This document shows, in pieces, positions 1 to 64,000 of a DNA stretch of 64,000 nucleotides; position 1 is the stretch's first letter, and the number at the start of each line of letters is the position of its first letter. The stretch comes from Paraeggerthella hongkongensis. Its GTDB lineage: Bacteria; Actinomycetota; Coriobacteriia; Coriobacteriales; Eggerthellaceae. The position numbers and the translations under genes are program-made. Under the pieces are notes generated by a model that saw only the letters and a program-made list of their open reading frames with translations, made no database searches and was not told where the DNA came from. The stretch spans positions 1 to 64,000 of the forward strand of contig NZ_PPTQ01000005.1 in the NCBI RefSeq assembly GCF_003340345.1, read 5' to 3'.

Positions 1-1
1 G

Positions 2-118
2 GTCGAGGCCTGCATCGAGTACGTGCGCGCCTACCCCGAGGGCAAGGCCCTCATCACCAGCCTCGAGTGCGCCGCCGCGGGCCTCGAGGGCAAGACCGGC
101 ACCATCATCACGGCGTAG
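2..118 (+). CDS. arcC: Carbamate kinase, C-terminal 38 residues (partial)
   Basis: The frame is open from the left edge to a TAG at 116-118. The tail has the pattern 'KALITSLE...LEGKTGTII', which matches the C-terminus of carbamate kinases: a strand with the ITSL segment, then a conserved G-TGT-I end. The enzyme transfers phosphate between carbamoyl phosphate and ADP, usually as the last step of the arginine deiminase pathway or of purine fermentation. The N-terminus and any operon partners lie outside the window. The assignment rests on a short tail, so another member of the amino-acid kinase family is possible. Confidence 0.7.
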   Translation, partial: VEACIEYVRAYPEGKALITSLECAAAGLEGKTGTIITA

Positions 119-196
119 TTCCCGCCGCATCGTGCAGCGCCCCGCTCCCTTCCAAGTCGGAGGGGCGGGGCGCTCGTGCACCCCGTGCGTGGGCGC

Positions 197-408
197 TTGC
201 GCGCGCGAAAAACCCCTGCCGCTGGCAGCTTTTGACGGTTTGGGGTCGTTTGGTCTGGCGCCGTGAGCGTCCTTAGGAGTCCCATCCGACGTCACAATGT
301 TCTGACCAGGCAAAATAAAAAGCGCGCAAAGCAGTGAGATAAGCAGAGCTCCTCTCGACGACCTCAAACCGTCAAAAACCGCCAGCGAGGGCGGTTTTTC
401 GTGCGCAA
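197..408 (+). repeat. R1: 212-bp element with terminal inverted repeats (copy 1 of 3)
   Basis: The left end reads TTGCGCGCGC and the right end closes with GTGCGCAA. About 45 bp inside each end are imperfect inverted copies: GCTGGCAG, TTTTGACGGTTT and GGGTCGT on the left, and ACGACCTCAAACCGTC and GCCAGCG on the right. The interior contains CTGACCAGGCAAAATAAAA, shared in the same orientation with the copy at 12503-12712. There is no convincing open frame. It lies between carbamate kinase and lysC. Confidence 0.8.
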
Positions 409-837
409 CTCCTCGAGGCTTGCTCCCCTTGGAATTTTGGGCGCGACTCGAATTGTCGCAGGTACCGATTCGCGCCCAGGTTTTCCAAGCGGCGGCCCCC
501 GGCTCCCGGGGTTTCTTGTGGGGACGGGCGCGCTTGCAAGGTGTCGGGCGAGAGCGGAAGCATCAACCCGACCGGCTCCGATACGGGCCGCCATGTTCGG
601 AAGGCTCGCCAAACCCTGGTCCGGCAACCGAAACCCCCAACGACAGCATAGTTGATCGCGGCGACCTCCATTTCGCGCAAAACCGCCTTCGATACGGCCG
701 CGTGCGTATCTGCGGTGGTTCGGTGCCGCGCTTTCGCGGTGAAAATGATGCCAGGCGGCGGGCTTCCCGCAGGCGTAACCTCGGGTTGTTTGGTATAGTG
801 ATGAGCCGATTGGACCATCGCAACGAGAAAGAACACC
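409..837. other. Unassigned 429-bp leader region of lysC
   Basis: No gene is supported between repeat R1 and lysC. The stretch is GC-rich with several short complementary segments, for example CCGGCAACCG around 621-630 and GTGCCGCG/CGCGGTG around 723-742. A leader of this length before aspartokinase would suit a riboswitch or attenuator. I could not fit it to a lysine riboswitch, a SAM riboswitch or a T-box. The ribosome binding site of lysC is the purine run GAGAAAGAA just before 838. Confidence 0.35.
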
Positions 838-2118
838 ATGTCGTTAATCGTATGCAAATTCGGGGGCACGTCCGTCGCTTCGCCTGAGCGCATCCAGATG
901 GTTGCGAAAAAGCTCATCGCGAAGAAGCAGGCAGGGCATGACGTCGTGGCCGTTGTGTCCGCTATGGGCAAGACGACCGACGAGCTGGTAGGCTTAGCCG
1001 CCTCGCTCAACGACAATCCGCCTGCTCGCGAGATGGATCGCCTGCTGTCCACGGGAGAGCAGGTTTCCATGACGCTTCTGGCCATGGCCATCGAAGCGCG
1101 CGGCTACAAGGCCATGAGCTTCACCGGACGCCAGGCCGGCATCGAGACGGACGGAACGCACGCCAAGGCCAAAATCGTGAAGGTGCACAACGAGCGCATC
1201 ATGGATGCGGTTCGCAACGGCATGATCGCGGTGGTGGCCGGATTCCAGGGCATCGACGCGAACGGCGACATCACCACGCTCGGCCGCGGTGGGTCGGACA
1301 CCACGGCGGTGGCGGTGGCGCACGGCCTCGGGGCCGATGTGTGCGAGATCTATTCGGACGTGGACGGCGTGTACACGGCTGACCCGCGCGTGTGCCCGCG
1401 CGCGCAGAAGCTCGACGTTATCAGCTACGACGACATGCTGGAGCTTTCCAGCTCGGGCGCGGGCGTGTTGCAGATGCGCGCCGTGGAGTTCGCGCGCAAA
1501 TACCAGGTGGTCATTCATTCCCGTTCGGCGTTCTCTGATGCCGAAGGCACCTATATCAAGGAGGATACCGACATGATGGAGGAAGCCGTCATCACCGGCG
1601 TAGCTCACGACACGTCCGAGGTGAAATTCACGATTCGCGGCGTGCCCGATATGACCGGCGTGGCCGCGAAGGTGTTCTCGGCGCTGGCGGGCAACAACGT
1701 GAGCGTGGACATGATCATCCAGAACATCTCGCTTGACGGCATCACCGACATCAGCTTTACGTGTCCGGGCGCCGATCAGCAGCGTGCGTGCGAAACGGTG
1801 GAGCGCATCCTGCCGGATATCAACGCGCGTGAGTACGATGTTGACGAGGATATTGCGAAGGTGAGCTTGGTGGGAACGGGCATGAAGTCGTCGCCCGGCG
1901 TGGCCGCAAAGGCGTTCCAAACGCTTGGCGAGAACCAGATCAACATCCTGGCCATTTCCACATCGCCTATCCGCTTGTCCGTGGTGGTGGACGGCGCGCA
2001 GACCGCGCAGGCCGTGCGCTGCCTGCATACGGCGTTTGATCTGGATTCCGATAGCGTGTTCGAGGAAACGCAGCTGAGCGCCGAAGAAATCGCTGCGAAG
2101 ATGAACAAGGGTCGGTAA
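838..2118 (+). CDS. lysC: Aspartokinase with two ACT domains
   Basis: This 426-residue protein phosphorylates L-aspartate in the first step of lysine, threonine and methionine synthesis (cytoplasmic). The amino-acid kinase domain opens with KFGGTSV at residues 7-13 and includes the RGGSDTTA nucleotide-site segment near residue 150. Two ACT domains follow (about 265-400), the usual place for feedback binding of lysine or threonine. Length is typical of the monofunctional class. It starts at ATG after GAGAAAGAA. asd follows 155 bp downstream on the same strand, so the two first pathway steps are probably expressed together. Identification is secure; the inhibiting amino acid cannot be read from the sequence. 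Confidence 0.95.
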   Translation: MSLIVCKFGGTSVASPERIQMVAKKLIAKKQAGHDVVAVVSAMGKTTDELVGLAASLNDNPPAREMDRLLSTGEQVSMTLLAMAIEARGYKAMSFTGRQAGIETDGTHAKAKIVKVHNERIMDAVRNGMIAVVAGFQGIDANGDITTLGRGGSDTTAVAVAHGLGADVCEIYSDVDGVYTADPRVCPRAQKLDVISYDDMLELSSSGAGVLQMRAVEFARKYQVVIHSRSAFSDAEGTYIKEDTDMMEEAVITGVAHDTSEVKFTIRGVPDMTGVAAKVFSALAGNNVSVDMIIQNISLDGITDISFTCPGADQQRACETVERILPDINAREYDVDEDIAKVSLVGTGMKSSPGVAAKAFQTLGENQINILAISTSPIRLSVVVDGAQTAQAVRCLHTAFDLDSDSVFEETQLSAEEIAAKMNKGR

Positions 2119-2272
2119 AGGTTGCGTCGTTCGGCAGAACGACGCAATCCCTCTCGCTGACTGACTGCGCCAACCTGGAGCCCCGCTTCAACCTGGGCGG
2201 CGCGCGCAAACGGCAGAGACACGCATGCAACCTGAACGTCAACCTGGAAACAAGGGGAAAGGGAGATTACCG

Positions 2273-3322
2273 ATGGCTTGGACGAAGGAAATACCGGCGA
2301 ACCCGGTGGTGGCTATTGCAGGAGCAACGGGCGCCGTGGGCGCCGAGTTCTTGCAAGTGCTGCATGACCTGGACTTTCCCGCGAGCGAAGTGCGCGCGTT
2401 GGCGTCCGCTCGTTCGGCAGGCAAGGCTTTGCCGTTCTTGGGCTGCGGACAGGTGCCGGCAGGCGACCTGATCGTGCAGGAGATGACTCCCGAGTCGTTC
2501 CAGGGCGTGGATATCGCGCTGTTCAGCTGCGGAGCCGGCATGTCCAAGCAAATGCGCCAAGCCGTAGTGGACGCTGGCGCCGTGATGATCGATAACTCCA
2601 GCGCGTTTCGCATGGACGAGGACGTGCCGCTGGTGGTGCCCGAGGTGAACCCTGCGGACGTGGCTTGGCACAACGGCGTGATCGCGAACCCGAACTGCTC
2701 CACCATCCAGATGGTGGTGGCGCTCAAGCCCCTGTACGACCTGTCGCCGATCACGCGCGTGGTGGTGTCTACGTACCAGGCGGCCAGCGGCGGCGGTGCG
2801 CCGGCCATGGAGGAGCTGTACAGTCAGACGAAGGACTTCCTGGGCGGCACGCCTTCCGAGGATCTGACGGTCGAGGTGTTTCAGCATCGCATCGCGTTCA
2901 ACTGCATTCCCCACATCGACGTGTTCATGGACGACGACTACACCAAGGAAGAGTGGAAGATGGTCGTCGAGACGCAGAAGATCATGGGCGATCAGAACGT
3001 CAAGGTTGCGCCTACGTGCGTGCGCGTGCCCGTGCTGCGCTGCCATGCCGAGTCGGTGAACGTGGAATTCGCCGACGAGGTGAGCGTGGAGGCTGCGCGC
3101 GAAGCGCTCGAAGCGTTCGAGGGCATCACCGTCATGGACGACGGCGCTACCAACACGTATCCTATGCCGGGCCTTCTGGCGGGGACCAACGACACCTACG
3201 TTGGCCGCTTGCGCAAGGATCCCACGGTTGAGCACGGCCTGGCGTTCTGGGTGGTCGCCGATCAGATTCGCAAGGGCGCGGCCCTTAACGCGGTGCAGAT
3301 CGCGCAGCTGCTTCTGCCGTAA
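2273..3322 (+). CDS. asd: Aspartate-semialdehyde dehydrogenase
   Basis: The 349-residue enzyme reduces aspartyl phosphate, the LysC product, to the semialdehyde with NADPH. The N-terminal Rossmann glycine motif GATGAVG lies at residues 17-23, and the catalytic cysteine is Cys142 in NPNCSTIQ. The dimerisation domain follows with the expected H/R region. I chose the ATG at 2273 because AAAGGGAG sits eight bases upstream and the protein then begins just before the nucleotide fold. An ATG at 2225 would add 16 unconserved residues. It pairs functionally with lysC immediately upstream. Confidence 0.95.
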   Translation: MAWTKEIPANPVVAIAGATGAVGAEFLQVLHDLDFPASEVRALASARSAGKALPFLGCGQVPAGDLIVQEMTPESFQGVDIALFSCGAGMSKQMRQAVVDAGAVMIDNSSAFRMDEDVPLVVPEVNPADVAWHNGVIANPNCSTIQMVVALKPLYDLSPITRVVVSTYQAASGGGAPAMEELYSQTKDFLGGTPSEDLTVEVFQHRIAFNCIPHIDVFMDDDYTKEEWKMVVETQKIMGDQNVKVAPTCVRVPVLRCHAESVNVEFADEVSVEAAREALEAFEGITVMDDGATNTYPMPGLLAGTNDTYVGRLRKDPTVEHGLAFWVVADQIRKGAALNAVQIAQLLLP

Positions 3323-3346
3323 AGCCCATATGGCAAAGCTCTTATT

Positions 3347-3374
3347 CGACGGCCGCCTGCTTGGGCGGCCGTCG
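3347..3374 (+). terminator. Hairpin after asd
   Basis: CGACGGCCGCC pairs perfectly with GGCGGCCGTCG across a six-base loop. There is no uridine run, so it could be a weak terminator or an mRNA-end stabiliser. The rest of the 341-bp gap to 3664 shows no gene; only the purine-rich AAGAAGGAGGGGCC leads into the next start. Confidence 0.55.
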
Positions 3375-3663
3375 TTGCGAAATGAGGGGAAAGGGGTAGG
3401 GCAGGGGTGCGTTTCTTCGTCTTGCCCCTTTGCTTCGTTCGCCTCGCTTCGCCGTTGTCCGCTTGCGGGAAGGCGCGTTCGGCGCAACGCATCGAGGACG
3501 CGGCGCGGATGAACTTGCGCTCGCTTGCCGCGCTGCGTTCGGACGCTCCTGCATTTCGCCAGGTGGTTGGTTTCGGTGCCGAAACAAACGTGCCCTTTCG
3601 GATTCGTGCGGATCTTTTAAGGTAAGCTAACGCATCGGACATATTCGCGAAGAAGGAGGGGCC

Positions 3664-4743
3664 ATGCTGGTGGGTTGGGTGCGGGCATTGGTGAACCCTC
3701 CTGAGTTCTCGGACTATCGCGAGGCCGTGCGTGAGCAGAATCTGTCCATGATGAAGGGCTTGTGCCTCGGCTGCTTGATCGTATCGTTCGGCGCCGTGCT
3801 CCTGGAGCTTATTGACGCCTCGTTCGGATTCAAAGGCGCGGGCGCGTATGCGCTTGCGGCGCTTTCCGTCGTGGGCTGCGTGAGTACGCGAACCGTTCTT
3901 GCCCGCCGCCTGGATATCGTGCTGGTTGCGTACTACGCGTTCTTGGGCCTGATGTTGCTTTTGTTCATGCTCATGGGAACCGTATGGGATACCGAATCGG
4001 CGGCTATCACGTTCATCATGTTCATGGTGATGCTGCCTTTGTTCGTGCTTGATCGGCCGTGGCGCATAGCTCTTTTCATCGGAGCCGCAACGGCTTTGTT
4101 CTGCTTTTTGGCCACGATGTTCAAAAGCCCGGAATTGGCGTTGGCCGATGTGAGGAACAGCGTATCGTTTTGCTTCATGGGCATTGCGATAAACGCGGCG
4201 TTCATGCGGGTCAAGCTGAACGATGTGGTGACCAGGGCGGAATTCGAGAAGCTCAGCACTATCGATTCGCTGACGGGGGTGCTCAACCGTCGTTCGGGGG
4301 AAAGCCTGATCGAATGGCTGCTCGAGGCTCGTGAAGAAGGCGTGCTGTTGGCGCTCGCCATGGTGGACATTGACGACTTCAAGCAGGTGAACGACACGCA
4401 CGGGCATAGCGTGGGCGATGGCGTCCTGCTCAGCGTCACGCAGGCGATCGAGCGCGAATTGCGGCCCGGCGACGTGCTGTGCCGGCTGGGCGGCGACGAG
4501 TTCGTCGTGTTCTTCTCGAAGCTTGCGTCGCGGGAGGAAGGGGTTGCTCTTGCTCAGCGGTTCGTGGAGAACGTTCGGCAAGGTCACGAAGAAGCCACGG
4601 GAACAAGCGTGAGCGTGGGGGTGGCGTACTGTCCGGATTCGGGAACCGATTTCGCTTCGCTGTACCAGGCGGCGGATCAGGCGCTGTATCGTTCGAAGGG
4701 CGAGGGGAAGAATCGGGTTGCGTGCGCCGGGCAGGCTGCCTGA
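3664..4743 (+). CDS. Membrane-bound diguanylate cyclase (GGDEF)
   Basis: This 359-residue protein has about five or six hydrophobic helices in residues 30-185 and a C-terminal GGDEF domain that would make cyclic di-GMP from two GTP. The intact GGDEF signature is at residues 276-280. RPGD precedes it by five residues, the RxxD inhibitory site, so product inhibition is likely. The metal-binding 'DIDDFKQVND' and 'LTGVLNRR' segments are present. The membrane part has no recognised sensor family. AAGAAGGAGG precedes the ATG. It stands alone ahead of tlyA. A second cyclase lies at 58823-60127. Confidence 0.9.
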   Translation: MLVGWVRALVNPPEFSDYREAVREQNLSMMKGLCLGCLIVSFGAVLLELIDASFGFKGAGAYALAALSVVGCVSTRTVLARRLDIVLVAYYAFLGLMLLLFMLMGTVWDTESAAITFIMFMVMLPLFVLDRPWRIALFIGAATALFCFLATMFKSPELALADVRNSVSFCFMGIAINAAFMRVKLNDVVTRAEFEKLSTIDSLTGVLNRRSGESLIEWLLEAREEGVLLALAMVDIDDFKQVNDTHGHSVGDGVLLSVTQAIERELRPGDVLCRLGGDEFVVFFSKLASREEGVALAQRFVENVRQGHEEATGTSVSVGVAYCPDSGTDFASLYQAADQALYRSKGEGKNRVACAGQAA

Positions 4744-4792
4744 CTCCGCGCTTTGTTTCAATCTTTGCGAGTGAAGCTTTATACTGTGCCCC

Positions 4793-5533
4793 ATGAAGAA
4801 AATTCGATTGGATACGCTCCTGGTGGAGCAGGGCTATTTTCCCCATGCGGACGCCGCGTTGCGTGCGGTGCTGGCGCATGAGGTGAAGGTGGACGACGTG
4901 TACGCAACTAGTGCGGCCGTGAAGGTTTCGCCGGACGCCGACGTGGTGGTGAAGAATCGCAGGCGCTTCGTTTCGCGCGGCGGGCATAAGCTGCAAGGCG
5001 CGCTCGACGCGTTCGGGCAGAGCGCGTCCGGCATGCGCTGCATCGACATCGGCTCGTCGACCGGCGGGTTCAGCGATTGCTTGCTGCAGGCGGGCGCGGC
5101 CTCTGTGGCGTGCGTGGACGTCAACTACGGGCAGCTTGCCTGGAAGCTGAGGCAAGACCCGCGCGTAAGCGTGTTCGAGCGGACGAACATCAAGCTTGCC
5201 GATCCGGGCAGTCTGGGCGCTCCGTTCGACATGCTAGTGGCCGATCTCAGCTTCATCGGGCTGGCGCAGCTTGCACCCGTGTTCGCGCGGCTTTCGCATC
5301 CGGGATCTATCTTCATCGGCTTGGTGAAGCCCCAGTTCGAGTCGCGCGCGGGCGAAACGGAAGGCGGCGTGGTGCGCGATGCGGCCGTGCGCGAGCGCAC
5401 GGTGGCCGAGGTGCGCGAGGCGCTCGAGGATGCCGGGTTCGACGCGACGGGTGTGGTGGAGTCTCCCATCACGGGCCCGGAAGGCAACGTGGAGTATTTG
5501 GTGCGCGCGGTATTTGAAGGGTCTGGTGCATGA
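4793..5533 (+). CDS. tlyA: TlyA-type rRNA (cytidine-2'-O)-methyltransferase
   Basis: The 246-residue protein has an N-terminal S4 RNA-binding domain (about residues 4-62, LDTLLVEQGYF onwards). An FtsJ/RrmJ-like methyltransferase fold follows, with the SAM motif DIGSSTGGFSDCLLQ near residue 86. TlyA enzymes methylate 16S and/or 23S rRNA at cytidine 2'-OH and set capreomycin sensitivity in mycobacteria; older annotations call them hemolysin. Length and domain order are typical. Its stop overlaps the start of the LuxR gene by four bases (ATGA), so the two are probably translationally coupled. Confidence 0.92.
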   Translation: MKKIRLDTLLVEQGYFPHADAALRAVLAHEVKVDDVYATSAAVKVSPDADVVVKNRRRFVSRGGHKLQGALDAFGQSASGMRCIDIGSSTGGFSDCLLQAGAASVACVDVNYGQLAWKLRQDPRVSVFERTNIKLADPGSLGAPFDMLVADLSFIGLAQLAPVFARLSHPGSIFIGLVKPQFESRAGETEGGVVRDAAVRERTVAEVREALEDAGFDATGVVESPITGPEGNVEYLVRAVFEGSGA

Positions 5534-7011
5534 CGGAGCTGTTCTCTGCGAGAAGCTTTTCGGGCGCATGTCAAGAGCGCCTTTCCCCGTCGTTTTTTGG
5601 AACCAGTTTAGTACTCGTTTGGATACAATGCATTTTGTATGCTCGCTACATTTGGGTTGATTCCGGGTTAACCACTGTTGAGATCAACTTTGCGCGCTGC
5701 GCGTGCATCGTGGCGCTGGGAGCAATCGCGCTTCGAAAGCCGTTCTCTCATCGAATGCAAACGATGCTCGGCTGGACGTCGATCTTGTTGATGACGTTGG
5801 GCAGCTTGTTGTTTTTCGTGCAATCGCTTATGCCCGATCTTCCGTTTACCTTGGTTGCGGCGATTTGCTCCGGGATCGGTTTGACTTGGGGCGGCGGCAT
5901 GTGGATCAATTTCTACGTACGCCTTGGCCTGCGCGAGGCGTTGCTGGTCGCGTTCGGGTCGTTGGCCATTTCCACCGTCATAGGCATTTTCATAGGCTAC
6001 GTGGAGGCGAAGACTGCGTTTTTCATAAGCATGCTTTTGCCGGTGGTCATTCTGGTCATGTATCTTCAGGCTCAGAAGGTGCTTGATGCACGCGAGGCGT
6101 GCGGAATCGTTACTCCGTCGCCGGATGACGTGTACGCGCACGAGCCTCGTTCAACTCTCGTGCGTTTGATTGTGGGCATCGCCTTGTTCAGTTTCGTGCT
6201 TGGCGTGTCGCGAGGTTTTCCGTTCGGGGAATCAATCAAGCTCTCGCCTTCGTTTCAGCTAGTGCAACACGTGGGTGTGACGGTTGCGGCGCTTGGCGTT
6301 ATGTGGTGGGCGCTCGCCAAAGGCCGACGCCTGCGATTTTCGGTTTTATGGCAGGCGCAGCTTGCCGCTCTCGCGGTGGGCGTAATCATGTTGTCCACGC
6401 TTGATCCGTTTACCGGTCAAATCGGAGCTACGCTCATTGCTGTCACGAATTTGTTCCAGGTGGGCTTTCTTTGGTTCACCTCGTACGATGTTGCGCGTCA
6501 TCGTGCTTTGCCACCGTACCTGGTCGTAGGTTTCTTTTGGTTCCTTCATCTGTTTTTTCGCGAGAGCGGGCGATTGGTCATGTTGGGGATAGGAAACCAC
6601 GGAGGATTCGAGCAGATGCTGGTGATTGCGGGGATGATTTGCCTGCTTGCTATGAGCGTGGGTTTCCTGCTGACGGATGCCATTCCGCGGACAAGGCCGC
6701 TGTTTGCGGAGGATTGCTTGGATGGGGGAGCTCCGTCCACTCGGGAGGAGTGCCCCGTATTCTCTGCGCTTGCAAACGGGGACGTGCGCGTTCCCGACGA
6801 ATCGGATCGCTTGATGCAGGTGCGCGAGCAGTACGGCTTGACCAAGCGTGAGACCGAAGTCCTTTCCTTTCTTGCGGAGGGGCGCAGTTCGTCTTACATC
6901 GCCGGGGAATTATACCTTTCGGACAATACCGTTCGTAGCTATGTGAAGAACATCTATCAGAAGCTTGACGTTCATTCGAAGCAGGATCTTATTGACTTCA
7001 TGAAAAAATGA
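5530..7011 (+). CDS. LuxR-family regulator with multi-helix membrane N-terminus
   Basis: Of 493 residues, roughly the first 400 form about twelve hydrophobic segments. The last 65 or so are a LuxR/GerE helix-turn-helix (LTKRETEVLSFLAEGRSS...DNTVRSYVKNIYQKL). This architecture is much expanded in Eggerthellaceae, where such genes usually sit beside flavoprotein reductases and may sense their substrate in the membrane. Here the convergent neighbour at 7208-8851 is exactly such a flavoprotein, a probable target. The start overlaps the tlyA stop. No ligand can be inferred. Confidence 0.9.
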   Translation: MTELFSARSFSGACQERLSPSFFGTSLVLVWIQCILYARYIWVDSGLTTVEINFARCACIVALGAIALRKPFSHRMQTMLGWTSILLMTLGSLLFFVQSLMPDLPFTLVAAICSGIGLTWGGGMWINFYVRLGLREALLVAFGSLAISTVIGIFIGYVEAKTAFFISMLLPVVILVMYLQAQKVLDAREACGIVTPSPDDVYAHEPRSTLVRLIVGIALFSFVLGVSRGFPFGESIKLSPSFQLVQHVGVTVAALGVMWWALAKGRRLRFSVLWQAQLAALAVGVIMLSTLDPFTGQIGATLIAVTNLFQVGFLWFTSYDVARHRALPPYLVVGFFWFLHLFFRESGRLVMLGIGNHGGFEQMLVIAGMICLLAMSVGFLLTDAIPRTRPLFAEDCLDGGAPSTREECPVFSALANGDVRVPDESDRLMQVREQYGLTKRETEVLSFLAEGRSSSYIAGELYLSDNTVRSYVKNIYQKLDVHSKQDLIDFMKK

Positions 7012-7094
7012 CCGATTGGCGCCTTGCGTCCCTGGCTTCTTGCCGCCTGGTTTCGCATGTTCGGGCATCTCGTGAAAGCCCGGCGTTTGAAGTG

Positions 7095-7147
7095 AACCCC
7101 TAAAGTTAGACCAAATTTAATAAAATCGGTCACGACTTTAGGGGTTT
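7095..7147. terminator. Bidirectional terminator between convergent genes
   Basis: AACCCCTAAAGT pairs with ACTTTAGGGGTT over a 28-base AT-rich loop that itself holds GACC...GGTC. A T-rich tail follows on the plus strand and AACC leads on the other side. It separates the LuxR gene from the oppositely oriented flavoprotein gene. Confidence 0.7.
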
Positions 7148-7207
7148 CTTATGCCACGGGCTTTCGTTGGAGGGATCAATCTTGTTGAGCGGCCTGTCGA
7201 TGCGTCG

Positions 7208-8851
7208 TCAGCCTGCAATAGCGGAGCGGGCTGCGATGCGCCCGAAGATCAGGCACTCCGCGACATTGCCGCCACCTTGGTACACGCCGCTCCAAATGGA
7301 GCCGAATTCGCCCGCAGAGTACAGGTGCGGAATGGGGGTTCCATCCGGATCGAGGATTTCTGCTTTGGCATTGCGAACGGGTCCACCGTCGGTGTTGAGG
7401 AATGCGGGACAGCATAACTGCGCGTAAAACGGAGGGGTGGAGATGGGGGAGAGAGTCTTTGCTGGTCGATGGAAGAAGATGTCGGCGCCGTTTGTGCAGC
7501 ATTCGTTCCATTGGTCTACCGTGGTTTTTAACTCGCTTGCGGGAACGCCCATCTGGTTGGCTAGTTCCTCGATGCTGCTTGCGGAATAGGCGAGCTTGTC
7601 TGCAACCGGGTCGGACGTGGTGGAAGCAGGTATGGCTCCCGCCTCCAGACCTTGCTGGTCGAATACGAACCATGCTTTGCTTGGCTGGGCGAGGTGAGGC
7701 CATTCGCCGCCGATTTGCATGTGGCCATGGCGACTTCCAACGGCTAGGGATACGTTGTCCCTGTACGCGATATCCGACTTGTTGCTATAGCCATCCCAAT
7801 CCATATAGTAGCGACGTCCGTTTGCTCCCACCGTGATGCCGAATTGCTTCGGGCACGGCGAAATGATCTGGTTGTTCGTGAACTTCGTGTTCGCCAAATC
7901 CCGTCCGGCCATCCAGAAGCCCGCAACATGTTCCATGTGCCAAAAATCCGCACCGATTTTCATGCACGCCTTATGCCCGTCTCCGGTGTTCAAGTCTTCG
8001 ATGGCGGGGTGCGCGGCTCCTTGCCCAATGAAGTCTTGGCGCATGGTGGGGTTTGCCTCGAAGCCTCCTGTGCACATGATGACGCCCTTGTTTGCCTTCA
8101 CGTTTTTGCCACCAATGACGGCGCCGAGGATCTCTTTCGTGGCCGGGTCTTGCACGAGCTCGCTGAGCGGGGCTTCGGTGCGGTATTCGATAACGTCAGC
8201 ATGGCTGGTTATGATGCTGTCGAGCAGCTTGGTAATATGCTTCGCGCCTTTGATTTCAACGTCTTTCTTGCCGGCTATCGTGAGTTTTCCCAATGAATAG
8301 CAGTGTTCGAACTCAGGCCATTCGGGCGTAGGGGCCAAGGGGTCGTCCTTTGTGCTGGGCGGGATGATGGACGCTTCTTCCAGCGCTCCTCCCAAGGTGT
8401 TGAATACCCAGTCGTAATTTTCGGCAGCCCCCTTGGCATAGGCCGCAATTACGTCGTCAGGCGTGGTTCCTTCGCTGCCGCGCATTTCGAGCATGTACTG
8501 GTTGAACGCGTTTTCGTCGTTTGTGTAAACGATGGTCCCTTTGCAGAAAGGGCTGTTGCCGCCCGGCATGGTGCCTTTTTCGGCTAGTAGGCATGTCGCG
8601 CCGTTTCCTTCGAGGGCAACCGTGATTGCGGCGGCTTGGCCTGCGCATCCAGCGCCAACAACCACTACGTCGAACTCTTCGTCCCATTTTGTGTCGGCGC
8701 CTTTGGCTGTCGAGCCCTTATCCGAACTGTTCGATGCTCCCTGCGGTGCGCATCCGACGATGCTAAGGCCTGCGGCGCCTGCAAGCGCCACGCCTGCGGT
8801 CTTGAGAAATGTGCGACGACTCTGGTTTGCAAGACTGCTTGTTTCTCCCAT
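7208..8851 (-). CDS. Tat-exported FAD-dependent reductase (fumarate reductase/UrdA-like flavoprotein)
   Basis: The 547-residue precursor begins with a twin-arginine signal (SRRTFLKTAGVALAGAAG) ending in a lipobox-like SIVGC, so it is probably a membrane-anchored extracytoplasmic protein. The FAD_binding_2 domain starts with VVVVGAGCAGQAAA (about residue 62). The C-terminus contains the expected 'HLYSAGEFGS' FAD-domain segment. No heme motifs are present, so electrons must come from a separate cytochrome or flavin donor. Paralogues in Eggerthellaceae reduce dietary and host compounds; this substrate is unknown. AAGGAGG precedes the ATG. The convergent LuxR gene is the likely regulator. Confidence 0.88.
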   Translation of the reverse strand: MGETSSLANQSRRTFLKTAGVALAGAAGLSIVGCAPQGASNSSDKGSTAKGADTKWDEEFDVVVVGAGCAGQAAAITVALEGNGATCLLAEKGTMPGGNSPFCKGTIVYTNDENAFNQYMLEMRGSEGTTPDDVIAAYAKGAAENYDWVFNTLGGALEEASIIPPSTKDDPLAPTPEWPEFEHCYSLGKLTIAGKKDVEIKGAKHITKLLDSIITSHADVIEYRTEAPLSELVQDPATKEILGAVIGGKNVKANKGVIMCTGGFEANPTMRQDFIGQGAAHPAIEDLNTGDGHKACMKIGADFWHMEHVAGFWMAGRDLANTKFTNNQIISPCPKQFGITVGANGRRYYMDWDGYSNKSDIAYRDNVSLAVGSRHGHMQIGGEWPHLAQPSKAWFVFDQQGLEAGAIPASTTSDPVADKLAYSASSIEELANQMGVPASELKTTVDQWNECCTNGADIFFHRPAKTLSPISTPPFYAQLCCPAFLNTDGGPVRNAKAEILDPDGTPIPHLYSAGEFGSIWSGVYQGGGNVAECLIFGRIAARSAIAG

Positions 8852-8874
8852 GCGAATCCTCCTTGGTTCGATTC

Positions 8875-8896
8875 ATGCGCAACGGCTGTTGCGCAT
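8875..8896. promoter_or_regulatory. Perfect inverted repeat upstream of the flavoprotein gene
   Basis: ATGCGCAAC and GTTGCGCAT form a perfect 9-bp dyad with a four-base spacer, ending 24 bp before the flavoprotein start. It may be an operator, for instance for the LuxR neighbour, or a 5'-leader hairpin. The rest of the 352-bp gap up to ettA at 9204 shows no gene; ACAAGGAGC supplies the ettA ribosome site. Confidence 0.5.
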
Positions 8897-9203
8897 GTGC
8901 TGAAGAAGATCCTAGAAAAAGAGGCTTTTGCGCGGCACACCCCAAGTGCGGTGTTTTGCGCGGCAATGTGGCTCCCCTGCAAAACGAGGGGGTGTGGCGG
9001 CGTTGCCGTTGACCTGCTTGAATTGTGCAGGAAAACCGTGCAATCGTTTTGCGTGCGTGACGCGCCCTACGATCGATGCTCGTTTTCGGGAAGCACGCCT
9101 CGTATGACCCCTTCTTGTCCAAATATGCGACAATAGGCCGATGCAGTTGTGCAGGCGCGGCTATGAGCGGCGACCTGCGCGAAATTGAGAACAAGGAGCA
9201 TCC

Positions 9204-10883
9204 GTGGCGGAATTCATTTATCAAATGTACAAGGCGCGCAAGGCGCATGGCGACAAGGTCATCTTGGACGACGTGTCGCTGTCGTTCTATCCCGGCGCCA
9301 AGATTGGCGTGGTGGGCCCCAACGGCATGGGCAAGTCGACGCTGCTCAAGCTGATGGCCGGTCTTGAGGAGGTCTCGAACGGCGAGGCGCGTCTCTCTCC
9401 CGGTTACACGGTGGGCATTCTGCAGCAGGAGCCGCCGCTCGATGAGGACAAGACCGTCCTGGAGAATATCGAGCTGGCGTTCGGCGAGGTCAAGGCGAAG
9501 ATCGATCGCTTCAACAAGATCGGCGAACTCATGGGCGAGCCCGACGCCGACTTCGATGCGCTTATGGCGGAGATGGGCGAGCTTCAGGACGCCATCGATG
9601 CGGCGAACGGCTGGGACCTGGACAGCCAGCTGTCCCAGGCTATGGACGCGCTGCAGTGCCCCGATCCCGACATGCCGGTGAACGTGCTGTCCGGCGGCGA
9701 GCGCCGTCGCGTGGCGCTGTGCCGCCTGCTGCTCGAGGCTCCCGACCTGTTGCTTTTGGACGAGCCGACCAACCACTTGGACGCCGAGTCCGTGCTGTGG
9801 CTGGAGCGTTTCCTCAAGAACTACCAGGGCGCTGTTCTGGCCGTCACGCACGACCGCTACTTCCTGGACAACGTGGCCGAGTGGATCTGCGAGGTTGACC
9901 GCGGCAGCTTGTTCCCGTACAAGGGCAATTACTCCACGTACCTGGAGACGAAGGCCGCGCGCCTGGAGGCCCAGGGCCAGCGCGATGCAAAAATGGCGAA
10001 GCGCTTGCAGTCCGAGCTCGAATGGGTTCGTTCCAGCCCGAAGGCTCGCCAGGCGAAGAGCAAGGCCCGTCTTGAGCGCTACGAGCAGATGGCCGCTGAA
10101 GCTGCCGCATCGAAGAAACTCGACTTCACCGACATCCAGATTCCCGTGGGCCCGCGCCTGGGGTCGAAGGTGCTCGTGGCCGAGCATCTGCACAAGGCGT
10201 TCGGGGACCGCGTGCTGATCGACGACTTGTCCTTCGAGCTGCCGCGCAACGGCATCGTGGGCGTGATCGGCCCGAACGGCGTGGGCAAGACCACGCTGTT
10301 CAAGGCGATCGTGGGCTTGGAGGAGCTAACTTCGGGTTCGCTCGACATCGGCGAGACGGTGAAGATCTCCTACGTCGACCAGAACCGCGCGGGCCTCGAC
10401 CCGAAGGCGAACGTGTGGGAGGCCGTGTCCGGCGGCACCGATTACATTCGCGTGGGCGAGACCGAAATCCCGACGCGCGCGTACGTGGCCAGCTTCGGCT
10501 TCAAGGGTTCCGACCAGCAGAAGCCCACGGGCGTGCTGTCCGGCGGCGAGCGCAACCGCTTGAACCTGGCGCTCACGCTGAAAGAGGGCGGCAACCTGCT
10601 GCTTTTGGATGAGCCGACCAACGACCTGGACGTCGAAACGCTCGAGTGCTTGGAAGAGGCGCTGTTGACGTTCCCGGGTTGCGCCGTGGTGGTCAGCCAC
10701 GACCGCATGTTCCTGGACCGCGTTGCCACGCACATCCTGGCATGGGAGGGCACCGACGAGAATCCCGGCAACTGGTTCTGGTTCGAGGGCAACTTCGAGT
10801 CCTACCAGAAGAACAAGGTGGAGCGCTTGGGCGAAGAGGCCGCGAAGCCGCATCGCATCCATCGCAAGCTCACGCGCGACTAG
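9204..10883 (+). CDS. ettA: Energy-dependent translational throttle protein EttA (ABC-F)
   Basis: This 559-residue soluble protein has two ABC ATPase domains and no membrane segment. Walker A motifs are GPNGMGKST and GPNGVGKTT. Signatures are LSGGERRR and LSGGERNR, and Walker B/D-loops are LLLLDEPTNHLD and LLLLDEPTNDLD. Between them is the charged linker typical of ABC-F proteins. The opening MAEFIYQMYKARKAHGDK is characteristic of EttA, which binds the ribosomal E site and gates elongation according to ATP/ADP. Single gene with an end hairpin at 10909. Confidence 0.95.
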   Translation: MAEFIYQMYKARKAHGDKVILDDVSLSFYPGAKIGVVGPNGMGKSTLLKLMAGLEEVSNGEARLSPGYTVGILQQEPPLDEDKTVLENIELAFGEVKAKIDRFNKIGELMGEPDADFDALMAEMGELQDAIDAANGWDLDSQLSQAMDALQCPDPDMPVNVLSGGERRRVALCRLLLEAPDLLLLDEPTNHLDAESVLWLERFLKNYQGAVLAVTHDRYFLDNVAEWICEVDRGSLFPYKGNYSTYLETKAARLEAQGQRDAKMAKRLQSELEWVRSSPKARQAKSKARLERYEQMAAEAAASKKLDFTDIQIPVGPRLGSKVLVAEHLHKAFGDRVLIDDLSFELPRNGIVGVIGPNGVGKTTLFKAIVGLEELTSGSLDIGETVKISYVDQNRAGLDPKANVWEAVSGGTDYIRVGETEIPTRAYVASFGFKGSDQQKPTGVLSGGERNRLNLALTLKEGGNLLLLDEPTNDLDVETLECLEEALLTFPGCAVVVSHDRMFLDRVATHILAWEGTDENPGNWFWFEGNFESYQKNKVERLGEEAAKPHRIHRKLTRD

Positions 10884-10908
10884 CGCACTGTCCAACCGGT
10901 TTCAAACG

Positions 10909-10940
10909 AAGGGGCTGCATCAAACGTGATGCAGCCCCTT
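10909..10940. terminator. Bidirectional hairpin terminator
   Basis: A perfect 14-bp stem (AAGGGGCTGCATCA with TGATGCAGCCCCTT) and a four-base loop lie between ettA and the convergent UPF0210 gene. It lacks a strong U-tract on the plus strand. Confidence 0.75.
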
Positions 10941-11035
10941 CGCGGTGTGCCCGGCGCGTTCGGCAGAGCTTTGCTGGGTCGATTCGCGCCCATAATGGTG
11001 CGGGAGGCGGCCCGTGACCGCCTCCGGGAAGCGCG

Positions 11036-12400
11036 CTAGTTTTTCAACGAGTTGATCGGCGCGGGCATGCGGCCGCCGCGATGGGCGAACACCGTGCCTG
11101 CATGCTGGTTGACCGGCATGACGGGCGCGTAGCCCAGCAGGCCGCCGAAGTCCAGCTGGTCGCCTACCTGCTTGCCGATTGCGGGGATAACGCGCACGGC
11201 GGTGGTCTTGTTGTTGATCATGCCGATGGCGCATTCGTCGGCGATGATGCCGAAGATGGTCTCGACGCTGGTGTCGCCGGGCACCGCGATCATGTCCAGG
11301 CCCACCGAGCATACGCAGGTCATGGCCTCGAGCTTCTCCAGGGACAGGGCGCCGGATTCCGCCGCGCGAATCATGCCGGCATCCTCGGACACGGGAATGA
11401 ACGCGCCGGACAGGCCGCCGACCGACGACGACGCCATGACGCCGCCCTTCTTCACGGCGTCGTTGAGCATGGCGAGCGCGGCCGTGGTCCCCGGACCGCC
11501 GCACTGGCCAACGCCGATGGCTTCCAGAATTTCCGCCACCGAATCGCCTTCGGCCGGCGTAGGGGCCAGCGAAAGATCCAGGATGCCCTGCTGCACGCCC
11601 AAGCGGCGCGATGCTTCGCGCGCCATCAGCTCGCCCGCGCGCGTGATCTTGAACGCGGTAGCCTTGATGGCTTCGGCAACCGACGTGATGTCGGCGTCTT
11701 TCGGCAGATCGGCCAGCACGGCGCGCACCACGCCGGGTCCCGATACGCCCACGTTCACCACGGCGTCGGCCTCGCCTGATCCGTGGAACGCGCCGGCCAT
11801 GAAGGGGTTGTCCTCCACGGCGTTGCAGAATACCACCAGCTTGCCTGCGCCGATACACTGGCGGTCGGCCGTGGCCTCGGCCGTCTGCTTCACGATGCCG
11901 GCCATCTTGAAGGCGGCGTCCATGTTGATGCCCGCGCGCGTGGATCCCACGTTTACGCTCGAGCATACGTTGTCGGTTGCGGCCAACGCGTGGGGGATCG
12001 ACTCCATCAGCGTGTTGTCGGCTTTCGAGGCCCCCTTGTGCACGAGCGCGCTGAAGCCGCCCACGAAGTCGACGCCCACTTCCTTGCCTGCTTTGTCCAT
12101 GGCCACGGCGATGGGCGTGAAGTCGGTTGCGTTGGTAGCTGCGCAGATCTCGGCGATAGGCGTGACGGAGATGCGCTTGTTCACGATGGGGATGCCGTAC
12201 TCGCGCTCCAGCTGTTCGGCGGTGGGGACCAGCCGTTCGGCGGCGCTGGTCATGCGGTCGTAGACCTTGCGGGCCATAACGTCGATGTCGGCGTCGGTGC
12301 AACCGCGCAGGTTCAGGCCCAGCGTGATGGTTCGGATGTCCAGGTGCTGCTTGCTCACCATCGCAAGCGTCTCGGCGATTTCTGCCGGCGTGATCTGCAT
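11036..12400 (-). CDS. UPF0210 / DUF711 (PFL-like) protein
   Basis: The 454-residue protein matches the UPF0210 family, related to the pyruvate formate-lyase fold but of unknown activity. Recognisable segments are the N-terminal '[12 protein letters not shown]', '[10 protein letters not shown]', 'VGQCGGPGT' and the glycine-rich end '[16 protein letters not shown]'. In many bacteria it is preceded by a small ACT protein (UPF0237); none is seen here. It is a single leftward gene between ettA and the biotin operon. Cytoplasmic; function not known. Confidence 0.85.
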
Positions 12401-12502
12401 GGCGTCCTGTCTTTCTCTCTGGCGTTTGGGTATCGGTACAGTCTAGCAAATTATAGGGCGGGATGCCGGGCGAGACGGGGGGACGCTGCCGACGTGACGA
12501 AA

Positions 12503-12712
12503 TTGCGCGCGCAAAACCGCTTCCGCTGGTAGGTTTTGACGGTTTGGAGTCGTTTGGTCTGCCGGATCAAGCGACCGTGGCAGCATGCTTCGACCATGCA
12601 GCGCCGTGACCAGGCAAAACGAAAATCGGGCCAAGCAACGATGACAACGATGCCCGATTCGACGACCTCAAACCGTAAAAACCTGCCAGCGAAGGCGGTT
12701 TTGCGCGCGCAA
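12503..12712 (+). repeat. R2: 210-bp element with terminal inverted repeats (copy 2 of 3)
   Basis: Ends are TTGCGCGCGC and GCGCGCGCAA. About 45 bp inward the two ends are near-complementary (CGCTGGTAGGTTTTGACGG against CTGCCAGCG with CCGTAAAAACC). The interior TGACCAGGCAAAACGAAAA matches R1 in the same orientation. It lies between the UPF0210 gene and bioA and has no supported reading frame. Confidence 0.85.
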
Positions 12713-12822
12713 CTCGGTAATGCGGGGGAGTGCGGGGTGACGCGGGGTAGTGCAGGGGCGCTCCGCCCGGGTCCGCCCCGCCGCCTCCGCAGCCCCATGC
12801 GATCCCGATGCAAGCGCGCGGG

Positions 12823-12880
12823 CATTGTCGATCCTAAAACACGTTTTTGGGCCCAAAAACGTGTTTTAGGATCGACAATG
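12823..12880. repeat. Perfect 58-bp palindrome with no spacer
   Basis: Every base from 12823 to 12851 pairs with its partner from 12880 down to 12852 (29 of 29), the centre being TTTGGGCCCAAA and the ends CATTGTCG/CGACAATG. It begins 36 bp beyond the bioA stop codon. It could act as a terminator for the biotin operon, but it has no U-tract or loop. Outside the last base the symmetry stops abruptly. Confidence 0.95.
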
Positions 12881-12916
12881 AGCTTCCCGGCACGGCGCGA
12901 GCGCTTCGCCCCGGCT

Positions 12917-14260
<1,344 letters not shown>

Positions 14261-14326
14261 GCGGATTCCTTTCCGGGGTCGGTGCGGGCGGGGTGCGCCG
14301 CGCGATCTGCCGTGCGCGGCGGCGGG

Positions 14327-15019
14327 TCAGTTGAACAGGCTTGCCAGGTAGCGAGCGCTGCAGTCGAGATCCTGCGCGCCTGGCGGGATGCAAGCGATCA
14401 CGGGAATCCCGGTCAACTCGCGCGCCATCAGCCGGTTGTCTTCGTGCAGGGGGTTGCCGGCTTCGTAGTTGTTGAGCAAGATGCCGTGGCAAGCGATGCC
14501 GCGCTGGGCAAGGTAGAGGGTCGTGGTGGCAAGGGCGTTCAGCGTGCCCAGTCCTGCGTCGGCGACCACGACGGTTCCCAGGCCCAGCTTCAGCACCACG
14601 TCCTCCAGCATGAGGCGGCGCTTGCCGTCCCAGCGCAGCGGGCAGACGATGCCGCCGCTTCCCTCCACCAGCACCAGCTCGTGCCGGGTGCGAGCGCGGT
14701 CGTAGTCGCGTTGAACGACGTCCAGGTCAACGGGGTTTCCCTCCAGCCGCGCAGCAAGATGGGGCGATACCGCCGTTCGGTACGTGTAGGAGACCAAGCG
14801 CTCGTGGGGCTCGTCCAGCCCGGCAACTCGGGCGACGTACGAGGCATCGCTCGAGATAGCCCCGTGGTCGTCCGTTTCGATGCCGCTGATGGCGGCTTTG
14901 TAGTAACCGGCGTCGTATCCCGCTTCGCGCAGCTGCTTCAAAATGAGGGCGCTCACGTAGGTTTTGCCGACGTCGGTTCCGGTCGCGGTGACGAACAGGC
15001 CGCGCGATGTCGTATCCAT
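14327..15019 (-). CDS. bioD: Dethiobiotin synthetase
   Basis: The 230-residue enzyme carboxylates DAPA to dethiobiotin with ATP. The N-terminal P-loop reads TATGTDVGKTY (about residues 11-21), with the catalytic Lys in 'YYKAAISG' and 'VEGSGGI' as the DAPA/metal segment. Normal family length. It lies between bioB (63 bp upstream) and bioA (66 bp downstream), in pathway context. Confidence 0.95.
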   Translation of the reverse strand: MDTTSRGLFVTATGTDVGKTYVSALILKQLREAGYDAGYYKAAISGIETDDHGAISSDASYVARVAGLDEPHERLVSYTYRTAVSPHLAARLEGNPVDLDVVQRDYDRARTRHELVLVEGSGGIVCPLRWDGKRRLMLEDVVLKLGLGTVVVADAGLGTLNALATTTLYLAQRGIACHGILLNNYEAGNPLHEDNRLMARELTGIPVIACIPPGAQDLDCSARYLASLFN

Positions 15020-15082
15020 GCAGTTCCTCGTCTCTGGTTGAAGGTTGCTCGACGCGCGCGGGGCGGTGCGCTCCGGGGTGCG

Positions 15083-16069
15083 TCAGATGATGGGGTCGGG
15101 CACGAAGAACCCGGCGGAAGCGGCCATCGCCCGATCGGAAAGGACGGTGAACCCGCCCGTGGTCAGCATGTCCCCCGATATGAGGGCGTTCGCGCCCGCG
15201 CTCAGGCAGTCGCGACCCGCTTCACGCAAGAGCGCGCGCCCGCCGGCAAGCCGCAGCGACGTGCCGGGCATGGCGAACCGGAACAGCGCCACCGTGCGCA
15301 GCACCTCGTCGTGCCCGAGCGGCGGCATGTTTGCCAGCGGCGTGCCGGGAATGGGGTTCAGCACGTTGATGGGCACGGAGTCGGGGCCGATCGCGCGCAG
15401 TTCGAGCGCCAGGTTGATGCGGTCGGCCCGGCTTTCCCCCATCCCGATGATGCCGCCGCTGCACACTTCCAGCCCGGCGTCGCGCGCGGCTTGTATCGCG
15501 TGCAGCTTGTCATCGTAGCCGTGCGATGTGCATATATGGGGAAAGAACGCGCGCGAGGTTTCCAGGTTGTTGTGCACGCGCTCAAGCCCGGCTTGCGCCA
15601 GCATGGCGAAATCCTCCTGCGAAAGCAGGCCGAGCGAGGCGCACACGGAAACGCCTGTCGCGCGTTTGACGGCGGCTATGGCGCTTGCAGCCTGCTCGAC
15701 TTCGTGCGGGGACAGCTTTTGGCCGGATGCGACGAGCGAGAACCTTTGCACGCCGGCTTCGACGTCGCGCTTCGCCTGGTCCACGATGGCGTCCACGCTT
15801 TGGAAGGGGTACTCCTGAACGGAGGCGTCCCAGTGGGTCGATTGGGCGCAGTACGCGCAGTTCTCCGGGCAGCGCCCGCTTTTGGCGTTGACGATGCTGC
15901 ACAGGTCGAAGTCGTCGCCGCAACGCGCTTGGCGGATGCGGTTCGCGGCCGCGGCAAGGTCGGTCAGCGGCTCGGCGGCAAGCGTCATCAAATCGTCGCG
16001 GCTGAGGTCGCCGCCTTCGACGGCGATGCGTTCGCATCGGGCGATGGGGTTGCGGTTGAAGGCGCTCAT
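15083..16069 (-). CDS. bioB: Biotin synthase
   Basis: This 328-residue radical SAM enzyme inserts sulfur into dethiobiotin. The SAM cluster motif is CPENCAYCAQS (CxxxCxxC, about residue 64). Conserved segments include 'RFSLVASG', 'NLETSR', 'GGIIGMGE' and 'NVLNPIPGTPL'. The start overlaps the bioY stop by four bases, so the two are coupled. Length and motifs are normal. Confidence 0.96.
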   Translation of the reverse strand: MSAFNRNPIARCERIAVEGGDLSRDDLMTLAAEPLTDLAAAANRIRQARCGDDFDLCSIVNAKSGRCPENCAYCAQSTHWDASVQEYPFQSVDAIVDQAKRDVEAGVQRFSLVASGQKLSPHEVEQAASAIAAVKRATGVSVCASLGLLSQEDFAMLAQAGLERVHNNLETSRAFFPHICTSHGYDDKLHAIQAARDAGLEVCSGGIIGMGESRADRINLALELRAIGPDSVPINVLNPIPGTPLANMPPLGHDEVLRTVALFRFAMPGTSLRLAGGRALLREAGRDCLSAGANALISGDMLTTGGFTVLSDRAMAASAGFFVPDPII

Positions 16070-16674
16070 GCGCGGCCCTGCTTTTGGCTTATCAGGGGCA
16101 GCAGGCGCTTGGCAAGTGCGGCGCTAGCGAAGCACAGCGCGATGTCGCCCGGCACGGCAAGCACGAAGCAGTACAGCACAAGGGGCCCGAGCGCGATGGG
16201 GGCTCCTATGACGAAGTTGCTGATCAGGTAGAAGTAGACCATGCCGATCAGGTAGACCACGCCCAGCCCGGCGAAGCATGCGGCAAGCAAGCGCTTCATG
16301 GAGGGCCGCGGCGTCGCCCACGCGATGCGCGCCGTGAGGTACGTGCCCGCGCAAAAGCCGATCAGGTAGCCGAAGCTCGGCTGTGCCAGATACCCGATGC
16401 CTCCGCCGGACGCGAAGATGGGCAGGCCGATCAGTCCGAGCGCAACGTAAGCCGCCACGCTCAGCGTTCCCCAGCGCGGGCCGAGCAACAGGCCGGCCAT
16501 GGTGGTGAACAGGAATTGCAAGGTGAACGGCACCACGGGAACCGGCACCTTCACGAAGGCTCCTACCGCGATGAAGGCGCAGAACAGCGCGCACAGCACA
16601 AGCGACCGCGTGCGGGCTTTTGTGTTGTTCGCCAGGCTCGGGCGGGTTGATGCTTCGGCTGCTTGCTTAGGCAT
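16066..16674 (-). CDS. bioY: Biotin ECF transporter substrate-binding subunit
   Basis: The 202-residue membrane protein has about six hydrophobic helices and the BioY family segments 'VPFTLQFLFTTMAGLLLGPRWG' (abridged by its core TLQF...LGPRWG) and 'GGIGYLAQPSFGYLIGF'. BioY binds biotin and works with a shared EcfT/EcfA module, which is not in this window. It overlaps birA by eight bases upstream and bioB by four bases downstream, so it is in the middle of one transcript. Confidence 0.93.
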   Translation of the reverse strand: MPKQAAEASTRPSLANNTKARTRSLVLCALFCAFIAVGAFVKVPVPVVPFTLQFLFTTMAGLLLGPRWGTLSVAAYVALGLIGLPIFASGGGIGYLAQPSFGYLIGFCAGTYLTARIAWATPRPSMKRLLAACFAGLGVVYLIGMVYFYLISNFVIGAPIALGPLVLYCFVLAVPGDIALCFASAALAKRLLPLISQKQGRA

Positions 16675-17638
16675 GGGCGGTGCTCACTTCCCCGTACGGG
16701 AGCTCCAGGCGCGTTTTGTCCGGAAGCTCTACCACCAGTTTGAAATCCTCGGTCAAGTCGACGGCCCGCGCGCGCACGCGCGACTCGTCGCGCGTGATCA
16801 CGATGGGCTCGCCCAGCAGAAAGCAGCGGCGGCGATACTCGTCGTAGAACGAACGGTCGGGTAGATGCCGGTACAAGCCCCAGAACCGATCGAGCACTTC
16901 CGCCACCAGCCGGTTGCGCAGGGCTTTTTCGTCGGCGTCGCAGACGGATCCCGCAATGTCGCCAAGGGGGGCGGGAAATCCTTCCGCGGGCGGCTTCACG
17001 TTCACCCCGATGCCCAGCACGGCATGGTCGAAGCAGCCCGACTCCATGTCCACGGCGCCTTCCGTCAGGATGCCGGCCACCTTCTTTCCGTTGCAGTAGA
17101 TGTCGTTCACCCATTTGATGGAAGCCTGCTTGCCCGCTACGTGCTCGATCGCCTGGGCGCAAGCAACCGCCGCGGCCGTGGTCAGGTACTGGGCGCGATC
17201 GGCTTGCAGGGCGGGCCGCAGCACGATGCTCAGGTAGATGCCGGTTGCGGTGGGGGAGAAGAACTCCTTGCCCCGCCGTCCTTTTCCCGCTGTCTGCCCC
17301 TCGGCCACCACGACGGTTCCTTCGGGTGCGCCCTCGATTGCGCGGCGGCGCGCTTCGTCGTTCGTCGAGTCCACAAGCTTGCGGACGATCAGGTTGAACG
17401 GGTGGTCTCGGGGCAGGAACCGCTCTATGCCTTGGGGCGAGAGCAGGTCGTTTTCCTGCGAGAGGGCGTAGCCCTTGTTCGTGACGGCGTCTATTTCGTA
17501 GCCTTCCGCACGCAGGGCGTTGACCGCCTTCCATACGGCGTTGCGGCTGACGCCGATGGCCTCGGCAAGCTTCTCTCCCGACACGTACCGTTCTCGATTG
17601 CTTTCCAGCAGGCAGAGCAGCTGCTCTTTGGTTCCCAT
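16667..17638 (-). CDS. birA: Biotin-protein ligase / biotin operon repressor
   Basis: The 323-residue protein joins biotin to carboxylase domains. Residues 1-60 form a winged helix (SGEKLAEAIGVSRNAVWKAVNAL), so this is the bifunctional class that can also repress biotin genes. The ligase core has 'TNDEARR', 'GQTAGKGRRGKEF' and 'KWVNDIYCNGKK', followed by the small C-terminal domain. I chose the ATG at 17638, preceded by ACGGAGGGT. It is first in the operon birA-bioY-bioB-bioD-bioA. I found no canonical BirA operator upstream. Confidence 0.93.
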   Translation of the reverse strand: MGTKEQLLCLLESNRERYVSGEKLAEAIGVSRNAVWKAVNALRAEGYEIDAVTNKGYALSQENDLLSPQGIERFLPRDHPFNLIVRKLVDSTNDEARRRAIEGAPEGTVVVAEGQTAGKGRRGKEFFSPTATGIYLSIVLRPALQADRAQYLTTAAAVACAQAIEHVAGKQASIKWVNDIYCNGKKVAGILTEGAVDMESGCFDHAVLGIGVNVKPPAEGFPAPLGDIAGSVCDADEKALRNRLVAEVLDRFWGLYRHLPDRSFYDEYRRRCFLLGEPIVITRDESRVRARAVDLTEDFKLVVELPDKTRLELPYGEVSTAHA

Positions 17639-17897
17639 CGACCCTCCGTTTGTTCGCTCGGTATGCGCATGGTAGGGGAGGCGCGGTCGTCGTGTCAACG
17701 AATTCCGGTACTTGCGGGTGACAATGCGGCCGGGACGAAGCGAACGCTTCTTGAGCGGCACGGGTGCGCGCGGGGTTGTACCGCATGCTTGAGCGGCGCG
17801 CGGGGCTTGCCGCACGCTTGGTTTTTCGATGACGTCGCCCGACGCTCCCTACCGCGCCGGTTGCCTTTCCGTGCGCGAAGCCATAGAATATCGTTAT

Positions 17898-17912
17898 TGA
17901 ACAAACTGTTCA
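17898..17912. promoter_or_regulatory. Candidate TetR operator
   Basis: TGAACA-AAC-TGTTCA is a perfect 6-bp dyad with a three-base spacer, 33 bp before the TetR start, and a related GTTGTTTAA half-site follows at 17925-17933. This suits autoregulation. The rest of the 307-bp gap from birA holds no gene. Confidence 0.6.
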
Positions 17913-17945
17913 TTATTGATCGAGTTGTTTAAAAGGAGTGTCTCC

Positions 17946-18578
17946 ATGGCAGAAACGCGTGGCGACGCCTCGGCGTCCTCCTGCGAAGACAGGCGCATTA
18001 CGCGGTCGAAGAAGGCCCTGCGGGACGCGATCGTCGCGCTTATGGAAGAGCGTGATTTCGACGACATCACGGTAAACGACCTGTGCGAGCGAGCCGATCT
18101 GAACCGCGGCACGTTCTACAACCATTTTCGGGATAAGGACGATTTGCTGGCTACCCTCGAAAACGAGGTCATAGCCGATCTGGACCATTTCCAAGAGCAG
18201 ATGCAAGACCTTACGGTTCCTTACCTTTGGACGCACAAGACGAAGAAGCGGCCGCTGCCCCTGCTGGTGGAACTGTACGATTACCTGCGCGAACAGGGTG
18301 ACTTCCTGCACGCCGTCCTGGGTCCCGGCGGCGATGTGCGCTTTGCGCCGCGCCTGCGGGACTCGGTTTGCACGAACCTGATCCAATCCATCCTGCACGA
18401 ACGCTACCGCAACGATCCCGAGCCGTTTGTGCGGTACTACGTGGCGTTTTTCGCGTCGGCGTACATGGGCGTCATCATGCGCTGGATCGAGACGGGCATG
18501 CAGGAAAGCTCGGAGGACATGGCGCTGATCGCCGTTCGGCTGTTCTTCATCAAGCCGGGCGAATCGATTGTATTGTAG
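17946..18578 (+). CDS. TetR/AcrR-family regulator
   Basis: The 210-residue protein has an N-terminal helix-turn-helix (ALRDAIVALMEERDFDDITVNDLCERADLNRGTFYNHF; the recognition core is LNRGTFYNHF, about residues 48-57). An all-helical ligand domain of the TetR_C_7-like type follows. The ATG at 17946 follows AAAAGGAGTG; an ATG at 17916 would run through the operator. Its stop lies 51 bp before the activase start, so the pair is one transcript and the regulator probably controls the activase. Ligand unknown. Confidence 0.88.
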   Translation: MAETRGDASASSCEDRRITRSKKALRDAIVALMEERDFDDITVNDLCERADLNRGTFYNHFRDKDDLLATLENEVIADLDHFQEQMQDLTVPYLWTHKTKKRPLPLLVELYDYLREQGDFLHAVLGPGGDVRFAPRLRDSVCTNLIQSILHERYRNDPEPFVRYYVAFFASAYMGVIMRWIETGMQESSEDMALIAVRLFFIKPGESIVL

Positions 18579-18629
18579 GTGGAAACGATGAACCGAAACG
18601 ACGAAACAACCCCTTCGAAGGAGAACGTC

Positions 18630-21600
18630 ATGGTGAACGAGACCATGCTGAACAGCGCACTGCGCATCGGCATCGACGTGGGCTCGACTACGGTGAAGCT
18701 GGCTATCCTGGACGAGGCGAACGACGTCAAATTCTCCGTCTACCGCCGTCACCACGCCGACGTGCGGGCCACGATCATCGAGGTTTTGAGCGAGGCCGCG
18801 GCTGATTTCGGGAACGAGCGCATGACCATCGCCATCACCGGGTCGGGCGGTTTGCTGCTGGCCCAATGGCTGGGAATCGAATTCGTGCAGGAGGTTATCG
18901 CGTCCAAGACCGCGGTGGAAACCTTCATTCCCGAAACCGACGTGGCCATCGAGCTGGGCGGCGAGGATGCGAAGATCATCTACTTCGATCAGGGCATCGA
19001 ACAGCGCATGAACGGCACGTGCGCCGGCGGTACCGGCGCGTTCATTGACCAGATGGCCGCCTTGCTCAACACCGACGCCGGCGGCTTGAACGAACTGGCT
19101 CGCAACCACACGACCATCTATCCCATTGCAAGCCGTTGCGGCGTGTTCGCGAAGACCGACGTCCAGCCCCTGCTGAACGAAGGCGCGCGCAAGGAGGACA
19201 TCGCCGCGTCCATCTTTCAGTCCGTGGTCACGCAGACCATCAGCGGCTTGGCGTGCGGGCGTCCCATTCGCGGACACGTGGCGTTTCTGGGCGGCCCCCT
19301 GCAGTACCTTCCCGAGCTGCGCAAGCGGTTCTACGAAACGCTCGACCTGGACGACCAGCACATCATCGTGCCCGAAAACGCGCACCTGTTCGTGGCGGGA
19401 GGCTGCGCCATTGCCGGCGCGGCAAGCGACACCGTGAAGGCCGAGCTGCTGGCCGACGTGCTCGATCGCCTGAAGAACCTTGGCGACATGCAGGGGTCCG
19501 AGGTGGTGCGCCTGGACCCGCTGTTCGCCGACGAGTCCGCATACCGCGAGTTCAAGCGCCGCCACGATGCCGAGGTGGTGCGCCGCGGCCAGCTTATGGC
19601 CTACGACGGCACGGCCTATCTGGGCATCGATGCAGGATCGACCACGTTCAAGGCGGTTCTGGTCGGGGAAGACGGCGCGCTTCTGTGGTCGCATTACGCC
19701 AGCAACAAGGGCGACGTGCTGGGGTGCGCCCGCGCGGCGCTTTCCAACCTGTACAACGACATGCCGGTGGACGCCGAAACGGGCGAGCCGCTGGTGCGCA
19801 TCGGCCACGCCACGGTGACCGGCTACGGCGAGCACTTGCTGCTGGAAGCGCTGCGCCTCGACTCGGGCGAGATCGAAACGGTGGCGCACCTGAGGGGCGC
19901 TCAGGAGATGCTGCCGGGCGTGGAGTTCATCCTGGACATCGGCGGGCAGGACATGAAGTGCCTGCGCGTGAAGGACGGCGTCATCGACCACATCATGCTC
20001 AACGAGGCGTGCAGCTCGGGCTGCGGCAGCTTCATCGAAAGCTTCGCTACGGGCTTGAACTTGAGCGTGTCGGAGTTCGCGCAGGCTGCCGTGGAGGCAA
20101 AACGATCCGTTGACCTGGGAAGTCGCTGTACGGTATTCATGAACAGCCGCGTGAAGCAGGCGCAGAAGGAAGGCGCCACCGTCGGCGACATCGCGGCGGG
20201 CTTGGCGATTTCCGTCATCAAGAACGCGCTGTTCAAGGTCATTAAAATCCGCGACCCGCACGACGTGGGTTCGAAGGTCATCGTGCAGGGCGGCACGTTC
20301 CTCAACGATGCCGTGCTGCGCGCGTTCGAGCAGTTGTCCGAAGTCAACGCGGTGCGTCCCGACATCGCGGGCAACATGGGCGCGTTCGGCGCGGCTCTGC
20401 TTGCGCGTGACCGGTACCAGGAGGCGATGGCCGAGCGCGAGCGCAGGGGTCAGGCGGCTGCGGCGTGGAGCTCGGCCGACGGCGAGGCGCTTGCGCCTGC
20501 TGTGCTGGAATCGACCATGCTCACGCTTGAGCAGCTTTCCGCGCTTTCCCCCACGCATAAAACCGTGCGCTGCAAGGCGTGCTCGAACCATTGCCTGCTG
20601 ACCGTCAACGACTTCGGCGTAGACGAGCGCACGGGCAAGCGCCGTCGCTTCATCACGGGCAATCGCTGCGAGAAGGGTGCCGGGACGTTCGACGAAAGCA
20701 AAAACGTGCCGAACCTGTACGAGTACAAGTCGAACCGCCTGTTCGGCTACGAGCCGCTTTCTGCCGAAACGGCCACGCGCGGTTCGGTGGGCATCCCGCG
20801 CGCGCTCAACATGTACGAGAACTATCCCTTCTGGTTCACGTTCTTCACCGAACTGGGATTCCAGGTGGTCTTGAGCGATCCTTCCACGAAGAAGACCTAC
20901 GAATCGGGCATTGAGTCCATGCCGTCGGAGAGCGTGTGCTACCCGGCCAAGATGTCGCACGGTCACATCATGAACCTGCTGGACAAGCGTCCCGACTTCA
21001 TCTGGTTCCCGTGCTCGAAGTGGGAGCGCCAGGAGGACCAAGGTGCGGGCAACCACTTCAATTGCCCGATCGTTGCCAGCTATTCCGAGGCATTGCGTCT
21101 CAACGTGGACGATCTGCGTACGTCCGGGGTGCCGTTCCTCAATCCGTGGCTGCCCTACGATCAGAAGGAGCATCTGAAGAAGCGCCTGTTCGTGGAACTG
21201 GTCGAAACCCATCCCGAGCTCATGGGCACGGCGGCTGCGCCCACGCAGGCCGAGGTGGACGCGGCGGTGGAGGCCGCTTGGGCCGAAGACGAGGCGTTCA
21301 AGCGCGACATCCGCGCGAAGGGCGAGGAGACGCTTGCGTGGATGGAGCAGACGGGCACGCACGGCATCGTGCTGGCGGGACGCCCGTACCATAACGACCC
21401 GGAGATCAACCACGCCATCCCCGAGCTGTTGACCAGTTTCGGCTTGGCAGTGCTGACCGAAGATTCGATTGCCCACCTGGGGCAGCTCGAACGCCCGATT
21501 CGCCTGGTCGATCAGTGGATGTACCACACGCGCCTGTACGCTGCCGCCAAGGTTGCCACCGAGCGAACCGACCTCGATCTTATCCAGCTGAACAGCTTCG

Positions 21601-23240
21601 GCTGCGGTTTGGACGCGCTCACCACCGATCAGGTGCAGGAGATCCTGGAACGCGCGGGCAAGGTGTACACCGTGCTCAAGATCGACGAGGTGTCGAACCT
21701 GGGCGCCGCGCGCATCCGCGTGCGCAGCTTGCTGGCCGCGCTCAAGGACCAAGCCGAAGAGCGCGCCGACGCCCTGCGCAAGCCGCGCCCCTGCCCGGTG
21801 GGCATCACCGTGCCCGAGAGCTTTTCGGAGAAGGCCTCGCCCGAGGTCATCGCCAGCTTCAAGCAGCGCGAAGGCGCGACGACCGAATTCCCCCGCGCCG
21901 TGTTCACGCAGGAGATGAAGGACGCGGGCTACACCATCCTGGCGCCGCAGATGGCTCCTATTCACTTCGACCTGCTGGTGGAGGTGTTCCGCAAGGAGGG
22001 CTACAACTTCGAGCTGCTTCCCTCGGTGGACCACGGCGCGGTGGATGCGGGCCTCAAGTACGTGAACAACGACATTTGCTATCCGTCCATTCTGGTTACG
22101 GGCCAGATCATGGAGGCGGTCATGTCCGGGCGCTACGACACGGACAAGCTTGCCATCGTCATCACCCAAACCGGCGGCGGCTGCCGTGCCACGAACTACA
22201 TCTCGCTCATCCGCAAGGCGCTTGCATCCGTGGGCTTGCCGCATGTGCCCGTGATCGCGCTTTCGTTCAAGGACTTGGGCGAGGACAACCCCGGCTTCAA
22301 GGTGACGCCGAAGATGCTGCTTCAAGCCACGTACGCCGTGCTGTACGGCGACCTGCTTATGACGGCTCTGTATCGCACGCGTCCGTACGAGGTGGAGCCG
22401 GGCAGCGCGAACCGCCTGTTCGATCACTGGATGGCCGAGTGCAAGGGCCAGCTGAAGCGCGGCCTCAAGCGCAGCGAGTTCAAGCGCGCGGCCCGGCGCA
22501 TCGTGGAGGATTTCGACACGCTTCCCTTGCAGGGCGAGGGAACGAAGCCGCGCGTCGGTGTGGTGGGCGAGATTTTGGTGAAGTTCCATCCGACGGCGAA
22601 CAACCAGGTCATCGACGTGATCGAGCGCGAGGGATGCGAAGCGGTCGTGCCCGGCTTGGTCGAGTTCTTCCTGTTCGGCATAGCGGGGTCGATCTTCCAG
22701 AAAGACCCGCTGGGACGCAGCGCGAAAAGCGCGCTCGGCGGCAGGATCGGCCTTGCCTTCATCGACAAGTTCCGTGCTCCGGTGACGAAGGCGCTGCGCG
22801 ATTCGAGCCGCTTCGAGCCGCCTGCGAACATCTACGAGCTGGCCGAGTACGCAAGCGAGATCCTCAGCTTGTGCAACTCGATGGGCGAGGGATGGCTGCT
22901 CACCGCCGAGATGGTGGAGCTTATCAAGACGGGCGCGCCGAACGTGGTGTGCGCGCAGCCGTTCGCCTGCCTGCCGAACCACGTGGTGGGTCGCGCCGTC
23001 ATCAAGGAGCTGCGCCGCCGCTATCCCGAAAGCAACATCGTTGCCGTGGACTACGATCCGGGCGCGTCCGAGGTGAACCAGCTCAACCGCATCAAGCTCA
23101 TGATCAGCGTGGCGAAAGCCAACCTGGTCGAGAAGGAGCAGCAAGCGCGCGCGAGTCGCGACGAGTTCGTGGGATCGACCTGCCCGTGCGCTTCGTGCGA
23201 GCGAGCCGGTGCGCTTGAGATCGAAACGGAAAAGGCGTAG
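18630..23240 (+). CDS. Giant 2-hydroxyacyl-CoA dehydratase activase-related protein
   Basis: The 1536-residue protein carries two BcrA/BadF-type ASKHA ATPase domains in tandem, starting [11 protein letters not shown] and [11 protein letters not shown]. Each has the conserved Cys for a bridging [4Fe-4S] cluster ([10 protein letters not shown] and [11 protein letters not shown]). A DUF2229 domain and a dehydratase D-like region with many cysteines follow, ending in [10 protein letters not shown]. Activases inject a high-energy electron into 2-hydroxyacyl-CoA dehydratases or related reductases. This fused form is widespread in anaerobes, but its acceptor is unknown, and no HgdA/B-type genes are adjacent. 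I chose ATG 18630 because AAGGAG lies six bases upstream; GTG 18579 and ATG 18588 are alternatives. Confidence 0.88.
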
Positions 23241-23279
23241 GGCCGACCGACTGGCGCTCTGCGAGAAATAGGCGAAGCG

Positions 23280-23307
23280 GGGGGGCTGAAAAGCCCCCCT
23301 GTTTTTT
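23280..23307 (+). terminator. Rho-independent terminator of the activase gene
   Basis: GGGGGGCT-GAAA-AGCCCCCC followed by TGTTTTTT: a strong GNRA-like loop, perfect 8-bp stem and U-tract. Confidence 0.93.
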
Positions 23308-23325
23308 CGCGCGCGGTTTCCGGGC

Positions 23326-23471
23326 TCTGTCAAAACGGACGAGTTTTGCGGGGGTTTTTCGCCTCTCGCCGACAGGTTGCCAAGGGGCGTTTTTCATCAT
23401 TCCTGTTCAGAGACTTGCTCGTTGCATTTATCCTGGTTTGAGGACCAGCAAAACTCGTCCGTTTTGACAGA
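23326..23471. repeat. R4: 146-bp element with perfect 24-bp inverted ends
   Basis: Positions 23326-23349 (starting TCTGTCAAAACGGACG) are the exact reverse complement of 23448-23471 (ending CGTCCGTTTTGACAGA). The 98-bp interior has no open frame. Only one copy is in the window. The CTGTCAAAAC core faintly recalls the CGTCAAAAC of R1-R3, but the lengths and ends differ. The remaining bases to 23625 hold no gene. Confidence 0.8.
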
Positions 23472-23625
23472 ACCTCGACGAAGAGGGCGTGGCGGGATGG
23501 GATACGATTCGGGATGGGACGCGATCCGGCTCGCGGACGGGTAGCGCTCCCTTGCAGCGCAGAGTCGGTCGTTCCCTTCGAAGGCCGCGCGGATGCGGGA
23601 GCGTCTCTCGCCGTTCGCACGGGGC

Positions 23626-25383
23626 CTAGTCGGCGGGATGGAAGTCCTCGGCCATTTCGCGTGCGGCGGTCACATCGTCTGTGACCAGACCGTCTATGCC
23701 GTAGCTGAGCAAACGCGCCATGTTGGCGGGGTCGTTCACGGTCCAAGCGTAGACGATTTTCCCTTCGCGGTGCGCGTCGTCGACAAGCTGCTGCGTAACG
23801 AAGAAGTCGTCAACGCTGAAGTAGTCGACGTACGGTATGTGGGAAAGGTAGCCGTACGCCAGCGTCATATCATACATGGTGGGCATGAGCGGGTCGGCTT
23901 GCTTTACGCGTACGAGCGCGTCGTAGGAGATGCTGGCAACCGCCACGTGGTCGCGCATGCCGTAAGCGTTGATGAGGTCGACCGTCTTCCGCTCTAGGTC
24001 GGTGCCGTGACCGTCGGGTTTGACCTCGATGTTCATCTTGATTTTGCCTTTGCAGAGGGCAAGTGCTTCCTCGAGCGTGCATACGCGCTGATCGGCGAAC
24101 GCGGGATCGAACCAGGATCCGTTGTCCAGATCTTTAATCTCGTTGTACGTGACTTCCCAAAAGTTCTTGTCCAGCCCCGTCGTTCGCTTGAGGTTGGCGT
24201 CGTGCATGACCATGAGCACGCCGTCGGCGGTTTGCTGCACGTCGAGCTCCACCCAATCAGCGCCTTCGTCGATAGCCTGCTGAAAGGCGGCAAGCGTGTT
24301 CTCCGGGGCGGTGCGGGCTCCTCCACGATGCGCGGTGATCTCTACGCGGGCGGGCGGTTCCTGCGAAGGCTCGAACAGGCCGTGGGAAGTTATGTACGAA
24401 GTCGAGGATGCAAACGCGATCAGGACGAGCGCTGCTGCCGTTGCCCTCTTGGCAAACGGCGTGCGCCCGGTTGGGCCCGATGGCTCGAAGCGGTAGTCGA
24501 CGGGGAGGTTCTTTTTGTCGGTGAGTTCGTAGAATGTGCAGCTCAGCGCAGCGTAGCTGAACGGGGTGAGCAGGCATTGCGTGATTATCAAGAACCCGAG
24601 CGAAATGACGGCAAGCCCTATCGAGGCAACCGGGGAGGCGTCTCCCTCGATTAGCACCGTTAGCGTGAATATCCCAATGAGCGCTACCGCCGCCGCTTCT
24701 GCGGCGAACAGGCCGACAAGCGCCAAGATGCGGCGAGCCAGCATCCAGCGAGCGCCGTGCAGCAGGCGCTTGCTCGAAACGCGCGCCTGCATCCAGTCCT
24801 CGTTGCGCAGCGTGAAGAAGTGCACGCCGAACGCAAGGAAGAAAGCGTGGATGTACAGGGCAACGAACAACGCGATCAACGCGCAGGAAAGCACGTTGTT
24901 TTCCCAGATGAAGTCCATGATGAATTCGGGAGGCCTGAAATCGGTCAAGACCGACGAGGTCACGGCCAGGTTCGTGAGCGGAACAAGCAGCAGCACGAAG
25001 GGGATCAGCAGCCAGTTGCGTGGATGGACGATGCGCACGGCTTGCTCGAACGTGCGGTTCGCCAGCTCGCGCACCCCAATCTTTCGCCGCATCCTTCCGG
25101 CCTGCATCAGCAGCACGAGCGCGCACATTTCGAACAGCGATCCCAGGCTTAGCAAGAGTATGGCGAACAAGGCGCACGGCCAGGTTACGGGGCTGCCAAG
25201 GAATGTCGCCAGATTCGCGTCGCACAGGTAGGAAAGGCCGGCGGCGTACAGCGCGAAGTCTATGAGCCCTAAACTGAGCGGCACGAACAAAATGGCGAAT
25301 GCAATCTGGAATCCTGCTTCGAACAGGAAAACGGTTCGCAGGTTGTACGCGAACAGCCTCCAGGTGCTGCGAATGAAGTTCAT
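23626..25383 (-). CDS. Membrane-anchored glycerophosphodiester phosphodiesterase
   Basis: The 585-residue protein has an N-terminal membrane domain of about seven or eight helices (residues 15-330, GPDP_memb-like) and a C-terminal GDPD domain. The catalytic marks are 'HRGGARTAPENTLAAF' (His, Arg, Glu-Asn), 'WVELDVQQT' (metal Glu/Asp) and 'MHDANLKRTTG' (second His). It would split glycerophosphodiesters into glycerol-3-phosphate and alcohol at the cell surface. Single leftward gene with no operon partner. Confidence 0.92.
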   Translation of the reverse strand: MNFIRSTWRLFAYNLRTVFLFEAGFQIAFAILFVPLSLGLIDFALYAAGLSYLCDANLATFLGSPVTWPCALFAILLLSLGSLFEMCALVLLMQAGRMRRKIGVRELANRTFEQAVRIVHPRNWLLIPFVLLLVPLTNLAVTSSVLTDFRPPEFIMDFIWENNVLSCALIALFVALYIHAFFLAFGVHFFTLRNEDWMQARVSSKRLLHGARWMLARRILALVGLFAAEAAAVALIGIFTLTVLIEGDASPVASIGLAVISLGFLIITQCLLTPFSYAALSCTFYELTDKKNLPVDYRFEPSGPTGRTPFAKRATAAALVLIAFASSTSYITSHGLFEPSQEPPARVEITAHRGGARTAPENTLAAFQQAIDEGADWVELDVQQTADGVLMVMHDANLKRTTGLDKNFWEVTYNEIKDLDNGSWFDPAFADQRVCTLEEALALCKGKIKMNIEVKPDGHGTDLERKTVDLINAYGMRDHVAVASISYDALVRVKQADPLMPTMYDMTLAYGYLSHIPYVDYFSVDDFFVTQQLVDDAHREGKIVYAWTVNDPANMARLLSYGIDGLVTDDVTAAREMAEDFHPAD

Positions 25384-25672
25384 GAGTCTCCTTGGAAAGC
25401 GGCGAGATCGCCGTACGCTTTAGCTCCTTGTTGGACTCATGATACCAGGTTGGTTGCGGGGACGCCTTGAGGGAGCGGGCGACGGACGGGGTGTGGGCAA
25501 AGGCTTCGAAGCGCATCGCCGCCCGCGCGAGCAAGCCGTTTGCGGCAGTGGAGGAGCGGACGCCAAGGGCGACGGCAACGGTTTCGTAAACTGTAATCAA
25601 CAAAGTATCAATTGGGCGTACACTAAGGTCGTCCATCGGACCCTCTTGGAAACCTCTCGAAAGAAGGCGCTC

Positions 25673-26221
25673 ATGAGCATCTACGATTTCACCGTGAAAG
25701 ACCAGCAGGGCAACGCCGTTTCGCTTGCCGATTACCGCGGACGCGTCCTGCTTATTGTGAACACCGCCACCGAATGCGGCTTTACGCCGACGTATGCCCA
25801 GCTCGAAGAACTGTATCGCGTCCTGCGCGAGCGCGGGCTGGACGTTTTGGACTTTCCGTGCGACCAGTTCGGCCATCAGGCTCCGGGAACGAATGAGGAG
25901 ATCGCGGCGTTTTGCACCTCCCGCTTCGGCGTGACGTTTCCTCAGTTCGCGAAGATCGAGGTCAACGGCGAAGGAGCTGACCCGCTGTTCGCGTACCTGC
26001 AAGAGCAAAAGGGCTTCGAGGGGTTCGACCAGGGCCATGAGCTGACGCCTGTTCTGGAGGACCTGCTGGCAAAGGCCGATCCCGGATACGCCCAGAAGCC
26101 CTCCATCAAGTGGAACTTCACCAAGTTCCTGGTCGATCGCGACGGGAACGTCGTTCGCCGCTTCGAGCCCACGGCAAGCATTCCCGATGCGGTCGCGCCC
26201 GCCGTGGAAGAGCTGCTGTAG
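25673..26221 (+). CDS. Glutathione peroxidase-family thiol peroxidase (Cys type)
   Basis: The 182-residue protein reduces peroxides, in bacteria normally with thioredoxin. The peroxidatic residue is Cys in 'NTATECGFTPTY' (about residue 36) rather than selenocysteine. 'FPCDQFGHQAPG' carries the second segment and 'WNFTKFLVDRDG' the catalytic Trp/Asn. The ATG at 25673 follows AAGAAGG and places the fold at the N-terminus; the longer upstream frame is unconserved. Monocistronic, with a terminator at 26251. Confidence 0.93.
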   Translation: MSIYDFTVKDQQGNAVSLADYRGRVLLIVNTATECGFTPTYAQLEELYRVLRERGLDVLDFPCDQFGHQAPGTNEEIAAFCTSRFGVTFPQFAKIEVNGEGADPLFAYLQEQKGFEGFDQGHELTPVLEDLLAKADPGYAQKPSIKWNFTKFLVDRDGNVVRRFEPTASIPDAVAPAVEELL

Positions 26222-26250
26222 TCGGTTGCGGGCCAAGTTGCTTTCCGACT

Positions 26251-26283
26251 GGGGTGCCGAGCAACGCTTGGGCACCCCGTTTT
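26251..26283 (+). terminator. Terminator between peroxidase and permease genes
   Basis: GGGGTGCC pairs with GGCACCCC over a 12-base loop and is followed by GTTTTG. It serves the peroxidase gene and can also act on the convergent permease gene. Confidence 0.75.
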
Positions 26284-26297
26284 GCACCTGCGCGCCT

Positions 26298-27362
26298 TTA
26301 CGCCTCCAGTTTGAGGTCGCCGTCCTTGATGAGCCCCGCTTTTCTCATGCCGGTGCATATTCCCCAGCTGAGAAGGGCGGGCAGGATGAAGCAGATCAGC
26401 GCTAGCCCCAGCCAGTCGAGGGGCCCGGCTGCCGGTGCGCCCGCCATGGCGTCTGCAACCCATCCCGCGTACACGCCGATGGGGCCTACCAGCCCGCACG
26501 TTCCCATGCCCGATGCGATTGCGCTGCCGTTTTGCTGGAGTTGAAAGACGCAGGTGGCGATGGGGCCGGTAATGGCCGATGCCAGAATGGGCGGCAGCCA
26601 GATGATCGGCTTGCGCACGATGTTGCCCATTTGCAGCATAGACGTGCCCAGGCCTTGCGACACCAATCCGCCCCAGCTGTTCTCTTTGAAGCTCATGACG
26701 GCGAACCCCACCATCTGGGCGCAGCATCCAGCTACGGCCGCGCCGCCTGCCAGCCCCGTCAAGCTGAGGGCGGCGCAGATGGCGGCCGACGAGATGGGCA
26801 GCGTCAAGGCGATGCCGATGACCACCGACACGATGACGCCCATGAAGAACGGCTGCAACTCGGTTGCCCACATGATGAACCCGCCCACGGACGACGCCAG
26901 GGCGCCGATGGCCGGGGCGACGGCGATCGACAGCCCGCAGCCCGCCAGGATGGTGACGGCGGGCGTTGCCAGGATGTCGACCTTCGTCTCCTTCGACACG
27001 GCCTTGCCGCACTCCGATGCCACGATGGCAACCACCAGCACGGCCAGCGGTCCGCCCGCGCCGCCCGCAGCGTTCGCGGCGTAGCCCACGGCGGCAAGCG
27101 AGAACAGAACGAGCGGCGGCGTTTTCAGGGCGTACCCGATGGCGATGGCCATGGCGGGCCCGGCAACGCTTTTGGCGAAGCCGCCTACCTCGTTGAAGAA
27201 CGCGATTCCCGTAAGGTCTCCCACGGTGGCGAGGATGGTTCCGATCAAAAGCGAGGCGAACAAGCCTTGCGCCATGGCCGACAGCGCGTCGATAGCGTAG
27301 CGCTGCGGCGAGATCTCGATGTCCTTGCGCGCGAGAAAGGAAGCAAAGGCTCCTTGCGACAT
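26298..27362 (-). CDS. PTS EIIC-like permease
   Basis: The 354-residue, glycine/alanine-rich membrane protein has about nine or ten hydrophobic helices and the family segments 'NEVGGFAKSVAGPAMAIAIGYAL', 'GGPLAVLVVAIVASECGK' and 'GTSMLQMGNIVRKP' (cited by core). It resembles the PTS_EIIC_2 group, a stand-alone IIC family without attached IIA or IIB domains. Its substrate and energy source are unclear, and no IIA/IIB genes are nearby. The ATG at 27362 follows AGGGGGATTATC. Single leftward gene. Confidence 0.8.
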   Translation of the reverse strand: MSQGAFASFLARKDIEISPQRYAIDALSAMAQGLFASLLIGTILATVGDLTGIAFFNEVGGFAKSVAGPAMAIAIGYALKTPPLVLFSLAAVGYAANAAGGAGGPLAVLVVAIVASECGKAVSKETKVDILATPAVTILAGCGLSIAVAPAIGALASSVGGFIMWATELQPFFMGVIVSVVIGIALTLPISSAAICAALSLTGLAGGAAVAGCCAQMVGFAVMSFKENSWGGLVSQGLGTSMLQMGNIVRKPIIWLPPILASAITGPIATCVFQLQQNGSAIASGMGTCGLVGPIGVYAGWVADAMAGAPAAGPLDWLGLALICFILPALLSWGICTGMRKAGLIKDGDLKLEA

Positions 27363-27456
27363 GATAATCCCCCTGATTGTCGAGCGGTTTCGTGGAACTG
27401 TACCCGTTCGATCTCTCAGGGGGAATGCTCGGCGGCGTTTTTTCGGCGAGGAGCGC

Positions 27457-28269
27457 TTACCGTGCGCGGTCGTCCAGCCATTCGATGGCGTCGCGGATAA
27501 CGCGGTCGCGCTTGAACTCGTTGAATATCTCGTGGTAGAGGCCGGCGTAGATGCGCAAAGACTTGTCCGTGGCCGACACCTCCTCGTACATGTCGATGCT
27601 GTCTTGCGGGCTGACCAGGCCGTCATCGCCGCCGTGCAGCAAAAGCACCGGGTCGGAGAAATCCGCAGCGTGCTCGCGGAGCCATACGTGGCCGTCGTGC
27701 ACGGCGCGCAGCAGCGCAACGGAGAACTCTTTGACGACGAACGGATCGGCCAGGTACGCTTCGCCCACGGCGGGGTCCGAGCATACGCCGTCGCCCAGCT
27801 CGTTGGGGAGGTAGGTTTGCGGGTCGAGCCCCTGCTCGACCACGCCCGCTGCCAAGCCGGCATGATCGCGGGTCCAGGCTCCCGACAGCACGTAGCCGTC
27901 CAGCTTCCCGGGGTACGTCGTTGCGTAGCTGGCTGCGCCGAACCCGCCCATGGAATGCCCGATCATGAACAGCGGCAGGTCGGGGAAGTGCGCGCGAGCC
28001 TCTTCCACGAACAGATCCGTGTCGGCCACGATCTGCTGGCGGTTGTCGTACCAGACCGCTTTGCCCATCGACCGGCCATGCCCGCGATGGTCGAAGCGCA
28101 CCACGGCGTAACCGGCCGCCAGCAGCTGCTCCACCACGTAATCGTAGCGGCCGTAGTGCTCGCACAGGCCATGGACGATGACCGCGCACGCCTTCGGGTT
28201 TTCGGGCGCGTCGATGCGTCCGACCAGCAGGAATCCTTCTGCTGCCTTCTTCGTGAGTTCCTGGTGCAT
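27457..28269 (-). CDS. Alpha/beta hydrolase, monoacylglycerol-lipase-like
   Basis: The 270-residue cytoplasmic enzyme has 'VIVHGLCEHYGRYDYV' (oxyanion region), 'RFDHRGHGRS', the nucleophile elbow GHSMGGFGA (Ser near residue 113), 'LLHGGDDGLV' (acid) and a C-terminal His in 'GLYHEIFNE'. This is the Hydrolase_4/lysophospholipase pattern; the likely substrates are monoacylglycerols or lysolipids. Single gene between the permease and the minisatellite region. Confidence 0.88.
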   Translation of the reverse strand: MHQELTKKAAEGFLLVGRIDAPENPKACAVIVHGLCEHYGRYDYVVEQLLAAGYAVVRFDHRGHGRSMGKAVWYDNRQQIVADTDLFVEEARAHFPDLPLFMIGHSMGGFGAASYATTYPGKLDGYVLSGAWTRDHAGLAAGVVEQGLDPQTYLPNELGDGVCSDPAVGEAYLADPFVVKEFSVALLRAVHDGHVWLREHAADFSDPVLLLHGGDDGLVSPQDSIDMYEEVSATDKSLRIYAGLYHEIFNEFKRDRVIRDAIEWLDDRAR

Positions 28270-28526
28270 GGGACCTTCTCTCTATCGGGTACGACGTTGG
28301 TTCCATTGTAGCGCGTTGCGCAGGGGGAAGCGGGGTCGGCTGCGCGGCGGCGGCGCTCGATGCGCAGACACGGGCGCATTGCGCATCCGCGCCTGCGTGC
28401 CGCGCGCGACCCGGCTTCCGGGCGCATCACGGGCCCGCGATGCACGCCATCCCCAACCGCCCGTGCTCCATGTGCGTTTCCTGCTCCCACGGGACCCGCG
28501 CCGCCGTTCGCGGATCCTGCGTCGTC

Positions 28527-28634
28527 CGCGAACCCCACGCCGTCTGCGAACCCCACGGACCTCGCGAGTCCTGCGTCGTCGTCCGCGAGCCCCGCGAACC
28601 CCACGTCGTCCGCGAACCCCACGGACCTCGCGAG
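28527..28634. repeat. 66-bp-period minisatellite
   Basis: A 42-bp block starting CGCGAACCCCACG at 28527 recurs at 28593 with three or fewer changes, and each block contains GCGAACCCCACG twice at 18-bp spacing. Related CCGCGAGCCCCG fragments surround it. Frames through it would encode only low-complexity Ala/Pro/Ser or Gly/Ala/Asp repeats and have no ribosome site. It occupies the 405-bp gap between the lipase and the methionine promoter; I see nothing else there. Confidence 0.7.
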
Positions 28635-28674
28635 CCCCGCGCCGTCGCCCGTTGCATCGATTCTTATTGGGGTC

Positions 28675-28702
28675 TTGACGGCGCGGATTCCTTCCCTATA
28701 CT
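28675..28702 (+). promoter_or_regulatory. Promoter of the methionine transport operon
   Basis: TTGACG and TATACT are separated by 16 bp and lie 63 bp upstream of the leader peptide start. This is a good sigma-70 type match and the only one in the region. Confidence 0.75.
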
Positions 28703-28764
28703 GAACACCTAGTGATTTGCTGTAGTATTCGAATCGGCTTTTTGCACCCGGAAGGAGGTTGGCC

Positions 28765-28890
28765 ATGATAGCTGTTTTCTCGTACATGAACATGATGATG
28801 CCCCGCGCTCTGTCCATGCTGATGGGCATGCGTCCGCGCATGCGCATGTCGTGCTTCGAGAATTGTCGCAACGCTATCCTTGTTTCTTAG
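28765..28890 (+). CDS. Methionine-rich leader peptide (41 aa)
   Basis: A short frame begins at ATG 28765, six bases after a strong AAGGAGG, and stops at TAG 28888-28890. Ten of its first 28 codons are Met (codons 1, 8, 10, 11, 12, 18, 20, 22, 26, 28), including the run MNMMM at 8-12 preceded by Tyr. It lies between a promoter and an intrinsic terminator upstream of metQ. The composition and position are those of an attenuator leader peptide that reads charged tRNA-Met. Too short and too biased to be an ordinary protein. Confidence 0.85.
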   Translation: MIAVFSYMNMMMPRALSMLMGMRPRMRMSCFENCRNAILVS

Positions 28891-28943
28891 GGTGAACGTA
28901 CATACCGTGTCGCGATTCTCGGAAGCCTCAGGCTTCTTTTTTT
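28854..28943 (+). promoter_or_regulatory. Met attenuator: antiterminator and terminator
   Basis: Two exclusive pairings are visible. CTTCGAGAAT (28854-28863, just after the last Met codon) can pair with ATTCTC-GGAAG (28915-28925) with one bulged G, which would occupy the 5' half of the terminator stem. The terminator is GAAGCC-TCA-GGCTTC (28922-28936) with seven T. A ribosome stalled on Met codons leaves 28854 onward free, favouring read-through. A ribosome at the stop codon covers it, favouring termination. Confidence 0.8.
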
Positions 28944-28988
28944 ATGCCCGAACTCGGGTCGTCCTCCTGCAAAAGAAAGGTACTTGTC

Positions 28989-29825
28989 ATGAAATGCAAG
29001 CTTGTTGCTCTGCTCTCGATCGTTGCGAGCCTGTGCGCCGCGCTGCTCCTGTTTTCGGGCTGTTCGGCCCCTGGAACGGATGATTCCGGCGCGAAGTCGC
29101 TCAAAGTGGGCGTGGTCGCCGGTCCGTATCAAGATCTGTTTCGCGAAGCCGTCGAGCCGTCGTTGAGGGAACGGGGGTATTCCGTGAGCTACGTTGAGTT
29201 CTCGGATTACGTCCAGCCCAACAACGCCCTTGTCAACGGAGACATTTCGCTTAACGTGTTCCAACATTCCACGTATCTGAACAGCTTTGCCCAGCAGCAT
29301 GGCCTTGATCTGGCCGCTCTCGCCGAAATTCCTACGGCGGCCATGGGCGTTTTCTCCAACAAGGTGGGTTCGCTCGACCAGTTGAGCGAAGGGGCGACGG
29401 TGGCCGTTCCCAATGATGACACCAACCTGTCGCGTTCGTTGCGCGTGTTGCAGCAGGCTGGTCTTGTCTTCCTTGATTCGGCGGTGGACCCCGCCAAGGC
29501 GACGGTCGACGATATCGCGTCCAACCCCAAGAACATCGTTATCAAGCAGGTCAACGCCGAGATTCTGCCCACGGTGCTCGATAGCGTGGACGCAGCCGTG
29601 GTCAACGGCAACTACGCCATCGGCGCGGGCCTCGACCTTGCCGACGCGGCTTACGTGGAGCAGCTTTCCGAGGGCTATTACAACGTGATCGCGGTGCGCG
29701 GAGAGGATGCTGCCGCTCCCTTTGCCCAGGACATCGTTGCCATTGTGAGCTCGGACGCCTTCCGACGCGCCATCGAGGACCCCAGCCGCCCCTTCTCCGC
29801 CTTCAGTAGGCCGAGCGGTTACTAA
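28989..29825 (+). CDS. metQ: D/L-methionine ABC transporter, substrate-binding lipoprotein
   Basis: The 278-residue precursor has a signal peptide ending in the lipobox LLLFSGC, so it is anchored to the outside of the membrane. The NlpA/MetQ domain shows 'VGVVAGPYQDLFREAV', 'DYVQPNNALVNGDISLNVFQH' (core QPN.AL..G..D.N.FQH) and 'VPNDDTNLSRSLRVLQ'. ATG 28989 follows AGAAAGG. It leads metQ-metN-metI, an order in which the binding protein comes first. Controlled by the Met attenuator just upstream. Confidence 0.93.
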   Translation: MKCKLVALLSIVASLCAALLLFSGCSAPGTDDSGAKSLKVGVVAGPYQDLFREAVEPSLRERGYSVSYVEFSDYVQPNNALVNGDISLNVFQHSTYLNSFAQQHGLDLAALAEIPTAAMGVFSNKVGSLDQLSEGATVAVPNDDTNLSRSLRVLQQAGLVFLDSAVDPAKATVDDIASNPKNIVIKQVNAEILPTVLDSVDAAVVNGNYAIGAGLDLADAAYVEQLSEGYYNVIAVRGEDAAAPFAQDIVAIVSSDAFRRAIEDPSRPFSAFSRPSGY

Positions 29826-29851
29826 GAGGATTCGTCCACGTGAGGAGCATC

Positions 29852-30862
29852 ATGATCGAGTTGAAAAACGTGCGCGTCGAATTTCCCTCGGGGCAATCCA
29901 AGGCGCCGGCCGTTGACGGGGTGAGCCTGGCCGTGCGCGAAGGGGAGGTGCTCGGCATCGTCGGGTCGAGCGGCGCTGGGAAGTCCACCCTTGTCAGAAC
30001 GATCAACCTGCTGCAAGCGCCCACCGCCGGGGAGGTGATCGTCGATGGCGTTTCCATCGTGGGGCAAAAGGGCAGGCAGCTGCGCGAAACCCGCGCGGGC
30101 ATCGGCATGATCTTCCAGCACTTCAATCTGTGGAACGCGAAGACCGTCGGCCAAAACGTTGCGTTTCCGCTCAAGCAGGCCGGGTGGAGCAAGCGGCAGA
30201 CGGACGAGCGCGTTGACGAGGTGCTGAGGTTCGTGAACCTGCTGGACAAGAAGGACGTCTACCCGCGCACGCTCAGCGGTGGGCAGAAGCAGCGCGTGGC
30301 GATCGCGCGGGCGCTTGCCCCCAGCTCGCGCATCCTGCTGTGCGACGAGCCTACGAGCGCGCTCGACCTGGAGACCACCGCATCGGTCCTGGACGTGCTC
30401 AGGCGCGCGAACGAGGAGCTAGGCGTCACCATGGTGGTCATCACGCACGAGCTGGACGTGGTGAAGCGCATCTGCCATCGGGTGGCGGTTATGGGCAAGG
30501 GCCGCATCGTGGAGCATGGCAACACGTTCGACGTGCTTTCGAATCCCCAGTCGGAGGTGGCGAAGGGCCTTGTCGAGCAAACGCAGCGCTTCGACCTGCC
30601 TGAAGAGGTGCTGCAGCAAAGCGGAGCGCTGTTCAAATTAACGTACGCGGGCCCTGCCGCAACCGAGCCGGTTCTGTTCGAAGCGGGGTCTTCGTTCGAC
30701 GTGACGATATCGATCGTGCACGGGCGGATAGAGTACCTTGCCCAACAGCCTTACGGGATTCTGTACGTGCTGGTGAACGGCGAGCCTGCGGAAATAGAGA
30801 AAGTCGCGGCGCACTTGAGGGCGCGCGTGGAACGTTTGGAGGTGGTGCGCCATGCTGGATAA
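29852..30862 (+). CDS. metN: Methionine ABC transporter ATPase
   Basis: The 336-residue protein has Walker A GSSGAGKST, Q-loop, signature LSGGQKQRVAIARAL and Walker B ILLCDEPTSALD. A C-terminal NIL domain (from about residue 260) follows, which in MetN binds methionine and inhibits transport. ATG 29852 is preceded by GAGGAG; a GTG at 29840 is the alternative. It overlaps metI by 11 bases. Confidence 0.95.
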   Translation: MIELKNVRVEFPSGQSKAPAVDGVSLAVREGEVLGIVGSSGAGKSTLVRTINLLQAPTAGEVIVDGVSIVGQKGRQLRETRAGIGMIFQHFNLWNAKTVGQNVAFPLKQAGWSKRQTDERVDEVLRFVNLLDKKDVYPRTLSGGQKQRVAIARALAPSSRILLCDEPTSALDLETTASVLDVLRRANEELGVTMVVITHELDVVKRICHRVAVMGKGRIVEHGNTFDVLSNPQSEVAKGLVEQTQRFDLPEEVLQQSGALFKLTYAGPAATEPVLFEAGSSFDVTISIVHGRIEYLAQQPYGILYVLVNGEPAEIEKVAAHLRARVERLEVVRHAG

Positions 30863-31517
30863 CATCGTGCGAATTGCGCCGGAGCTTGGCGTTGCGCTGA
30901 GTCAGACCGCGTTCATGTGCTCGGTTGCGCTGGCGGCCGCCGTGGTGGTCGGGGGCGCGTTGGGAATTCTTCTGTACGTCACCGGCACGCGCTTGTTCGT
31001 GAAGAACGTCTGGGTCAACAGGCTGGTGGGGGCCGTGCTGAACGTGGTGCGCTCCATTCCGTTTCTCATCCTGCTCATCTTCTTGCTGCCGCTGTCGTCT
31101 TTGATCGTGGGCACGAAGATCGGCAGCGAGGCCGTGGTGGTTCCCCTGTCCATTGCCGCGATCGCGTTTTTCGCGCGGCTGTCGGAAACCTCGTTCGCGG
31201 AGGTTGACCGGGGTATGCTGGAGGCCGCGTTCGCCGCCGGCGCCAGCAAAACCGCGGTCGTGCTGTTTGTGCTGCTGCCAGAGGCGCGTATTCCGCTGAT
31301 CAAGGGCATTACCATCACGGCCATTTCCATCCTGGGCTTTTCCGCGATGGCCGGCATCGTGGGCGGCGGGGGCCTGGGCGATCTGGCGTACCGGTACGGC
31401 TACCAGCGCTATCAGGCCGATGTCATGGTGTCGTGCATTGCGGTGCTGATCGTGCTTGTACAGGCGATACAGTTTTTGGGCGACGCGTGGGTTGCCCGAG
31501 CTCAGAAGATGCGCTAG
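30852..31517 (+). CDS. metI: Methionine ABC transporter permease
   Basis: The 221-residue inner-membrane protein has about five helices and the MetI family pattern: 'RSIPFLILLIFLLPLS', the EAA loop 'EAAFAAGASKTAVVLFVLLPEA' (core EAA...G.S....V...LLPEA) and 'MAGIVGGGGLGDLAYRYGY'. It completes the transporter and overlaps metN. The stop codon lies within the first unit of a 30-bp repeat. Confidence 0.95.
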   Translation: MLDNIVRIAPELGVALSQTAFMCSVALAAAVVVGGALGILLYVTGTRLFVKNVWVNRLVGAVLNVVRSIPFLILLIFLLPLSSLIVGTKIGSEAVVVPLSIAAIAFFARLSETSFAEVDRGMLEAAFAAGASKTAVVLFVLLPEARIPLIKGITITAISILGFSAMAGIVGGGGLGDLAYRYGYQRYQADVMVSCIAVLIVLVQAIQFLGDAWVARAQKMR

Positions 31518-31598
31518 CCTCGCGCGCAGCCTGTCAGCAGCGCTAGCGCCCGTGCGCAGCCTGTCGGCCGCGCTAGCGTTCGCGCGCAACCCGCCGAC
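31512..31598. repeat. Three-unit ~30-bp tandem repeat at the metI end
   Basis: CGCTAGC recurs at 31512, 31541 and 31571, each followed by a variant of CGCGCGCAGCCTGTC. The first unit contains the metI stop codon. Units are alike but not identical. Confidence 0.7.
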
Positions 31599-31629
31599 TT
31601 GCGTTTTGTGAGCGATGGTTGGCGGGTTG
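31587..31629 (+). terminator. Likely terminator of metQNI
   Basis: CAACCCGCC (31587-31595) pairs with GGCGGGTTG (31621-31629) over a 25-base loop, then CGTTTG. The U-tract is weak. Confidence 0.55.
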
Positions 31630-31720
31630 CGTTTGCCATCGGGCTCGTCATGCCTGACAATGGAGACCGGTTGAAACGCCGTTGCGCACCGAGGCGCCGG
31701 CACGACGAAAGGGGAGTTGC

Positions 31721-31846
31721 ATGGAGCTTGCGTATGGCTGCCTGGCCTGTACGGGAGACAATCCGCTACCGTTCATCGTGGGCGGCGTGGTGGCGCTCGC
31801 GCTTGTCGTGCTGGTGGTGGCGTTCGTTCTTATGCGTCGAAAGTAG
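31721..31846 (+). CDS. 41-residue single-helix membrane protein
   Basis: ATG 31721 follows AAAGGGGAG. The peptide starts MELAYGCLACTGDNPLPF, then has a hydrophobic helix of about 20 residues and ends in VLMRRK. TGDNPLPF, helix and basic tail is the layout of the sorting end of LPxTG surface proteins, but the LPxT part is replaced by LACTG and nothing precedes it. It could be a relic of a sorting signal or a genuine small membrane protein. It sits 11 bp upstream of rsmI, so it may be co-transcribed with it. Confidence 0.6.
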   Translation: MELAYGCLACTGDNPLPFIVGGVVALALVVLVVAFVLMRRK

Positions 31847-31857
31847 CGGGGTAGCCA

Positions 31858-32733
31858 GTGGAATCTTGTGCAGCCGGAACTCGCGCAGCTGGAAAGCTGG
31901 TTATATGCCCGACGCCTATCGGCAACTTGGGGGACATGCCGCAGCGTGCGCTTGCGGCCTTGCAGTCCGCCGATGCGGTATGTGCCGAAGACACGCGCGT
32001 CACGGGCAGGCTTTTGGCGGCGTATCGCATCGAGAAGCGTATCGAGCGCCTTGACGAAGCGCTCATGGGCGAGCGCGCGTCGGCCATCGTCGATCGCGTG
32101 GCGGCCGGAGAGGTGATCGCGTACTGCTCCGATGCCGGCATGCCCGGCGTGTCGGATCCCGGCTTGCGTTTGGTGCGCGCCGCGCATGAGGCCGGTGTGC
32201 CCGTGGAGGTGCTGCCCGGTCCGACTGCTGCGGCTACGGCGTACGTGGCCAGCGGCAGCACGAACCCGCGGTTCTATTTCGGCGGCTTCTTCCCGCGCAA
32301 GGATGCGGAGCGCCGCGCCACGCTGGAGTCGTTGCGTGCCCTCGACGCCGCGCTCATCTTCTACGAAAGCCCTAATCGTCTGGTCAGCGCACTTGAATCG
32401 CTTGCCGAGGCGTACCCTTACCGCGAGGGCGCCGTATGCCGCGAGTTGACGAAGTTGCACGAGGAAGTGGCGCGCGACTCCCTGTCGCGCCTGCGCGACA
32501 TGTTTGCCGCTCGCGCGGAAGGCGGCGGCATCAAGGGCGAGATCGTGCTGGTGATCGATGGTCCCAGCGTGGCGGAGGGCGCTGCGGCCGAGGAAGACGC
32601 CGAGTCTGCCGCTCGCACTCGAGCGGCGGAGCTGAAGGCTGCTGGCGCGCGCAACAAGGACGTAGCTCGCACCATAGCCGACGAGTTCGGCATTGCGCGC
32701 AACGCGGCCTACGACATCGCGCTCGAGGCGTAG
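31858..32733 (+). CDS. rsmI: 16S rRNA (cytidine-1402-2'-O)-methyltransferase
   Basis: The 291-residue SAM enzyme methylates C1402 in the decoding centre. Family marks are 'CPTPIGNLGDMPQRAL', 'CAEDTRVTGRLL', 'YCSDAGMPGVSDPG' and 'GPTAAATAYVASG', with the tetrapyrrole-methylase fold throughout and an Ala/Glu-rich tail. It starts at GTG 31858 behind a GGGG run. A DUF45 gene follows after eight bases. Confidence 0.94.
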   Translation: MESCAAGTRAAGKLVICPTPIGNLGDMPQRALAALQSADAVCAEDTRVTGRLLAAYRIEKRIERLDEALMGERASAIVDRVAAGEVIAYCSDAGMPGVSDPGLRLVRAAHEAGVPVEVLPGPTAAATAYVASGSTNPRFYFGGFFPRKDAERRATLESLRALDAALIFYESPNRLVSALESLAEAYPYREGAVCRELTKLHEEVARDSLSRLRDMFAARAEGGGIKGEIVLVIDGPSVAEGAAAEEDAESAARTRAAELKAAGARNKDVARTIADEFGIARNAAYDIALEA

Positions 32734-32741
32734 GGAGCCGC

Positions 32742-33374
32742 ATGTCCCAGGGTTTTTGCGATGCGCAGCGCGGGAGCGGCGCTCTTGCACCCGCAGGTCG
32801 TTCGGCGCGCGGGCGTCGTGCGGGCGATGCTGCGGTAGAGCTTCTTGTGGACGGTCTGCCCGTACGCTTGACGCGCAAGCGCGTGAAGAACCTCAACCTG
32901 CGCATCGCGCGCACGGGCGGCTGCGTGGAGGTTTCCGCTCCGCTGCATGTGCGCGACCAGGATGTGGAGCGCTTCGTTCGGGAGAAGCGGACGTGGATCG
33001 ACCAGAAGCGCGCGCAGGCTGCGTCGTCGCCTGCGGCTCGGGCGGCTCAGGCTTCGCCGGAACAGGTTGCCGCATGGCGAGCCGTGGTGGAGGCGTGCGC
33101 TCCGGTGCTAGTGGAAGCTTGGGAGCCCATCATGGGCGTGAAGGCGGGCAAGCTGGCGTACCGAAACATGACCAGTCGCTGGGGCAGCTGCCAGCCTTCG
33201 ACGGGCCGCATCTGCCTGAACGTGCGCTTGGCGCTGTATCCCCCGGAATGCCTGGAGTACGTGGTGGTTCACGAACTGTGCCATCTTTTGGAACGGGGTC
33301 ACGGCCCGCGCTTCAAAGAGCTTATGGATACCTTCATGCCCGATTGGCGCGAACGGCGCGACAAGCTGCAATAA
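32742..33374 (+). CDS. YgjP-like DUF45 metallopeptidase
   Basis: The 210-residue protein has a zinc-protease motif in its C-terminal half, VVHELCHLLERGHGPRFKELM (HELCH plus downstream His and Glu), preceded by 'NMTSRWGSC', which marks the YgjP/WLM-like family. The first 30 residues are low complexity. Activity is unproven in most members. It is eight bp after rsmI and has a GGAG ribosome site inside that gap, so the two form one transcript. Confidence 0.88.
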   Translation: MSQGFCDAQRGSGALAPAGRSARGRRAGDAAVELLVDGLPVRLTRKRVKNLNLRIARTGGCVEVSAPLHVRDQDVERFVREKRTWIDQKRAQAASSPAARAAQASPEQVAAWRAVVEACAPVLVEAWEPIMGVKAGKLAYRNMTSRWGSCQPSTGRICLNVRLALYPPECLEYVVVHELCHLLERGHGPRFKELMDTFMPDWRERRDKLQ

Positions 33375-33482
33375 AGCCTGGTTAGAAGGCAAATTAGTTC
33401 GCATGCGATACGTTGCCGAACTGTAATGTGCACGTTTGCCGAAGGGTGGGGGCTCCCAAAGTGCCGGTGCTACCATGGCCTT

Positions 33483-34934
33483 ATGGGACAGCAAACGGAC
33501 AGAGCGAAACACCAGGCTGTGGGCGACGATGCGCTTGCCGCGCACGACGGACTGCCGCGCAGGCAGCGAACCGTCGTGCTGTCCATCATGATGGCCGGCA
33601 CCACTGCCGCGTGCATTTCCCAAAGCATGATGATAGCGGCGCTGCCCACCATCATGCACGAGTTCGCGGTGAACGCCGCTCTTGGTCAGCTGCTTACCAC
33701 ATCCTACATTTTCATGCTGGGCCTTATTTCGGCCATGACGGCTTACCTGGTGAATCGCGTTGATGCGAAGAAGCTGTTCGTTGCCGCCATGCTGTGCTTC
33801 GTGGCGGGGTGCGCTGCCGCCCTGTTCGCACCGAACTACCCGCTGCTGCTGGCGTCGCGCTTGTTGCAGGCGGGCGGTGCCGGCATCGCGTTGCCGCTCA
33901 TTCAGGTGGTGGCGCTTTCGGTGTATCCGCGCAACGAGTACGGACGCGCTATGGGCCTGGTGGGCTTGATCATCGGGTTCGCGCCGGCTATCGGCCCCAC
34001 CGTATCGGGCTTCCTCATAGACTTTTGGGGGTGGCGCTCGGTGTTCATCGTGTTGGGCGCCGTGACCATTGTTGTGATAGCGCTGGCGCTTCCCCTGCTG
34101 ACCGATGTGATGAAGCGCGAAGGGAAGCGCGAGCGTTTCGATGTTCCCTCGGGTCTGCTCTATGCGCTTGGGTTCTGCGCCATCATGGCGGGGACTACGT
34201 TCATGGAGGCGGACGGGAGCTTGAGCGCGCTGCCCGTCCTTGCGCTTGTGAGCGGCGTGGCGGCTTTGGCGGTGTTCGCTCGAAGGCAGGCGCGCATCGA
34301 TCAGCCCCTTCTCAAGCTTGCGTGCTTTCGCAACCGAACCTTCGCCGTGGCTACCGGCTTGGTCATGATCGCGCAGATTGCGTTTATGGCAGGGTCGATC
34401 ATGGTCCCGCTGTTCGTGCAGGATGTGCAGGGGCTGAGTGCCACGTCGTCCGGCCTGGCCATTCTTCCCGGGGCGTTGCTGCTGGGGGTGCTGAACCCCG
34501 TGACGGGCCGGTTGCTGGATCGATGCGGCCCGCGCCCTTTGATCGTTGTTGGATCCGCGGTGCTGGCTGTTGGGACGCTTGCCTTCGCGGCATGCGATGC
34601 CAGTACGCCCGAGTGGGCGGTGACCGCGCTGTTCGGCGTGCGCACCGTGGGCGTGGCGTGCCTGATGATGCCCATGACGGCGTACGCGTGCGCGGCGCTT
34701 CCTGCCGAGGACCTGGCTCAAGGAACGGCCATCATCACGTCGTTTCGGCAGATCTTCGGGGCGCTTGCCTCCTCGGTTCTCATCGCCATCATGGCGCAGG
34801 CGTCTTCGAACGACCTGGGCATCGATGCGTTCGGCTTCGGCGTGAGCTTCGAAGTGCAGGCGGCCGTCATCGTGGCCGGGTTCGTGGCGGGGATGCTCTT
34901 GCTTCCGCGCGGAAAAGCTCGGAAGGCGGCGTAG
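33483..34934 (+). CDS. MFS multidrug exporter, DHA2 (14-helix) type
   Basis: The protein of about 483 residues has roughly 14 hydrophobic helices and EmrB/QacA family marks: 'SIMMAGTTAACISQSMMIAALPTI' (core), motif A region 'YLVNRVDAKKL' and motif C 'GLIIGFAPAIGPTVSGFLID' (core G...GPTVSG). Such proteins pump drugs or metabolites out by proton exchange. I took ATG 33483, but the ribosome site is weak and 33426 is possible. Single gene; substrate unknown. Confidence 0.88.
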   Translation: MGQQTDRAKHQAVGDDALAAHDGLPRRQRTVVLSIMMAGTTAACISQSMMIAALPTIMHEFAVNAALGQLLTTSYIFMLGLISAMTAYLVNRVDAKKLFVAAMLCFVAGCAAALFAPNYPLLLASRLLQAGGAGIALPLIQVVALSVYPRNEYGRAMGLVGLIIGFAPAIGPTVSGFLIDFWGWRSVFIVLGAVTIVVIALALPLLTDVMKREGKRERFDVPSGLLYALGFCAIMAGTTFMEADGSLSALPVLALVSGVAALAVFARRQARIDQPLLKLACFRNRTFAVATGLVMIAQIAFMAGSIMVPLFVQDVQGLSATSSGLAILPGALLLGVLNPVTGRLLDRCGPRPLIVVGSAVLAVGTLAFAACDASTPEWAVTALFGVRTVGVACLMMPMTAYACAALPAEDLAQGTAIITSFRQIFGALASSVLIAIMAQASSNDLGIDAFGFGVSFEVQAAVIVAGFVAGMLLLPRGKARKAA

Positions 34935-34979
34935 CGTGCGGCGGCTTGCTTGCTGGTGCGGAAAAGCGGCTCGTTCGTT

Positions 34980-35798
34980 TTAAGCTGCTTGGGGCAGGCT
35001 TGCGCTTTGGGGCGTTGCCGCCTGCTCGCGATCGAGCAGGTAGGCTGCAATGATGTCTGCCGCCTGGCCACGCTGCTGTTCTGGGGAGATCGACGCGGAG
35101 CCGTCGCCGTCTTGCGGGCCGTAGTCGCCGAAACCTGCGTGGTTTCCACCCGCTATCTCCACGGTGGATGACTCGGAAGGCAGAAGCCCCGCGTTTTCTT
35201 CGAGTTTCGAGCGGTTGAGCACCTGGTCGTTCGAGCCGTATACGGAAACGGCTCCCAGGTTGGCGTGCGAAAGGTCGCTCGCGGAGTAGGAGGCCGCCAA
35301 AACGACGCCCTTCATGCTGGGGTCGTCTGCGTGATCGGCAGCGTATTGTGCGGCCATGGATCCGCCGAGGGAGTGACCGCCCACCCACCATGAGGTGATC
35401 GCAGGGTATGCGGCGCGAACGCGGTCGGCTGCGTTGATGTCGAAGAACGCGAAGTTGAACGGCATCTGCACCACCACGGAGAAAACGCCGCGTTCGGCTA
35501 GGTCGCGCATGAGCGGGGCGTAGGCGCTGTACTCGACCTTCGCTCCCGGGTAGAACACCAAGCCGACGCTGGCGTTCGGGTCTCCGAATGCCAGGTACCC
35601 GTCGCCCTGCTCGACGGGAAGCTGCGCGGTGGACGCGAGGTTTTCGTGATGCGCGTCTGCGTCGTGGTAGTACGAGCTGGCGTACACGAGAAAGGCGCCT
35701 GCTGCCAAGCACGCTGCGACCAGCGCAATCGCTAGGGCGATTGCAAGGCGGCGCGGCCACTTCGCGCGCGATCGGTTTATGTTGTCTTGCGAGGTCAT
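34980..35798 (-). CDS. Membrane-anchored alpha/beta hydrolase
   Basis: The 272-residue protein has one N-terminal membrane helix (about residues 16-38) and an outside alpha/beta hydrolase domain. Marks are 'GLVFYPGAKVEYSAY' (oxyanion), 'WWVGGHSLGGSMAAQ' (nucleophile Ser near residue 152), 'VYGSNDQVL' (acid) and 'GGNHAGFGDYG' (His). This is the PF12695-like group of cell-surface hydrolases. The start at 35798 has only a poor ribosome site. The next leftward gene is also a lipase-type hydrolase. Confidence 0.85.
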   Translation of the reverse strand: MTSQDNINRSRAKWPRRLAIALAIALVAACLAAGAFLVYASSYYHDADAHHENLASTAQLPVEQGDGYLAFGDPNASVGLVFYPGAKVEYSAYAPLMRDLAERGVFSVVVQMPFNFAFFDINAADRVRAAYPAITSWWVGGHSLGGSMAAQYAADHADDPSMKGVVLAASYSASDLSHANLGAVSVYGSNDQVLNRSKLEENAGLLPSESSTVEIAGGNHAGFGDYGPQDGDGSASISPEQQRGQAADIIAAYLLDREQAATPQSASLPQAA

Positions 35799-35941
35799 AA
35801 TTCCATGATAGCAGAGACTTTCTTTGCGTGCCTGAGGCCGTCGTGACATCCAGGAGGGTGAAATGCTGCTGCTTTGCCGGCGACGATGCGTTTGCGCGAA
35901 ACGCGTTTCGCGTCTTGGTGGGCGGCCGATGGTCCGCCTGC

Positions 35942-37288
35942 TTACGAGGCGACCGCCGTGCGCTTGGCGGGCGCGTCGAACGAGAGGCTGTTGCCGTCGG
36001 TGCTTTGCATCCAAGCGATGTACGTATCGGGGAAGTGCGAGGCCAGAGCCGCGCCGAAGTCCACTCCCAGCAGCGATCCGGCTGCCGCGACGATGCGTGT
36101 GGGATTGACCGGGCTTCCGATCGAGGTCAGCACTTCGTCCATGTTGTTCTCGAACGTATCGATCGACGCCAGCCCCGCCTTGTCGTAGGTCGGCATGATT
36201 CCCGTATTGCGCTGGAATGCCTCTCGCATGCGGTCGAACAGCGTCGAGAACTGGTCGCTGGAAACGCTTGGCAGTGCAACGGTGGTTCCGTATCGCCCGT
36301 ATCCCCAGGTTGAAAGCGGAAGCTTCGGCACGATGTCGGATTCGTTCACGATATTGAAGATGTTGTCGTACGCGGGGCTTTGCCGGTCGGATTCGCGCGT
36401 GCACCCGGGAGCTGCGAACGTGTAGGCGTAGATGCCCGAAGCGGGAGCAATCTTGTTCGATGTTTCGCCAAGGTTGTTCAGCCTTGCGGCCAGCAGGTTC
36501 GCGATGGCCCCTCCGCGACTGTGGCCGGTGATCAGAATGCGGGTGCGTTCCGGGCTTGCTCCTATTTCGTGCGCGTAGCGGGCGAGCGCGCGTTCCACTT
36601 CGGTTTCGGCTTTTCCGAACCCGTGGTGGTCGTCGCTGTCTCCCTGTGCATCGTGCAGGTTGAAGTTGCTGATCCATTCGATGCCGTAGCTTCCGCGCAC
36701 GCCCACGAACACCAGCGTGAGGGGCGTTCCTCCTTGCGGGTCGGGAATGGTTTTGCTGGCGAAGGTGTAGGCGGCAACGTCGTGGGATCCTATGAAAAGC
36801 GCTCCCAGCTCGTCAAGGATGTTGCTGCGCAGCGCGTAGGATTCCGTGCGCACGTCGGCGAAGCCCAGGGCCCAAAGCGATTGCTCGGCGTAGGGGGCCG
36901 CTCCTTCGACATTGCTGTAGTATTGCGATTCCGAATTGCACACCGCTGCGAGCACTGCGCAAGCCGTGGCTAGATCGTGGTGGTAGGAATCGGCATCTTG
37001 AAGCAACCAGGAGTCGTTGAAGACCAAGTTCGTTGACGTCCGTCCCGCAAAGTTCGATGGATTGCTTGCCGTTACGGCCTCGCTGCAGTATTCGGCCGTG
37101 ATGGTCTTGCCTGTTGCCGAGGGGGTCGGTGCAGGCGCAGACGCTTCGGCGGTCACGCGTGCCGTGGGCACAATGCCCATCGTGGCGCCCAGATAGCGAA
37201 GGGGAATCAGGAACATTCCCAAGAACATAAGACTGACGAAGATGGCCGCGGCGGTGGACGCGACGCGGCGTGCGGGCGTGGTGCGCAT
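35942..37288 (-). CDS. Secreted or membrane-anchored class 3 lipase-like protein
   Basis: The 448-residue protein has an N-terminal hydrophobic segment (about 12-34) and a Lipase_3 domain with the elbow ILITGHSRGGAIANLLAARL (core GHSRGG, Ser near residue 256). Downstream are an Asp (SDIVPKLP) and a His candidate. Family members hydrolyse acylglycerols outside the cell. It is followed by the membrane-anchored hydrolase in the same direction after 143 bp without a gene. Confidence 0.85.
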   Translation of the reverse strand: MRTTPARRVASTAAAIFVSLMFLGMFLIPLRYLGATMGIVPTARVTAEASAPAPTPSATGKTITAEYCSEAVTASNPSNFAGRTSTNLVFNDSWLLQDADSYHHDLATACAVLAAVCNSESQYYSNVEGAAPYAEQSLWALGFADVRTESYALRSNILDELGALFIGSHDVAAYTFASKTIPDPQGGTPLTLVFVGVRGSYGIEWISNFNLHDAQGDSDDHHGFGKAETEVERALARYAHEIGASPERTRILITGHSRGGAIANLLAARLNNLGETSNKIAPASGIYAYTFAAPGCTRESDRQSPAYDNIFNIVNESDIVPKLPLSTWGYGRYGTTVALPSVSSDQFSTLFDRMREAFQRNTGIMPTYDKAGLASIDTFENNMDEVLTSIGSPVNPTRIVAAAGSLLGVDFGAALASHFPDTYIAWMQSTDGNSLSFDAPAKRTAVAS

Positions 37289-37444
37289 GGGCCTCCTGTC
37301 AATGCGAACGGCGCGGCTGCTTGCGAGAGGCTTCAGTATAGGGGCAGCCTTGCAAACAGCCGCGCGTCTTCACGCAAAGAAGACCTTTCCGGCGCACGTT
37401 GTTAACTTTCCTTAAGGTTTCGCGCGCCTCACGTGCGGTTGAAG

Positions 37445-38272
37445 CTAGAACGACGTCCAACCGCCGTCGGTTGCGACGACTTCGCCGGTCATGTGAGAGG
37501 CATCGTCCGAGGCTAAGAACAGGATCGAGGCGGCTTGCTCTTCGGCTTCGGCATCTCGTTTCAGCATGGACTCGGTCTTTTGCCCGGCCATCGATGCGGC
37601 GTCGGCCGGATCAGCCCCAGCGGCTACGGCCGCCTGCTGCTTCTCCATCACGTATGCGTACGCCTCTTCGACCATGGGCGTGGCGGTTCCGGCGGGATTG
37701 ACCGAGTTGACGCGCACGCCGTAGCGTGCGTAATCCAGCGCGAGGTTCTTGGTCAGGCCGTTGACGGCGTGCTTCGATGCAACGTAGGCGGGGTTGCCCG
37801 GCAAGCCGGTCATGCCGGCGATGGACGCTACGTTGACGATGGACCCGCCGTCGCCCTGCGCGATGAACTGCCGAAGCTCGTGCTTTGCGCAGAAAAACAC
37901 CGTGTAGAGGTTGTTCGCCATGGTGTAGTCCATCTGCTCCTTGGTCAGCTCGTGCACGTTGTCGGGCTGGCCCATCACGCCGGCGTTGTTCACGGCGATG
38001 TCCAGACGTCCGAACGCTTCGACCGTTCTGGCCACCATAGCCTGGGCGTTCTCTTCTATGGAGAGGTCGAGGGGCAGGAACAGCGCATCGGGAGCTACGG
38101 CGCGAACCTCGGCAAGCGTTTTCTCGCCCTCGTCTTCAAGGCGGTCGACCAGCACGAGCTTCGCTCCTTCTGCGGCTGCGCGCAGAGCGGTGGCACGTCC
38201 GATGCCACGCGCGGCTCCGGTTATGATCATGACTTTTCCGTTGAAACGGCCTTCGTACGCCTGCTTTGCCAT
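37445..38272 (-). CDS. SDR-family NAD(P)-dependent oxidoreductase
   Basis: The 275-residue protein is a classical short-chain dehydrogenase: cofactor motif TGAARGIG (about residues 20-27), NNAG at about 99, catalytic Ser in 'VASIAG', and Tyr-Lys in YVASKHA. The C-terminal 'GEVVATDGGWTSF' is typical. Sugar alcohols, steroids or bile acids are all possible substrates; Eggerthellaceae encode several hydroxysteroid dehydrogenases of this class, but nothing here proves that role. ATG 38272 follows GGAGGCATCTC. Confidence 0.88.
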   Translation of the reverse strand: MAKQAYEGRFNGKVMIITGAARGIGRATALRAAAEGAKLVLVDRLEDEGEKTLAEVRAVAPDALFLPLDLSIEENAQAMVARTVEAFGRLDIAVNNAGVMGQPDNVHELTKEQMDYTMANNLYTVFFCAKHELRQFIAQGDGGSIVNVASIAGMTGLPGNPAYVASKHAVNGLTKNLALDYARYGVRVNSVNPAGTATPMVEEAYAYVMEKQQAAVAAGADPADAASMAGQKTESMLKRDAEAEEQAASILFLASDDASHMTGEVVATDGGWTSF

Positions 38273-38428
38273 GAGATGCCTCCTTCGAGAGCGGGTTGGC
38301 GCGCTTCGCGGAAAACGGCGCGAAGCGACACTTCCAGCGTACGCTTTCGGCGATTGGGTTTGAAGGGGTTTCCGCAAAAAGCGCCGCCCCATGCGTTTTC
38401 GGCTTGCGCGGTTGGCGTCTGTAGCGGT

Positions 38429-38538
38429 TTGCGATACGACTGCAGCGGTTTGCGCGGCGCTTGCGGCAGTTTGCGTGACGCCCGCAACGGCTTGCGTGAT
38501 GCCTGCGGCGACTTGCGCGCTGTCGCTGCCAGCTTGCG
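38429..38538. repeat. Tandem array with exact 21-bp period
   Basis: TTGCG recurs at 38429, 38450, 38471, 38492, 38513 and 38534, exactly 21 bp apart, within a degenerate GCGGTTTGCGTGACGCC-type unit. The last unit merges with the left end of repeat R3. No gene is supported in the stretch 38273-38533. Confidence 0.8.
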
Positions 38539-38742
38539 CTCGCGAAATCGCGTTTGCTGGCAGGTTTTGACGGTTGGAGGTTGTTGTTTCGGGCTTGCGG
38601 AAGCAACCTAAGTGCCAAGCGTATTGATGCACCGCTTTGAGCTGGGGAAACGAAAAGCGTGTCGATTAGTGCCGAGGCTGTGCGTCCGTGTAGCAACCTC
38701 AAACCGTCAAAACCTGCCAAGAATCGCAAGTTTTCGAGCGCA
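38534..38742 (+). repeat. R3: 209-bp element with terminal inverted repeats (copy 3 of 3)
   Basis: The left end TTGCGCTCGC and the right end GAGCGCAA are complementary. Further in, GCTGGCAGGTTTTGACGGTT on the left faces AACCGTCAAAACCTGCCA on the right. The interior GGGGAAACGAAAAGCG aligns with the R1/R2 interior in the same orientation. It lies between the SDR gene and metG. Confidence 0.85.
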
Positions 38743-38900
38743 ACCCCCCTCCGCACGGGGCGCCGCAGCCCGCCCTGCGGACGCACGCAACAACGCAGCC
38801 GAACCCCCCCCGCATGGGGCGCTGCAGCCGAGCGCAACCCGCCGCACGGACGCACGGGAGCCGCAGTCCGCCATGCGGACGCACGGGGTGCCGCATCCCT
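38743..38900. repeat. GC-rich degenerate repeats beside R3
   Basis: CGGACGCACG occurs at 38778, 38847 and 38876 within variants of CCGCAGTCCGCCATG. No reading frame with a ribosome site is present up to metG. Confidence 0.5.
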
Positions 38901-39140
38901 CCTAACGTGCGCCCCCCATCCCGCGCCCGCGCATTTACGCGCGGGATCGTCGTGCCGTGCGTTTTCGACGTGCTTTGCGGCGGCGTCAAGCGACCGTGTT
39001 AAAATAACCAGTTGCTGTTGCGCCGCAGCCTTGCTTGCGCAGACGGCACATGCAGGCGCCCGCATCATCCGCGGAGCGCGCCGACCATCCGGCCGACGAG
39101 GCATCATGCGCCACGCGGCCCCGAGAACAAAGGAAGCACC

Positions 39141-40721
39141 ATGCCAAAGGGAACCTACTCGTTCACCACTCCGATCTACTACGTAAACGCAGCCCCGCAT
39201 CTGGGCACGGCCTACGCTACCATCGCGCCGGACACCGTTGCGCGCTATCAGCGCATGAACGGCTACGACGTGGCGTTCGTGACGGGCATGGACGAGCATG
39301 GCCAGAAGGTGGCCGATACGGCGGCGGCCAAGGGCATGACCCCGCAGGACTGGTGCGACTCCATGGAGCCGGCGTTTCGCGATGCATGGGATATGCTGGA
39401 TATCACGTACACCGATTTCGTGCGCACCACCGAGCCGCGCCATGCGCGTTCCGTCAAGAAGTTTTGGCAGGAGCTTTTCGACAAGGGCTGGTGCTACAAG
39501 GGCAGCTACGAGGGCTGGTACTGCGTGCACGAGGAGACGTACTACGCCGAGAGCGACCTTGAGAAGAATGAGGAAGGCGCGTTCGTCTGCCCCGACTGCA
39601 AGCGCCCCGTGCAGAAGGCGGGCGGCGAAGAGAACTGGTTCTTCAAGCTGTCCGAATTCCAGGAGCCGCTGCTCAAGTTCTACGAGGAGCATCCGGATTT
39701 CATCCGCCCCGAAACGCGCAGGAACGAGATCGTGTCGTTCGTGGCCGGCGGCCTGAAAGACCTGTCCATCAGCCGTTCCACGTTCGATTGGGGCGTGCCG
39801 CTGCCGTTTGACGAAAGCCACGTGGCGTACGTGTGGGCCGACGCGCTGATCGCGTACCTTACGGGCATCGGGTACGCCGACGACGAACGCTCCGACGAGT
39901 TCGAGCAGCGCTGGCCCATGCAGTACCATTTCGTGGGCAAGGACATCACGCGATTCCACTGCGTGATCTGGCCCGCCATGCTCATGGCCGCAGGACTGCC
40001 CATCACGCATACCGTGTTCGGGCACGGCTTCCTGCTGACCAAGGGCGAGAAGATGTCGAAGTCTCGCGGCAACGCCCTCAAGCCGGCCGATCTGGTAAAG
40101 GTGTTCGGTGTGGACGCGTACCGCTACTATTTCATGAGCGACGTCCAGTTCGGCAGCGACGGCTCCATTTCCATGGAGCGCATGGTGCAGGTGTACAACG
40201 CCGATCTGGCGAATACGTGGGGCAACCTGTGCAGCCGCGTGTTCAACATGACGAAGAAGTACTTCGACTCGAAGGTTCCGGAGGTGCCGGCGTTTGCCGC
40301 GGAAAACCCGCTGCGCGAGATCTCCGACGAGCTGTATGCCGAATACGACGCGTGCATGTCCCAGGTTGACTTCACCGGTGCGGCGGCTGCGGTGCAGAAG
40401 CTTGCCGGTCGCGTGAACCTGTACGTGGAGGAGTCCGCGCCGTGGAACCTGGCGAAGTCCGAAGAGACGGCTGACCAGCTGAAAGCCGTTATCTACAATG
40501 CGCTCGAGGCCATTCGCATCATCGCGCTGTACATGGCTCCGTTCATGCCGAACACGTCGGCCGAGGTGTTCCGTCGCTTGAGCTTGGGCGACATCACGGC
40601 CGTGACCGACATCGAAGCTGCTACGGCATGGGGCCAGCTTCCCGCCGGCAACCAGGTGGAGATCGGCGATCCGCTGTTCCCGCGCTTGGATATGGACTCT
40701 ATCGATCTGAATATGGAATAA
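39141..40721 (+). CDS. metG: Methionyl-tRNA synthetase
   Basis: The 526-residue class I synthetase has PHLGTAYATI (HIGH-type motif, about residue 19) and KMSKSRGN (KMSKS loop), with the connective peptide including CPDC, and the anticodon-binding helical domain near the C-terminus. No C-terminal tRNA-binding extension is present, so it is the short form. ATG 39141 follows AAAGGAAG. tatD follows downstream, a common neighbour. Confidence 0.96.
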   Translation: MPKGTYSFTTPIYYVNAAPHLGTAYATIAPDTVARYQRMNGYDVAFVTGMDEHGQKVADTAAAKGMTPQDWCDSMEPAFRDAWDMLDITYTDFVRTTEPRHARSVKKFWQELFDKGWCYKGSYEGWYCVHEETYYAESDLEKNEEGAFVCPDCKRPVQKAGGEENWFFKLSEFQEPLLKFYEEHPDFIRPETRRNEIVSFVAGGLKDLSISRSTFDWGVPLPFDESHVAYVWADALIAYLTGIGYADDERSDEFEQRWPMQYHFVGKDITRFHCVIWPAMLMAAGLPITHTVFGHGFLLTKGEKMSKSRGNALKPADLVKVFGVDAYRYYFMSDVQFGSDGSISMERMVQVYNADLANTWGNLCSRVFNMTKKYFDSKVPEVPAFAAENPLREISDELYAEYDACMSQVDFTGAAAAVQKLAGRVNLYVEESAPWNLAKSEETADQLKAVIYNALEAIRIIALYMAPFMPNTSAEVFRRLSLGDITAVTDIEAATAWGQLPAGNQVEIGDPLFPRLDMDSIDLNME

Positions 40722-40848
40722 GCGCGTTTCGCCGGCCGCCGGGTCGGCGGAACCACCCGACGCTGCGGTACGTTCTCGCACGAAGATCACGCGCGGGAGC
40801 GTACCTCGCTGACCTGGGGAGAACCTGCAAGAAAGAAAGGGCCTGCCC

Positions 40849-41868
40849 ATGACCGACGAACGACAAGAACCCGTTTTCGATGACCCGCTGTTTCGCCAGA
40901 AGCGCAAGCATGGAACGTACCGCGTGGTAGAGGCGCCGCAGCTGGAGGCCGAGGTGGCCGATACGCACGTGCATTTGCAGCTGTTGCCCGACCCGTCGCT
41001 TGCGATCGCGCGCTGCGCCGCGCACAAGGTGGGCTTCCTTTGCACGATCGTTGATGCGTTCGAGGACGGGTCGACCACGTTCGATCGTCTGAATTCGTGG
41101 CGCTTCGAAGCGGCTGCCGCTGCGAAGCGTTTCACGGGATGGACTTGAAGCGATCCGTTTCCGCGCGTGCCGCGGATTCGCATTGCAACGGGATGCCATC
41201 CCCATAACGCGCGGTACTACGACGACGGGTTGGAAGCCGATCTGCGCGCGCGACTGGCCGATCCTCGCGTGTGCGCCGTCGGCGAGATAGGGCTGGACTT
41301 CCATTACGATTTCTCGCCGCGCGAAGATCAGCGTCGTGCGTTTCGCCGTCAGGTTCGCCTGGCGAAAGAGGCGGGGCTTCCCGTTGTGCTGCACGTGCGC
41401 GAGGCTCACGACGAGGCGCTTGCCCTCATGCGCGAAGAGGGCTTCCCTGCGGCGGGGACGCTGCTCCACTGCTTCAATTTGGGGTGGGACGTGCTGGAGC
41501 CGTGGGTCGAAGAGGGGTGCTATGTGGCCTTTGGCGGGCCGCTCACGTTCAAGAACGCCGACGACGTGCGCGATGCCGCCTCTCGCGTTCCTGAGAATCG
41601 CCTGGTTACCGAAACGGACGCTCCGTACATGACGCCTGAGCCCATGCGCGGCATGACCTGCGGTCCCGAGCACGTCATCTTCACCGCAGAGCGCATGGCG
41701 CAGGTGCGCGGGTGCGAACCGGGGCAAGACCGCGCGACGCTTCTCGAGCGCATGATGGAAAACGCGCGCGATCTGCTGGATCGCCCTGCAACGGCGTGGC
41801 AGAAGGCGGCGTCCGAAGCTCGAGCAGCCGGTTCCGCAGGCGCCGCCTCGTCGCGCGAAGGGCTGTGA
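40849..41868 (+). pseudogene. tatD: TatD-family deoxyribonuclease interrupted by an in-frame TGA
   Basis: Two open segments in the same frame together make a complete TatD hydrolase of about 339 residues. The first carries the metal pair THVHL (His40, His42) and ends at TGA 41146-41148. The second resumes without frame change and has GCHPHN, 'GEIGLDFHYDFSPR', 'HVREAH', 'LLHCF' and 'TETDAPYMTPEP'. Nothing else is damaged. The cause may be a nonsense mutation, a sequencing error or UGA recoding; a hairpin just downstream is noted in the findings. It lies between metG and a flavodoxin-like gene, which overlaps its end by one base. Confidence 0.85.
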
Positions 41869-42521
41869 TGCACGTGAATCGCCTGATTATATGCGGGTCT
41901 CCGCGCGCGCGAGGTCGTAGCGCGGCCTTGTGCGAGGCGATTCGGTGGGCGTACGAGGATGCGTGCCCCGACGATCGCGTCGACGTGGTCATGCTGTCCG
42001 ACGTGCATATCGCGCCGTGCACGGGGTGCGATGTGTGCAGGCGAAACGTGCCCGGGCGCGACGAGCTGTACTGCATCATCGCCGACGATATGGTGCGCGT
42101 TCGCCGGCTGCTCAACGAGTGCGATCAGCTTGTCGTGGTGACGCCGGTGTACTTTGCCGGGGTCCCCGCGCAGTTCAAGTCGTTTCTCGATCGGCTGCAA
42201 CCTTACTTTTGGACGAATCGCCGTCAAGAGCGGAAGCGCCCCGCTGACCTGCACGTGGTGGGGGAGGGCGGCGATCCGCACGGATTCGGCCCGCTTGTGG
42301 GCACCGTGCGATCGGCTTTGGCCGTGGCGGGGCTTCGGCTGGATACGGTGCATGATTGGGTGGGCCTTATTCCGCCTGATGGCAGCGTGCCCGAAGGTAC
42401 TGACGTTTTGACGGGCGGGCGCGTGCACCCCGCTTCGGCTTACACGTGCTCGGGCCCCGATGGCGTCCATCCGCGTGCGGTCGAGCCGCGCGCCGAAACT
42501 GCGACAGGAGATTCGCTATGA
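41868..42521 (+). CDS. Flavodoxin-fold NAD(P)H-dependent oxidoreductase
   Basis: The 217-residue protein shows the FMN phosphate loop ICGSPRARGRS, 'HIAPCTGCDVCRR' and 'VVVTPVYFAGVPAQFKSFLDR', the NADPH-dependent FMN reductase pattern. The paired cysteines are typical of iron-sulfur flavoprotein-like members in anaerobes. It starts at ATG 41868 within the tatD stop (TGATG) and ends overlapping the rsmA start (ATGA), so all three are coupled. Physiological partner unknown. Confidence 0.85.
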   Translation: MHVNRLIICGSPRARGRSAALCEAIRWAYEDACPDDRVDVVMLSDVHIAPCTGCDVCRRNVPGRDELYCIIADDMVRVRRLLNECDQLVVVTPVYFAGVPAQFKSFLDRLQPYFWTNRRQERKRPADLHVVGEGGDPHGFGPLVGTVRSALAVAGLRLDTVHDWVGLIPPDGSVPEGTDVLTGGRVHPASAYTCSGPDGVHPRAVEPRAETATGDSL

Positions 42522-43411
42522 CCAAGCTTTCGCCTTTGGCGAGCGTGGCTGAAACGCGTGCGGTTCTGGAAGCGCACGGCTTGACGACCAAGTACTCGCT
42601 TGGCCAGAACTTCCTCATCAACGACGCTATCCTGCAAAAGATCGTCGCGCTGTCCCAGGTGTCCGAAAGCGACGACGTGTTGGAGGTGGGCCCCGGAATC
42701 GGGACGCTTACCATCGCTTTGCTGAAGCATGCGGGGCGCGTCGCGTCGGTCGAGCGCGATGCGGATCTGCCTGCCGTGCTGGCGGAAACGCTTGCGCCCT
42801 GGGCGGACCGCTTTACGCTGATCAGCAAGGATGCGCTTGATTTGCGCACCGAGGACTTGCCGTTTTCCCCGACCAAGCTGGTAGCGAATCTTCCGTATGC
42901 GGTTGCCGCCACCGTGGTGCTCGATTACTTCGAGGGCTTTGCGTCGCTGGAAAGCGCCACCGTTATGGTGCAGAAGGAAGTTGCCGACCGCATGGCGGCG
43001 CAGCCCGGCACCAAAACGTACGGCGCGTACACCGTCAAGCTGCGCCTGTACGCGGAGCCGGCGGGTCGTTTTGCGGTGGGGCCGGGCAACTTCTTCCCGC
43101 CTCCGCGCGTGGAAAGCGCGGTCCTGCGGCTCGATCGTCGTCCCGTGTTCGACGAGGCTGGCGATCCGCTTGACGCCGTCGCCCTCAAGGCTGCTGCCGT
43201 GATGGCGGACGCATCGTTCGCGACGCGCCGCAAGACCATAGCGAATTCGTGCAAGACGTATTTCGGCGGGCGCGGTGCCGAGGGCGCGCGCGTGATCGAG
43301 CGCCTGCCCGAACTGCTTGATCACGCCGGCATCGATCCCAAGCGTCGTGGAGAAACCCTTGACCTGCCCGAGTTCATCAAGCTGGGAGCTGCTTTGCAGC
43401 AAATCGTTTAG
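42518..43411 (+). CDS. rsmA: 16S rRNA (adenine-1518/1519-N6)-dimethyltransferase
   Basis: The 297-residue enzyme (KsgA) dimethylates the two adenines of the helix-45 loop. Marks are 'KYSLGQNFLIND', SAM motif 'VLEVGPGIGTLT', 'SVERDADL' and the catalytic 'NLPYAV', with 'FFPPPRVESAVL'. ATG 42518 follows ACAGGAG and overlaps the previous stop. veg follows after the small zinc gene, as is common in Gram-positive genomes. Confidence 0.95.
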   Translation: MTKLSPLASVAETRAVLEAHGLTTKYSLGQNFLINDAILQKIVALSQVSESDDVLEVGPGIGTLTIALLKHAGRVASVERDADLPAVLAETLAPWADRFTLISKDALDLRTEDLPFSPTKLVANLPYAVAATVVLDYFEGFASLESATVMVQKEVADRMAAQPGTKTYGAYTVKLRLYAEPAGRFAVGPGNFFPPPRVESAVLRLDRRPVFDEAGDPLDAVALKAAAVMADASFATRRKTIANSCKTYFGGRGAEGARVIERLPELLDHAGIDPKRRGETLDLPEFIKLGAALQQIV

Positions 43412-43516
43412 GGGCGAAGCGGGGAGGCGGAGCCCGTGAGCCAGGGGAGACGCCTCGCCGGCGCAGCGCTCTTGCCTTGTTGCGGGCGGGTCAACGACCC
43501 GCCCATTTCTCGCGTC

Positions 43517-43738
43517 TTAGGCTGCGTTCTCGAAAGCTTGCAGCAGCTTTTTCCTGAGCGCCTTGCCTTTTCCGCATTTGGGGTTTGCGAGCGGACATGA
43601 CTTTTTGCAACAAGGGCATGTCCGCCCCTCAATCGGGCTTCCGCTCTTTTTCGCGGAAGCCTTCTTGCTTTTCTCGACGGCCTTCGCGGATTTTTTCTTC
43701 TTGGCGGCTTTCTTCTCCTGATCGCGTTTCTTTCCCAT
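43517..43738 (-). CDS. Small lysine-rich protein with Cys cluster (73 aa)
   Basis: The first 35 residues are almost entirely Lys/Ala/Glu/Ser. The second half has CPCCKKSC-PLANPKCGKG, four or five cysteines that could bind zinc. A good ribosome site (AGGAAG) precedes the ATG, so it is probably expressed. Family unknown to me. A basic tail plus zinc knuckle suggests nucleic-acid or ribosome binding, but that is inference. It opposes rsmA and veg. Confidence 0.7.
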   Translation of the reverse strand: MGKKRDQEKKAAKKKKSAKAVEKSKKASAKKSGSPIEGRTCPCCKKSCPLANPKCGKGKALRKKLLQAFENAA

Positions 43739-43756
43739 GGTGCTTCCTGCTCGTCC

Positions 43757-43797
43757 TCGTCCTTATATGATGCCAATAAAGTAGCATATAAGGACGA
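43757..43797. promoter_or_regulatory. 13-bp inverted repeat before the zinc-cluster gene
   Basis: TCGTCCTTATATG (43757-43769) and CATATAAGGACGA (43785-43797) are perfect complements with a 15-base spacer, 18 bp upstream of the small gene. It is probably an operator or 5'-leader hairpin. Confidence 0.6.
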
Positions 43798-43950
43798 AGC
43801 TTGTGAACGAGCAAAACGAAAGCGACATAGTTTACCTAAGAAAACATTGCATAGATCACGCGAGCGATTCTGCATGAAAAAGGTTGTAAGGGGCTGAAAA
43901 CATGCGAATTAAGGGGGATTCGTGCAGATTTCCCTCTGTATTGACTGTAA

Positions 43951-43959
43951 TGGTATAAT
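43951..43959 (+). promoter_or_regulatory. Extended -10 promoter of veg
   Basis: TGGTATAAT is a perfect extended -10 in an AT-rich stretch 46 bp before veg. No -35 at the usual distance is evident; the TTGACT at 43941 is too close. Confidence 0.6.
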
Positions 43960-44005
43960 TTTAATTTGTTATCTCTGTATATAGCATAAGCGAGAAAGAG
44001 TGAGC

Positions 44006-44341
44006 ATGGATTTAGCGAAACAAGCCAAAATCGTCGACTCCATTCATGATACGTTACATGACTTCGTCGGTCAACGCCTAAAAGTGCGTGCCAACATGGG
44101 CCGCTCCAAGATTGTTGAGAGCGAAGGCGTGCTCATGCAGGTGCACCCTCAGTTGTTCATCCTGGAGGTCGATCGCAAGCGCGGGCGCACCGCTCGTCAG
44201 TCCTACCAGTACGTTGACGTTCTGACCGGCATGGTTGAGCTTTCCCAGAACGGCGAGCCGCTGTTCGAGCCCTTCGTGCCCGAGGCCGAAGGCGCCGTTT
44301 CCGAGGTTAGCCCCGCTGAGGGAGAGAAAGTACTTTCCTAG
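44006..44341 (+). CDS. veg: Veg family protein
   Basis: The 111-residue protein begins MDLAKQAKIVDSIHDTLHDFVGQRLKVRAN (core VGQRLKVRANMGR), matching Veg. In Bacillus Veg stimulates biofilm formation, and the gene lies beside ksgA/rsmA. Here it also follows rsmA. ATG 44006 has GAAAGAG upstream; GTG 44000 is an alternative. A terminator follows. Confidence 0.85.
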   Translation: MDLAKQAKIVDSIHDTLHDFVGQRLKVRANMGRSKIVESEGVLMQVHPQLFILEVDRKRGRTARQSYQYVDVLTGMVELSQNGEPLFEPFVPEAEGAVSEVSPAEGEKVLS

Positions 44342-44362
44342 CCTTTTGGCATACTTATAGAG

Positions 44363-44398
44363 AAGGCGGGCACCGTGCGAACGGGCCCGCCTTTCGTT
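44363..44398 (+). terminator. Terminator of veg
   Basis: AAGGCGGGC pairs with GCCCGCCTT over a 13-base loop, followed by TCGTTTC. It also faces the end of the leftward apbE gene. Confidence 0.75.
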
Positions 44399-44419
44399 TC
44401 GAGTCGCTTGACGCTTGGC

Positions 44420-45403
44420 CTACGCTTCGATCACGTTGCCTTCGGCGTTGACGAAGTACGCGGCAAGGATGGCGGGATGCTTGCGAGCGAAAGCGCATCC
44501 GCGCTCTATGCCCAGCGCCAGCAGCGTGGTCGAGTATCCTTCGGCGTCAATCGATCGGCGCGCGAGCACGGTTGCGCCCGCTGCGTCGGTTTGGACGGGG
44601 TACCCTGTTTCCGGGTTCAGGATATGATGGTACAGCGCGCCGTTCCGGGTGAAGCACCGCTCGTACACGCCGCTTGTTACTGCGGAAGCTTCCCTGATCG
44701 CAACAGCTCCTACCAGTGCATGCTTGTCGCGCGGGTCTTGCAACCCGATGCGCCAAGGGCTTCCGTCCGGCTTTTGCCCGTGCGCAACCACGTTGCCGCC
44801 TAAATTCACGATGAACGATTCAAGGCCGTGCGATGCCAGGAGTTCCGCCAGGCGATCGGCTATCCATCCCTTGGCTATTCCGCCTACGTCCACTGCCGCT
44901 TGCGGGTCGTCGAGCCGTGCTTCCCAGCCGCCGTCTGCTTGCTCCACGTGCACGCCGCGCCAATTCACATGGGAAAGGGCTTCCACCAAGGTTATTTGAT
45001 CAGGTATGACGCCCTTGTGGAAGTCCCAGAGGCGCACTGCGGCCCCCATGGTGATGTCGAACCGCCCTTCGCTGTCCGCGCAGTAGCGTAAAGCTTCGTT
45101 CAGAAGCTGGGCAGTATCGGCTCCAATGGGCGTCGACGCCCCCTCGGCAGCGTTGAGGCGCGCTATGTCCGAATGGGGAAGCGTGCGCGACAGCGATCGC
45201 TCGAACGAGCGGCAGGCAGCGCGCGCGTCTTCGAACGCGGTGCGGCATCGATCGGGGTCGGCGTAGGCTTGCAACGTGACGACGGTGTTGAACGCATAGA
45301 ACCGATGCGTCATCATTCCGGTGTCGCTGGGGCCGTGCGTTTCGTGCTCGTGCTCGAGCGGTATCGCGTCGCGCTTGGGCGCGCCTGTTTCGAAAGTATC
45401 CAT
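44420..45403 (-). CDS. apbE: FAD:protein FMN transferase (ApbE)
   Basis: The protein of about 327 residues attaches FMN to Ser/Thr of target flavoproteins outside the membrane. Family marks are 'FYAFNTVVTLQ', 'VDVGGIAKGWIADRLAELL' (FAD site, core DVGGIAKG), 'VNLGGNVVAHG' and 'HHILNPETGYPVQTD'. No signal peptide is obvious, so it may be cytoplasmic, or the start may be misplaced. The start is uncertain (ATG 45403, or TTG 45421). Confidence 0.9.
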   Translation of the reverse strand: MDTFETGAPKRDAIPLEHEHETHGPSDTGMMTHRFYAFNTVVTLQAYADPDRCRTAFEDARAACRSFERSLSRTLPHSDIARLNAAEGASTPIGADTAQLLNEALRYCADSEGRFDITMGAAVRLWDFHKGVIPDQITLVEALSHVNWRGVHVEQADGGWEARLDDPQAAVDVGGIAKGWIADRLAELLASHGLESFIVNLGGNVVAHGQKPDGSPWRIGLQDPRDKHALVGAVAIREASAVTSGVYERCFTRNGALYHHILNPETGYPVQTDAAGATVLARRSIDAEGYSTTLLALGIERGCAFARKHPAILAAYFVNAEGNVIEA

Positions 45404-45545
45404 GCGCACAGTATACGGCAAAGCCCTTCACCGGGACGTTCGCTTCCTGCGGCAAGGAGCTTCCCGGACTTTTTGCAGACTGCTGCCTGATAGGAACAGC
45501 AAGCGGAACTTTCTTGTGCGGTTGCGACTGCGACTCGCCTTGGAG

Positions 45546-45734
45546 CTAGTCTTGCGGCTCTGAGGTGGAAACGTTCTGGCGGGCAATGCTGGATTGCTCG
45601 CTGATGGCGCGCACCACGTCGTCTCTCAGCGAGGGCACGTCGTCGGTCGAGTCCGCGGTGTCGAAAAGCGACGCGATGGCTTGCGAGAGTTCGATGATGC
45701 GGAGGTTCAGCTCGCGATCTGAAGATGTTCCCAT
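45546..45734 (-). CDS. Small acidic hypothetical protein (62 aa)
   Basis: ATG 45734 is preceded by AGAAGGAAGGAAACGATC, a good ribosome site. The sequence is hydrophilic with one amphipathic helix (LRIIELSQAIASLF) and an acidic middle. No family recognised. It lies 34 bp after the LysR gene in the same direction, so it may be in its transcript. Confidence 0.55.
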   Translation of the reverse strand: MGTSSDRELNLRIIELSQAIASLFDTADSTDDVPSLRDDVVRAISEQSSIARQNVSTSEPQD

Positions 45735-45768
45735 GATCGTTTCCTTCCTTCTTTCGCTTGGCTTGTCG

Positions 45769-46701
45769 TCAATGATGCTCGGGCATGGCTTGCGGTTTTC
45801 TTCTTAGGCGCGTGACGATGCCAAGCAGGTAGCGCTCTACTTGGAGCATCGCTTTGTTGGCATTGCCGCTTGCGTGCACGAAGCAAAGTGGGATGGAGAT
45901 AAGATCTTCGGGTGCAAGGGGCAGCGCAACGGCGTTCGGATAGAGTTCTTGCAAGGCTGGATCGTCGATGACGAACACCGCACCGTGCTCTTTGTCGAGA
46001 AAGCGCCGATGGGCCTCAACGAACGGTTCGAGCATAGTGTAGCTTGGCTCGACGTTCTTCGCACGAAGGTGGTCGGCTATGACGCCTTGGCAGTACCTGA
46101 TGTCTTCCGGGGCCGCTAAAGGGGTTTTCCGAAGGTCCTCAAGGTGAATCGCGCTTCTTGATGCAAGCGGATGGTTTTGCGACACCATCAGGGACGGCTG
46201 AACGGAATGCAGCTTTATGCAAGTGATGTTCGGCTTGGTCACGCGGCCGAGGATGACGGCGCCGTCGATGAGTCCTTCTTCGACGGCGGACAATCCCGTG
46301 CTGCCCGCGTTGAACGACAAAGACATCTTTATCTGAGGGTACGACGCGTTGAATGCCGAAAAGTCTTGGACGTGCAGCACGTTCCCTCGGCAGGGCGAGC
46401 ACGCCACGGACACCGCTGCCCGGCCTTCTTTCGATTGCCCGGCTGCGTGGTCTTTCGCGAGCGATTCCAGGTCCGCCAAGCAGCAGAGCACTTCCGATGC
46501 GCGTATACAGAACAGGCGGCCGAACTCGGTGGGCTCGACGGCACGTCCCGTCTTTTCGCAAAGACATACGTGGAGTTCGCGCTCTAGGTCGCCAACGGCT
46601 TTGGAGATTGCTTGCGGCGTCACGAAAAGCTTCTTTGCAGCCATGGAGAAACTGCCGTATCGCACGGTGGTTACGAAGTATTCCAGCTGACTGATGTTCA
46701 T
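45769..46701 (-). CDS. LysR-family regulator
   Basis: The 310-residue protein has an N-terminal winged helix (MNISQLEYFVTTVRYGSFSMAAKKLFVTPQAISKAV; core AAKKLFVTPQAISKAV) and a LysR substrate-binding domain. It is divergent from the radical SAM gene at 46992, with a dyad in the shared 290-bp region, so it probably controls that peptide-maturation locus. Effector unknown. Confidence 0.9.
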   Translation of the reverse strand: MNISQLEYFVTTVRYGSFSMAAKKLFVTPQAISKAVGDLERELHVCLCEKTGRAVEPTEFGRLFCIRASEVLCCLADLESLAKDHAAGQSKEGRAAVSVACSPCRGNVLHVQDFSAFNASYPQIKMSLSFNAGSTGLSAVEEGLIDGAVILGRVTKPNITCIKLHSVQPSLMVSQNHPLASRSAIHLEDLRKTPLAAPEDIRYCQGVIADHLRAKNVEPSYTMLEPFVEAHRRFLDKEHGAVFVIDDPALQELYPNAVALPLAPEDLISIPLCFVHASGNANKAMLQVERYLLGIVTRLRRKPQAMPEHH

Positions 46702-46828
46702 GGACGTCGTTCTTTCGAAGGGTTGGCCTCTCTGGTTCGCTCAGGTATAAATTTATCATAAAACATTAAATTGCTGTGTAGTTTTGCGAGTAAATGGATT
46801 GAATAAAGCCCCAGATGATAGCCGTAAT

Positions 46829-46860
46829 TTCAATACGTAATCCCTGGATTACATATTGAA
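46829..46860. promoter_or_regulatory. Candidate LysR operator in the divergent region
   Basis: TTCAATACGTAATCC and GGATTACATATTGAA form a 15-bp dyad with one mismatch and a two-base spacer, between the divergent LysR and radical SAM genes. The region is AT-rich and otherwise without a gene. Confidence 0.65.
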
Positions 46861-46991
46861 GCTAACTATCATATATCAATTGTTTTGCTTGCAACATTTG
46901 ATTGATCGTTGGTACGTTTTGTTTTTTTGGGGCAAGGGGGCCGCCACCATAATGCTTGACGTAAGCGATTCGACTGCGACGAGGAGCGTGT

Positions 46992-48239
46992 ATGAAATTC
47001 GCCGAGGGTGTTGTTTCGTTCGAGTTTGCGGGAGTGACGCTTGTGGGGTGTCTTTCGACGGGGTACGTGATTGGCCTGGACGAGGCGGGTGCGGGCGTTT
47101 GCGCGCGCATGTTCAAGGAAAACGTGCCGGTGGAAGACGTTTCCGCTGTCGATCCTCTGCTGCTTGAGCACTTGGTCAAGGGAGGGTTCTTTCAGGAGGC
47201 CGTTGCGTCCGAGCGCGTGCTTTCCGCCTATCTTCACGTTACGCAACGCTGCAATTTGACGTGCGCTGGGTGCTATTCCTTGGATGATCAGCGCAATGCG
47301 CTTGACGACGCTCCTCTTGCCGATGTTTTGCGCGGCGTGGACGAGCTGGCTGTCGCCGGCGCATCGAGGTTGGTTGTTTCGGGTGGCGAACCGTTTTTGC
47401 GCGACGATCTTCCCTCTATTGTCGAGCATGCGAAGCGAACATGCGGCATGGCGTCGGTGACGGTGCTTTCCAACGGAACGTGCATGTCCTGTGCCGCTTT
47501 GGAGCGCATGGCGCCTTTTGTCGACTGCGTGTCCGTATCGTTCGATGGATGTTCTGAGGGCTCGCGGGCGTACATTCGTGGAAAGCAGCGTTTTTCCGAG
47601 CTGGTCGAAGCGGTGCGCATGGTGCGCGAAGCGGGCATCGCCGCGCATATTATCCCGACGGTTCATGCGCGCAACGTGAACGATCTTGCCGATTACGTGA
47701 GGCTGTCCAGGGATCTGGGAGCAACGCTCAACTTCAGCCTGCTTACTTGCGAGCCATCCGACGAGGTTTTGGGAGGTTTGCTGCCGGGGGATGAAGAACT
47801 GCGCATGCTGGGTCGCTCTTTGCTGACGCTCGGAGAAGGCAAGCCGGTTCCCGCCATGGACGCGCCGGTGGGGATGAGCCTGTCGGTTCGTCGAAACTGC
47901 GGGGCTGGCCACAACACGCTGAGCATTGCCGCTGATGGGACGATATATCCTTGCCACATGCTGCATCGTGGCGAATATGCGATGGGCAATGCGTTTTCCG
48001 GATCGGTGGCCGAGGCGCTCAGGTCAAACGTGTCGCGGATGTTCCGCATGCTCGACGCGGCGGAGTTCGAGGACTGCGGAGCGTGCCGCTATGTGCGAAT
48101 CTGCGGGGGTGGCTGTCGGGCCCGCTCGCTGTTCGAATCGGGCGATTTGGAATCGAAGGATTCCTATTGCCTGATGACCCAGGCGTTTTACGATGCCTTG
48201 GGTCGAGCCATGTCCGAGTCCATTCAGGGAAGGAGGTAG
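46992..48239 (+). CDS. Radical SAM/SPASM peptide maturase
   Basis: The 415-residue protein begins with a PqqD/RRE-like region of about 65 residues (MKFAEGVVSFEFAGVTLVG..). A radical SAM domain follows with CNLTCAGC (CxxxCxxC, about residue 87), then a SPASM domain with CGAGHNTLS, YPCHM, CGACRYVRICGGGC and a last Cys, enough for two auxiliary [4Fe-4S] clusters. Such enzymes crosslink small precursor peptides (RiPPs). A 27-residue frame starts five bases after its stop. The LysR gene is divergent. The crosslink type cannot be told. Confidence 0.9.
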   Translation: MKFAEGVVSFEFAGVTLVGCLSTGYVIGLDEAGAGVCARMFKENVPVEDVSAVDPLLLEHLVKGGFFQEAVASERVLSAYLHVTQRCNLTCAGCYSLDDQRNALDDAPLADVLRGVDELAVAGASRLVVSGGEPFLRDDLPSIVEHAKRTCGMASVTVLSNGTCMSCAALERMAPFVDCVSVSFDGCSEGSRAYIRGKQRFSELVEAVRMVREAGIAAHIIPTVHARNVNDLADYVRLSRDLGATLNFSLLTCEPSDEVLGGLLPGDEELRMLGRSLLTLGEGKPVPAMDAPVGMSLSVRRNCGAGHNTLSIAADGTIYPCHMLHRGEYAMGNAFSGSVAEALRSNVSRMFRMLDAAEFEDCGACRYVRICGGGCRARSLFESGDLESKDSYCLMTQAFYDALGRAMSESIQGRR

Positions 48240-48243
48240 GCCC

Positions 48244-48327
48244 ATGCTGTTCTATAGCGATGTCGATCCGAAAGCGATCTGCTATCCTATTGGCATTAAC
48301 GGTTCTTGCTTTGCAATAGGCATCTAG
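48244..48327 (+). CDS. Candidate RiPP precursor peptide (27 aa)
   Basis: ATG 48244 follows a strong AAGGAGG seven bases upstream, which lies in the tail of the maturase gene; TAG is at 48325-48327. The peptide starts MLFYSDVDPK and ends in the hydrophobic, glycine-rich core ICYPIGINGSCFAIGI with two cysteines six residues from the C-terminal and ten apart. Position, ribosome site and composition fit a radical SAM substrate. A hairpin follows it. I do not know a matching family. Confidence 0.7.
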   Translation: MLFYSDVDPKAICYPIGINGSCFAIGI

Positions 48328-48334
48328 ATCGGTT

Positions 48335-48361
48335 GGCGGGGAGGGTTCTTCCCGCCTTCTT
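48335..48361 (+). terminator. Hairpin after the precursor peptide
   Basis: GGCGGG and CCCGCC pair over a 10-base loop, followed by TTCTT. It could partially stop transcription and raise the amount of peptide message over downstream genes. Confidence 0.5.
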
Positions 48362-48437
48362 AAGTTGCCGCGATCGAGATGTGCGATCGGCGCAGAGCTT
48401 GCACCGTCGTGATTTGTTTTCGGAAGGGGATGTGGGC

Positions 48438-48953
48438 ATGTTCGGCGGTGAGCCTCTATCGGTGGAAGATTCTTTGGCCAGGACGGGCAGGGTGTGCAAG
48501 ACGATCAGCTTGCTCATGAAGGTTGTTTTCGTGTTGCTTTGCGCGTGGTGGCTGGCTTCTGCGAGCGTGATGGCTTTCTCGCTGATTGTCCCGGGCTTTT
48601 ACGATTACGCGGTCACCCTCCCGTTTTTTCTGGTGTACATTGCCTCTTCGGCGGCGATGGCCACGGTTTGCGTGACGCTTATCAAGGTGTTTTCGGACGC
48701 ATCGAAGGGCCGGTCTCCTTTTACCATGCTTCAGGTTCGCCGTCTGAGGGTTGTGTCGGCGTTCTTCCTGGTATACGCCGTGCTTGAGGTTGTGCTTACC
48801 AGCGTTGTCCCGTTCATGGCGGGCGGCGTTGACGAAGGCTTTGTTCCCACGTTGAACCTTTTTCCCTTTGTTGCTTCGGCGGTCATCTTCGCTTTTTCGT
48901 TTGTGTTCAAATACGGCGTACTTCTTCAGGAATTCTCGGACGAAACCATATAG
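48438..48953 (+). CDS. DUF2975 membrane protein
   Basis: The 171-residue protein has four hydrophobic helices and the 'LIKVFSDASKGRSPFTMLQVRRLR' type segment (core GRSPFT...V.RLR) that marks DUF2975. The ATG at 48438 follows GGAAGGGG; the longer upstream frame runs through the precursor region. DUF2975 proteins are usually paired with a YozG-like HTH, as here at 48962. Function unknown. It may be independent of the radical SAM locus. Confidence 0.8.
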   Translation: MFGGEPLSVEDSLARTGRVCKTISLLMKVVFVLLCAWWLASASVMAFSLIVPGFYDYAVTLPFFLVYIASSAAMATVCVTLIKVFSDASKGRSPFTMLQVRRLRVVSAFFLVYAVLEVVLTSVVPFMAGGVDEGFVPTLNLFPFVASAVIFAFSFVFKYGVLLQEFSDETI

Positions 48954-48961
48954 GTGGATAC

Positions 48962-49225
48962 ATGCCAGTTGTCCTTACACTTAATAGCGTTATGGCGGAC
49001 CGGGGCATTTCGCTGAACGATCTGGCGGATAAGGTCGGCATTACTAACGTGAACTTGTCTCGCATCAAGACGGGCAAGGTGAAGGCCATGCGGTTTTCGA
49101 CGTTGGGGATGTTGTGCGAGGTGCTGCAGTGCCAACCTGGCGATATCCTTTCGTATATGTCGGACGAAGAGTATCGGGTCGAGTTCGGCGTCGATCCCTC
49201 CGATGATGGGTACGCTGAGCCTTGA
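48962..49225 (+). CDS. YozG-like Cro/CI-type HTH regulator
   Basis: The 87-residue protein is a compact helix-turn-helix (GISLNDLADKVGITNVNLSRIKTGKVKAMRF; core NLSRIKTGK). It matches the regulator that accompanies DUF2975 genes in many Gram-positive bacteria. It starts eight bp after the DUF2975 stop (the same transcript). The acidic tail is unremarkable. Confidence 0.85.
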   Translation: MPVVLTLNSVMADRGISLNDLADKVGITNVNLSRIKTGKVKAMRFSTLGMLCEVLQCQPGDILSYMSDEEYRVEFGVDPSDDGYAEP

Positions 49226-49341
49226 CGGATTCGGTCCTGGGCCCCGTTCGTGTGCATTTTGCAGAGTGCCGCAAAATGCCATTTGACAAATGGGCCCGAT
49301 ACAGGCAAAATGTTGCCCCGCGCGATAAGCGCACATACCGT

Positions 49342-49417
49342 GGGGATGTAGCTCAGCTGGGAGAGCACCACGTTCGCAACGTGGGGGTCGAGGGTTCGAA
49401 TCCCTTCATCTCCACCA
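49342..49417 (+). tRNA. tRNA-Ala (anticodon CGC)
   Basis: A complete 76-base cloverleaf with encoded CCA. Acceptor GGGGATG pairs with CATCTCC and shows the G3:U70 alanine identity pair. The anticodon arm is CCACG-TTCGCAA-CGTGG and the T arm GAGGG-TTCGAAT-CCCTT. It is the left boundary of a tandem cassette array whose junctions repeat its 3' part. Confidence 0.97.
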
Positions 49418-49427
49418 CGGAGAATCA

Positions 49428-49457
49428 AGCAGGTACCCGAAACGGTACCTGCTTTTG
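49428..49457 (+). terminator. Terminator after tRNA-Ala
   Basis: AGCAGGTACC-CGAAAC-GGTACCTGCT followed by TTTGTTTT: perfect 10-bp stem with U-tract. The following 232 bp to 49690 hold no gene. Confidence 0.9.
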
Positions 49458-49689
49458 TTTTCATCCTCCATGTCCGAGTCGGATCATTGCTGCAAGGTGG
49501 TTCTTTCGGGACATTGTACATAAATGATAGATAGTGGTGCCCTAAGCTTTCGTCACACTTTGGTGCATTCTTCTTGTGATCGTTGTGGCGGCTTGTGCTC
49601 GGCTTGAGGTGCTGTTGGTGGTATCGACAATTGAAACATGGTTAAAGTAGCCTATTACGGCATTTAGATTTGAACAAGGGTAGGACTGG

Positions 49690-51042
49690 CTATATTCCTA
49701 ATTGACTATTTAAGTACGCGATGCCTACTGCAATTCCTGCATCGGAAACTTTTCCCATAACCTTAAACAAAAACGCTTTTAGCTTTTGTCTCGCGACAAG
49801 TCGCCCCTCAGACTTTGCGTTCTCGTCCTCCAGTTCATAGACCGCCGAAAGAAGCTCATCCTTTTCGTAGCCTCCGTATTTTGAGATTAGTTCTAAAATC
49901 TGATTGACATCTGTACCGAAATTCTGATCTCCAATTATCTGCTGGGCAACAACACCGTTCACTTGCTCAATGATTTGCGGATTCAGGTTTACAGTCATAT
50001 TCGTTTTTGATTCAGAATACGATGACATAAGCCCAATAGCGTTTGTTAATCCTTTGACTTTGGGTATTTGGCAGTCAATCAATCTATTTATTGACTGCCA
50101 GTCGATGTCATGAGGCAAGGTATCGATAAGTTCTGACTCAAGCCTGTGTCGAACAGTTAAAATTCTTGTCTCCCTTTCGTGCTTGAGGTCGATGTCTAGG
50201 CGGCGGACTTCTTTAGCATATCTGGTTATTATTTCAGAAGCTTTTTCACTTGATATGCTGTGGTCTTGTAGTATCTGCATTGCTTGTTCCGGTTTACTTA
50301 CTGAGTACTGAAGAAGGTCATCAAAGTCCTCAAACTCTTTGGAAAGTTCCTCAATATTAATGGCTTTATCAGCAAAAAACTCATATACAATACCCTGTCC
50401 AGTTTCTTGTTTTTCCTGGCGAAGTCCAAATCCCTTTATTGAGTGTAAATAGTCTCGAAACAGGGATAAGAGCTTATCTGCCTCCTTGCTCCACATCCTC
50501 GATGAAGGGATGTACGCACGAAAGACCATATTGTTCTTGTGGTTTTCGACGAAGTTAGCTGCGATTACGCTCATCTCGGCATTTTTTTGGTACGGAGTCA
50601 AATCCACTCCGCTCTTGGACAAAAACTCATTAACCCATTTTCTGACATCATTGGCAGGAGGTTGTAGGTTGTAATACCAAAAATCATAATCATCATCGAA
50701 TAGTTCAGATGGAGGCCCGCCTTCGTAAGGGTGCCCAATGATATAGGACTCATGAACGAATGCGACATGGGGCTTTTTTGCAATTGTATGAGCGAGTTTA
50801 ATGGCGGTATCTTTGTACTCGGGGTCAGCAAAATTTTCGTATGATTTACGACTTGCCTTCCATATTACCCCGAGAAGGTTTTCTGACTCTAAAAGATCAA
50901 TAATTTTTTCCCAGTTAGCCACTCGTGATTCTAGTCGTTTGTTTACATATGTAATGCCCGCCGCTTTGAGTTGGCTCACAGCTCCTTCGAGAGCTGAATT
51001 TCCGAGGAACAAAAAGAAATGCTTATCTGGTGGTGAAGACAT
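49690..51042 (-). CDS. Hypothetical protein, probable defence effector (450 aa)
   Basis: The first 110 residues look like an alpha/beta nucleotide or TIR-like fold (KHFFLFLGNSALEGAV...LLGVIWKASRKSYENF), but I cannot prove it. The middle is helical and charged. The end has 'NGVVAQQIIGDQNFGTDVNQILELISKYGG' (core QQIIGDQNFG), a strand-rich link seen before helical C-terminal domains in abortive-infection-type proteins. No signal peptide. Last gene of a three-gene leftward operon, 169 bp after the Toprim gene. Codon use is AT-rich, unlike the flanks. Confidence 0.6.
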   Translation of the reverse strand: MSSPPDKHFFLFLGNSALEGAVSQLKAAGITYVNKRLESRVANWEKIIDLLESENLLGVIWKASRKSYENFADPEYKDTAIKLAHTIAKKPHVAFVHESYIIGHPYEGGPPSELFDDDYDFWYYNLQPPANDVRKWVNEFLSKSGVDLTPYQKNAEMSVIAANFVENHKNNMVFRAYIPSSRMWSKEADKLLSLFRDYLHSIKGFGLRQEKQETGQGIVYEFFADKAINIEELSKEFEDFDDLLQYSVSKPEQAMQILQDHSISSEKASEIITRYAKEVRRLDIDLKHERETRILTVRHRLESELIDTLPHDIDWQSINRLIDCQIPKVKGLTNAIGLMSSYSESKTNMTVNLNPQIIEQVNGVVAQQIIGDQNFGTDVNQILELISKYGGYEKDELLSAVYELEDENAKSEGRLVARQKLKAFLFKVMGKVSDAGIAVGIAYLNSQLGI

Positions 51043-51211
51043 ATTTTCTCCTAACGAAGCATGTTCTTTCGGCCTTCATAGACTTTTTTGAACATTGTAA
51101 TGCACGTTGTATATTTCAAAAGCTATGAGAATGCAGATCTACCGTTCTATCTCGATAAACTATTTGTATGGAATACCAATTACAAATTCGAATATAAGAA
51201 CAAGAAAAACC

Positions 51212-52504
51212 CTATTGTTGAATTATCATTTCGATTATCGCACGCATTCCGCTCCAATCCGATGACTCCAAATTCGTCCTATCCCTTCTGCACTCAGTGA
51301 TCTTTTGACGGAAGCGATCCTGTATCGCTCGTTTATCAAGAACCTCACCTTGGTACCGCCTAAGGCGTCTATTATATCCAGTCCACTGAATTGGCGTGAG
51401 CGTCCCATCGGAGCCTAAAAGAACGTCTGTGCCCAAATATAGTTCGATGCTCGCAGCAGAGCCATTGACATCCATGGCTGCCTGACCTGTTGGGCCCAGC
51501 GTAGGATACGATTCCAGAAACCCGAGTCGAGGGTATTGTGAATAAGTAATATTGACAGGCAAGTCAAGTGTTTCTAGTCCACAAATCGCATCCGTCGCCG
51601 CAGTGTCGTTGTCAAAAACAGCAAGGATCCTGTTCGATACACCGGCAGAAGCAAAGGCCTTGATGTATTTAACAACGTCACCTGCGCTTCCAGGAGTATC
51701 GTGAGCTGGGAAGTCGAAAAAGGTATAGTAGTCGACTAAGTAAGGGAACAACAGCTCAATCCCTGCCTTTATGAACTCGATATCGGTAGAGCCCTCAGTA
51801 AGTATTATGGTTGGTGTATCGGCAGGATAGTTGGCAACTAGATTCTTCTTCGCTTCTGATGCAAATGCTATATCTTCTTTAACCCATCCTCCGCCGATGA
51901 TATCTGAGAGATCAACTGAGACATTTGAACCCTCTTGAGCGACCTCGCAGAACATACGTATTATGAATCGTATGTCGGTTCCGGGATAGCCGTATAGCAT
52001 CTCGTAATGCTCATCAAGCATATATGACGTGCTTGCGGCAATGTCATTCCGATTATGATCGTCGTTCCAGCTCTTAAGATCCTTTTCAAGTATTTCTTTT
52101 CCGCCACATACGAATGCGTCAAAAGTAAAGTCCTGGAGGATGTCTATATGCTCGGCTTGATGGTCATAGAATTCGTCATTTCGGTAATCAGGCGGTAAAT
52201 CTTCCATCAAAGAGTTTAGTTCTTTGGTAACCCCTCTTTCGAAATCGGCTTTCAGCGCGGCATGGGTGAATCCCATAACATCGAGCCTGGCAAGAACCAC
52301 CTCGCGACTCGCAGTATAAACTACAGAGGTTATTTCATCTTCTCTAGGTTCGCGCAAATAATCTTCGTACCGTTCGGTTTCGGTATTGTATATTCTTTTC
52401 TTCTTGTCACCTTCCTGAAATATGCTCATGATTTCTGGTGGGATTTGATTTTTGAACTCCAGGACTTCGCACCCCTCTATTGACAAATTTACATATGAAC
52501 CCAT
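51212..52504 (-). CDS. HEPN/Toprim-associated protein with Toprim domain (430 aa)
   Basis: The N-terminus (MGSYVNLSIEGCEVLEFKN) matches the HEPN/Toprim-associated N-terminal domain. The second half shows Toprim marks: ILTEGSTDIEFI (catalytic Glu) and, downstream, LAVFDNDTAA (the D-x-D pair). Toprim proteins of this type resemble OLD-family nucleases and are found in phage-defence islands. No ATPase motif is present in the same protein. It is the middle gene of the cassette A operon, 37 bp after the 52542 gene. Defence role is inference. Confidence 0.75.
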   Translation of the reverse strand: MGSYVNLSIEGCEVLEFKNQIPPEIMSIFQEGDKKKRIYNTETERYEDYLREPREDEITSVVYTASREVVLARLDVMGFTHAALKADFERGVTKELNSLMEDLPPDYRNDEFYDHQAEHIDILQDFTFDAFVCGGKEILEKDLKSWNDDHNRNDIAASTSYMLDEHYEMLYGYPGTDIRFIIRMFCEVAQEGSNVSVDLSDIIGGGWVKEDIAFASEAKKNLVANYPADTPTIILTEGSTDIEFIKAGIELLFPYLVDYYTFFDFPAHDTPGSAGDVVKYIKAFASAGVSNRILAVFDNDTAATDAICGLETLDLPVNITYSQYPRLGFLESYPTLGPTGQAAMDVNGSAASIELYLGTDVLLGSDGTLTPIQWTGYNRRLRRYQGEVLDKRAIQDRFRQKITECRRDRTNLESSDWSGMRAIIEMIIQQ

Positions 52505-52541
52505 TTTTTAACCCCCTGTCGCGATGCTATACACGTTCTTG

Positions 52542-53090
52542 CTATGGTTGATTATTGGCTTGGGTTTTGTTGCCGAAATACTCCCAGAGAGGAATCAGGC
52601 CGCTGTCGTAATCGAGAACTCTCTGAAGCTCCATTCCCTTATTTGGGGCTAGCGGATCATGGTGCCCACTCTTTTGAGGCAGTTCTGAGAAGAAATCAAG
52701 TAGTTCCAAATGGCTGTCTATTGAGTGGGTATCCACCCGAATCCCATGTATGTTTCCACCAAGACCAGCAGGTGCGGCAAATAGGGAGGCCTTAAAGTAT
52801 TTCGGGGCAGGTATGAGGGTAGATACATCAATCAGGCGATAGTACATGATGAGGGTAGACAACAACCCCGAAAACGCAAACAGGACGTTTCTGAGATTTG
52901 ATATATGAAAGAATACGTCGCGATTGTGCTTATTAACGGAGGTATAGGCACCCCACCATTTCGGGCGATTTGATTCCCTCCAGATTATCGCACCCTCATC
53001 AGTAAGCCTAGTTAAGGCACTTGTTTGTAAACATCCGACGATTGGTATTCCCTCATATTTAAACGAGATGACATCCTTCGTGAACTGCAT
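52542..53090 (-). CDS. Hypothetical protein with PqqD/RRE-like N-terminus (182 aa)
   Basis: The first 37 residues (MQFTKDVISFKYEGIPIVGC..) align without gaps to the start of the radical SAM maturase at 46992, with about 14 identities including VGCL. The rest is not recognised and has one hydrophobic stretch around residues 70-90. ATG 53090 follows GAAAGGAA; an upstream TTG at 53108 is less likely. First gene of the cassette A operon. It could be a remnant of a maturase fused to other sequence. Confidence 0.55.
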   Translation of the reverse strand: MQFTKDVISFKYEGIPIVGCLQTSALTRLTDEGAIIWRESNRPKWWGAYTSVNKHNRDVFFHISNLRNVLFAFSGLLSTLIMYYRLIDVSTLIPAPKYFKASLFAAPAGLGGNIHGIRVDTHSIDSHLELLDFFSELPQKSGHHDPLAPNKGMELQRVLDYDSGLIPLWEYFGNKTQANNQP

Positions 53091-53269
53091 GGGGATTCCT
53101 TTCGACAATGCCGCAAATGCAAGAATACTACTTTTCTTTTACTAGTATGTAGCGGGGATGTTTCCCGAAGATTGCCATAAGATCAGCCTTCATGTCTTTT
53201 AAAAAACAGTTGTGTGGTTATCCGTTCTTGTTCGAAGGATGTGGCGGGCCGTTTTCAAGTTAAAAGACA

Positions 53270-53381
53270 CATCACCGCTTTAGCAACTAAATCAATTGTG
53301 ATGGTATACGGACCTTTTGGGAGAGCATCACGTTCGCAACGTGGGGGTCGTGGGTTCGAATCCCATCATCTCCACCACGGA
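53270..53381 (+). repeat. Cassette junction AB: nested inverted repeat plus tRNA-Ala 3' part
   Basis: CATCACC...TTTAG-CAA-CTAAA...GTGATGG is followed by TATACGGACCTTTT and then 63 bp matching the tRNA from the D-arm side (GGGAGAGC) to CCACCACGGA. The tRNA part differs from the intact gene at a few bases that keep the arms paired. The 5' tRNA half is degenerate, so it is not an intact tRNA gene. Confidence 0.9.
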
Positions 53382-53387
53382 AATTAA

Positions 53388-53424
53388 ATGCAGGTCGGAA
53401 AACCGGCCTGCATTTTTGATTTTC
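53388..53424 (+). terminator. Terminator after junction AB
   Basis: ATGCAGGTCGG-AAAA-CCGGCCTGCAT (one G-T pair) followed by TTTTGATTTT. It occupies the same place relative to the tRNA-like end as the terminator of the real tRNA, but its stem sequence is unrelated. Confidence 0.85.
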
Positions 53425-53456
53425 TGGACAGGGAGGGTGCGAAGCTGCGATCTAGC

Positions 53457-54866
53457 TTATCGATAGAATCGTCTGTCCTTCGTTGTTCCTTTCGTTTGAA
53501 GCGTCCCGTTTTTGATCATCTTCTGCAAATGAGTGCTTGCCGTGCGCTTTGTAACCCCGGCCGACTCTGCAACCTGCGCTATCGTGATAGTGCCGTTTTC
53601 GACAAGAAGTTTCTCTATCGTTGCGCGGACGTCTGCCCGCTTGCTCTCGCGTGCAACCTTCGTCGAGGCGGCTGTCGCGGATCGACCCGATAGAAGTCCT
53701 TTTGCATCCGGGATTGACGCCTTGAAGATATCCCCTTCGACCAGCTTCGGTTCTGCGCCTAGGAATGGAGCCGCGTAGCGGAAGAGGTTCCTCGTTCCGC
53801 TGCCCAGGGCTTCAGCGCGCCCGATGTTTCCAAAAAAGCTGGCGATGATGGGGTTCTTGGGCATGGGATTGAAGTTTGCGAGGGTGATGCGGCCTTCGAG
53901 CAGGGTACGGCTTGCGTTTTCGGTGCGCAGTCCCTCCTTGTCCACAATGAGCTTTGCTGGAAAGGGATTCGTGAACTCACGATGTACGAGGATGTTTGCG
54001 ACGAGCTCGCGAACGACTATGTCCCGAGCGCTTATCGCCTGGCTGCCTTCAAGGTAGAACGGATCCGGAAGGTGTTTCGAGCAGAAATCGCATAGTTGGT
54101 CGTAAGCTTCTATCAAATTGGTTCGCACGGTCAGCCGATCATCGTACCGATCGACATCGGCAAGGCGCACTATCGCGTCGGTAACGTATGCGGGGGCGAT
54201 CGAGGCTATGACCTCGTCCGTGCCAAGGAGCATCGCGCAAGCCATGGTCAGCCCTTCCTGTCCCGTCTGGAAATCCCTCCCGTATAGCTTGGCGCTTCGC
54301 AACAGCTCCTCGTCATCCATGCCGATCCATGGATGATCCGCGCGTTTTGCCGCAGCCAATTGCCTCACGCGAGGGAGGAGGTCCAATCTCAAGTCCGCCG
54401 TCCGCAGATAGGGATAGATTCTCTGCTCGGTATACACTCCCTGCTTGCGCAGGTACAATGCCGCTATCTGCGTCTCGCCCACGATCTTTACATCCTCGTC
54501 AAACACGCGATCGTACACCGCGCCCTTGAACCGATGGATCGCGGAATCTGCGGGCACCCAGATGCGGACGACTTTCTTTCCGTGATAGTCGATGTCTTCG
54601 AATTCCAGGGAAGGCAGGGAGTCGAACAGCCGCGGATTGTTGGCGACGTTTATCACGTTGCGTTTCACCTCGTCGGCATTCGGAGTTCCGATGCCTACGA
54701 CGGTTCCGTCGTCTTCGATTCCCAGGAAGATGCTGCCTCCCAGGCGGTTGCCGAAAGAGCAGATCGTCTCGAAGGTGTCCTGGCCGGGCTTGCTTCCGCA
54801 GCGTTTGAATTCCACTGTGGTTGACTCGCCATTTTGCAGATGTCTCTCGAAGTCCTCGATATCCAT
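53457..54866 (-). CDS. AlbA_2/Schlafen-like ATP-binding regulator with winged helix
   Basis: The 469-residue protein has an N-terminal AlbA_2 (divergent AAA_4/Schlafen) domain with STTVEFKRCG and 'FGNRLGGSIFLGIEDDGTVVG'. A central region leads to an ATPase-like C-terminal domain ('ARDIVVRELVANILVHREFT', 'GSGTRNLFRY'). A final winged helix follows (TIAQVAESAGVTKRTASTHLQKM). These are usually called RecG-like helicase-related or transcriptional regulators. ATG 54866 follows GGAAGGGG; an upstream ATG would run into the operator. Iterons upstream suggest autoregulation. Confidence 0.85.
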   Translation of the reverse strand: MDIEDFERHLQNGESTTVEFKRCGSKPGQDTFETICSFGNRLGGSIFLGIEDDGTVVGIGTPNADEVKRNVINVANNPRLFDSLPSLEFEDIDYHGKKVVRIWVPADSAIHRFKGAVYDRVFDEDVKIVGETQIAALYLRKQGVYTEQRIYPYLRTADLRLDLLPRVRQLAAAKRADHPWIGMDDEELLRSAKLYGRDFQTGQEGLTMACAMLLGTDEVIASIAPAYVTDAIVRLADVDRYDDRLTVRTNLIEAYDQLCDFCSKHLPDPFYLEGSQAISARDIVVRELVANILVHREFTNPFPAKLIVDKEGLRTENASRTLLEGRITLANFNPMPKNPIIASFFGNIGRAEALGSGTRNLFRYAAPFLGAEPKLVEGDIFKASIPDAKGLLSGRSATAASTKVARESKRADVRATIEKLLVENGTITIAQVAESAGVTKRTASTHLQKMIKNGTLQTKGTTKDRRFYR

Positions 54867-54881
54867 AAAGCACCCCTTCCT

Positions 54882-54941
54882 TTTAGGAAAGATTTTACCA
54901 TTTAGGAAATCCATTTAGGAAAAATTTTGAATTTTCCTAAA
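54882..54941. promoter_or_regulatory. Iteron-like operator of the AlbA_2 gene
   Basis: TTTAGGAAA occurs at 54882, 54901 and 54914, and its complement TTTCCTAAA at 54933, all within 60 bp directly upstream of the start. Three direct copies and one inverted copy suggest cooperative binding of the gene's own winged-helix product. Confidence 0.8.
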
Positions 54942-54994
54942 TAAGTAAAAGGGTTCCCGGATGAGATTTCATCACCTTAAGCAAGCGAAGGGCG

Positions 54995-55106
54995 CATCAC
55001 CATTTTAGCTACTAAAACAATTGTGATGGTATACGTACCTTTTGGGAGAGCATCACGTTCGCAACGTGGGGGTCGTGGGTTCGAATCCCATCATCTCCAC
55101 CACGGA
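54995..55106 (+). repeat. Cassette junction BC: nested inverted repeat plus tRNA-Ala 3' part
   Basis: It has the same 112-bp layout as junction AB: CATCACC...TTTAG-CTA-CTAAA...GTGATGG, then TATACGTACCTTTT and the 63-bp tRNA-derived end. The tRNA-derived part is identical to junction AB and differs from the intact tRNA by a swapped T-stem pair (GTGGG/CCCAT). Confidence 0.9.
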
Positions 55107-55113
55107 ATTTTGA

Positions 55114-55145
55114 TCGGGCCGGAAGTTTCTTCCGGCCCGATTTTC
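55114..55145 (+). terminator. Terminator after junction BC
   Basis: TCGGGCCGGAAG-TTT-CTTCCGGCCCGA followed by TTTTCG: perfect 12-bp stem. Confidence 0.88.
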
Positions 55146-55729
55146 GCGTATGGAGCGCATTCTTGTCCGAAGTGGCATCGCTATTGGAATGTCGCCCAAA
55201 ATGTGGTATAAGAATAGTGGTGGTTCCGAAAGGGGCTACTTCCGAGAGCCGGGGGAAGTCCCCCGGCAATTTCTTTTTCAAGCTCGCGCGCAGAGCGAAG
55301 AACCGAGACCATAGGCAAGAACGTGTACCTTGATCCTATCGTGATCGATATAGTATGGATCTGTCTCGTAAATCCTGCCGGCAATGCCTAAATGCATAAC
55401 AAATGAAGTCCTGGTCATCTGGTCTTCAGTGTATAATAAATGCACTTCATGCATGGGCATGAAGGCAGTCGTTGCTTCTGTCAAGAGGCACCGGATCACG
55501 AACTTCACGTGTATCGATACACGCAAATTTCGCGCTCCTAAACGCTGTTGGCAGGACACTTCGACACCTCCTTCCAGTATAGGTAGGAACGTTTCAAAGG
55601 CCGTCTTCCATCGAGAAGTGAGCTTGGCGGGATTCTTTTGGTGACCAAAAGAATAGTTCGGGTTTCTGCTCAAAGGTAAAGAGCTTCCGCCCTCGTTTCC
55701 TTTGGGCATGCGGCCTCGCGAGGAGCCGA
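55146..55729 (+). ncRNA. Structured 5' region of the reverse transcriptase, candidate template RNA
   Basis: No rightward gene is present in 584 bases, yet several clean hairpins occur: CTTCATGC-ATGG-GCATGAAG (55445-55464), a perfect 16-base palindrome CGTGTATCGATACACG (55508-55523) and ATTCTTTTGG-TGA-CCAAAAGAAT (55632-55654). A leftward frame 55278-55709 of 143 codons also spans it, so protein coding on the other strand is not excluded. Retron and DRT-type systems keep their template or guide RNA in this position. I cannot name an RNA family. Confidence 0.45.
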
Positions 55730-57160
55730 ATGAAGAAATCTGATTTGAAATGGGCGGGCTGCTGTTCTCGAAAAGACGACTGTCTCAGTTGCAAGCAATA
55801 TTCTTTATGCTCAAGCTGGGCCGTTTATCTCGATAGGCATAAGACTTCAAAAGGGTATTCTCATTTTGATAAGCGAACTTCGCTCGCATCCTTTAAAACT
55901 AGAAGTAAGGTTCTGGATCCCCGGTGGGTTGCTCGTCACGGTTTTTGGCCATTGATTCATTGCAGAATGGACAGAAGCGTATTTTCTAATCCGAAAAACG
56001 AGAAGCTAAATTGCAGGAAGAAAAAAACAAGAGAGATAAGATATTGTGCCCACATTGATAGGTGCATCTACCAGAGATATTCTTTCCTGCTGGATTCTCG
56101 ATATAATGAATTTGCGGTGAACTGCGGAATAGATGATTCTGCTATTGCGTATCGAACGAATAAAAAGGCATGTAATATTGATCATGCGAAACATGCATTT
56201 GATTTTATTCAATCTTGTCGACGGTGTATAATTCTGGTGGCAGATTTTGCCGATTTTTTCGACAAGGTCGATCATATGTATCTCAAATCAGCATTATGCA
56301 CATTGTTGGAGACGGATAAGCTCCTGCCAGACTACTATGCTGTATTTAAAAACACAACCAAATATGCATGCTGGGACTGGAATTCTCTGGTTGATATCTG
56401 CGGTCTCGAGAACTGTCGAAAAGCACGGAAAGAAATGAACGAGAAGGAGATGGTGCTGAGCGACGAGCAGTTTCGATCCAATGTCAAAAGTTGCGTCAAA
56501 ACAAACCCTAATAGCTTTGGTATTCCTCAAGGTTCGCCAATAAGTTCAGTTTTTTCAAACATCTATTTAATTCAATTTGACCAAGAAGTTAGGCGTATCG
56601 TTGACTCGTTTTCTGGATTATATCTAAGGTATTGTGATGACCTGTTTGTCGCCATTCCTGCGCTCGACGAAGATTGTAGCTCGGCGCTTGCAGCTATAGA
56701 CTCAGTGCTGCAATGTATCGATCTTCAAAAAGGGGTTGAAGTGAAGAAGGAGAAAACAAAGCTTTTGCATTATGGTGCCGATGCGCTTAATCCGAATGGC
56801 TTGCTTGTGGAAATAGACAAAGCGGGAAACGTGGTAAATGAAAAAACGAGACTTGACTATCTCGGTTTTTCATTCGACGGCAGCAGTCGCAAGATTAGAG
56901 CTAAAACAATATCGAAGTATCATTATCGCATGCGTCGAAAAGCAAAGACAGTAGCTTTTCAAAATCGAGGGCGCGTCAATTTATATGGAACGTACTCTGA
57001 ACGAGCGATCCAGATTTCTAAAAAGAGGTCGTTTATCGACTACGCTAAGAATTCTGCTCAAAAAATGATGCTGAATGATCCCGAAAGCAACGCCATTGTT
57101 AAGCACAATATGGAGAAGATTGCGAAGGCAATTAATGAGTACAGTCAAGAAAAAAGATAG
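55730..57160 (+). CDS. Reverse transcriptase, YCDD type, probable anti-phage (DRT/unknown-group) class
   Basis: The 476-residue protein has motif A ADFADFFDKVDH (from residue 171), motif B GIPQGSPISS (from 264), the catalytic YCDD at 301-304, and a thumb-side LDYLGFSFDG. The N-terminus has a Cys cluster (CCSRKDDCLSCKQYSLC). There is no maturase, HNH endonuclease or integrase domain, which argues against a group II intron or mobile retroelement. It is alone in its cassette, behind a structured region. The class (retron, DRT, Abi-like) cannot be fixed; YCDD is unlike the usual retron YADD. Confidence 0.88.
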   Translation: MKKSDLKWAGCCSRKDDCLSCKQYSLCSSWAVYLDRHKTSKGYSHFDKRTSLASFKTRSKVLDPRWVARHGFWPLIHCRMDRSVFSNPKNEKLNCRKKKTREIRYCAHIDRCIYQRYSFLLDSRYNEFAVNCGIDDSAIAYRTNKKACNIDHAKHAFDFIQSCRRCIILVADFADFFDKVDHMYLKSALCTLLETDKLLPDYYAVFKNTTKYACWDWNSLVDICGLENCRKARKEMNEKEMVLSDEQFRSNVKSCVKTNPNSFGIPQGSPISSVFSNIYLIQFDQEVRRIVDSFSGLYLRYCDDLFVAIPALDEDCSSALAAIDSVLQCIDLQKGVEVKKEKTKLLHYGADALNPNGLLVEIDKAGNVVNEKTRLDYLGFSFDGSSRKIRAKTISKYHYRMRRKAKTVAFQNRGRVNLYGTYSERAIQISKKRSFIDYAKNSAQKMMLNDPESNAIVKHNMEKIAKAINEYSQEKR

Positions 57161-57216
57161 TAATCGAAGTAATTCAAAATGGCTAGTTATTCCATTTTGA
57201 CCAGAGGCCAAGGATA

Positions 57217-57324
57217 CATCACCGTTTTAGTTACTAAAGTAATTGTGATGGTGCACGTACCTTTGGGAGGACATCACGTTCGAGACGGGGGTCGCGGGTT
57301 TGAATCCTATCGTCTCCGCCATAA
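57217..57324 (+). repeat. Junction C-end: nested inverted repeat plus degenerate tRNA-Ala 3' part
   Basis: The module CATCACC...TTTAG-TTA-CTAAA...GTGATGG is intact, followed by GTGCACGTACCTTT. The tRNA-derived part is damaged (GGGAGGACATCACG, CGAGACGGGGG, TTTGAATCCTATCGTCTCCGCC), so anticodon and acceptor pairing is lost. It is the oldest or least constrained copy and marks the end of the array. Confidence 0.85.
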
Positions 57325-57327
57325 CCA

Positions 57328-57368
57328 ATAACCGGGTTCTTCTACTAAGAACCCGGTTATTTCTTTAC
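57328..57368 (+). terminator. Terminator after the last junction
   Basis: ATAACCGGGTTCTT-CTACT-AAGAACCCGGTTAT followed by TTCTTTAC: perfect 14-bp stem. From here to 57685 (about 317 bp) I see no gene. Confidence 0.85.
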
Positions 57369-57685
57369 CGGACGTTTCTTCCAGGCTTTTCTGGGCCGTT
57401 TTTCTGAAACGTGCCCGGTTGCGCTGCGAAGTCGCCAGGATTCTCCAGGCGCTTCATGTGTTGCTCCATTGTTGCGACAGTCTTTGTATCCAATCTGGGG
57501 AAATGCAACGCCCGGTATGCCGAATAAGCAAACTTCCGCCATTTTGGTCTGATAGTATAAAGGAGTCCTTCTCGGTCAACTTTGCACGTACGGGGATCTT
57601 TCTCTGCCGAACAGGGCGAAGGTGTAAAAGCGAGAATTCGAAACGCTCTACCCCGAGAATGAGACGGTGACGGAAGGGGCGCGCG

Positions 57686-57910
57686 GTGCTCGATCTTCCC
57701 GGTGCCGTCTCGGCGGTATCCGGCGGCTTCGACTCGGAAGGCGCAAGGAACCTGCATGACGATACGAAAACGCTCGGAACCGGGGTGGTGGTCGCGGGGT
57801 TTTCTCGTAGCGGCGGCGATCTTCGGATTCGTGTGCAGGTCAAAAAGCCGGTCGCAAATGCGCTTCTTTATAAATACGATGCTGTCAGCATATTGCCGTT
57901 GAGATTTTGA
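57686..57910 (+). CDS. Possible small protein (74 aa)
   Basis: A GTG at 57686 follows GGAAGGGG at good distance. The product (start LDLPGAVSAVSGGFDSEG, end ALLYKYDAVSILPLRF) has normal composition and no recognised family. It ends 13 bp before the next start. It may instead be the tail of a decayed gene. Low certainty. Confidence 0.35.
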   Translation: MLDLPGAVSAVSGGFDSEGARNLHDDTKTLGTGVVVAGFSRSGGDLRIRVQVKKPVANALLYKYDAVSILPLRF

Positions 57911-57923
57911 GAGGATGGTGCAA

Positions 57924-58127
57924 ATGGTAGGCTTGTTCGACATTATCAGCCTCATTCTTTTCGGTGGTCCGACATCGGAGGAAATGGAGCAGGCGGAAAT
58001 CGACGTCGAGAACGCTCGGGTAAGTGGGGATAAGAAAAAAATCGTCAGGGCCACCTTGGTGTATATCTTAGGGGTGCTCACCTTCGTCTCTGGTGTCGCG
58101 TGGCTGGTGTTCGCCTTTTTCGAGTAG
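57924..58127 (+). CDS. Small membrane protein (67 aa)
   Basis: ATG 57924 follows GAGAGGA; ATG 57915 is also in frame. There is an N-terminal hydrophobic patch, an acidic helix (SEEMEQAEIDVENARVSGDKKK) and a C-terminal membrane helix ending AFFE. No family recognised. Probably a single-span membrane protein. A hairpin follows at 58138. Confidence 0.6.
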   Translation: MVGLFDIISLILFGGPTSEEMEQAEIDVENARVSGDKKKIVRATLVYILGVLTFVSGVAWLVFAFFE

Positions 58128-58137
58128 CGAGAGGACA

Positions 58138-58166
58138 ATCGGTCTGCCGTGCGCCGACAGACCGAT
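58138..58166 (+). terminator. Hairpin after the small membrane protein
   Basis: ATCGGTCTG and CAGACCGAT pair over 11 bases without a U-tract. A second hairpin, GAGCGGA/TCCGCTC then TAGTTTTT, is at 58344-58380. The remaining sequence to 58822 holds no gene I can support; short frames on both strands around 58180-58330 look like gene debris. Confidence 0.5.
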
Positions 58167-58822
58167 CGAGCAGTGCGCAGAGCGAGTTCGGTTGCGAGCT
58201 GTATGGGTTCTCGACGTGGAGCGTGTTGGTGATTTCCGCAGGTCCGGTTGCGGAGCTTTTTCCGCTGGCCATGGTGTACTCAACGTCGAAGGATCCTCCG
58301 CGTGCTGGGAAAACTGGGTAAAACGTCATTGCCTGGTTTTGCGGAGCGGAGTCGCGGAAAGTGATTCCGCTCTAGTTTTTATAGACCCTTGTACCCATTG
58401 CTCAGGTTCCCGATGCGCTCGCGCCCCGCTCCTTGGTCGTCCGACCGCCTTGGGGCTCCGCGCTTCGGCGGTCTCCGCGGCTGTATTGAGGCAGCGCCAT
58501 GCGGCCACTCCCCGGTTCTCTTGTCGCATCCGTGTGCGACGACGTAGGGCGGGCATGCGCCGCCCCTGAACAATAACGCATTCCTGTCGAGCCTTTGCAA
58601 TGCCACTCGGCCCTTCGGGCTGAAGGCCTATGCGACCTTTCATGCGAGATTGCGCGTTTGGGTTGGCGCGGCGTACTGCACACCGGCTTCGTCCCGTTCG
58701 ACCTTGCATCCGAAAGCCGCCGCCGTTGTGCGGATGGCATGCAGGTCGCTTCCGGCCATCATCCCTTCCTCGTGTCGTGGCCGTCGCTCGCATACGGCTC
58801 GCCCGATGCGACGCCCGTCGCC

Positions 58823-60127
58823 TTAGCTTCTCTTCTGCTCGTACATCCTGGAATCGGCCAGTTGAAGGACTTCTTCGAAGCTCGATCCTTCGGTCGGGAA
58901 GGTGGCGTAGCCGAAACTCAAGGCAATCGGCAATTCGGTCTGCCCGATGTCGACGCGTTCGCTGTTCAGGCTTTCCAGCTTGGAGCAGAACGCGCGAATC
59001 CCGTTTTCGCCGGACACGCCTCGAAGCACGATCGCAAGCTCGTCTCCACCCAGTCGGATAGCCAGATCGTCGCTGCGTATCATCGACTGTATCCTGTCGG
59101 CAACGCTGATCAGCAGCCTGTCGCCGGCATCGTGGCCGTAGGTGTCGTTGATGTTCTTGAAGTTGTCGAGGTCCAGGTAGAAAATCGTATAGGAACCGGA
59201 GCCTTCGGCTGTCAAGGATTCGAATTCCTTGAGCTTGCTCCTGTTGCCAAGCCCGGTCAGGTTGTCGACGAACGCTTCGTTGCGCGCGCGGTCTAGCTCG
59301 TCTTCCTTTCTTCTCAGGTACCTGAATCGCATGATGGACATAAGCAGGCCCGATAAGAACACGGTCAAAACGATGGCGCCTTCCAAGCTGTCCGGACGCT
59401 TTTCGATGTCGAGCTGCCAAAATCCGTTCGCCAGGGGAATCTTGACGGACACGGCGCCGCGCCCCGTATAGTTGCCGCTGGCCTCCATGAGCGTCTTTTC
59501 TCCTCCATTGACCGTGGCGCTCAACTCGTACTCGCATCCCAGCATGTCGACCGTTTCCAGGTCGATGGTTTCAAGCACGCTCCGAGTGTCCATCACAAGA
59601 GACACCATGCCCCAGAACTCTTCCGTTCCGTTTTCGTCCGGCAGAAACACCGCCTTTCTCAAAATCAACCCCGACCCCCCTTGGGTAAGCTCGTAGGGTC
59701 CGGATAGCACGGGCTCGCGGGTTTCCAGAGCGATCTCCGCTTCTTTTTTGCGCTCGGGCATTTCGAAAATGTTGTCGCCGATAGCGCTTTCGTTCCCTTC
59801 GCGAGGGAATACGTGCTCGACGATGCCACGGGGGAGAAACGAGATATTGCGCACTTCCGGCTGACGGGCTATGGGGTCGAGCAGGATTTCCAGTTCGTCG
59901 TCGGAAAGCGTATCGTAGCCGGATTCCACTACGGCTTCCGCAAGCTCGATCCCCAAGTAGGCTTGGCCAAGGGTGCTCTCTATGCGGCCGCTGCCAAATT
60001 GCAGGAACGTTCCCAGGTCGCCCTGGTCCCTGTTTAGGAATCCGAGGGACAAGATAAGCACGACCAAGATGTCGATGGCCAGCATGGCAACCAGCGAAGC
60101 TGTCGAGTTTCTGATTCCTGCACGCAT
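58823..60127 (-). CDS. Diguanylate cyclase with extracytoplasmic sensor (GGDEL)
   Basis: The 434-residue protein has a membrane helix near residues 12-34, an outside sensor of about 220 residues of the CHASE/Cache type (AYLGIELAEAVVES...), a second helix near 260, and a C-terminal GGDEF domain. The active loop reads GGDEL, an accepted variant. RSDD five residues before it is an intact inhibitory site. ATG 60127 follows ATAGGAGC. It is divergent from nrfA, so it may sense a respiratory signal, but that is inference. Confidence 0.88.
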   Translation of the reverse strand: MRAGIRNSTASLVAMLAIDILVVLILSLGFLNRDQGDLGTFLQFGSGRIESTLGQAYLGIELAEAVVESGYDTLSDDELEILLDPIARQPEVRNISFLPRGIVEHVFPREGNESAIGDNIFEMPERKKEAEIALETREPVLSGPYELTQGGSGLILRKAVFLPDENGTEEFWGMVSLVMDTRSVLETIDLETVDMLGCEYELSATVNGGEKTLMEASGNYTGRGAVSVKIPLANGFWQLDIEKRPDSLEGAIVLTVFLSGLLMSIMRFRYLRRKEDELDRARNEAFVDNLTGLGNRSKLKEFESLTAEGSGSYTIFYLDLDNFKNINDTYGHDAGDRLLISVADRIQSMIRSDDLAIRLGGDELAIVLRGVSGENGIRAFCSKLESLNSERVDIGQTELPIALSFGYATFPTEGSSFEEVLQLADSRMYEQKRS

Positions 60128-60402
60128 GGGGCTCCTATAGTTGAAGCAAGGCCCGCTCGGGCGCAAGCTCCTTAGACATGAGAAAGATATGCGCGTCACT
60201 CATAAGTCCATGATACCGCATAAACGGGTTGCGACATTGAGGATCGAAACCGCATCGGCATGAGGCAGACGCAGCATGTAAGGGTTTTTCCCTAATGCGC
60301 AGGGTGAAATCCCCGCAGTTGATCTTGGTATGCTCGCTTTATGTTGAGAAAGCTTGTATATTTTGTGGAGGAGAGATCGTCAGTCAAAGGGAGGAGATTT
60401 GT

Positions 60403-61728
60403 ATGACTAAGGTCAAGAAGAACAAACTCGCTCTCTGGACCGCATCGCTATGCGCGTTTGGTATGGTCATGGGGCTGGTTGCATGCGCGCCCCAGGCTGC
60501 TACCGACGGCAAAGCGGACCAGAAAGAAGAGAGCAAGACGCAGAAGGTGGAAACGCCCGCTGCAGACGAGTTCGGCGTTGTCGTTGCTGATTCGTGGAAG
60601 GACATCTATCCCGATCAGTACAAGACGTACAAGGAAAACGATGCCAACTCGCCGGATTCCGGCAAGCATAACTATCTGGAGCTGTACCCGGCTCTGAACA
60701 CCATGTACAAAGGTTATGCGTTTGCATTGGGCTACGACGAGGCTTCCAGCCACGTGTATTCGCTGAAGAGCGTGAAGGAAACTCCTCGTACCATCAAGAA
60801 AGAGCAGCTTGCCGGCTGCATCACGTGCAAGACGCCGCAGTTCACCGCCATGGTGAACGAAAAGGGCGAGGGCGTCTACAAGGAGAAGTTCAACGACATG
60901 ATCGGTCAGTTCACCGAGCCGATCAGCTGCTACAACTGCCACGAGAACGATCCGTCTCAGATCAAGTTGACGCATTCGTACTGGGTTGACTCGCTGGGCA
61001 ACGCCGCCAACGACGACAAGGCTGCCCCGCTGGGCGCCCAGGCGTGCGGCCAGTGCCACAACGAGTACTACTTCGATGGCGAGACCAAGGCCACTACGAA
61101 CCCGTACACGGGCCTCGAGCAGATGACCCCCGACGCTATTCTGGCGTACTACGACGAGCGCAACTTCAAAGATTGGGAGCATGCTGACACGCTGGCCCCC
61201 ATGCTGAAGGTGCAGCATCCTGAGTTCGAGACCATCTACGGCGGCAAGCAGACCACGATGGCCAAGAACGGCTACAGCTGCGGCGATTGCCACATGGGCA
61301 CCGTCGAGGGCGAGAACGGCGAGTACACGTCTCACAACTGGACCAGCCCGCTCGAGAACAAGCAGCTGCTCGAGAACGACTGCAACAGCTGCCACAAGGA
61401 TCTCAAGAAGCAGGTTGCCGATTGGCAGGCTGAAGAAGAAACTCGCGTGACGGCTATCAGCGAGAAGATCGAGGCTCTGACCAAGGGAATCGCCGAGAAG
61501 TACGCTGACGAGATCGCCGCCATGAAGGCTGCCAAGGAAGCAGGCACCGAGGTTCCCGCCGCTTCCGAGGAACTGGCCTCCTTGCAGAAGATTCAGCGCA
61601 ACGCTCAGTTCTACTGGGATTTCGTGATGGTCGAAAACAGCGAGGGCGCCCATAACCCCACGCTGACGTTCGAGACGCTTGACAAGGCCGAGAAAGCTGT
61701 CGACGAGGGGCTTGCGAAACTCGCATAA
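60403..61728 (+). CDS. nrfA: Ammonia-forming cytochrome c nitrite reductase
   Basis: The 441-residue precursor has a lipoprotein-like signal ending GLVAC. It reduces nitrite to ammonium on the outer face of the membrane. Heme sites in order are CITCK (139-143, the lysine-ligated active heme), CYNCH (176), CGQCH (215), CGDCH (293) and CNSCH (327), five in all. ATG 60403 follows GGGAGGAG. nrfH follows after 326 bp with its own promoter; ccmE and ccmF lie downstream. The 275-bp gap upstream has no gene. Confidence 0.96.
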   Translation: MTKVKKNKLALWTASLCAFGMVMGLVACAPQAATDGKADQKEESKTQKVETPAADEFGVVVADSWKDIYPDQYKTYKENDANSPDSGKHNYLELYPALNTMYKGYAFALGYDEASSHVYSLKSVKETPRTIKKEQLAGCITCKTPQFTAMVNEKGEGVYKEKFNDMIGQFTEPISCYNCHENDPSQIKLTHSYWVDSLGNAANDDKAAPLGAQACGQCHNEYYFDGETKATTNPYTGLEQMTPDAILAYYDERNFKDWEHADTLAPMLKVQHPEFETIYGGKQTTMAKNGYSCGDCHMGTVEGENGEYTSHNWTSPLENKQLLENDCNSCHKDLKKQVADWQAEEETRVTAISEKIEALTKGIAEKYADEIAAMKAAKEAGTEVPAASEELASLQKIQRNAQFYWDFVMVENSEGAHNPTLTFETLDKAEKAVDEGLAKLA

Positions 61729-61763
61729 CGCGACAGGGACGTTCTCTCCAACGTTTCTGAGGG

Positions 61764-61795
61764 CAGGGGAAGGGGGCGCATGCTTCCTTCCCCTG
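61764..61795 (+). terminator. Terminator of nrfA
   Basis: CAGGGGAAGG and CCTTCCCCTG pair over a 12-base loop, then TTCC. It probably gives separate nrfA and nrfH messages. Confidence 0.7.
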
Positions 61796-61932
61796 TTCCA
61801 GGGGAGCCGGATTTCGGTCGTGCGGGGTTACGCGAGGTTATGCAAAAAATTGAGCGAAAAAAGCCGAATCACACGAAAAATGGGGGCAATCCGGGCTAAT
61901 TCCCCCCAAATGGGTGATAGGTTTTTTCCCGG

Positions 61933-61960
61933 TTGACCGGTAGTATGCATGTGGTAAAGT
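61933..61960 (+). promoter_or_regulatory. Candidate nrfH promoter
   Basis: TTGACC, 16 bp, then TAAAGT with an upstream TGG (extended -10), 94 bp before the nrfH start. Confidence 0.55.
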
Positions 61961-62054
61961 TCTTGTGTTTCCGTTTGGCATCGAAACGATGCTTCCCTAA
62001 ACGGACGCAGACGGGATGCAAGAGACGAGTATGTTTGAAAGGGGGTTAAAGAGT

Positions 62055-62768
62055 ATGAGCGAAGAGGAAACCAAAGTGGAAGCCGCCACCGAGGCAACTG
62101 AGGCTGATAACTCCACGACCAAGGAAGCCGCTCCTAAGAAAAAGGGAAAGAAGTGGCCGATCGTTGTGGGTGTCGTCGCGGTTGTTTTGATTGCAGCCGG
62201 TGCCGGCTTCTGGGTTTGGCATGAGCAGCCGAGCTTCTGCAACGCCATTTGCCATACGCCGATGGATCAGTACAACGCTACGTACGACCAGGAGCCGAAC
62301 ACGGCAGGCGTTGACAAGTGGGGCAACGAAGTGAAGAACACCAGTTCTATGCTGTGCGTGTCGCACAAGATGCCGACCGATCAGGGCGGCGCTGGCGCAA
62401 CGTGCATGAGCTGCCACATTCCGACTATGTCGGAGCAGATGTCCGAAGGCATCAACTGGGTTACCGGCAACTACGTGTATCCGCTTGAGGAGCGCACGGG
62501 CGCCGATCTGGTTGAGGCTCGCGGTCTTGAGGCTGACCAGTTCTGCCTGAACGAGAGCTGCCACAACCTGACGCGCGACGATCTGGTGAAGGCTACGAGC
62601 GGCATGGAGTTCAACCCGCACGTGCCGCAGCATGGCGAGATCGAGTGCACCGAGTGCCATAAGGCACACCGTGCGTCGGTGATGTACTGCACGTCGTGCC
62701 ACAGCGAGGCCGAGGTGCCCGAGGGCTGGCTGACGGTCGCTGAGGCGAAGAAGCTCCAGACGGCGTAA
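62055..62768 (+). CDS. nrfH: NrfH-type membrane cytochrome c
   Basis: The 237-residue protein has an acidic cytoplasmic N-terminus, one membrane helix (about residues 35-55) and an outside heme domain. It would pass electrons from menaquinol to NrfA. Canonical heme sites are CMSCH (117), CTECH (198) and CTSCH (212). CNAICH (62) and CLNESCH (164) have three and four residues between the cysteines. The TPM after the first site fits the Met ligand of NrfH. ATG 62055 follows AAAGGGGG. A terminator follows. Confidence 0.88.
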   Translation: MSEEETKVEAATEATEADNSTTKEAAPKKKGKKWPIVVGVVAVVLIAAGAGFWVWHEQPSFCNAICHTPMDQYNATYDQEPNTAGVDKWGNEVKNTSSMLCVSHKMPTDQGGAGATCMSCHIPTMSEQMSEGINWVTGNYVYPLEERTGADLVEARGLEADQFCLNESCHNLTRDDLVKATSGMEFNPHVPQHGEIECTECHKAHRASVMYCTSCHSEAEVPEGWLTVAEAKKLQTA

Positions 62769-62818
62769 AGCTTTGCTTCGTACGCTCGCGTTTCGAGCGA
62801 ACAATTGAATAGCACGAG

Positions 62819-62860
62819 GGAGCCCGCCTTAAGCGCAATGCGCTTGGACGGGCTCCTTTT
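62819..62860 (+). terminator. Terminator of nrfH
   Basis: GGAGCCCG and CGGGCTCC enclose an inner AAGCGCA/TGCGCTT stem and are followed by TTTTG. Confidence 0.85.
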
Positions 62861-63036
62861 GTCAAAGGTCCGAAGAACGAAATGGCTGGTCGCGGCACGT
62901 GCGAAGTACGCTTCGCATCGCGAGCGCGCACGCCGTGGACGGTTCGCATGGCAAGCTCTCGGATCTTGCCATGGCGCTCTTCGGAACTTTGAGACACTGC
63001 AGAAAACAGTACGGGAAACAGCATGAGGAGGCGAGC

Positions 63037-63702
63037 GTGAACGCGAAAACGAAACGTCGTATGGTCGTGGTGACGGGGATTATCGTTATGGTGCTGGTCG
63101 TGGTCTTGGCCGTGGTCGGGGGATCGAGTTCTGCCAAGAGCGTTTCGATTGCAGAAGCTGCAACCGGGGGATACGCTGACCAGAAGATCCAGGTGAGCGG
63201 CAACGTGGTGGAGAATTCTTTCGAAACGAAGGACAACGTGCTGACGTTTGCCATTTACGACCCCGAAGGCGACAAGTCCCAGCAGGTCAAAGTGCGCTTC
63301 GAGGGCGGCGTTTCGGCTACGTTCGGCAATGACGTGACGGCAATCTGTACGGGCAAGATGACCGAAGAAGGCGTTCTGAACGCGTCCGAGCTGGTTACGA
63401 AGTGCCCGTCGAAGTACGAGAACTCGGCTGACGCGCTTACGGTCGCCCAGTTGGTGGGCTACGGCGACGAGGTGCTTGACAAGCCGGTCAAGGTGGCTGG
63501 CTCGGTGAAGGCCGGCACGCTGGTCGCGGCCGGGTCGGGCGACCGCTTCGTGCTTGTCGACGCGGAAAGCGGGGAAGAGCTGCCGGTTCTGTTCGACGGC
63601 GCCATCTCCGACGAGATCAAGGACGGCACCCAACTGGTGCTGACGGGCTCCATCAACGCTGGCGGTAAGTTCGCCGCGACCGAGGTGGCTTTGCAGGGCT
63701 AG
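63037..63702 (+). CDS. ccmE: Cytochrome c maturation heme chaperone CcmE (Cys type)
   Basis: The 221-residue protein has an N-terminal membrane anchor (about 9-30) and a CcmE OB-fold. The heme-binding site reads CPSKY (C-x3-Y), the variant that replaces the usual His in some delta-proteobacteria and actinobacteria. About 90 extra residues follow, which look like a second OB-type strand domain. GTG 63037 follows GAGGAGG. ccmF follows after 62 bp. Confidence 0.85.
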   Translation: MNAKTKRRMVVVTGIIVMVLVVVLAVVGGSSSAKSVSIAEAATGGYADQKIQVSGNVVENSFETKDNVLTFAIYDPEGDKSQQVKVRFEGGVSATFGNDVTAICTGKMTEEGVLNASELVTKCPSKYENSADALTVAQLVGYGDEVLDKPVKVAGSVKAGTLVAAGSGDRFVLVDAESGEELPVLFDGAISDEIKDGTQLVLTGSINAGGKFAATEVALQG

Positions 63703-63764
63703 CGGAAACGCGAATCTTAAGACGATAGGCGGCGGCTTCGGCCGCCGCTTCGGAAGGAAACTAC

Positions 63765-64000
63765 ATGGCAACTATTGGTGTGATCGGGCTTCTGGTCGCT
63801 TTTGCGGGCGTGGCGGTGTCCGTCGTGTGCCTGCTTACGGGCGCGCTGCTTGCGCGTAAGCGCTCAGGCGGTATAGGCGAGACGCTGACCTGGGGAGGCC
63901 ATATCGGCGTGATCCTGTCGGCGGTGGCGCTGACGTTCTGCTGCGGCATCCTGGTCTTCTGCTTCATGACGGGCGACATGAGCATCGAATACGTTTTGCG
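63765..64000 (+). CDS. ccmF: Cytochrome c assembly protein CcmF, N-terminus (partial)
   Basis: ATG 63765 follows GGAAGGAAA. The first 78 residues have two hydrophobic helices and the segment 'FCFMTGDMSIEYV', which matches the start of CcmF (heme lyase subunit). The gene continues past the right edge. Confidence 0.85.
   Translation, partial: MATIGVIGLLVAFAGVAVSVVCLLTGALLARKRSGGIGETLTWGGHIGVILSAVALTFCCGILVFCFMTGDMSIEYVL

Follow-up and report, generated by a model that had tools for sequence, protein, structure and literature searches.

A candidate methionine-codon transcription attenuator in front of the methionine importer operon metQNI of Paraeggerthella

Introduction

Methionine genes are, in most of the cases described, controlled by SAM riboswitches, T-boxes or repressors. 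Attenuation by a translated leader, in which the ribosome reports the supply of an amino acid by stalling on its codons, seems least suited to methionine, because a shortage of methionine also stops the initiation of translation. The region in front of the methionine importer operon metQNI in Paraeggerthella hongkongensis raises the question of whether such a leader can be used for methionine all the same. The window, which is the whole stretch of 64,000 nucleotides that was analysed, contains a short open reading frame (ORF) with ten Met codons between a promoter sequence and an intrinsic terminator, directly upstream of metQ. The preferred reading, with a probability of about 0.83, is that the importer is controlled here by a ribosome-mediated transcription attenuator responding to charged Met-tRNA. 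This reading draws on the sequence, on the comparison with relatives and on folding models, and it agrees with the initial annotation of this DNA, in which a complete methionine attenuator had been proposed. In the following sections, the parts of the locus, their conservation, their folding around a ribosome, the competing explanations and the occurrence of similar leaders are presented and discussed.

Architecture of the metQNI leader

The features of the locus, all on the forward strand, are as follows.

28675 to 28702, forward strand: sigma-70-type promoter, TTGACG, 16 nt, TATACT (sequence scan and hexamer conservation)
28752 to 28758, forward strand: Shine-Dalgarno sequence AAGGAGG, 6 nt 5' of the ATG at 28765, identical in P. 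hongkongensis DSM 16106
28765 to 28890, forward strand: leader ORF of 41 codons, ten of them Met, with the stop codon TAG at 28888-28890
28777 to 28862, forward strand: 1:2 protector hairpin, UUCUCG (28777-28782) with CGAGAA (28857-28862), Met codons inside
28853 to 28926, forward strand: 2:3 antiterminator, 28853-28866 paired with 28912-28926
28921 to 28943, forward strand: 3:4 intrinsic terminator GGAAGCC-UCA-GGCUUCU, stem 28921-28937, T7 28937-28943
28989 to 29825, forward strand: metQ, substrate-binding lipoprotein of the NlpA/MetQ family (PF03180, E=6.6e-74; NF008285, E=1.7e-46)
29852 to 30862, forward strand: metN, ATPase with a C-terminal, methionine-binding NIL domain (TIGR02314 ABC_MetN, E=8e-97; PF09383 NIL, 59.6 bits)
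30852 to 31517, forward strand: metI, permease (best match NF008049 MetI, E=1e-51)

The NCBIfam models for MetQ, MetN and MetI are the best matches of the three genes but score below their curated cut-offs, and the NIL domain (PF09383) scores above its own; the assignment to metQNI is supported by the order of the operon and by the NIL domain. No promoter-like site other than this one was found in 28270-31600, a region in which chance alone would give 0.6, and transcription is expected to start near 28709-28711 (about 28710). The next gene on the 5' side (27457-28269) is encoded on the opposite strand; the terminator therefore cannot serve as the end of a preceding gene and sits alone between the promoter and metQ. 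As a separate observation, the region just 5' of the promoter (28508-28651) contains GC-rich imperfect direct repeats of 60 nt with 66-nt spacing that are 90% alike and are missing from P. hongkongensis DSM 16106.

The leader ORF would encode the peptide MIAVFSYMNMMMPRALSMLMGMRPRMRMSCFENCRNAILVS, with Met at codons 1, 8, 10, 11, 12, 18, 20, 22, 26 and 28, and an in-frame TTG at 28759 forms an alternative start. For a Met frequency of 2.7%, the chance of finding at least nine non-initiator Met codons in 40 codons is P = 1e-6. In dinucleotide-shuffled metQ upstream regions, none reached the Met enrichment of the Paraeggerthella leader and none exceeded a -log10 P of 3.

The antiterminator is formed by the arms GCUUCGAGAAUUGU (28853-28866) and GCGAUUCUCGGAAGC (28912-28926). 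Its core, 28853-28863 with 28915-28926, has 11 base pairs and one bulge, and the extension continues to 28866/28912. The duplex has an energy of -20.5 kcal/mol, against -13.3 kcal/mol in shuffled sequences (p about 0.01), and the element folded alone has a z of -2.46. The 1:2 hairpin, a third element that the initial annotation had not included, is weak by itself (z of the minimum free energy, -1.53). The coding sequence of the leader takes part in both exclusive hairpins, and by sequence the 1:2, 2:3 and 3:4 pairings are the classical set of an attenuator. In addition, GGCUUUUU is present in the 5'-UTR (about 28736-28743), is kept in P. hongkongensis DSM 16106 and could pair with the 5' arm of the terminator.

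Most parts had already been named in the initial annotation, and the promoter, the 41-codon leader with its strong ribosome site and the seven-T terminator are all found as it had proposed. The antiterminator that it gave as 28854-28863 with 28915-28925 is a real helix, with the longer arms described above. Its statement that this helix begins immediately after the last Met codon is incorrect, as the arm starts 4 nt after that codon. That the antiterminator takes up the 5' arm of the terminator holds for GCUUC at 28853-28857 with GAAGC at 28922-28926; the competition is limited to these 4-5 bp, and the terminator can form alongside the core helix.

All parts of an attenuator are present in order and with a workable spacing. 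There is a leader ORF with a ribosome site that is enriched in codons for the regulated amino acid, an intrinsic terminator between the promoter and the first structural gene, and an antiterminator that excludes the terminator through the short overlap and has its arm 3' of the regulatory codons. There is also a 1:2 protector that, according to folding (0.95-0.98), frees the terminator when the leader is either fully translated or untranslated.

Conservation in Paraeggerthella and Eggerthella

The nearest relative compared is P. hongkongensis DSM 16106 (L032/L072), whose MetQ is 93% identical; it is the one further Paraeggerthella genome in a conservation sample of two, in which there is almost no covariation. 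Between the two, none of the 12 positions of the promoter hexamers is changed, against 5 of the 16 in the spacer. From the leader ORF to the terminator, 3/179 positions are changed, compared with 61/837 in metQ (p=7e-4), where 38 of the 279 third codon positions differ. In the comparison with relatives that the initial annotation had suggested, all ten Met codons are kept in P. hongkongensis DSM 16106, an eleventh is gained, and both mutually exclusive pairings are letter-for-letter identical. Two of the three changes lie in the leader ORF: I2M, which adds the Met codon, and R14H, where the altered base replaces a G-U pair in the 1:2 hairpin by A-U. The remaining change affects the loop of the terminator. 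No silent change is found in the ORF; as all its changes alter amino acids, it is the codons and the RNA that appear to be kept rather than the peptide.

In Eggerthella, the closest outgroup, the layout of promoter, leader and terminator is kept, and the Met-bearing leader is shorter, a reduced version. In two genomes (G053 and G052), MetQ is 70-72% identical, the terminator stem is the same and the leader is MLMRMQSPQ, in which codons 3 and 5 are Met. The same layout is found 5' of metQ in E. lenta-type genomes (L033, L034). The conservation of codons and pairings, in these few genomes, is thus perfect in P. hongkongensis DSM 16106 and reduced in Eggerthella.

A search with the leader peptide through 396 Actinomycetota and 137 Eggerthellaceae genomes gave P. 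hongkongensis as the sole convincing outside match, and only two species among the genomes searched carry the Paraeggerthella leader. Weak matches (E>0.002) were also obtained; those that were read looked like chance similarity within longer frames or contained stops, and they were rejected. In most other Eggerthellaceae, where MetQ is more distant (25-44% identical), no Met leader was found 5' of metQ. A circularly permuted MetQ-like lipoprotein is a common form (L202-L220 in Eggerthellaceae; L222-L236, L150 and L151 in Clostridia). In L204:1035-1892, for example, a signal peptide is followed by positions 96-234 of PF03180 and then by 1-96 in one open frame. Near permuted MetQ genes in about 35 genomes, Met/Cys-rich ORFs are clear in L231 and weak in L226.

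Folding around the ribosome and proposed mechanism

The stalled ribosome was modelled with Met codon 8, 10, 12, 18, 20, 22 or 26 in the A site and with the 3' half of the terminator absent. With stalls at Met codons 8-26, the core of the 2:3 helix has a probability of 0.93-0.95, against near 0 without a ribosome, and its extension into the terminator arm has 0.31-0.87. Without a ribosome, the 1:2 hairpin forms at 0.95-0.98 (mean 0.98 in the window) in both Paraeggerthella species and at every transcript length tested, and with 1:2 formed the terminator has a probability of 0.99. A ribosome placed on the stop codon leaves the antiterminator arm exposed on its 5' side, which is a difficulty for the version in the initial annotation, since something must hide the arm. 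The 1:2 hairpin does so: it forms behind the ribosome at 0.95, with the terminator in front at 0.99.

Pairing of the terminator arm was also calculated directly. In the window, stalls at Met codons 8-26 give 0.53-0.76, a stall at codon 28 gives 0.07, and a ribosome at the stop codon gives 0.43; stalling at codon 28, the last Met codon, would already cover the antiterminator arm. In the same test, trpL and leuL of Escherichia coli MG1655 give 0.67-0.71 at their control codons and drop to about 0 on the stop, and the two Eggerthella genomes G053 and G052 give 0.66-0.85 at the Met codons, with 0.27 on the stop for G053. In these models, the window and the two E. coli leaders behave alike under a similar test. 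Not accounted for by the simple attenuator model is an upstream pairing of the terminator arm, at 0.93, when there is no ribosome and the 3' half of the terminator is absent; by inspection, the partner of the arm is possibly GGCUUUUU.

At equilibrium, the terminator is favoured by about 3 kcal/mol even with the antiterminator arm free, because only 4-5 bp are common to both helices. Antitermination must therefore be kinetic and depend on the order of synthesis. The thr, leu, his and trp leaders of E. coli also have a terminator probability near 1 at equilibrium, so this bias is not evidence against an attenuator. These controls show that equilibrium folding alone cannot separate attenuators from fixed terminators.

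The proposed mechanism is as follows. RNA polymerase would start at about 28710, and a ribosome would begin the Met-rich leader. With ample Met-tRNA, the ribosome would reach the stop codon at 28888 and cover about 28870-28900. The RNA behind it would then refold into 1:2 and hide the antiterminator CGAGAA, and the terminator at 28921-28943 would form and stop transcription. When Met-tRNA is short, the ribosome would stall at one of Met codons 8-26 and block 1:2, and 28853-28866 would pair with 28912-28926 before the 3' half of the terminator is made, which would allow read-through into metQNI. In the absence of any leader translation, 1:2 would form and transcription would stop. A drop in initiation under methionine shortage would blunt this response. 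What sequence and comparison establish is the set of parts with its order, its conservation and its exclusive pairings; promoter use, leader translation, stalling, termination and the methionine response are inferred.

Alternative explanations

Several other explanations of the same region have been weighed. A leader that acts only translationally, through coupling or reinitiation onto metQ, or in a Rho-dependent manner, would make the terminator a fixed brake. The short overlap between antiterminator and terminator would fit this, and metL of Streptomyces lividans has no clear terminator (PMC8079986), so other members may differ. This explanation is nonetheless unlikely for the window, given the gap of about 98 nt between the leader stop and the metQ ATG and the seven-U terminator directly 3' of the pairing arms, which is kept in Eggerthella too. 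A new type of riboswitch that binds SAM or methionine, with the Met-rich ORF as an incidental feature, would be in line with the frequent control of methionine genes by SAM riboswitches and with the SAM-I riboswitch before metK in the same genome. Searches for Rfam families, including SAM riboswitches and T-boxes, found nothing that reached or approached the gathering score, either in the window or in the surroundings of the leader, and coding sequence of the ORF takes part in the conserved pairings. It is, moreover, improbable that ten Met codons together with a strong ribosome site arose by chance, and a riboswitch is considered very unlikely. Two Rfam matches in the leader region, with E values of 0.8 and 2, are chance matches.

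The remaining two explanations give the peptide itself a function. Binding of Cu(I) by Met-rich motifs is known from other proteins, and a small functional protein, for example a Met-rich copper-binding peptide, would be consistent with the 95% identity of the peptide between the two Paraeggerthella species. It is hard to reconcile with the two interspecies changes in the ORF, which both alter amino acids, and with the position of the ORF inside the attenuator RNA, where its coding sequence forms both exclusive hairpins. Protein family profile searches with the peptide gave zero family matches, and the peptide was not found in the 135 other Eggerthellaceae genomes searched, which leaves this explanation extremely improbable. 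An arrest peptide that senses methionine or SAM in the exit tunnel, in place of stalling on uncharged tRNA, has precedents in other leaders, such as TnaC. Such a peptide would need a C-terminal motif that is conserved, and nothing of this kind beyond short Met/Cys clusters is common to the leaders of Eggerthella and Clostridia; ten spread Met codons fit sensing codon by codon, and arrest of this kind is barely credible here. The attenuator sensing charged Met-tRNA is the reading followed below.

Methionine leaders in other bacteria

ORFs with a ribosome site were scanned in 215 metQ upstream regions from Eggerthellaceae, Clostridia, Treponema, Bacilli, Streptomyces and others. A -log10 P above 3 was reached only by the two Paraeggerthella leaders (6.0 and 7.1), where none would be expected. 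Values of at least 2 were found in 7/215 regions, against 0.2 expected; these include the two Paraeggerthella leaders and a weak one (L185).

Leaders with clustered Met and Cys codons are also found in Clostridia. Anaerotignum sp. MB30-C6 has such a leader, with a ribosome site, before metQ (MKAEFTKVRIDMNMCMRMLRTKDYC..), and others are present in Tyzzerella UBA1042, Ruminiclostridium sufflavum and uncultured Clostridia (L074, L075, L150, L151 and L231). Most clostridial Met/Cys leaders are followed by a terminator. In the Clostridiales metagenome-assembled genome L074, the sequence MRM is followed after about 8 nt by a 22-bp antiterminator arm, with an energy of -22.7 kcal/mol against -10.2 kcal/mol in shuffles (p<1/400), which is much stronger than that of Paraeggerthella; this is the same plan, independently built. 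The Met/Cys leaders are rare among the best 30 MetQ loci from about 290 sampled Clostridia genomes, and therefore represent a sporadic rather than a general clostridial trait. Six clostridial loci (L073, L075, L077, L090, L091 and L092) have a common promoter-proximal motif, CTATA..ATATTAGACAAA, 5' of metQ, which by its sequence is possibly the operator of some regulator.

In Streptomyces, a 2021 reannotation of S. lividans TK24 described the leader metL (MSTTSDRTPATEATTTPGARCMCRRMCAF) before metNIQ, without a typical terminator (PMC8079986). The end of metL, ..GARCMCRMCAF, is kept in six Streptomyces loci from six species (L122, L126, L128, L130, L133 and L138), where the metL-type leader is located 2.2-3.4 kb upstream of metQ. 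The window peptide does not have the CMCRRMCAF-type C-terminus of Streptomyces, and the sequences are unrelated. The odds are about even that Met-rich leaders, often with Cys, before metQNI or metNIQ represent a recurrent, mostly undescribed kind of attenuator with several origins. With it, cells could follow the charging of Met-tRNA for import independently of SAM, which is sensed for metK by a SAM-I riboswitch. The lineages would be Paraeggerthella with Eggerthella, Streptomyces, and several Clostridia, such as Anaerotignum, Ruminiclostridium and uncultured Clostridiales.

Genome context and implications

In the same genome, a SAM-I riboswitch is located directly 5' of metK (G000:C1:222207-222299, reverse strand, locus L167), which encodes a three-domain S-adenosylmethionine synthetase. 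Sub-threshold T-box matches are present 5' of pheS-, ilvD- and ECF-ATPase-like ORFs, which were identified by eye. Profile searches of the genome did not find MetE (PF01717) or the MetH activation domain (PF02965), and one long ORF contains a homocysteine methyltransferase domain. In the simplest reading, the cell may measure SAM for SAM synthesis and Met-tRNA for methionine import. A complete methionine attenuator in a gut actinobacterium suggests that a translating ribosome can read the charging of Met-tRNA, and it raises the testable question of whether Met-tRNA for import and SAM for SAM synthesis are sensed separately.

Comparison with known systems

The statement of the initial annotation that Met-leader attenuation is rarely described is a fair one, and "never" would have been too strong, since metL had been proposed in S. 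lividans. Besides metL, no further methionine leader attenuator was found in open-access literature text, and a 2005 survey of Actinobacteria did not find RNA regulation of methionine operons (PMC1262725). SAM-I riboswitches (RF00162) and the methionine T-boxes of Bacillota likewise act on methionine genes by premature termination; in these, the RNA itself senses SAM or tRNA, unlike the leader in the window.

The window shares with S. lividans metL a leader ORF with internal Met codons, the same importer and the same phylum. It differs in that metL has two internal Met and three Cys codons at the C-terminal end, a leaderless start and no clear terminator. With the enterobacterial attenuators trpL, hisL, leuL, pheL, thrL and ilvL, the window has in common a promoter, a short leader rich in the regulatory codon, the 1:2, 2:3 and 3:4 pairings, a U-tailed terminator and an operon for the matching amino acid. 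Unlike in those attenuators, the regulatory codon, Met, doubles as the initiator, the target operon encodes an importer and not a pathway, and the antiterminator arm, located within the leader ORF, has only 4-5 bp in common with the terminator. The kind of attenuator is known and its methionine version has been proposed once before; among the systems compared, the window is the most complete specimen.
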